In this document: in pieces, positions 1 through 25,613 of the stretch | Numbering within the stretch: position 1 is the first letter of the stretch | How the letters are laid out: each line of letters starts with the position of its first letter | IMG/VR virus record: IMGVR_UViG_3300037563_000042 | Coordinates: 1 to 25,613 of that record | DNA from: a virus | Length of the DNA stretch: 25,613 nucleotides | Strand: one strand, 5' to 3' | The notes under the pieces: model-generated | What the model saw: the letters and a program-made list of their open reading frames with translations, nothing else | Database searches by the model: none | Told to the model about the DNA's origin: nothing | Program-made: the position numbers and the translations under genes

Positions 1-414
1 TGGAACATATTTAATAGTAAACAAATTCCAGGAAGTTATATTACAGCATTAACTGGGGATGCCACAGCCACAGGCCCAGGAAGTACAGCATTAACGTTAG
101 CCTCAGTTAACTCAGATGTTGGTAGTTTTACTAACGCTAATATTACAGTAAATGCCAAGGGTTTGATTACTGCAGCTTCAAATGGCTCAGGAAGTGGCGT
201 TAACTATCAACAAGATTTCTTTATCTGGAGTGGTAGTAACACATTTACTTTAACATATACCCCAATTTCTAATAGTCAGATTGTTTTTTTCAATGGTCTA
301 GGATTGGTATCAGGGGCAAGTCATGATTATATATTGACTGGTACAACATTAGCATTGAATGCAGGAATAATTTTAAAAGCTGGAGATCAGATTTTAGTAG
401 TTTACACACATTAA
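1..414 (+). CDS. Tail fibre protein, C-terminal part (5' end outside window)
   Basis: The frame is open from base 1 to a TAA at 412-414, so only the last 137 residues are seen. Residues about 15-57 form one copy of a fibre repeat (LTGD.TATGPG, then TVNS-like, then NAKGLITAAS). The same repeat occurs in the 751-residue fibre downstream and in the long fibre at the window end. The last ~65 residues form a tip domain with the pattern F.L...P......VFFNG......DY...G..L....G..I.V.Y, closely matching the C-terminal ~70 residues of the next gene. The family is a structural fibre that recognises host surface receptors. The receptor cannot be inferred. Only the product class, not the gene symbol, is recognisable. 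Confidence 0.8.
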   Translation, partial: WNIFNSKQIPGSYITALTGDATATGPGSTALTLASVNSDVGSFTNANITVNAKGLITAASNGSGSGVNYQQDFFIWSGSNTFTLTYTPISNSQIVFFNGLGLVSGASHDYILTGTTLALNAGIILKAGDQILVVYTH

Positions 415-486
415 TAGACTAGAGGATTGTTATTAGAACTTTAGTAAAAGATTTGAAAAATTTAATTAGATATAAGGAGAAATAAT

Positions 487-2742
487 ATGGCACTTACACA
501 AATCGACCGAGATTCACAAATAAAACCAGGGGATGCCTATCGCATTCTTGCTAATGATAGTACTGGTAAGATGTCAGAAAATGCTGCAATTACACCAGAT
601 AGAGCAGTAGCTTCAGATGCAAATGGTCAATTAGTAGCTTCCACTACTACAGCAACAGAATTAGGTTACGTTAGTGGTGTAACATCTTCAATTCAAACTC
701 AGATAAATAGTATTACTGGAGCTGGTATCACCTCTTTAACAGGTGATGTTACAGCTACTGGTCCTGGTGCTGCAGCTGCTACATTAGCTACAGTAAATGT
801 TTCTCCTGGAAGTACAACCCTCTCTTCTATTACAACCAATGGAAAGGGTTTAGTTACAGCTAATACAAGTGCCACATTAGCTTCTGCTGATATTTGGGTA
901 GGTAATGCATCAAATGTTCCAACAGCAGTAGCTTTAAGTGGAGATGCAACATTAGCTAATACTGGAGCTTTAACATTAGCTACAGTAAATAGTACACCAG
1001 GTACTTATGCTATTGCTACAGTTACAGTTAATGGAAAAGGTCTGGTTACTTCAGCTACAGCTGCTTCTACAACTGGAAGTGGTGATGTAGTATTAGCTAC
1101 TTCTCCTACTCTTGTAACTCCAGCATTAGGCACACCTTCTGCTCTTGTAGGAACAAATATTACTGGAACAGCAGCAGGTTTGACCGCTGGAACTGTAACA
1201 ACAAATGCAAATCTTACAGGTCCTATTACTTCAGTAGGTAATGCTACTTCAGTTGCCTCTCAAACAGGTACAGGATCAACATTTGTAATGAATACAAGTC
1301 CTACCTTGATAACCCCAGTATTAGGAACTCCAACATCTGTTACTTTAACAAATGCAACTGGATTACCTCTTACAACAGGTGTTACAGGTACATTGCCTAT
1401 TGGGAATGGTGGTACAGGACAAACTACTGCTAATGCTGCATTCGATGCTTTAAGTCCAATGACTACAGCAGGAGATATAATTTATGAAAATAGTACTCCT
1501 ACAGCTGATAGATTAGCTATTGGAACAACAGGTCAAGTTCTGACTGTTTCTGGAGGCGTACCAGTATGGTCATCTCCCGCTACTAGTGGTACTGTAACTA
1601 GCGTAGGTTTGGCAGATGCAAGTACAACTCCAATCTATACAATCACCAATAGCCCAGTAACAAGTTCTGGAACATTGACGCTTACACTTAATGTAGAAGC
1701 ACCACATACAGTGTTTGCTGGTCCTGCTACAGGAGCTACCTCTGTTGAACCTACGTTTAGAGCATTGGTTATAGCAGATCTATCATTTGCAGGTTCTGCA
1801 AATGGTGTTGCAACACTAGATAGTGGTGGGAAAGTTCCATTCGCTCAGTTGCCTTCTACAATTATGTTGTATCAAGGTACTTGGGACCCATCTACTAATC
1901 TTCCTCATTTAGTTGATGGTACTGGTGTAAGCGGTGATGTTTATTGGGTTTCAGCTGCTTTTGCTGGACCAGTTTCTGGCTTAGCTAATCCTTCAATGTA
2001 TAATTTCCAAATAGGTGACATTGTAATATACAATGGTGCTACATGGGAACTTACTACTCCTGCTGCTGGTGTTCAATCAGTCAATGGTTCTCAAGGTGTT
2101 GTTACTGTTAATGCTATTAATCAACTAACAGGAGATGTTACTGCTGGTCCTGCTTCTGGATCACAATCAGTAGCAGCAACCCTTGCTAATACTGCAGTAA
2201 CACCTGGATCTTATACTTATACAGCTCTAACAGTAGATTCAAAAGGTAGAATTACCGCCGCATCAAGCGGAACAGCTCCTGTAGTTTATACAGCTGATGG
2301 AACTACACTAACATTAACTGGAAGTCAGTTTTCAGTTACAACAGGTGGTATTTCTAATACTCAGATTAGTTCTACAGCTGCTATTGACTTTAGTAAATTG
2401 GCTGCTCTTCCAAGTGGAGATATTCTAGTTGGTAGTGCAGGAAATGTAGCAACTGCTGTTGCAATGTCAGGTGATGCCACAATCTCCAATACTGGTGTCG
2501 TAACTATTACTGGTGGATTGGCTAATCACTTCATTACTCGTGAAGTTCCTTCAGGAGCAATAGATGGTAGCAATGTGACATTTACTCTTGCACATACTCC
2601 AATAGTTGGAACAGAATGTGTATTCTTAAATGGTCTGCTTCAAAATGCTGGTGGAAATGATTATACTATTTCTGGAGCTGTAATTACATTTGTACTTGCT
2701 CCTGAAACAGGTAGTGTCATTCTAGTAAATTATCAGAAGTAA
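487..2742 (+). CDS. Tail fibre protein with multiple TGDVTATGPG-type repeats (751 aa)
   Basis: The ATG at 487 follows AAGGAGA at 475-481. The protein is rich in Thr, Ala, Gly, Val and Ser, with almost no Cys, as expected for a trimeric beta-structured fibre. The N-terminal motif QIKPGDAYRIL resembles the start of the 465-residue fibre downstream. Then follow TATELGYVSGVTSSIQTQIN (from residue 56), repeats of the LTGDVTATGPG...ATLATVN...NGKGLVTA type, ATSPTLVTPALGTPSAL-like segments (about 205-300), GNGGTGQTTANAAFDAL (about 305-322), and further LTGDVTA and SKGRITAASSG repeats near 540-600. The last ~70 residues form the same tip domain as the fibre gene just upstream. Fibre repeats of this sort are common in phage and prophage tail fibres. 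It probably acts as a receptor-binding fibre alongside its neighbours; the exact attachment site is unknown. Confidence 0.85.
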   Translation: MALTQIDRDSQIKPGDAYRILANDSTGKMSENAAITPDRAVASDANGQLVASTTTATELGYVSGVTSSIQTQINSITGAGITSLTGDVTATGPGAAAATLATVNVSPGSTTLSSITTNGKGLVTANTSATLASADIWVGNASNVPTAVALSGDATLANTGALTLATVNSTPGTYAIATVTVNGKGLVTSATAASTTGSGDVVLATSPTLVTPALGTPSALVGTNITGTAAGLTAGTVTTNANLTGPITSVGNATSVASQTGTGSTFVMNTSPTLITPVLGTPTSVTLTNATGLPLTTGVTGTLPIGNGGTGQTTANAAFDALSPMTTAGDIIYENSTPTADRLAIGTTGQVLTVSGGVPVWSSPATSGTVTSVGLADASTTPIYTITNSPVTSSGTLTLTLNVEAPHTVFAGPATGATSVEPTFRALVIADLSFAGSANGVATLDSGGKVPFAQLPSTIMLYQGTWDPSTNLPHLVDGTGVSGDVYWVSAAFAGPVSGLANPSMYNFQIGDIVIYNGATWELTTPAAGVQSVNGSQGVVTVNAINQLTGDVTAGPASGSQSVAATLANTAVTPGSYTYTALTVDSKGRITAASSGTAPVVYTADGTTLTLTGSQFSVTTGGISNTQISSTAAIDFSKLAALPSGDILVGSAGNVATAVAMSGDATISNTGVVTITGGLANHFITREVPSGAIDGSNVTFTLAHTPIVGTECVFLNGLLQNAGGNDYTISGAVITFVLAPETGSVILVNYQK

Positions 2743-2756
2743 GAAATAAAGATATT

Positions 2757-2794
2757 CATACTCAGTAGATATTAATCCTGTCTACTGGGATATG
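2757..2794 (+). other. Hairpin between the fibre gene and promoter P1
   Basis: CATACTCAGTAGA (2757-2769) can pair with TCTACTGGG-A-TATG (2781-2794). This gives a 9-bp inner stem with one G-T pair, a single bulged A, and a 4-bp outer stem around an 11-base loop. It starts 14 bases after the fibre stop codon. There is no T-run directly after it, so it may be an mRNA-end structure or a weak terminator rather than a classical intrinsic terminator. Confidence 0.45.
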
Positions 2795-2805
2795 GATATC
2801 TAAAA

Positions 2806-2841
2806 ATAGTAGTTGCAAATTTTGATAAGATATGCTAGACT
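2806..2841 (+). promoter_or_regulatory. Promoter P1 (ATAGTAGTTGCAAA family)
   Basis: The -35 element TTGCAA (2813-2818) is followed by a 17-base spacer and TAGACT (2836-2841). The -10 is extended by TGC at 2833-2835. The upstream block ATAGTAGTTGCAAA (2806-2819) is identical in two other promoters of this window. Transcription should begin near 2848 and read the small coiled-coil gene at 2886, which ends in an intrinsic terminator. Confidence 0.75.
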
Positions 2842-2885
2842 TAAAATGAGAGTAGTTTATAATAACTAATAGGAGAGATAAGAAA

Positions 2886-3152
2886 ATGGATATTCAAAAC
2901 GATGTGAAAGCCGTTGAAGCTGAGGTTGTTAAGGTTGCTGGAGAGGTTAAGGATGCTGTAGTTACAGAAGCAGAAACTATTAAGGCATCTATCCTGGCTC
3001 AGAAAGCAAATTTTCAAGCGCAGCTTGATGGTGTTCGAAAAGAAATGACAAAACTTCAACAGGATTTTGAGCAGAAGAAAAATCTTGGAATTAAGCTCGA
3101 AGGAGCTTTGGAATCCTTGGAACTGCTTCTAAAGAATCTAGTCTCAAAGTAA
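2886..3152 (+). CDS. Small coiled-coil protein of unknown function (88 aa)
   Basis: ATG at 2886 follows AGGAGA at 2871-2876 (9 bases). The protein starts MDIQNDVKAVEAEVVKVAG and is almost entirely heptad-patterned, with Val, Ile or Leu spaced among Lys, Glu, Asp and Gln, so it should form a long alpha-helical coiled coil. There is no Cys, no signal peptide and no membrane segment. I do not recognise the family. It is bracketed by promoter P1 and a strong intrinsic terminator at 3189-3213, and so forms its own transcription unit inside a late fibre cluster, the arrangement typical of a phage moron. It could be a regulator, a fibre chaperone, or a host-directed protein; nothing in the sequence decides between these. 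Confidence 0.75.
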   Translation: MDIQNDVKAVEAEVVKVAGEVKDAVVTEAETIKASILAQKANFQAQLDGVRKEMTKLQQDFEQKKNLGIKLEGALESLELLLKNLVSK

Positions 3153-3188
3153 ATCCTCATAGTTTAATTTCATAGCATTAAAAACAAT

Positions 3189-3213
3189 ACTTCCCCCTAC
3201 GGGGGAGGTTTTT
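3189..3213 (+). terminator. Rho-independent terminator
   Basis: ACTTCCCCC (3189-3197) pairs with GGGGGAGGT (3201-3209), nine pairs including one G-T, around a 3-base TAC loop. A run of Ts follows (3209-3213). It lies 36 bases after the small coiled-coil gene and 21 bases before the next fibre gene, so it closes the P1 unit and may also reduce read-through from the upstream fibres. Confidence 0.9.
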
Positions 3214-3234
3214 GTTGTATTTTTAGGAGTCACT

Positions 3235-4632
3235 ATGTCTGAAACCGAAATCCAAGTAGATCAAATCCGTCCAGGAACAGCTTATGAATTAATTGGAACC
3301 AATTCAGGTGCCACTAAGAATATTTACTTGTCTCTTGTTGGTACTAGTAATGAAGTTACTGTTACTAATTCTGGGGCTACTATAACTTTGAGTACTCCTA
3401 TAACATCTGCTATAGCCTATACACTACCAGCTACACGAGGTACGAGTGGCTATTTCTTACAAACAGATGGCAGTACTGCCACTTTAGTTTGGGCAGCAGG
3501 AAGTGGTGGCGTATCCTCTTTAAATTCTTTAACTGGGGCTTTGTCTATTGTTGGTACTACTAATGAGATTGTCGTAACCCCATCAGGTACAAATATTACT
3601 CTTTCTACTCCATTTACAAGTGCTCAAGCTCTGTTATTCCCCGCAACAACTGGTACAAGTGGCTATTTCTTACAAACAAATGGCTCAGGAACTCTCTCTT
3701 GGGTTCAGGGTGGGGGTATTGGCTATAGAGAAGATTATATTGTAGGTACTCCCTTAAATAATTATACAGGTTCTACAACAGTTTTTAATTTAGTCAATGC
3801 CTATAATGTAGGTGGGCATACTCTAATTGTTACAGAAGATGGGGATATTCAAACATTAGGTGGAAGTGCAGATTATTTAGAAACAAATAGCACAACAGTT
3901 ACTTTTAACTATGCCCTTGTTGTTGGGCAAAGGGTAAGTTTTATATTTTCACAGCCAGCTACTTCTCCTTCTGGAACTATTAATAGCGGTACTGTAGGCC
4001 AATTGAGTATTTTTACTGGAAGTACTACTCTCAGTACAACAGGTAATACGCTTACTCCTGGAGATATTTTAGTAGCGGATTCATCTGGTTATCCTAAAAC
4101 AGGTATAACTGGAAGTATGAGTAATACCAAGATTACCAATTTAGCTAATGGTACAGCAGCTAGTGATGCTGCAGCTTTTGGGCAAATAGGACTTCTTCAA
4201 ACAGTATATGCCACATACGCAACACAAACTTCAACAACTTCTACTTCTTATGTGGATTCAGGAATAGCTATTACAATCAATGTGAAATTAAATACATCAA
4301 ATGTAATCATTGATGCCGATGTACCTTTATACATTACTGGGACTTCTTCTAGTGGTGCTCCTATTGCTGATCTTATAATTACAAATAGTTCTAATATCAC
4401 AGTTCAAGAATATCTAGGAGTAGCTGGGTCTAATGTCTCACTTAATCAACCAGACTATTTTTGGACAGTAAGGATTCGGGGTTTCGTTGCTACTCCCTCT
4501 ACTGGTTCAATTACTTATAAAGTCAGAGTCAGGGTTAACTCTATTTCTGGTGCAGGGACTAATACAGTAAAAACTTGTCCTTCTGTTGCTGGGCAAGCTA
4601 CTGCCTTTATTACAGCACAGGAGATACAATAA
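3235..4632 (+). CDS. Tail fibre / receptor-binding protein (465 aa)
   Basis: ATG at 3235 follows AGGAG at 3225-3229. The N-terminal IQVDQIRPGTAYELIG resembles the N terminus of the 751-residue fibre. Residues about 34-90 and 104-157 are two tandem copies of one module (VGT.NE..VT.SG..ITLSTP..., then GTSGYFLQT.G...W). A middle domain (about 165-240, starting GYREDYIVGTPLN) has a tip-domain-like pattern (F.L.....GG..L.V..DG..Q.LGG..DY.E). The motif KITNLANGTAASDAAAFGQI (about 300-320) is a fibre motif also found in two other proteins here. The last ~130 residues look like an independent beta-sandwich tip. Together these indicate a modular receptor-binding fibre. The 3' end overlaps the next start by one base, indicating translational coupling. 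Confidence 0.8.
   Translation: MSETEIQVDQIRPGTAYELIGTNSGATKNIYLSLVGTSNEVTVTNSGATITLSTPITSAIAYTLPATRGTSGYFLQTDGSTATLVWAAGSGGVSSLNSLTGALSIVGTTNEIVVTPSGTNITLSTPFTSAQALLFPATTGTSGYFLQTNGSGTLSWVQGGGIGYREDYIVGTPLNNYTGSTTVFNLVNAYNVGGHTLIVTEDGDIQTLGGSADYLETNSTTVTFNYALVVGQRVSFIFSQPATSPSGTINSGTVGQLSIFTGSTTLSTTGNTLTPGDILVADSSGYPKTGITGSMSNTKITNLANGTAASDAAAFGQIGLLQTVYATYATQTSTTSTSYVDSGIAITINVKLNTSNVIIDADVPLYITGTSSSGAPIADLIITNSSNITVQEYLGVAGSNVSLNQPDYFWTVRIRGFVATPSTGSITYKVRVRVNSISGAGTNTVKTCPSVAGQATAFITAQEIQ
3334..3705 (+). repeat. Tandem intragenic module repeat with a near-identical 33-bp core
   Basis: The bases encoding GTSGYFLQT.G occur at 3439-3471 and again at 3652-3684. The two 33-base stretches differ at two positions only. 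They are the most conserved part of two copies of a ~55-residue module in the 465-residue fibre. The rest of the two copies has diverged, so the duplication is not recent or the core is under strong constraint or conversion. Confidence 0.75.
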
Positions 4633-4802
4633 TGATAATCACACAAAATGACAGGATTTGTCTTGCACTAAATGTTTTAAGACCAGGCGCACAATATGCA
4701 ATTACTGGCAATGATGTAGTTGCTCTTCAATGGCTTGATCCAGTTCAAACAAGACCAACAGATGATGAAATTTTAGCAGCTATTGCAGCACAACAGGAGT
4801 AA
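4632..4802 (+). CDS. Small tail-associated protein, XkdW-like pattern (56 aa)
   Basis: The start ATG at 4632 overlaps the TAA of the preceding fibre (TAATG), with GGAG at 4620-4623 as ribosome binding site; a longer reading from 4575 would lie inside the fibre gene and is not used. The protein contains LRPGAQYAITGND, then QWLDP, then RPTDDEILAAIAAQQ. Small proteins with a Trp followed by a P-T-(D/E)-(D/E)-E-I acidic helix are common beside phage tail-fibre genes and resemble the XkdW-type family; this is from pattern memory, not a search. Its RPG..Y.I..ND motif also matches the N termini of two fibres here. It is likely coupled to and functions with the fibre; its role is unknown. Confidence 0.7.
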   Translation: MIITQNDRICLALNVLRPGAQYAITGNDVVALQWLDPVQTRPTDDEILAAIAAQQE

Positions 4803-4806
4803 TAAT

Positions 4807-5424
4807 ATGTCACGAACACGAATAGATGTCTCTCTCATAAATATTGTAAGTTCAATCCTTAATATGGGATCTAACAAGATTACTGGACTTGCTAATGGTA
4901 CTGTTTCTGGTGACGCTATAGCTTTTGGGCAAGCATTTACTTCTGGGAATCTTACTTTTTCACCCACAACAGCTGGTATAGTTGGAGTTACTGACGGTTC
5001 TGTAGCTGCAGCTGGAAATGTTGGAGAACGTGTCGTATCCTCCGTTGCCTCTTTTATTAATATGACAGCATCTACTGCTCAGTTTGGAAATCTTACATCT
5101 ATCAGTCTAACGGCAGGTTCATGGGATATCAATGCTATTATGATTTTTGCTGGCAATGGAGCAACAATCACAAATGTTTACGAAATTTTCGTGTCTACTT
5201 TTAGTGGCAATACGGTTACTGATGTTGTCCCTGGTGATAATAATGTCTTCGTAGGTGTGCCAATCGGTGGGGGTAGTGGAGTACTAAGTCAATGTGGGGG
5301 ATCTATACCAAGTTGGCACGTCAATTTAACCTCAACAACGACAATCTATCTTAAAGCGATTGCATTTTTTAGTGCTGGAACTCCACAGAATATGGGGCGC
5401 ATTTCAGCGACGAGGATTAGATAA
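4807..5424 (+). CDS. Fibre-tip-like structural protein (205 aa)
   Basis: ATG at 4807 follows GGAG at 4797-4800; an in-frame upstream TTG would overlap the preceding gene and lacks a better site. The short helical N terminus (MSRTRIDVSLINIVSSILN) leads into the fibre motif KITGLANGTVSGDAIAFGQA (about residues 21-40), the same motif as in the fibre upstream and the long fibre at the window end. The remaining ~160 residues are beta-rich with a short Gly-rich stretch (GVPIGGGSGV) and resemble a virion tip or collar domain. The gene probably encodes a short fibre or a separately made tip that joins an upstream fibre. The receptor is unknown. The stop codon overlaps the next start (TAATG), suggesting coupled translation. 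Confidence 0.7.
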   Translation: MSRTRIDVSLINIVSSILNMGSNKITGLANGTVSGDAIAFGQAFTSGNLTFSPTTAGIVGVTDGSVAAAGNVGERVVSSVASFINMTASTAQFGNLTSISLTAGSWDINAIMIFAGNGATITNVYEIFVSTFSGNTVTDVVPGDNNVFVGVPIGGGSGVLSQCGGSIPSWHVNLTSTTTIYLKAIAFFSAGTPQNMGRISATRIR

Positions 5425-5591
5425 TGAAATATTTTATTCAATGTACACGTTTTGGAAATACCTGTTATATGAGTTATGAGGGACAGGCACAAGATGTTAT
5501 TATTTCTATGTTAACTGCTTTAGGAGCTACGGGTATTCAATTTATAGATCAAGCAACTTATAATACAGCTATAGCGACACAAGGAAAATAA
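5424..5591 (+). CDS. Small conserved-looking hypothetical protein (55 aa)
   Basis: ATG at 5424 overlaps the TAA of the preceding gene, and the reading runs to TAA at 5589-5591. The protein begins MKYFIQCTRFGNTCYMSYEG and continues with a predicted helix (QDVIISMLTALGATGIQFI). It has two Cys residues and no membrane segment. I do not recognise a family. Its size and its position, coupled to a fibre gene and three bases before the next gene, parallel the 56-residue protein upstream. It may be an accessory or chaperone for the fibre preceding it, which is inference from context only. Confidence 0.65.
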   Translation: MKYFIQCTRFGNTCYMSYEGQAQDVIISMLTALGATGIQFIDQATYNTAIATQGK

Positions 5592-5594
5592 ATT

Positions 5595-6329
5595 ATGGGA
5601 ACATTCTTTAGTGTAAATGGTACGACAGGTAGTATAGTAACAGCGGGATCAATTACTTCTGCTGGTGTTCCAATTTTGCCAACACACCCATTTTCAGCCG
5701 TTGGAGGACCTTCAGCTGTTACCTTATCAGATGGTACTCCTCTTTGTATTGCAGGTAATCAGTCAGGTCCATGGGGAAATTCTTCACAAATTTACTCTGT
5801 TTCAGATGGAACATGGAGTGCAACAACAGGAGTGTCAGCTTATTCTTTTGAGTGTGGTGGTGGTAATAATTCTATTCTTCTTAATAATGGGAAAGTATTG
5901 ACTGCAGCGGGGAATCCCCCTCCCATGCACTCAGGAGTGTGTGAACTTTATGATCCTGGAACGCAGACATATACTTTAACAGGGTCTCTAAATATTCCAA
6001 GAGCTGAAGCATGTCTCTTTAAATTAAGTGATGGTAGAATTCTAATAGCAGGTGGTGATCTCTCCGATGGTGAAAGTTGTACTAATACCTGTGAAATATA
6101 TGATCCAAGTTTAGGAACATGGACCATGGCTTCCCCCCTCACCACCAATAGAGCTACTGGGCCTTCAGACTTGGGATTTCAACTCCACAATGGAGATTTA
6201 TTGTGGCCTTCTGGAGCTTATAATTTTACTTCATTAAATGGTACATCTGTAGATCGACTTAGCCAAACAGGAATAACTCCAGTAGTAGTTTCAGCAAAAC
6301 AAAAAGCTTCGACAAATTTAGTTTTTTAA
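5595..6329 (+). CDS. Kelch-repeat (beta-propeller type) virion protein (244 aa)
   Basis: ATG at 5595, three bases after the preceding stop. After a Gly/Ser/Thr-rich fibre-like N terminus (to about residue 35), the protein shows Kelch-type blades: LSDGTPLCIAGN...IYSVSDGTWS, LLNNGKVLTAAGN...CELYDPGTQTYTLTG, LSDGRILIAGGD...CEIYDPSLGTWTMAS, and a weaker fourth (LHNGDLLWPSGAY). The markers are a DG.+L.AGG strand pair followed by YD...TW. Kelch propellers normally have six or seven blades of ~50 residues; only about four fit here, so the propeller is incomplete or must be completed by another chain. Such domains bind glycans or proteins, so it may be a receptor-binding or virion decoration protein. 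It is the last gene of the fibre cluster before the GIY-YIG locus. Confidence 0.75.
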   Translation: MGTFFSVNGTTGSIVTAGSITSAGVPILPTHPFSAVGGPSAVTLSDGTPLCIAGNQSGPWGNSSQIYSVSDGTWSATTGVSAYSFECGGGNNSILLNNGKVLTAAGNPPPMHSGVCELYDPGTQTYTLTGSLNIPRAEACLFKLSDGRILIAGGDLSDGESCTNTCEIYDPSLGTWTMASPLTTNRATGPSDLGFQLHNGDLLWPSGAYNFTSLNGTSVDRLSQTGITPVVVSAKQKASTNLVF

Positions 6330-6346
6330 CAAAAGGTAGATAACAA

Positions 6347-6382
6347 ATAGTAGTTGCAAATTAGATACAAATATGGTATACT
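6347..6382 (+). promoter_or_regulatory. Promoter P2 (ATAGTAGTTGCAAA family)
   Basis: The block ATAGTAGTTGCAAA (6347-6360) contains TTGCAA (6354-6359). A 17-base spacer leads to TATACT (6377-6382), extended by TGG at 6374-6376. The predicted start point (about 6389) coincides with the ATG of the short GIY-YIG remnant, and the intact endonuclease begins ~62 bases later. Confidence 0.8.
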
Positions 6383-6389
6383 AATAGAT

Positions 6390-6455
6390 ATGAAAAGATT
6401 AAGTGGGATTTATAGGATATTGAATAAGGTTAATGGGAAGGGATATGTAGTATGA
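6390..6455 (+). pseudogene. 21-codon GIY-YIG endonuclease remnant or leader peptide
   Basis: An ATG at 6390 reads MKRLSGIYRILNKVNGKGYV, one more Val, and then TGA (6453-6455). GIY..LNKVNGK.YV is the classical start of a GIY-YIG nuclease domain, but it stops exactly where the Gly of YVG is expected. Its TGA overlaps the ATG of the intact GIY-YIG gene (ATGA at 6452-6455). The purine-rich sequence encoding its NGKG residues also provides that gene's ribosome binding site. It is either the broken 5' end of an earlier endonuclease or a translated leader that couples to the next gene. The intact gene's own start is different (KLGGIYSIVHIESGRPYVG), so this is not simply an alternative start. Confidence 0.7.
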
Positions 6456-7060
6456 CAGATTCTTTTTATAAATTAGGTGGCATTTACTCTATAGTACATA
6501 TTGAAAGTGGAAGACCTTATGTAGGTTCTGCTGTATTGTTTTTTAAACGTTGGTCTGAGCATCGGATGAATTTACGTAGAAATAAACATCCAAATCAAAG
6601 GCTCCAAAATTTTTGGAATAAATACGGAGAAGATGCCTTTGAATTTAAAATAATTGAGGTAATAGAAAATCCAACTAAAGAATTATTAGAATCTAGAGAG
6701 CAGTATTGGATAGATTTTTATAATAGTGCAGATAGAGAAATTGGATTTAATATACGTAAAATTTCTTCTAGTAATTTGGGTTTTAAACATACTGAAGAAA
6801 CTAAACAGAAAATGAGATTGGCACATCTTGGTAAAAAGCAATCTCCTGAGCATATTAAAAATGCTGCTGAATCCCATAGAGGTAAGAAACGCACAGCAGA
6901 GCAAGCAAAACGATGTGCTCGTACTTGGACACCAGAACAAAGGAAACAGCGTAGTGAACAGCAAAAACAAATTTTTCAGAGAGATGGGATGTCAGAAGAA
7001 ACACGTCAGAAATGCAGAGAAGCAGCTTTAGAGCAGTGGAAGAAACAAAAACAAATCTAA
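6452..7060 (+). CDS. GIY-YIG homing endonuclease (202 aa)
   Basis: ATG at 6452 with GGGAAGGGA upstream (6435-6443). The nuclease domain has GIY at residues 10-12, YVG at 23-25, Arg33 and His37 in KRWSEH, the N..LQ..W.KYG....F segment (48-63), and Glu83 in LESREQYWIDFY, the positions expected for catalytic Tyr, Tyr, Arg and Glu. Residues about 106-155 carry NUMOD3-type DNA-binding repeats (LGFKHTEETKQKMRLAHLGK, then GKKRTAEQAKR). The Lys/Arg/Gln-rich C terminus probably contacts DNA. It is a free-standing selfish endonuclease that would cut a cognate allele lacking the insertion, most likely near the fibre-neck boundary. It has its own promoter P2. Nothing indicates a surrounding intron or intein. 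Confidence 0.92.
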   Translation: MTDSFYKLGGIYSIVHIESGRPYVGSAVLFFKRWSEHRMNLRRNKHPNQRLQNFWNKYGEDAFEFKIIEVIENPTKELLESREQYWIDFYNSADREIGFNIRKISSSNLGFKHTEETKQKMRLAHLGKKQSPEHIKNAAESHRGKKRTAEQAKRCARTWTPEQRKQRSEQQKQIFQRDGMSEETRQKCREAALEQWKKQKQI

Positions 7061-7100
7061 AAAGTAGAGGTATACTACCATCGGAGACAGCCAGCCTATT

Positions 7101-7643
7101 TTGCCAGATCAGAGTACCCATGGCCCTGACGGTCTTGAGAATTATTTTCTTTGGATTCGAGAGAAGGACCGTTGGATTTTAAACATGTCCTCAGAGCGTG
7201 TGCTCTTATATAAGAGACGCTATGAAGGTCAACGTTGCCCTTTGTTTGATGAAATAAGACATACAAATGCTCAACATGAGGATAAGGTCTGTTTCGGTAC
7301 TGGGTATATAGCTTATGATGCAAATCCCACAGGCCCAAATGCTGGTGGTCCTTATTATGGGTTCTTCCAAGCAGTCGAAATAGAAGTAAGTCTTCTTTCA
7401 AGTGGTCCTGAAGATTTGGCATTATCTGATTATGGGCAAACTAGAATTTATAAGCCACATTCGTGGACCCTATGGGAACCTCTCTTAACTCCAGGGGATA
7501 TGATTGTTCGTCGTAATAATGAAAGATTTTTGGTAACTGAAGTATTTATTCGACGTTGGAAGCATTTTGCACTTCATCAGGACTTTAATTTGGCTGAAGT
7601 AGAACGTGGATCTATTCTATATCAGTTGCCTAGTGGACTTTAA
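7101..7643 (+). CDS. Putative neck / head-tail connector protein (180 aa)
   Basis: The most plausible start is TTG at 7101; an in-frame stop at 7065 excludes long extension, and GGAG at 7083-7086 is rather distant. The protein has a charged N terminus (GPDGLENYFLWIREKDRW), a segment RVLLYKRRYEGQRC followed by Cys46, His54, His59 and Cys64, GTGYIAYD, then SWTLWEPLL, DMIVRRNNERFLVTEV and a C-terminal VERGSILYQLP. The pattern resembles small virion proteins encoded just before the tail terminator and sheath in contractile-tailed phages. Cys46/His54/His59/Cys64 may be a degraded or variant metal site. The stop is two bases before the next ATG. The product class is inferred from position and family pattern. 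The weak start may reflect the endonuclease inserted just upstream. Confidence 0.6.
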   Translation: MPDQSTHGPDGLENYFLWIREKDRWILNMSSERVLLYKRRYEGQRCPLFDEIRHTNAQHEDKVCFGTGYIAYDANPTGPNAGGPYYGFFQAVEIEVSLLSSGPEDLALSDYGQTRIYKPHSWTLWEPLLTPGDMIVRRNNERFLVTEVFIRRWKHFALHQDFNLAEVERGSILYQLPSGL

Positions 7644-7645
7644 AA

Positions 7646-9019
7646 ATGGCTAATTCAAATCCTTATCTCATATTGACCAGGGTACGCAATGCTGTAATTC
7701 TTGAGCTTAGAGAAATCTTTGCTCCTAGGCATAATCTTTCTGTTGTGCCTCCATTTGAATATCCATACATTGAATCAGCAGCTACTGGAGCTGTTCAGTT
7801 TTATGGTAATCCTTCTGTAGGAAATACTTTAACGATTGGTTTAAATACAATTACATTTGGCACAGATGTTGCTATTGGTCTTACTCAGCAAATTACTTTA
7901 GCAAATTTGGTTGCCTATATTAATGCTCATTCCTCAACTCTGTTAGTAGCAGCTACAACCAATTCAATTCCAAATAAAGTGTCTCTTACTGCAATTATAA
8001 CAGGAGTTTCAGGAAATGCTATTACTCTAGCTGTTTCGTCAACTGTTCTAAGAGTTTCAGCCCCTACTTTAACTCAAGGTGGATTATTCGATTTCGATAA
8101 TTCGGAAATTTTTATTAGTGATGCAGTGCCAGCAGATTATCAAGATTGGCCAGCCGTCGTCGTCGATACCGCTAGTGCAAGCGAGACCCGATACTTAGGA
8201 CCAGAGGACTCTTTTGAATTAAAGAATTCTGCTAATGTAGTTACACAATCAGAAATTTTCTCTAGTCTTGTGGTTGTTGTAAATATTAAAGTTTATACAA
8301 TTGATGATACCTTAGCCAGAGATAAAATTGTTGACCTAATTTATAATAATATGTCTGAAATTCGGCATCAGTTGGCTGTAAACGGTATAGAGATGATTGA
8401 TCGTACAATGCCAAATGAAACTAGGATAGCTCAAAATCAAAGAATTTATATTGAAAATCATTTTATTTTAAGGGTTTATTGTGAATGGAGTGATAGTCTT
8501 ACTCCTATTGTTAATGTATCAGGTATTGGGGTTTCAGTTCCAGTTTATACAAATGCAGTACCAATTATAAATAGTCCCTTAAGTGCTTCTTATAGCCATG
8601 GGATGCAATTTGTAGTGGATAGTGTAGTAGATGGATCTCATTTAAATGTAGAAAGTGCTTATGGAATGTCTAATGGGGATATAATTGTTCAAGGCACACA
8701 TAGCACTACAATTATAAATGTAATAGATAACAATCATTTACAAGTAGGGTCTACAACAGGTTGGGTAACAGGAAATGCTACAGACACATCAGCTAATTTA
8801 CCATTTAACTATCAAATTACAGCTTTAAATAGTCCCACTTTGCCCTATGGATGGGCATCAATACCTCCTGCTACACCACCTGTTCCAGGATTGAGCCTAG
8901 ACACTTCCAATGGGCTTATAAGCGGTGTTCCTAGTGTTAATGGAACCTATTATCTTACTCTATCTGCTTCTAATGCAACTGGTACAGGTACACAAAGTCT
9001 CACTTTAACTGTTTCATAA
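7646..9019 (+). CDS. Tail-terminator-like protein with inserted beta domain and interrupted Ig-like domain (457 aa)
   Basis: ATG at 7646, two bases after the preceding stop. The core is split. Residues 1-46 (RVRNAVILELREIFA...YPYIE) continue at about 148 (FDFDNSEIFISDAVPADYQD, then VVVVNIKVYTIDDTLARDKI and LAVNGIEM, ending near FILRVYCEWSD at ~283). This resembles tail terminator/completion proteins and suits the position directly before the sheath. Residues about 47-147 are an inserted beta domain (NTLTIGLNTITF...NLVAYINAHS...GVSGNAITLA). A C-terminal putative Ig domain of He_PIG type begins VPIINSPLSAS (about 304), is interrupted at about 320-384 by a module with GMSNGDIIVQG and HLQVGSTTGW, and resumes at FNYQITALNSP, ending LSLDTSNGLISGVP...GTGTQSLTLTVS. 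The extra domains probably project from the tail neck. The terminator call is inference. Confidence 0.65.
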   Translation: MANSNPYLILTRVRNAVILELREIFAPRHNLSVVPPFEYPYIESAATGAVQFYGNPSVGNTLTIGLNTITFGTDVAIGLTQQITLANLVAYINAHSSTLLVAATTNSIPNKVSLTAIITGVSGNAITLAVSSTVLRVSAPTLTQGGLFDFDNSEIFISDAVPADYQDWPAVVVDTASASETRYLGPEDSFELKNSANVVTQSEIFSSLVVVVNIKVYTIDDTLARDKIVDLIYNNMSEIRHQLAVNGIEMIDRTMPNETRIAQNQRIYIENHFILRVYCEWSDSLTPIVNVSGIGVSVPVYTNAVPIINSPLSASYSHGMQFVVDSVVDGSHLNVESAYGMSNGDIIVQGTHSTTIINVIDNNHLQVGSTTGWVTGNATDTSANLPFNYQITALNSPTLPYGWASIPPATPPVPGLSLDTSNGLISGVPSVNGTYYLTLSASNATGTGTQSLTLTVS

Positions 9020-9173
9020 TTTAAGTAGATAAGATTCATTTAAGAGATAAAAAGTATAATAAAAATGAGTATATATAGAGATACTACGCGCAAGCGTAGG
9101 TTGTTGCTATTTTAAAAACAAATTTTTGTAAGAAAAAATAGATTTAAAACTTAGTAGCTATAAGGAGATTCCT
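9020..9173 (+). other. 154-base leader of the sheath gene with a GCAA-capped hairpin
   Basis: This is the longest gene-free stretch of the window. CTACGC (9084-9089) and GCGTAG (9094-9099) form a perfect 6-bp stem capped by GCAA, a GNRA-type tetraloop; no T-run follows directly. A TATAAT occurs at 9055-9060, but no acceptable -35 sits upstream, so I do not call a promoter with confidence. The sheath ribosome binding site AAGGAG is at 9162-9167. The hairpin may stabilise or control the abundant sheath message. Confidence 0.45.
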
Positions 9174-11444
9174 ATGCCTCAAGTACAAGGCCAATTTACG
9201 ACACCTGGTGTTTACTCTACTGTCCAAGCTAATGCTGAGCCTACAAGTGGCCAAGGTGTAAGAATTCCTGCCCTTATTGGTACTGGTAAGCAAACCAATA
9301 CTGCATCGAACATTGCCATTACTCGTGGCAGTGGATCTACAGATACATTATCTCCTGCTGCAGTTTCTATTGATGGGAATATTCAAGATCAGAATTTTAT
9401 TGTCTACTACAATGGTGTTGACTTCACATTGAATAGTGGAAATGTTGAATGGCTTACACTTGCTGCTCAACTTACTGGAACCACAAGTGATCCCTATGCA
9501 AGTTTGATGGGATTGAATTTCCAACTAGCCATTGCTAATGGTGCAGTACAAACAATTCCTCTTACAACGGAAACAACTGCTACTGCAGTAGCTGCAACAT
9601 TGAATGCATATTTTACTGCACATTCTATTGCTGCACATGCTTCTTCAACAGCAACTCCTCTACCTTCCCCACTTCTTACAGCAGCTACTTATGCTGTGAT
9701 TGCAAGTAGTGCAATTACTAATACAGGAAGTACTACTCTTACAGGAGATGCTGCACTTTCTCCTGCTGGTTCAATTACAGGTTCCCCAACAGTCACAGGA
9801 GCAACTAATAATGGTAATTCAGCAGCGGCAACAGCTTTAGCTGATGCTAATACTGCTTACACAGCATTTGCGGCCCTTCCTGGTGCCACAGTTCTAACGG
9901 GCGATTTGGGTGGAAAAACTCTTACCGCTGGTGTCTATAAGTATAGTTCTTCAGCAGCCTTAACAGGTACTTTGACATTAGATGCAGCAGGTGATCCCCA
10001 TGCACAATGGATATTCCAGATTGGAAGTACTTTAACTACAGCTGCAGCTTCTTCTGTTGTTATCATCAATGGTGGAAGTGCAGGAAATGTTTATTGGCAA
10101 GTTGGTAGTTCTGCTACATTGGGAACTACAACAGCATTCAAGGGAACTATTCTTGCTCAAGCAAGTGTAACAGCTACAACTGGTGCAATTGTTCAAGGAC
10201 GACTATTTGCTCTTACAGCTGCTGTAACACTAGATACAAACACAGTAACCGTTGTTCCTGGTGGATCTTATTCTTCAGGGGCTCTCGTAGTTTCTTCGAC
10301 TGCCACTTCAGATTCTTCACTTTATATTGGAACTGGCACAGCCAATGCAATTCTTGGTTTTACTGCAGGTTCCTTTAAAGAAACTCCTCAAGCTCCTCTC
10401 GCTGGTGTTGAGTATTATGTAACCTATGAGTATGCTAAAGTTGCTGCTGATTATACTCCTAAGTTCTATTATACACTAGCAGCTGTTGTGACTGATTATG
10501 GTCCAGTTAGCAGTTTCACATCCATTTCACTCGGTGCAAGTTTAGCATTCCAAAATGGTGCTCCTGAAGTTTGTGTTTGCCAGGAAAGCCCTTTTGACGG
10601 TGGATCACCTATTGCACAAGTTCAAGCCGCCTTGAATAAACTTCTTTCTACACAGAATATCAGCATTGTAGTTTCACTTGAAGGAGCTTCAAATGCACAG
10701 CTTCTTCCAGCAATTAAACAACATGTTGATACTGCAAGTTCTACTATTAATCGATTAGAGCGAACAGCTATTGTAGGTTTCGATGAGACCGTTGCAATTT
10801 ATTCAGACCAGAATATGATTGATTATGCAGCTTCAGTCAATGATAATCGTATTGTGCTTTTGAATTCTTCAACTGTTAAGAATACAATGTACATCGGACA
10901 GGCAACCACTGCAACAGCAGTAGGTAGCCAATTTGTTGCTGCAGCACTTGCTGGTGTTCGTTGTAATAGTGCATATGACGTAGCACAGCCTATGACTCGT
11001 GAAGTCATTTCTGGATTTGCAACCATTGCAAATACTTTGACACAGGCAGAGAAATCCTTACTTATTAATGAAGGTGTTTGTGTAATTGATACTCTTCAAT
11101 CTGTTCCAAAGGTTTTGTTTGGCACAACTACAGATCCTTCTACTGTACTTTCACAACTCTTTCAAATTACTCAGATTGCTGATTACACCACACAGACATT
11201 GCGTGGACTTCTCGATCCAATTTTCATCGGTCAGAAACTTTTGGCAAACACGCCAAGCCAAGTAGCTACTGTTGTATCAGCGATTCTTTCAACTATTCAA
11301 CAGAGTAATATCATTGTTTCATTTACACAACCTGTTGTAACAGTTGATGTTAATGATGCAACGAGATTGGACGTTTCAGTAGGTATCGTGCCAGTCTTAG
11401 AAGCAGATATTATTTTCATAACGCTTGGTTTGAATCTTCAGTAA
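9174..11444 (+). CDS. Tail sheath protein with an inserted DUF3494 (ice-binding type) domain (756 aa)
   Basis: ATG at 9174 follows AAGGAG. The N terminus has the sheath-typical FTTPGVYSTVQ, and the C-terminal ~270 residues have the conserved sheath region (MTREVISGFATIANTLTQAE, LLINEGVCVIDTL, VTVDVNDATRLDVSVGIVPV). Sheath subunits surround the tube and contract at infection. Between a helix at about 140-160 (TAVAATLNAYFTAHSIA) and a strand at about 367 (GALVVSSTATSDSSLYIGTG), residues ~165-363 form a foreign domain. It contains ATYAVIASSAITNTGSTTLT, NTAYTAFAALPG, LGGKTLTAGVYKYSSSAALT, AQWIFQIGSTLTT, VYWQVGSSATLGTTTAFKGT, GRLFALTAAVTLDTNTVTV. These are the signatures of DUF3494, the beta-solenoid ice-binding family. 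The flanks rejoin into one small domain, so the insertion is in a loop and should face outward. At 756 residues the protein is correspondingly long. Confidence 0.93.
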   Translation: MPQVQGQFTTPGVYSTVQANAEPTSGQGVRIPALIGTGKQTNTASNIAITRGSGSTDTLSPAAVSIDGNIQDQNFIVYYNGVDFTLNSGNVEWLTLAAQLTGTTSDPYASLMGLNFQLAIANGAVQTIPLTTETTATAVAATLNAYFTAHSIAAHASSTATPLPSPLLTAATYAVIASSAITNTGSTTLTGDAALSPAGSITGSPTVTGATNNGNSAAATALADANTAYTAFAALPGATVLTGDLGGKTLTAGVYKYSSSAALTGTLTLDAAGDPHAQWIFQIGSTLTTAAASSVVIINGGSAGNVYWQVGSSATLGTTTAFKGTILAQASVTATTGAIVQGRLFALTAAVTLDTNTVTVVPGGSYSSGALVVSSTATSDSSLYIGTGTANAILGFTAGSFKETPQAPLAGVEYYVTYEYAKVAADYTPKFYYTLAAVVTDYGPVSSFTSISLGASLAFQNGAPEVCVCQESPFDGGSPIAQVQAALNKLLSTQNISIVVSLEGASNAQLLPAIKQHVDTASSTINRLERTAIVGFDETVAIYSDQNMIDYAASVNDNRIVLLNSSTVKNTMYIGQATTATAVGSQFVAAALAGVRCNSAYDVAQPMTREVISGFATIANTLTQAEKSLLINEGVCVIDTLQSVPKVLFGTTTDPSTVLSQLFQITQIADYTTQTLRGLLDPIFIGQKLLANTPSQVATVVSAILSTIQQSNIIVSFTQPVVTVDVNDATRLDVSVGIVPVLEADIIFITLGLNLQ

Positions 11445-11472
11445 TTAGTAGAATAAACAAATTCGGTATGAA

Positions 11473-11506
11473 GTGGGTGGGGAGAACTTAGAGACTCTCC
11501 ACTCAT
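11473..11506 (+). other. Hairpin between sheath and HNH genes
   Basis: GTGGGTGGGGAG (11473-11484) can pair with CTCTCCACTCAT (11495-11506), 12 pairs of which three are G-T, around a 10-base loop. An ACCTCCT stretch (11512-11518), complementary to a Shine-Dalgarno sequence, follows just before the AAGGA of the HNH gene. There is no T-run, so it is not a standard terminator. It may protect the sheath message end or limit translation of the endonuclease. Confidence 0.5.
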
Positions 11507-11534
11507 GGATTACCTCCTCTCTAAGGAATTAAAA

Positions 11535-12194
11535 ATGAGCAAGAAAAAGAAAAAAGCTGACAAAAGATTTAAACGATTTTGTCCTAAAAGGCATGATACT
11601 TTTATATACGGCAGGGATAAAAGTATGGGTCGTTGCCTAGAATGTGTTAGAATATACCATTTAAAACTTCGAAAGAGAAATGCCAAAAAGTTAAAGAAGT
11701 ACAGTCATGAAAGTTATTTAAAAAATAAGAAAAAAGTAATTAGACAAGTTAAACGATGGCGAAAGAAACATAGGAAAGTTTGGGATGCTTATGTAATTCA
11801 ATATCAGAAAGAACATAAAAAAGAGAGAAAAGAAAGAGCTAGAAAATATTTTCAAAAACACAAAAAACGAATACTAAAATATCGTAGAGCGCATCCTGAA
11901 ATTTATAAATTAGCTCTTCTAAAACAAAGTAAAAAACGAAGTAAACGCATCCCTAAATTTGGGCAAAAGGGAATTAGAAAATTTTATGCTAATTGTCCTA
12001 GGAATAAACAGGTAGATCACATTATTCCTTTGCTAGGCAAAAAAGTTTCTGGTCTACATGTTCGTTGGAACCTGCAGTATTTATCCCCATCTAAGAATGC
12101 TAGTAAAAATAATAAATGCAACTTAAATAAAATTTCTGAACGATATGGTAGGTTGCTAGAAAAACTTGGTTTAAAAGATAAAAAGAAAAAGTAA
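11535..12194 (+). CDS. HNH homing endonuclease (219 aa)
   Basis: I place the start at ATG 11535, preceded by AAGGA at 11523-11527. An in-frame ATG at 11505 lies inside the upstream hairpin and has no binding site. The N terminus carries Cys16, His20, Cys34 and Cys37 (FCPKRH...GRCLECVR), a likely zinc site. A long, extremely Lys/Arg-rich helical stretch follows (about 40-145). The C-terminal HNH core has QVDHIIPLLGKKVSGLHV with Asp161-His162, the Asn of WNLQYL (179), and SPSKNASKNNK (Asn188). It is a free-standing homing endonuclease, probably cutting alleles without it near the sheath-tube junction. Its coding strand is far richer in A than the neighbours, a sign of separate origin. It sits between two highly expressed structural genes. 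Confidence 0.92.
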   Translation: MSKKKKKADKRFKRFCPKRHDTFIYGRDKSMGRCLECVRIYHLKLRKRNAKKLKKYSHESYLKNKKKVIRQVKRWRKKHRKVWDAYVIQYQKEHKKERKERARKYFQKHKKRILKYRRAHPEIYKLALLKQSKKRSKRIPKFGQKGIRKFYANCPRNKQVDHIIPLLGKKVSGLHVRWNLQYLSPSKNASKNNKCNLNKISERYGRLLEKLGLKDKKKK

Positions 12195-12212
12195 TTTTTA
12201 AGGAGAATCAAA

Positions 12213-12743
12213 ATGGCCGAACTTGGAAATACCTCAGCTAGATTATCAACCTCAGTATCACTATTTTTACTTCCAAAAAACTTGAATGCTACAACTCTGA
12301 ATAACCCAGCTGCCCTATTGAGTTTAGCTCAGCAGTCAACTAAGATTGGTGCTGTTCAATCCTTTACTCAAACTCAGCGTCGAAATACAGATTTCCGATT
12401 TGAATTGGATTCTGATCAGCAGGGGAAACCCGTTGAACGACTTCCAAGAACTGTTGATGAGTATTCTCTTCATGCAGATCGGGTAATGCTTTATGTTTCT
12501 GATGCTCTAGAAATTCTCGGAATTTCTGGTGATGATATTGTGAATAATAATGCTAGTTTTGGGATTTTGAAGGTCGAAATTGCTCCTGCAGGTTCTGGCG
12601 TTCCTACGAAATCTACAATCTTCACAGGAGTTTGGTGCCATTCAGTAGGAGCCACATATAATATCAATGGTGGTGATTTACGAGTCATGGAAAGCGTTGA
12701 TTTCGGATACACAGCATCAACAGTTGTTGGTGAGCCAGCCTAA
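12213..12743 (+). CDS. Tail tube protein (176 aa)
   Basis: ATG at 12213 follows AAGGAGA at 12200-12206. The protein begins MAELGNTSARLSTSVSLFLL and contains the charged patch TQTQRRNTDFRFELDSDQQG, a central TVDEYSLHADRVMLYVSDAL, and a C-terminal beta region ending ATYNINGGDLRVMESVDFGY. Its size, beta-rich character and position between the sheath and the tail assembly chaperones fit the inner tube protein, which stacks as hexamers inside the sheath. No strong catalytic or binding motif is visible. The tube identity is inferred mainly from gene order, and an unrelated tail protein is not excluded. Confidence 0.75.
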   Translation: MAELGNTSARLSTSVSLFLLPKNLNATTLNNPAALLSLAQQSTKIGAVQSFTQTQRRNTDFRFELDSDQQGKPVERLPRTVDEYSLHADRVMLYVSDALEILGISGDDIVNNNASFGILKVEIAPAGSGVPTKSTIFTGVWCHSVGATYNINGGDLRVMESVDFGYTASTVVGEPA

Positions 12744-12746
12744 TAG

Positions 12747-12782
12747 ATAGTAGTTGCAAAGAATGCAAAGATATGATATAAT
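12747..12782 (+). promoter_or_regulatory. Promoter P3 (ATAGTAGTTGCAAA family)
   Basis: The block ATAGTAGTTGCAAA (12747-12760) includes TTGCAA (12754-12759). It is followed by a 17-base spacer and a perfect TATAAT (12777-12782), extended by TGA at 12774-12776. It starts four bases after the tube stop codon and 33 bases before the tail chaperone ATG, so it can raise chaperone or downstream tail expression independently of the sheath-tube message. Confidence 0.85.
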
Positions 12783-12814
12783 AGTAGTGAAAGATAAGTA
12801 CAAGGAGTCATAAA

Positions 12815-13180
12815 ATGGATTTGACAAGTTTTGCCGTGCTTAATAGGGTTGAAAAAGAATTTGAAGTAGTAAACGGACTGAAAATCAAGATGCACACGCT
12901 TTCAGTTCTTCAGCAACAGCAAGCCCTTTCAGAGCTTCCTACTTCTCCATTGGGGCAAGATCCAGCTCTTCGTGCTGTTGTTCTTCAACAGGCTCTGTTA
13001 GTATATGCTCTTGACACTGTTAATAGTAATAAAGTAACATTGCAAGAAGCAAAAGATTTCATTCAGAATCTCCAGGCTCCTATTTTTAATGAGATTTACA
13101 ATTGCTATGATCTTCTTGCACAGGAGCAGGATCGTACCCTCATCGAGCTAAAAGACGTTAGTAAAAAAAAAGTGATTTAA
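12815..13180 (+). CDS. Tail assembly chaperone, short product (121 aa, gpG-like)
   Basis: ATG at 12815 follows AAGGAG at 12801-12806. The protein is soluble and mostly helical: MDLTSFAVLNRVEKEFEVVN, LKIKMHTLSVLQQQQALSEL, then a long helix-rich part ending TLIELKDVSKKKVI. It lies between tube and tape measure, where most long-tailed phages encode two overlapping chaperones. These bind the tape measure before tube assembly and do not remain in the virion. The end of the gene is a run of nine As (13163-13171), after which the -1 frame stays open for another 118 codons, giving the longer product. Similarity to known G proteins is by position and architecture, not by clear sequence match. Confidence 0.8.
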   Translation: MDLTSFAVLNRVEKEFEVVNGLKIKMHTLSVLQQQQALSELPTSPLGQDPALRAVVLQQALLVYALDTVNSNKVTLQEAKDFIQNLQAPIFNEIYNCYDLLAQEQDRTLIELKDVSKKKVI

Positions 13181-13527
13181 TCCCCTTCCGCGATTTATGG
13201 ATTATCGCCCAATCCCTCCATGTATCTCCGTTCTCTCAAGAAATTTCTAACCTATCACCTGCACAGTATACATGGATTTTAACTAATCACTTTAAGGATC
13301 AAGAGGAAGATTTTGAATCCACAAAATTGTTGTGTCGTTTCTTAAATCCCCAAGCTGCTGAAACAATATTTGATGGTAAGAAAGTTGAAAAGACTGAGAG
13401 TACAAAAGATACGATGTTTGAAAATATGGCTAAAGATCTAAAGGGTAAATATACTCCTGAAGAACTTCAAGCAATGATGGATGATCCAGCTCGTTATTCA
13501 AATTTGGATAGGATCGAGAAAGCTTAA
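12815..13527 (+). CDS. Tail assembly chaperone, frameshifted long product (about 237 aa, gpGT-like)
   Basis: This is the join of 12815-13171 with 13171-13527 by a -1 shift. After the A9 run the new frame reads SDLIPFRDLWIIAQSLHVSP and is open to TAA at 13525-13527. The extension contains a conserved-looking helix (SPAQYTWILTNHF), LLCRFLNPQAAETIFDGKK and a C-terminal acidic helix ending YTPEELQAMMDDPARYSNL. No usable start codon with a ribosome binding site precedes this frame: a TTG at 13327 lies in the middle of it and leaves 13181-13326 unexplained. The open frame, its position between tube and tape measure and the slippery run all match the G-GT arrangement known from lambda-like phages. 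The short and long chaperones are normally made in a fixed ratio. Confidence 0.85.
13165..13171 (+). promoter_or_regulatory. Slippery site for -1 frameshifting
   Basis: Nine As occupy 13163-13171. In the zero frame the codons are AAA AAA AAA GTG, so A-AAA-AAA (13165-13171) fits the X-XXY-YYZ rule. A 0-frame TAA follows at 13178-13180. I see no strong stem directly downstream. An A9 run can also let RNA polymerase add one A, which would give the same joined protein. Confidence 0.8.
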
Positions 13528-13552
13528 CTTTTATTGACATCCAAAATAACCC

Positions 13553-13581
13553 TTGACATTGTTATCTTCTCCTGTTATACT
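13553..13581 (+). promoter_or_regulatory. Promoter P4, near-consensus sigma70
   Basis: TTGACA (13553-13558), a 17-base spacer and TATACT (13576-13581), extended by TGT at 13573-13575. It lacks the ATAGTAG block of P1-P3. The ATG at 13587 is only six bases after the -10, so the transcript should start at or next to the start codon. A second TTGACA at 13534-13539 has no matching -10. Confidence 0.85.
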
Positions 13582-13586
13582 GTAGT

Positions 13587-13976
13587 ATGGAAATAGTGAT
13601 TATCATCTGTTTCACAATAGCAATCCTGGCTCAAGTAATTAACCTGATAGATTGGGTTCTTGGGAAATTGGGCTTTTTTAAGACTATCCTGCAGAAAGCT
13701 TTGAAGCATATCGGTTATTCTGAAAATTACTACAATAAAACTGGCTATAAAGACATAGCGTTTTTGCAGAAGCTTGAAGCTGAATTAAGTAAAATGCGTA
13801 GCAGTTTAGATAACGTCTCTCGTTCAGCTTTGTATGATAAGATTCTTATTGACTTCGATTTGGATCGTATACATCGTGAAGAAGAAAGCATCAGACAGCA
13901 ACAGATAAGAAATCATTACCATTCTTTAGACAGCACAAAAGAAAGACTTAAAAATAATCACAATTTGATAGTGTAG
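13587..13976 (+). CDS. Small membrane-anchored protein, probable moron (129 aa)
   Basis: Open from ATG 13587 to TAG 13974-13976. Residues about 3-31 are hydrophobic (MEIVIIICFTIAILAQVINL, then IDWVLGKLGFF), one membrane helix perhaps followed by an amphipathic segment. The rest is soluble, charged and helical (LQKLEAELSKMRSSLDNVSR, then DLDRIHREEESIRQQQIRNH). There is no signal-peptidase site and no known catalytic motif. The promoter P4 directly in front, the missing ribosome binding site and the position interrupting the usual chaperone-tape-measure pair mark it as an accessory gene. A host-membrane function such as superinfection exclusion is conceivable but unproven. If translation is not leaderless, a later start is needed, and none has a good binding site. 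Confidence 0.65.
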   Translation: MEIVIIICFTIAILAQVINLIDWVLGKLGFFKTILQKALKHIGYSENYYNKTGYKDIAFLQKLEAELSKMRSSLDNVSRSALYDKILIDFDLDRIHREEESIRQQQIRNHYHSLDSTKERLKNNHNLIV

Positions 13977-14013
13977 TTCCAACCTAACGTAGTTCAATTC
14001 TGAGGTAATTCCA

Positions 14014-15765
14014 TTGGCAGATCTTTTAGGCCCTTCTGGGCAACCTATTCAGTCTAATCCTTTTATGCAGTCACAGCAGTCAAACGTGAGTGCCAATGTT
14101 TCTGTTAACACTCAACCTGCAGAACGGGCTTTTGCTGACTTGCAGAAGGTCCTGGATGGGTTGATGAAGAACTTTGGAGTGAATTGGGAGAAAGCTTCTC
14201 ATGATGGAATGGCTGCACAAGAACGATTTTGGCGTTACATGGGAGATAAGCATAAGGAAAATGAAGTAGCTTTAAAACGATATAGTTCTGAAGCTATAAA
14301 GGGTATTGAAGCTGAACGGGATGCCAGCATAGCCGCTTTGAAAGAAAAAAAGATGGCTACAGAGGAATTTGAAAGAGCCAAAACTAAAATTATAACAGAT
14401 TCAGCAAGAAATTCACAGAGAATTACAGAAGAAACTGCACGTAAAGAAAAGCAAGCTACAGGATTTGGTGGTTTAGTAAGAGGTGCCAGGGATGCTCTAG
14501 TTAACGTAGGAGGACCTGTAGGAAGCACTGTAGCGGGTATTGGCACTCTTTTAGCTAATCCTGCAGTTGCCATTCCAGCCGCTATTATTGGTGCTGCAAT
14601 GGAGATGTTGAATACTAAAGCAGCTTTTACTTCTACAGGGGCACAATTAGCTGGTGCTGGTCTTCGACTTGGAGCAGGAGCAGGAGCAGGACTTAATTTT
14701 GCAACAAATCTTTTTAATGGTGGAAGTGCTTTTGGACCTTTTGGTAGTCTTGGACAGGCTCTTTCAGCTGAACAGCAACGAGCTATTATAGGTCAGATGG
14801 CTGGATCTAGAACAATGATAGATCAGGCTAGAGGTGCAGGTGGATTTGGAGCTATTCGTGGGAATTTAGGGCTTTTTGCCAATGTTCTTCCAGATGCCTC
14901 TAAAGAGATGGAACTTTTTACAGATGCTACTAAAAGTTTGGGAATGTCTCAGAAGGATATAACAGAAACTTTTGTTTCCTCTCGTGTAAATGCAGAACGA
15001 CTGAAAATAACCCAGTTAGATGCAATTAAAACACAGATGGATATGCAGAAAGCTCTTCGTAATATTACCAATGATGGAGCAGTAGCAGCAAGTGTTCTTT
15101 CAAATATAACCGACTATTTAGATTCTATCGGAGCAAGTGAGACTGAAAAGCAGCGTATTGGTGCTGCTGTAGGTCAAGCTGGGGCTAATCTTTCTCTCCC
15201 TCAGATAGCAGGAATGTTTGCTTTTACTCATGGGGGCAAGATTCCAGGCCCTACCGAATTATTTGGTGAAGGTGGAATGTTAGGTAATAAAGGTGGTGGA
15301 GTTTTTGGTTTAATGGGTAGTTTCTTAACTCAAGTTGGAAGCCAATTTAAAGATCCTACACAGCGTATGTTTGCTGCTAATCAATTACAGCAGCAGTTTC
15401 TCCCAGGTCTTCGTTTGCAGGATATCCCACATTTCTTCCAGTTAACTCAGGATATGATGGGGGGTAAGATTTCAGGAGCAGAATTTGGAAAGCAATTTCA
15501 AGCTTTAGAGGGTAAGACTCCTCAAGTTGCTATGGCTGAGGGTATTAATACATTGGTGCAGATTGTAGACCCCATCAAGCGACTTGAGAATGTATTTAGC
15601 AACTTCTGGACGATGGTAGACGATAAGATAAATAAAATATTTGAATCCTTGGGAAAAGCAAATCCTCTCAATGTATTTAAAGGAATCCCAAAATGGGTAG
15701 ATAAGAATATTATGCATAAACCTGATGGGTCACATCCTACTAACGGAAGTAGTGGTTCCTGGTAA
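14014..15765 (+). CDS. Tail tape measure protein (583 aa)
   Basis: The start is TTG at 14014, with GAGG at 14002-14005; no in-frame ATG fits better. The N-terminal ~65 residues are polar. About 65-150 are a charged helical region (KENEVALKRYSSEAIKGIEA and further Glu/Lys-rich turns). Residues 165-197 are hydrophobic (VAGIGTLLANPAVAIPAAII), followed by Ala/Gly-rich segments (about 208-245) and a mixed helical C-terminal part. Its place after the chaperones, length and helix-plus-hydrophobic layout fit a tape measure, which sets tail length and is ejected with DNA. At 583 residues it is short for a contractile tail. No lytic transglycosylase or peptidase motif is visible. The first baseplate gene begins 12 bases after its stop. 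Confidence 0.8.
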   Translation: MADLLGPSGQPIQSNPFMQSQQSNVSANVSVNTQPAERAFADLQKVLDGLMKNFGVNWEKASHDGMAAQERFWRYMGDKHKENEVALKRYSSEAIKGIEAERDASIAALKEKKMATEEFERAKTKIITDSARNSQRITEETARKEKQATGFGGLVRGARDALVNVGGPVGSTVAGIGTLLANPAVAIPAAIIGAAMEMLNTKAAFTSTGAQLAGAGLRLGAGAGAGLNFATNLFNGGSAFGPFGSLGQALSAEQQRAIIGQMAGSRTMIDQARGAGGFGAIRGNLGLFANVLPDASKEMELFTDATKSLGMSQKDITETFVSSRVNAERLKITQLDAIKTQMDMQKALRNITNDGAVAASVLSNITDYLDSIGASETEKQRIGAAVGQAGANLSLPQIAGMFAFTHGGKIPGPTELFGEGGMLGNKGGGVFGLMGSFLTQVGSQFKDPTQRMFAANQLQQQFLPGLRLQDIPHFFQLTQDMMGGKISGAEFGKQFQALEGKTPQVAMAEGINTLVQIVDPIKRLENVFSNFWTMVDDKINKIFESLGKANPLNVFKGIPKWVDKNIMHKPDGSHPTNGSSGSW

Positions 15766-15777
15766 AAGGTAATTTAA

Positions 15778-16275
15778 ATGGCTAACATTTATCCTGTACA
15801 ACTAAATTCATTAAAATTTTATGTGAATCCTAGAAATATGAAAATTACCAAAACGGTAAGTTTCGGCACTCTTCCTTGCCAGGGAGGAGTTCAGTATCAG
15901 ATTTGGTATAACTCTCCTGAAATGCTCGTTATGACAGGGGCTTCAGCTGGACAGACAGCTTATCAAGAACTTCTTTTCTTAAAGCAACAGTTTGAATCAA
16001 ATTCAAAACTATCGACCCTTTTCTATAAAACCCAATTATATCAAGGATTCCTTACCCTATTAGATGTCGAGGCTTCGACAAGTCATCTGAATGAATTTAC
16101 TTATACCATAAATTTTCAACTGTTATTTGGACAGCAATTTGCTATCGAGGATTTTTCAATCTCCACTACAAATAATGGTGTTGTTTTGGGAGCGATTGGT
16201 CGATTGCAGAATGTCTTGAATATTCCACTAAATAAAGCTAGTGCGAATATAACGAATCTATTGCAGAAGTTCTAA
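15778..16275 (+). CDS. Baseplate / tail-tube junction protein (165 aa)
   Basis: ATG at 15778, with AAAGGT a few bases after the tape-measure stop as a weak binding site. The sequence pattern (VQLNSLKFYVNPRNMKITKT, then a Tyr-rich strand, LLFLKQQFESNSKL and a final FTYTINFQLLFG) recalls the small proteins lying between tape measure and gp27-like hub in contractile-tailed phages. These connect the tube to the hub, and some carry a LysM domain. No LysM motif is visible here. It is likely a structural adapter. The stop is 17 bases before the next gene. Confidence 0.6.
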   Translation: MANIYPVQLNSLKFYVNPRNMKITKTVSFGTLPCQGGVQYQIWYNSPEMLVMTGASAGQTAYQELLFLKQQFESNSKLSTLFYKTQLYQGFLTLLDVEASTSHLNEFTYTINFQLLFGQQFAIEDFSISTTNNGVVLGAIGRLQNVLNIPLNKASANITNLLQKF

Positions 16276-16292
16276 TAAGAATAGGATATCCA

Positions 16293-18683
16293 ATGGCACA
16301 AAACGATCAGGTAAGTCAAGAATATTTACATATTAAGTGTTTCTTGTATAAATATACTCCAGAGTTTAATCCACAAGTTGGAGTAACCTCCTCGTTGTCT
16401 ACTTTTACACCTTATTCCATTGATTTAGATGACACAAAATATTTTACAAAGTATGATATTTCTCCTTTTGTTACTTCATACTCATTTGAACAGAATATTG
16501 ATGAGACAACCTATTCTTGGTCTGTTGAGTTACAAGATTTAGCCTTAAGTTATGGAACTATTAATAGCAAATTGAAAGTTAAACCTCCATCAGGAAGTTC
16601 TCTTAGAGGAGGGCTTTCTTTCTCTAATTCTACTGACTCAGCCCTTTTGTTAGCTGAGTATGAAACAAATGCTAATAACATTGAGAACAATAATGATGAT
16701 ACAGCAGGAAGTTCTAATAGTTTAAATACGATTAATCCTATTAAAGCAGCTAAACAGAGGCGCGGTGCAACACCTGGGCCTTTGACCGTTCAGAATACTA
16801 ATCTTACAACTGTGTTATCCACAACTCCTGGTTTGAGACTTAGCGATTTGATTCAAGAGTATGATTTTATTTCATTGTATTTATATAAGAATACTACTCC
16901 TCTGACAAATATTTGGGGTACTTTCGGAGTAGCTGAGTTACAACCTAATAATAACAATCCACTTCAATTTTTTAATTATAAAGTGACAGCTGAGGCACCT
17001 CCAGCATTTCAGAACTATCAGAATCCTATAGACCCTTATCTGCAGTATGAATCTGTTTTAATGACTAAGATGCCTAATGGTCAGACATTGTTCTCGAATG
17101 AATTTAACGGTTTTGTAATGAAGAAGAACCTTTCAAGTGCTAGTAATCAAGTTGATAGGGTTACAGTAGCAGGGAATGGTTGGAGTCGTTTATTTGGGTC
17201 AACTCGTCGAGCTGTAAAACCTTCACTATTTCAGAATTCTCTATATCAGACAGGTCAAGTACTTGGATTGCAGGATGTATCTGCTTTTGAAACTATTTAT
17301 GCTGGTCAGCCTATTTCCAATATTATACGTGATCTATTTGATTTAGTATATAAGATTGATTTTCAAACGCATACAAATACTTTGGTAAACGCAGCAGTTC
17401 CTACTCCTGTTGTGTTGAATCCGAATAATTCAACAAATCTTCTTAGTTCAACTCAGATTCAATCAGAATTTTTTGCAAGTCCTTTAGGTAATACTAAGCT
17501 TTCTCTTACTACTTCATCTGCAGCCGCTACAACTACAACTCCACAATTGATTTTAGATAACAGTTTTTATAATATTACTTCCCTGATCGTTGCTAATGCA
17601 TATCCAGCAAATTTGTTTAATTTGCCTCCTTATTTACTTTCAACGGTAATGAAGCTTAGACCTTTTGCCTATATTGAACCTTTAGTTGTCCCTGCTTCTG
17701 ACAGTTTTATTGAAGGAGCTATTGCAAGTGCAGCACAAATGACGGCTAATGTACAAACAGGTTCTCAGTTTGCTGTAACTTCAGAAGAAATACAAACTAA
17801 CGATTTTGCAGTTCAAGTTCCTCCACTTACGTTTCAGCAAGCTATTCAAAGTTATAGTCCTAGTGGACAGGTGATAAATTATGGTAGTACAAGTCCTGTT
17901 TATGTTGAAACACAAGTCCAGAATTTAACAGCTTACTTTCAATTCTTAACTGAGGTTTTTCAGGCTTTTAGTCCTCAATTGCAGACACCTTACGAGATTT
18001 TGGATCAAATTAGAAGTATTGCTTTTGTTGAGATTTTTGAACAACCTAGTGGTCAGTTCATAGTAAGATCTCCCCAGTATAATAATATGGCTGCTTCAGT
18101 TACTGGGCGTTCGGATATCGCTATGATTCGTAGTAGCAATTTAAATATCTTGTCTTCAAATTATGGAGAAACAGTTGAGAATTTGGTGACAAAATTATTT
18201 ACAGGGTATTCTCCTAATATAACGCCTATTTCAGTTTTACAACAGTTTGGATATTGTGATGGCAAGCTTTTAATTCAAAATGGGTTATTAGAAATGACTA
18301 CTGCTGCAAATCCTAACACAGCAACAGCTTCTTTAACAAATACTTCTACAAATAATAGCAAGACCACAGGTATATTTGGATATGCTGAGTATTTGATGGA
18401 ACTTTCGAATGCAAAACTTAAAACGGGTGTTATTAATTGTGATCTAGACAATACTATTCAAGTTGGGCAAACATTCATGGATGAGACGCATTATAAATTC
18501 GGATATGTTGTCAGTCTTAGTAAGCATGTAGCAGTTGCAGGAACAGCCACAATGTCTTTTAATTTATCTTATGTACGTGATGCCGTTCCCACTTATTCCA
18601 ATACCAATGCAATCACTGCTATAAATGTAGATCTTCTCCCAGTATTGACCGATATTGAAAATTCGTTTGCATCAGGATCTTAA
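16293..18683 (+). CDS. Baseplate hub protein, gp27/gpD-like (796 aa)
   Basis: ATG at 16293, with TAGGA about ten bases upstream. The N terminus has KYDISPFVTSYSFEQNIDE and TYSWSVELQDLAL, the hub-type beta start that receives the tube. A C-terminal part (TKLFTGYSPNITPISVLQQF, LKTGVINCDLDNTIQVGQTF, KFGYVVSLSKHVAVAG) is typical of hub proteins where the DNA-injection platform folds. At 796 residues it is about twice the length of T4 gp27. The surplus is a low-complexity Asn/Thr-rich region (about 110-165) and a large middle section (about 355-520) that I cannot assign. It lies between the junction protein and the spike, the usual order. It sits at the centre of the baseplate and binds the spike. 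Confidence 0.75.
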   Translation: MAQNDQVSQEYLHIKCFLYKYTPEFNPQVGVTSSLSTFTPYSIDLDDTKYFTKYDISPFVTSYSFEQNIDETTYSWSVELQDLALSYGTINSKLKVKPPSGSSLRGGLSFSNSTDSALLLAEYETNANNIENNNDDTAGSSNSLNTINPIKAAKQRRGATPGPLTVQNTNLTTVLSTTPGLRLSDLIQEYDFISLYLYKNTTPLTNIWGTFGVAELQPNNNNPLQFFNYKVTAEAPPAFQNYQNPIDPYLQYESVLMTKMPNGQTLFSNEFNGFVMKKNLSSASNQVDRVTVAGNGWSRLFGSTRRAVKPSLFQNSLYQTGQVLGLQDVSAFETIYAGQPISNIIRDLFDLVYKIDFQTHTNTLVNAAVPTPVVLNPNNSTNLLSSTQIQSEFFASPLGNTKLSLTTSSAAATTTTPQLILDNSFYNITSLIVANAYPANLFNLPPYLLSTVMKLRPFAYIEPLVVPASDSFIEGAIASAAQMTANVQTGSQFAVTSEEIQTNDFAVQVPPLTFQQAIQSYSPSGQVINYGSTSPVYVETQVQNLTAYFQFLTEVFQAFSPQLQTPYEILDQIRSIAFVEIFEQPSGQFIVRSPQYNNMAASVTGRSDIAMIRSSNLNILSSNYGETVENLVTKLFTGYSPNITPISVLQQFGYCDGKLLIQNGLLEMTTAANPNTATASLTNTSTNNSKTTGIFGYAEYLMELSNAKLKTGVINCDLDNTIQVGQTFMDETHYKFGYVVSLSKHVAVAGTATMSFNLSYVRDAVPTYSNTNAITAINVDLLPVLTDIENSFASGS

Positions 18684-18684
18684 T

Positions 18685-19779
18685 ATGGATTATAGGCTTT
18701 TTCAAGCTCAAATTTTAGCTAAAGATCCAGTAACCCCTAGGCAGTACTCAGTTGTCGAGATCCCTAATGGGCAGAAATTGGTTGGGGTTCAGCTTGGAAA
18801 TGCCCTAAAAGATCAGAGTGCTCCTTTACTTGGCAGTATGGTTATAGTACTTCAGTTGGATGCCTATCGATCCTATATTTTGATGGTGCTACGTGAACCA
18901 TTTGACTTTTTAACCTCTAATTCACAGTATGCTGGATTTATTCCATCTACAGGAGATTCGGCACTCGATATTAAGGCAGGTTCCAATGCTATTTTAGATG
19001 GCGAAATATTTATGGAATCTACTGGTCCTATGTCTCCTACGGGTCAGCTTATTCCAGGCTTTGGTGCACAATTTAAATTGGGTAACAATGGTGTAGCCCA
19101 ACTTACTGCTGGTTCAATGTGTGAGAAGCTCATTATTGGTGGAACTGCAGCAGATGATGATCATGAGGTAATTTTAACGGGAAAGAATGGTTACTTTGAA
19201 TCTCAGCCTACTCCTGGTTTAAATACTCAAAGTTCTTTTAATTTTACAACTAATCTCTTGACAGGTATTAATGAAGGACTTAGTGTTGCCACTCAGGTAG
19301 TGATACCTACAGGGCTTCCTAATGTTGTACCTCCTCTTCCAATTTGTGAATTGGATATGGATACCCTTGGGTTTCTTTCTTTAGGAAATTATGTAGTCGG
19401 AGCTGATGTCCCTATTTGTTCTCTTTCGATGAATCCTCTTGGAGTTCTTTCTTTACAAAGTATAGGTGTAGGGGGTATCCCAGGCATCAGTATTAATGGA
19501 GTGACAGGAATAACTGATATAAACCATGGATCATTAGGAGCTGCTAGAATTACAGATACTGTTATATCGAATCTCACTTTTGACCCTAAGTATTGGATAA
19601 TGATTAATGCACTTCAAGCATTTTTTACTGCCTTATCTGGATTTACAGGGGGTAGTCCTGTAATTCAATCACAACTGGGGGCATTAGGAACAGCATTTTT
19701 AGCTCAAGTCCCAACAGCACCTACTTCCCTAACTTCAAAAATCACAACGGGATCAGACACTGTTCTGATAGGTGACTAA
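18685..19779 (+). CDS. Baseplate spike protein, gp5/gpV-like (364 aa)
   Basis: The ATG at 18685, two bases into the intergenic run after the hub stop, has AGGA at 18674-18677. Residues ~1-85 (MDYRLFQAQILAKD, VVEIPNGQKLVGVQLGNALK, MVIVLQLDAYRSYILMVLRE) fit the N-terminal OB fold of gp5/gpV spikes. The rest is Gly/Asn/Leu/Ile-rich with pseudo-repeats such as PICELDMDTLGFLSLGN and PICSLSMNPLGVLSLQS (about 220-270), expected for the beta-helical needle. No lysozyme domain is present. It is a membrane-puncturing spike held by the hub. The gene ends in SKITTGSDTVLIGD. Confidence 0.75.
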   Translation: MDYRLFQAQILAKDPVTPRQYSVVEIPNGQKLVGVQLGNALKDQSAPLLGSMVIVLQLDAYRSYILMVLREPFDFLTSNSQYAGFIPSTGDSALDIKAGSNAILDGEIFMESTGPMSPTGQLIPGFGAQFKLGNNGVAQLTAGSMCEKLIIGGTAADDDHEVILTGKNGYFESQPTPGLNTQSSFNFTTNLLTGINEGLSVATQVVIPTGLPNVVPPLPICELDMDTLGFLSLGNYVVGADVPICSLSMNPLGVLSLQSIGVGGIPGISINGVTGITDINHGSLGAARITDTVISNLTFDPKYWIMINALQAFFTALSGFTGGSPVIQSQLGALGTAFLAQVPTAPTSLTSKITTGSDTVLIGD

Positions 19780-19783
19780 GAAT

Positions 19784-20320
19784 ATGGCTACCACACCTAC
19801 TACAACTTCTGGTGTTTCTCAATGTGTGAAACAGTTTATTATTGCAATTCTTTGTGGTAATGCTGTTTTAAAAAGTACTTTTAAGACTTTTCTTTCTTCT
19901 CAAATTGCTTTAGCCGATGCAGCAATTGCAGCATTAGGAGCAGAAGTCATAGCCCTTGATATCATTAATTCTTTTGTTTTGTTGGAAATTCAGACTGTGG
20001 CGGCTATTAAAAATAAAATACAGGCAGATCTTAATGTCGTTTTTGGCCCTATGTCTGGTTATATCACTTGCCCAGCTATCAGTCAGCTTTTACAACGTGC
20101 TGAAAATGCTATGCCTAGTATTCCAGGACTTCCAGGAGGAGGTTCGGTAACAAAATTTTTAGCAGGTTTGCAGAATCTAATTAATGAGTATAATCGAAGA
20201 CAATATGTTCGAAATACTATTTCAAATGAGATTAAGCAGTTGCAGGGATATGTCAATACGGCTAATCAAATTTTAGTTGCCATAGATCAAATATGTAACA
20301 ATAATACGCCTAATCCTTAA
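19784..20320 (+). CDS. Helical baseplate-region protein of unknown function (178 aa)
   Basis: Two starts are possible: GTG at 19772, overlapping the spike end, and ATG at 19784. I prefer ATG, since the GTG lies inside the preceding gene. The N terminus is MATTPTTTSGVSQCVKQFII, then a helical Ala/Ile/Leu-rich stretch to about residue 75, a segment with CPAISQLLQRAENAMPSIPG and LPGGGSVTKFLAGLQNL, and a helical C-terminal part (YNRRQYVRNTISNEIKQLQG) ending NNNTPNP. The segment at about 40-65 is hydrophobic but looks more like a packed helix bundle than a membrane helix. I do not recognise the family. Its place between spike and gp25-like wedge suggests a baseplate component or assembly factor. 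Confidence 0.6.
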   Translation: MATTPTTTSGVSQCVKQFIIAILCGNAVLKSTFKTFLSSQIALADAAIAALGAEVIALDIINSFVLLEIQTVAAIKNKIQADLNVVFGPMSGYITCPAISQLLQRAENAMPSIPGLPGGGSVTKFLAGLQNLINEYNRRQYVRNTISNEIKQLQGYVNTANQILVAIDQICNNNTPNP

Positions 20321-20331
20321 GGATATTTTAA

Positions 20332-20808
20332 ATGAGCGATCTCCAGTTAATTACAATCCCAGTTCCAGGTCAGCCTGAGTATCCTCCTCAGCAGGTTGCT
20401 GGTCCCTTTTTTGGTGAACAGACAAATGATCTGGTTATTGATTCAGCACATGACTTCGCTCTAGTATCTGGATTGCAGGAAACAGTTCAAGATGTGCAGA
20501 AGATTCTTTTAACGGAACAAGGTACACCTATAACGCTTTTTCCATTGTATGGTACTACACTTCAGAGTTTGATTGGAAACAAGATAAATCCCAATACTAT
20601 CAGTGGAACGGTACAACAGCAAATTACTCAGGCTCTGCAAGTACTTTATCTGCTTACACAAAATAGATCAAATCCTGCAGAAATTGTCCAAACACTCTAT
20701 TCGTTGAATGTATCGCTTCAAAGTGAAACAAATATGGCAGCTCTGCTAACAGTTATTGCAATGAATAATGAAGAAATTACTACAGGCGTTAATGTAGGTA
20801 GTATATAA
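20332..20808 (+). CDS. Baseplate wedge protein, gp25/gpW-like (158 aa)
   Basis: ATG at 20332, with AAGGA at about 20319. After a Pro/Gln-rich N terminus, DFALVSGLQETVQDVQKILL, TEQGTPITLFPLYGTTLQSL and IGNKINPN match the gp25-like pattern: a sheath-binding helix followed by the conserved E.G...F.PLYG..L..L.G core. The C-terminal extension (about 95-158) is helical. gp25 forms the inner wedge and starts sheath polymerisation by strand addition. It precedes the J-type wedge by nine bases, the standard gp25-gpJ order. Confidence 0.8.
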   Translation: MSDLQLITIPVPGQPEYPPQQVAGPFFGEQTNDLVIDSAHDFALVSGLQETVQDVQKILLTEQGTPITLFPLYGTTLQSLIGNKINPNTISGTVQQQITQALQVLYLLTQNRSNPAEIVQTLYSLNVSLQSETNMAALLTVIAMNNEEITTGVNVGSI

Positions 20809-20817
20809 GGATAATTT

Positions 20818-22677
20818 ATGGCCCTCCCAACTTTCAGTCAAATTGTTCAATCGATGTTGTCATTTTTGCAGATATCAAGACCCGATATCAACACAAATTC
20901 TGGGACAGTTGTAAACGATGTAGTTGTATCGACTGTTGCCAATCAATTATCTGCCCAGAATGGGACTGATCCTTCAGTATATGGTAATCTGCAGTATACA
21001 CAAAATCTTCAAGCCTTCGTTGCCAATGCCGCCACAATTCTTCCTGCAGATATGGACAATATTGCAGAAAATTATGGAATGACTCGAAATCCAGGCACTC
21101 AGGCAACTGGATTCATTACATTGCGAATTCGTAATTATACGACTTCTTCTCCCATTATTACTGTTCCTTCTGGAACAACTGTTTCGACTCTATCTACTTC
21201 AGCTACCCCAGCCGTTTCATTTGCCACAACAGCTACAGTAACTTTTACGCCTTCGAATGCACCAAGTTACTATAATCCAGTTTCAGGATTTTATGAGCAA
21301 ACTGTTGGGATTATATGTCAAACAATTGGCACCCTTGGAAATGTTGGTGCAAATACTATTGTCTCTCTTGTGGGTCCTGGTCTTGGAATTGACGCTGTAA
21401 CAAATCAATCTGCAATTAGTGGTGGAACGAATATTGAATCAAATGTACAATTTGCAGCTCGTATTCAAATTAAACTTGAAGGTAATAATGTTGGTACTCC
21501 CAATGGTATCATTTCCCTTATGGAGACAAATCCAAATGTTATTCAAGCTCTTATCGTTGGGCCTAATGATCCTAATCCTCCCTTGCGTAATCAATATGGG
21601 GGAAGTGTCAATGTCTATATTAGGGGGCAGATCCCAGTAACTGTATTGGCAGAACCTTTTACCTATTCTTCAACTGGAAGTCAGCAGTATGTTTTATTGA
21701 ATCAGCCAGCACTATCAGTAGGTTCTGTCACTGGTATTGTTGGGGGTGTACCCTATACTTTTGTAGCTGGAACGGATTACCAATTTGTAGAGAATCCAAA
21801 TCTTTTATATGCGGGAAGTACGGAAGCAGGTAGCTATATTGTATTTGGTAAGTCTACTTATTTTAATATTGTTACGGCAGGTCTTCCCTTTACTGTTACT
21901 ACAGTGACAGATGCAATTCATTTAGTTGTTTCTTCCACTACAGGTATGACGGATGGGGATACAATTGTTCAAGGATCAAACACTACAACAATTACTGTAA
22001 CAGATGGAACACATCTAGTTGTGGGTTCAACAGTTGGATGGGCAGGTAGTGGGGCATCTGCAGTTGATACTTCAGTATCTCAATTGATTGTTAATACAAC
22101 TAATGGAATGAATCCTGGTGATATAATTGTACAAGGAGCTTTCTTCACAACAGTTACTTCTGTCGCCAGTTCAACTAAAGTTGTTGTTGGAAGTATAATT
22201 GGTGCTGGTGCTGGATCTGCCTCATTTTCTGGATTTAAACCAGATAGTAATACCGTGGTTACAATCAATTACACTTATGATAGCTTGATTGCTACACTTC
22301 AAGCCTTGATTAATAATAATTCTAATCATATTGTTGGATCAGATATTTTAGTTGTTGAAGCTATTATTGCATTGATCAATGTAACTATGGGAATTTTGAT
22401 AGTTCCAGGATACGTTCCCGCTACAGTCGTTACAAATGTGCAAACAGCATTATCCACATATATAAATGCCCTTGGTCTTGGAGCAGATGTGATTTTGAGT
22501 GAGGTGGTTGCAATTGCTCAAGATGTTCCTGGAGTTTCGGAGGTTGATCTTAGCAGTTTGATTTTGCAGAGTGTAGAAGGAAATGTAACTACTACAATCC
22601 CACCTGGGCAACAAATTTCTGTAGGCAATGAAGCCTATACCGTTGCAAATAGTTTTACTATAACAGTAGAAGGATAA
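20818..22677 (+). CDS. Baseplate J / gp6-like wedge protein with two inserted IVQG modules (619 aa)
   Basis: ATG at 20818, with AAGGATAATTT just upstream. The N-terminal part has FSQIVQSMLSFLQISRPDIN, ADMDNIAENYGMTRNPGTQA and the Baseplate_J core PSGTTVSTLS, VGIICQTIGTLGNVGANTIV, AISGGTNIESNVQFAARIQI, IRGQIPVTV. Residues about 355-475 hold two tandem modules (GMTDGDTIVQGSNTTTITVT...HLVVGSTVGW and GMNPGDIIVQGAFFTTVTSV...VVVGSI) related to the module in the tail-terminator-like protein. The C terminus resumes with TYDSLIATLQALI, LIVPGYVPATVVTNVQTALS, DVPGVSEVDLSSLI. gp6/J proteins form the inner baseplate ring and connect the wedges. The modules probably extend outward from the ring. The next fibre gene begins five bases after the stop. 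Confidence 0.88.
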   Translation: MALPTFSQIVQSMLSFLQISRPDINTNSGTVVNDVVVSTVANQLSAQNGTDPSVYGNLQYTQNLQAFVANAATILPADMDNIAENYGMTRNPGTQATGFITLRIRNYTTSSPIITVPSGTTVSTLSTSATPAVSFATTATVTFTPSNAPSYYNPVSGFYEQTVGIICQTIGTLGNVGANTIVSLVGPGLGIDAVTNQSAISGGTNIESNVQFAARIQIKLEGNNVGTPNGIISLMETNPNVIQALIVGPNDPNPPLRNQYGGSVNVYIRGQIPVTVLAEPFTYSSTGSQQYVLLNQPALSVGSVTGIVGGVPYTFVAGTDYQFVENPNLLYAGSTEAGSYIVFGKSTYFNIVTAGLPFTVTTVTDAIHLVVSSTTGMTDGDTIVQGSNTTTITVTDGTHLVVGSTVGWAGSGASAVDTSVSQLIVNTTNGMNPGDIIVQGAFFTTVTSVASSTKVVVGSIIGAGAGSASFSGFKPDSNTVVTINYTYDSLIATLQALINNNSNHIVGSDILVVEAIIALINVTMGILIVPGYVPATVVTNVQTALSTYINALGLGADVILSEVVAIAQDVPGVSEVDLSSLILQSVEGNVTTTIPPGQQISVGNEAYTVANSFTITVEG

Positions 22678-22681
22678 TAAT

Positions 22682-25613
22682 ATGATACCCTATACAAATA
22701 AAGTAAATGAATTAGCTATTCCAGTAAGTGTAGGTCCTGAACCGCATGTAATTGGAATTATTGGAACTGCTACATACTCTTCTGGTAATATTCGATTAGT
22801 GCAAGTGCCACAAGGACCTGCACCCCATGTAGCTATTTCTGGTGGGTACACTGAGATTACTAGTGGTTCCCCAACAGGAATGAAGTTTATTGTAAATTAT
22901 GAGACAGGTGTTATTACATTTAATGCTACACAAAATGGGACAAGTATTACAGTTTCTTATACGGGTCTAGGATCGGAAATTGCAGCTGAAGATATTAATG
23001 AACTTCAAAATCCTCTTAGTGCGATTGTTACACAAACACTTACTTATGTATCTCCTTATACCTCAGCTACTGCAACGTGGGTATTAGCTCCTGGTATTGT
23101 TACCAGCACTAGTCTTTCTGGTGCATTAGTTGTTCCTCAAGCAAATATTCAACCCTTGACATTGACTTCATCTACTGCTGTTGCAACAGATGTATCTGGA
23201 CATTTAGTTTCTTCAGCTACTACAGCAACTGAATTAGGCTATGTACATGGTGTTACATCAAATATTCAAACACAATTAAATAATCTTTCTGCTGGTACAA
23301 TAACTTCTGTAGTTGGAACAACGAATGAAATTACTGCCTCTACTGTTTCTGGAGCTGTTACACTATCATTACCTAGTACGGTTGATATTACAACTTTAAA
23401 TTTAACTAATCCTTTAGCAGTAGCTAGTGGTGGAACAGGGCTTGCTGCTCTTACAGCACATGATGTTCTAGTTGGTAATGGAACAAGCAATGTCACCTTA
23501 GTTTCACCAAATACAGCTGGATATGTTCTTACCTCTAATGGTACTTCTGCTGATCCTACTTTTCAGGCTATTCCCGCTAGTACTGGTATTACTGCTTTAA
23601 CAGGGGATGTTACTACTAGTGTTAGTCCTTCTAATCCCTATCTTGGTACAGCATCCACATATGCTGTATTAGGTGAGACAGCCGTTACAAACACAGGAAG
23701 TACTGTTCTTATTGGAAATTTGGGTATTTCTCCCCATAATGCTACTTCAATAACTGGTTTCCCTCCAGGTACATATTCTGGTACAGAAAATGCAGGTAAT
23801 GCCGCCGCTGCTCAAGCACTTGCTGATGCAACTTCTGCTGCAACGACTTTACAGGCAATGGGTCCTGGTACAGACCTATCTTCTACTGATCTAGGTGGTC
23901 ATACTTGTGTTCCAGGCGTTTATCACACATCTTCAACAGCAACATGGTCTGCAGGTAACTTAACCTTAAATGGTGCAGGTACATATATATTCCTAATTGG
24001 TTCAAGCTTAACAATGCCAGCCAATGCAACCGTAGTATTGGAAGGTGGAGCAATCGCTGATAACGTTTACTTCGTAACGGTGTCAACCTTTACCTTTGGT
24101 GCAAATTGTACAGTTAATGGCACTATTTTAGCGGGTACTTCTATTACTTTTGCTTCTAATAGTGTGTTGAATGGTCGTGCTCTTTGTTATGGTCCTTCTG
24201 GAACAACTGTTGCATTCCCAAGTGCAGCTACTGTAACTGTTCCTCCAGGTTCTGGTGGAGTAGAAGTTGCTACATTAGCTACAGTAAATAGTAATGTTGG
24301 ATCATTTACTTGGACTAATTTCACTGTAAATGCAAAGGGCTTAATTACTGCAGCTTCGAGTAATCCAACTCCTGTTACTTCTATCTATGCCGATAGTAAT
24401 CCTCTTTTGACAGGTTCAGTTCAACTAGTTTCTGGCACAAATGTCACTCTTGCTCAAGTGGGTCAGGTTATTACAGTTAATGCAACTGGGGGTGGAAGTG
24501 GTACAGTTTCAAGTGGTACACAATATCAGTTAGGTTATTATGCAGCTACTGGAACAACTATTAGTGGCTTAACCTTAATTTCTCCTTCTAAAGTATTAGT
24601 AAGTGACACAAATGGACTTCCAACTGCTTCTTCAGTAACAACTACAACTTTAGGTTATCTAGATGCAACATCAAGTATCCAAACTCAGCTAAATAGTAAA
24701 CAGGCTTCTGGTTCCTACATTACTTCTTTAACTGGTGATATAACTGCAACGGGTCCAGGTTCAGTAGCTGCGACATTATCCACAGTTAATAGTAACGTGG
24801 GTAGTTTCACCAATGCTAATATTACTGTAAATGCAAAGGGATTAATCACAGCTGCCTCAAACGGCTCTGCTGGTGGTGTAACTGGTGTAAAGACAGGTGC
24901 AGGATCTCCAGAAACTGGTACAATTACTTTAACTGCTGGTACAAATATTACAATTGTTGATTCTCCAGCTGGAACTTTTACAATTAATGCTACTTCTGGT
25001 GGGTCAGGCACAGTTAATAGTGGGACGGTATATCAACTTGCTTATTACTCAGCTACTGGAACGGCTGTTAGTGGGAGTTCCATATTATCTCAAGATGCTG
25101 ATGGTCTAATAATTACAAGTCCAGCACCTTATGTTCGAAGTGCTGCAAGTCTTGACATACTTGCTGCTGCCGATTTATATCTTACTTCTGGTGGAACTAT
25201 CTTTTTATATGGGAACGTAATAGATGCTGCAACTCATAAAATTATTAATCTAGGTAATGGATCAGCTGCCCAGGATGCTGCTGCATTTGGTCAAATTACT
25301 GCAGCTAATGCAGGTGCTTTGGCCTTGTCTGGTGGTACATTGACTGGATCTTTAGGAATTGGGGAATCTCCAGTAGCATCTGCTGTTTTAGATGTTGCTT
25401 CTACAACTCAGGGTTTCCTCCCTCCTCGTATGGCAACTGCAGATAGAGATGCAATAGCATCTCCTGCAACAGGTTTGGAAATTTATAATACAGATACAAA
25501 TAAGCCCGAAGTATATAATGGGACTGCTTGGGTTCCAATGGGTGGAGGATTCCCAGGTGGTTCAGATACCCAGGTTCAATATAATTCTGGTGGTTCATTT
25601 GCAGGAACATCCA
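22682..25613 (+). CDS. Long tail fibre protein with an inserted DUF3494 domain, 3' end outside window (at least 977 aa)
   Basis: ATG at 22682, with AAGGATAATA just upstream; the frame is open to the window end. The N terminus (MIPYTNKVNELAIPVSVGPE, then FIVNYETGVITFNATQNGTS) probably attaches to the baseplate. TATELGYVHGVTSNIQTQLN (~180) and a GGTGLAAL motif (~250) follow. Residues ~320-522 are a DUF3494 ice-binding-type domain: ASTYAVLGETAVTNTG, ITGFPPGTYSGT, AAQALADATSAATTLQAM, LGGHTCVPGVYHTSS, GAGTYIFLIGSSLT, NVYFVTVSTFTFGA, VNGTILAGTSITF, NGRALCYG. Downstream are VNSNVGSF...NAKGLITAAS repeats (two copies), TTTLGYLDATSSIQTQLNSK (~655), a KIINLGNGSAAQDAAAFGQI motif (~855) and FLPPRMATADRDAI...IYNTDTNKPEVYNGTAW (~912-955), a motif often near fibre ends. 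The first repeat is interrupted by the DUF3494 domain. It probably mediates host or surface attachment. Confidence 0.88.
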   Translation, partial: MIPYTNKVNELAIPVSVGPEPHVIGIIGTATYSSGNIRLVQVPQGPAPHVAISGGYTEITSGSPTGMKFIVNYETGVITFNATQNGTSITVSYTGLGSEIAAEDINELQNPLSAIVTQTLTYVSPYTSATATWVLAPGIVTSTSLSGALVVPQANIQPLTLTSSTAVATDVSGHLVSSATTATELGYVHGVTSNIQTQLNNLSAGTITSVVGTTNEITASTVSGAVTLSLPSTVDITTLNLTNPLAVASGGTGLAALTAHDVLVGNGTSNVTLVSPNTAGYVLTSNGTSADPTFQAIPASTGITALTGDVTTSVSPSNPYLGTASTYAVLGETAVTNTGSTVLIGNLGISPHNATSITGFPPGTYSGTENAGNAAAAQALADATSAATTLQAMGPGTDLSSTDLGGHTCVPGVYHTSSTATWSAGNLTLNGAGTYIFLIGSSLTMPANATVVLEGGAIADNVYFVTVSTFTFGANCTVNGTILAGTSITFASNSVLNGRALCYGPSGTTVAFPSAATVTVPPGSGGVEVATLATVNSNVGSFTWTNFTVNAKGLITAASSNPTPVTSIYADSNPLLTGSVQLVSGTNVTLAQVGQVITVNATGGGSGTVSSGTQYQLGYYAATGTTISGLTLISPSKVLVSDTNGLPTASSVTTTTLGYLDATSSIQTQLNSKQASGSYITSLTGDITATGPGSVAATLSTVNSNVGSFTNANITVNAKGLITAASNGSAGGVTGVKTGAGSPETGTITLTAGTNITIVDSPAGTFTINATSGGSGTVNSGTVYQLAYYSATGTAVSGSSILSQDADGLIITSPAPYVRSAASLDILAAADLYLTSGGTIFLYGNVIDAATHKIINLGNGSAAQDAAAFGQITAANAGALALSGGTLTGSLGIGESPVASAVLDVASTTQGFLPPRMATADRDAIASPATGLEIYNTDTNKPEVYNGTAWVPMGGGFPGGSDTQVQYNSGGSFAGTS

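Follow-up and report, generated by a model that had tools for sequence, protein, structure and literature searches.

A DUF3494 ice-binding-type domain inserted in a phage tail sheath protein: a candidate mobile adhesive module of the virion surface

The window analyzed here is a 25.6-kb IMG/VR virus contig taken at its full length (25,613 nucleotides), and the features of its tail module are collected in table 1. The tail sheath ORF carries a match to PF11999 (Ice_binding, Pfam hmmscan) at residues 175–359 that covers the entire profile (positions 1–208 of 208) with a score of 188.6 bits (cut-off, 28.7). The presence of a complete DUF3494 domain in a sheath protein, proposed in an earlier sequence-only reading, is thereby confirmed with boundaries correct to within ~10 residues. 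The assignment of the rest of the ORF to a tail sheath holds as well, based on a match of residues 443–719 to the tail sheath family phrog_2839 and a fold match to the sheath of phage 812. The solved relatives closest to the domain by sequence are EfcIBP (6eio, E 1.8e-41), 5uyt, and AnpIBP1a (7bwx).

Table 1. Features of the tail module in the window and of one other contig (L218)
Feature	Position	Strand	Evidence
Tail sheath ORF with insert, 756 aa	9174..11444	+	phrog_2839 E 1.3e-38; Foldseek 8q1i_I TMt 0.71
Beta strand 5' of insert, residues 154–162, hairpin arm 1	9633..9659	+	DSSP on model; empty-site alignment
Inserted DUF3494 (PF11999) beta-solenoid, residues 165–363	9666..10262	+	Pfam; model
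Pfam PF11999 match within inserted domain	9696-10250	+	hmmscan E 1.5e-55
Beta strand 3' of insert, residues 367–375, hairpin arm 2	10272..10298	+	DSSP on model; L022 alignment
Sheath C-terminal body, conserved	10341..11441	+	alignment A2 and 56 viral relatives; phrog_2839
176-aa ORF directly downstream of sheath, probably tail tube	12213..12743	+	blastp synteny; 86–93% conserved in most phages of the group
Baseplate J-like protein, anchors tail module	20818..22677	+	PF04865 E 1e-18; phrog_6
Fibre-like ORF with second DUF3494, runs off contig end	22682..25612	+	open-ended ORF; PF11999 E 2e-39
Second DUF3494 domain, other subtype	23666..24187	+	E 8.7e-43; alignment; tree
Sheath with circularly permuted DUF3494	L218:4221-7982		

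The sheath gene lies in a tail context that includes Baseplate J and Sheath_initiator-like ORFs in an order conserved in relatives, and this gene order is the basis for the tentative naming of the tail tube. The second PF11999 domain, which the earlier reading had missed, is ~48% identical to the first. The fibre-like ORF that contains it shows 97% protein identity to a fibre-like copy in phage G013. A further ORF in the tail fibre region (5595–6329) has Kelch-repeat matches.

The structure of the whole sheath was predicted from a 47-row alignment, replacing an earlier model that was poor in the sheath body. Mean pLDDT is 77 for the model and ~95 for the insert, with lower-confidence linkers at both insert ends; the insert consists of a helix (residues 216–233) and solenoid strands. 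A Foldseek search with this single model retrieves ice-binding crystal structures (7bwy, TMt 0.94) as well as contractile sheaths, where phage 812 (8q1i_I) is followed by 9gts_2A and 6rc8_B (0.69 each) and several matches lie at 0.57–0.69. The best structural matches of the domain (7bwy, 6eio, and 7bwx) are proteins proven to bind ice. An ordinary sheath fold for the insert is ruled out by the high pLDDT together with the ice-binding beta-solenoid fold. In the model, the insertion falls within a hairpin belonging to a small accessory domain of the sheath. The predicted strands on either side of the insert, together with natural homologues that have an empty site, support the proposal that the two flanks come together again in one small domain. 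Among the best 50 matches to predicted viral structures, the named ones are sheaths, tail proteins, or Hyperionvirus DUF3494 proteins, and none was seen to match both the sheath and the DUF3494 part.

A profile of the sheath body reached 56 viral loci. Five of these relatives (L052, L053, L054, L057, and L058), with ~50% body identity, encode sheaths of 565–569 aa without the insert. In other relatives DUF3494 occupies the hairpin used in the window (site A), and the sheaths of L061, L062, and L063 carry it at another loop (site B); the alignment of the site-B sheath L022 shows no insert at the site-A position. The phage L190, which has an empty sheath, retains most of the tail-module gene order of the window, and no PF11999 match was found anywhere in its 151-kb contig. 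The insert is dispensable and natural empty sites are known, as befits an accessory domain. An assembly artefact, in which a phage sheath gene would have been joined to DUF3494 from a bacterium, has nothing in its favour except the surprise of the fusion and is rejected. The fused sheath occurs with identical junctions in three other, independent metagenomes (98% protein identity), and many divergent contigs carry the fusion as well; it is in frame in every case and lies within a conserved tail module. A different sheath, that of the Tunturiibacter phage Tunturi_5 (L006:12469-16083, 1204 aa), has large inserts without a Pfam match.

The sequence-only reading had also proposed looking for the same fusion in other phages. 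A total of 28 viral contigs (counted by hand and including some near-identical copies of one phage) carry DUF3494 within a sheath, in several loops of four sheath groups comprising 18 contigs in the group of the window (the window counted), 2, 7, and 1. The fusion was absent from the reference collections: no PHROGs family matches the domain, and tblastn searches with the sheath domain, the second window domain, and the L009 domain gave no match in 50,697 phage records, a count from which the BLAST low-complexity filter may hide some matches (as a positive control, the sheath-domain query matched 38 plasmid records). L218 and L219 exceed the Pfam cut-offs for both PF11999 and PF17482 (Phage_sheath_1C) and match phrog_10581; L234 matches phrog_279, and L228–L233 are homologous to L234 (E ~1e-61 or better); L208 matches the sheath-body profile (8e-38) and, weakly, phrog_16991. 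In L218 and L228–L234 the domain is circularly permuted, running roughly from profile position 45 to 196 and then from 2 to 54. The L218 and L219 sheaths are 73% identical and have the same insert site, but one domain is permuted and the other is not. Permutation at one site implies that the domain ends must be close in space, and with adjacent ends the domain can be dropped into hairpins. As the permuted copies show, a contractile machine can accommodate the rewiring in place of a 200-residue domain; a literature search found no paper on a naturally permuted ice-binding domain.

Next, the history of the domain was compared with that of its carriers. Mapping the site-A label onto the sheath-body tree needs five changes, of which at least three are forced by supported branches, and on the same tree the occupied L046 is the sister of the empty L053. 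The window and L048 are 49% identical in the N flank, 83% in the domain, and 56% in the body, and the corresponding values are 60%, 93%, and 55% for L056 and L043 but 66%, 42%, and 87% for L056 and L046. Since domain and body identities diverge in both directions, cassette and carrier have separate histories. In the L043–L056 pair, dS is 0.61 in the domain versus 1.70 in the body. Phages with a sheath DUF3494 often have one to four extra copies, most of them in fibre-like proteins or in other proteins of the tail module, giving five copies per phage in G006 and G014 and four in G007 and G019. Within single genomes, similarity at the DNA level does not extend beyond the domain, both between a sheath and a fibre copy of G006 (78.3%) and between two other ORFs of G014 (86.9%). 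A quick tree of the domains, of which only the starred branches are relied on, groups eight site-A domains at 99 (starred) and the site-B domains at 100 (starred), and the sheath domain of L046 is nested among fibre-type copies. The DUF3494 domain has been gained, lost, swapped, and rewired many times in the tails of related phages.

Several further observations concern the surroundings of the domain. A DUF3494-bearing tail protein follows the fibre in L181 (17203–19404), L182 (16961–19168), and L179 (16805–18871), and in this protein G006 carries the domain at a different loop from the one shared by G007 and G013. Over its first 156 codons (9174–9640) the window sheath gene shares 99.4% DNA identity with L003, against 93–96% over the remainder, which points to recent gene conversion. 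The block at 7642–11446 is common to the window and L003 (87% DNA identity), and a GIY-YIG homing endonuclease (6452–7060) and an endonuclease VII-like ORF (11505–12194), located near its two ends, are possible drivers of its exchange. A small repeat (VTDGTHLVVSSTTGM...) recurs in the sheaths of L048, L050, L051, and L056 and in the window at 20818–22677 and 7646–9019; the ORFs with the VTDGTHLVVSSTTGM repeat are sheath, baseplate, and upstream tail ORFs, and the repeat is perhaps a second mobile module.

The ratio omega is 0.06–0.30 for the domain (seven pairs) versus 0.04–0.26 for the body, and none of the listed DUF3494 domains contains a stop codon. The domain is therefore maintained as a folded protein, although purifying selection would partly be expected anyway if the domain needed only to fold harmlessly for assembly to proceed. 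Profile, structure, empty-site, selection, and independent-contig evidence together bear out the earlier view that a foreign solenoid is housed by a loop of a functional sheath, and hence that many copies line the tail shaft. The low omega values, the lack of internal stops, and the repeated independent retention of the domain in sheaths and fibres argue against a near-neutral or selfish cassette that is tolerated and spreads by recombination with no benefit to the phage; such a cassette would account for the patchy gain and loss, the intragenomic copying, and the many landing sites, but is judged very improbable. Purifying selection is also what would be seen if the solenoid packed on its neighbours and stiffened or cemented the tail without any external ligand, and stabilisation of the phage 812 tail has been suggested as a role of sheath accessory domains (PMC9230969). 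However, close relatives with sheaths of 565–569 aa do without the domain, and varied loops, permutations, and carriage by fibres and other tail proteins fit poorly with specific subunit packing, which makes a structural role quite unlikely.

The best reading, which is considered somewhat probable, is an adhesive DUF3494 coat with one solenoid per sheath subunit on the tail exterior. A complete beta-solenoid, self-contained and with its ends side by side, has been inserted into the hairpin loop of the accessory domain, leaving a sheath core that still folds and should assemble and contract. If the core does assemble, each subunit would therefore show one solenoid outside the tail. Exterior display is suggested by the accessory-domain position of the insert and by the published placement of sheath accessory domains, which lie away from the tube and have been proposed to aid adhesion or stability (PMC9230969). 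Together, the solenoids would form a dense, multivalent coat of individually weak adhesive contacts that may hold the virion to cell-surface or extracellular polymers, particles, or ice, thereby increasing encounter or retention. Two routes account for the spread of the cassette: phages exchange it by recombination, and it is copied from one structural gene to another within a genome.

True ice binding, in which the coat grips ice crystals and either protects against freeze–thaw or holds the phage and a cold-habitat host at the ice, is considered unlikely. The proven activity of the top structural matches is consistent with it, and PF11999 genes of Arctic vOTUs have been interpreted as cryoprotective (PMC11515562). 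However, homology alone is not decisive for an ice-binding function, PF11999 has been reported from many ice-free settings, and its ice-binding column varies by environment (PMC12337378). Outside phages, the closest domains found reach at most 59% identity and belong to many soil bacteria, mesophilic Streptomyces among them. General adhesion is favoured over ice alone, because of these bacterial relatives and ice-free environments, because a role in adhesion or stability has been proposed for sheath accessory domains, and because bacterial DUF3494 proteins are often coupled to adhesion domains (PMC9957290). The sheath-body profile had no match in 12 genomes with a related DUF3494 or in 396 Acidobacteriota genomes.

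With these results the beta-solenoid would join the few folds with which phages decorate their tails, and they suggest that DUF3494 is a transferable adhesive unit of the virion exterior, with ice or something else as its target. The purpose of sheath accessory domains becomes testable through clean natural experiments, namely sites with and without the domain, swaps, and a permutation at a single site. Should the coat bind ice or polymers of the environment, it would reveal a way in which phages last and reach their hosts in soils that are frozen or rich in particles, and it would offer a self-assembling scaffold for multivalent display. A tentative picture, possible but short of probable, is that of a mobile and sometimes circularly permuted solenoid on the tail shafts and fibres of several phage groups. 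Hundreds of individually weak contacts would then attach the entire virion to ice or to soil surfaces, by means of a recombining surface module that differs from the known Ig-like ones.

In a literature search that covered few subscription journals, no paper was found on DUF3494 in a phage or on an ice-binding domain in a tail sheath. Virus-encoded DUF3494 is known from the PF11999 genes of Arctic vOTUs (PMC11515562) and the giant Hyperionvirus proteins (BFVD hits), but these are reported as auxiliary genes or free proteins and not as sheath parts; neither the Synechococcus phage S-SKS1, named in PMC11515562, nor Tunturi_5 gave a PF11999 match. The closest viral fold match of the sheath is Gp178 of Bacillus phage G (579 aa, E 8.9e-23, 24% identity), which resembles the insert-free sheaths in length and is not annotated with DUF3494. 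EfcIBP (6eio), AnpIBP1a (7bwx/7bwy), and SfIBP_1 (6bg8) have the same fold as the insert, which is likewise full-length, and structural alignment with the best three ice-binding structures gives TM scores of 0.86–0.94 at 43–45% identity; known ice-binding proteins are secreted or membrane-tethered, whereas the domain described here is an internal insert of a virion protein. The nearest parallel in tail architecture is provided by the Ig-like and other sheath accessory domains (Evseev et al. 2022, PMC9230969), which are likewise extra domains gained in evolution by a conserved core. Those domains are mostly Ig-like beta-sandwiches and in a few cases alpha-helical, and a text search of that study found no ice-binding or antifreeze domain. 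Here the domain is a DUF3494 beta-solenoid and, unlike those domains, its cassette has been swapped among sheath groups and is sometimes permuted; by analogy, the coat might nevertheless act in the way that is thought for phage Ig-like domains.
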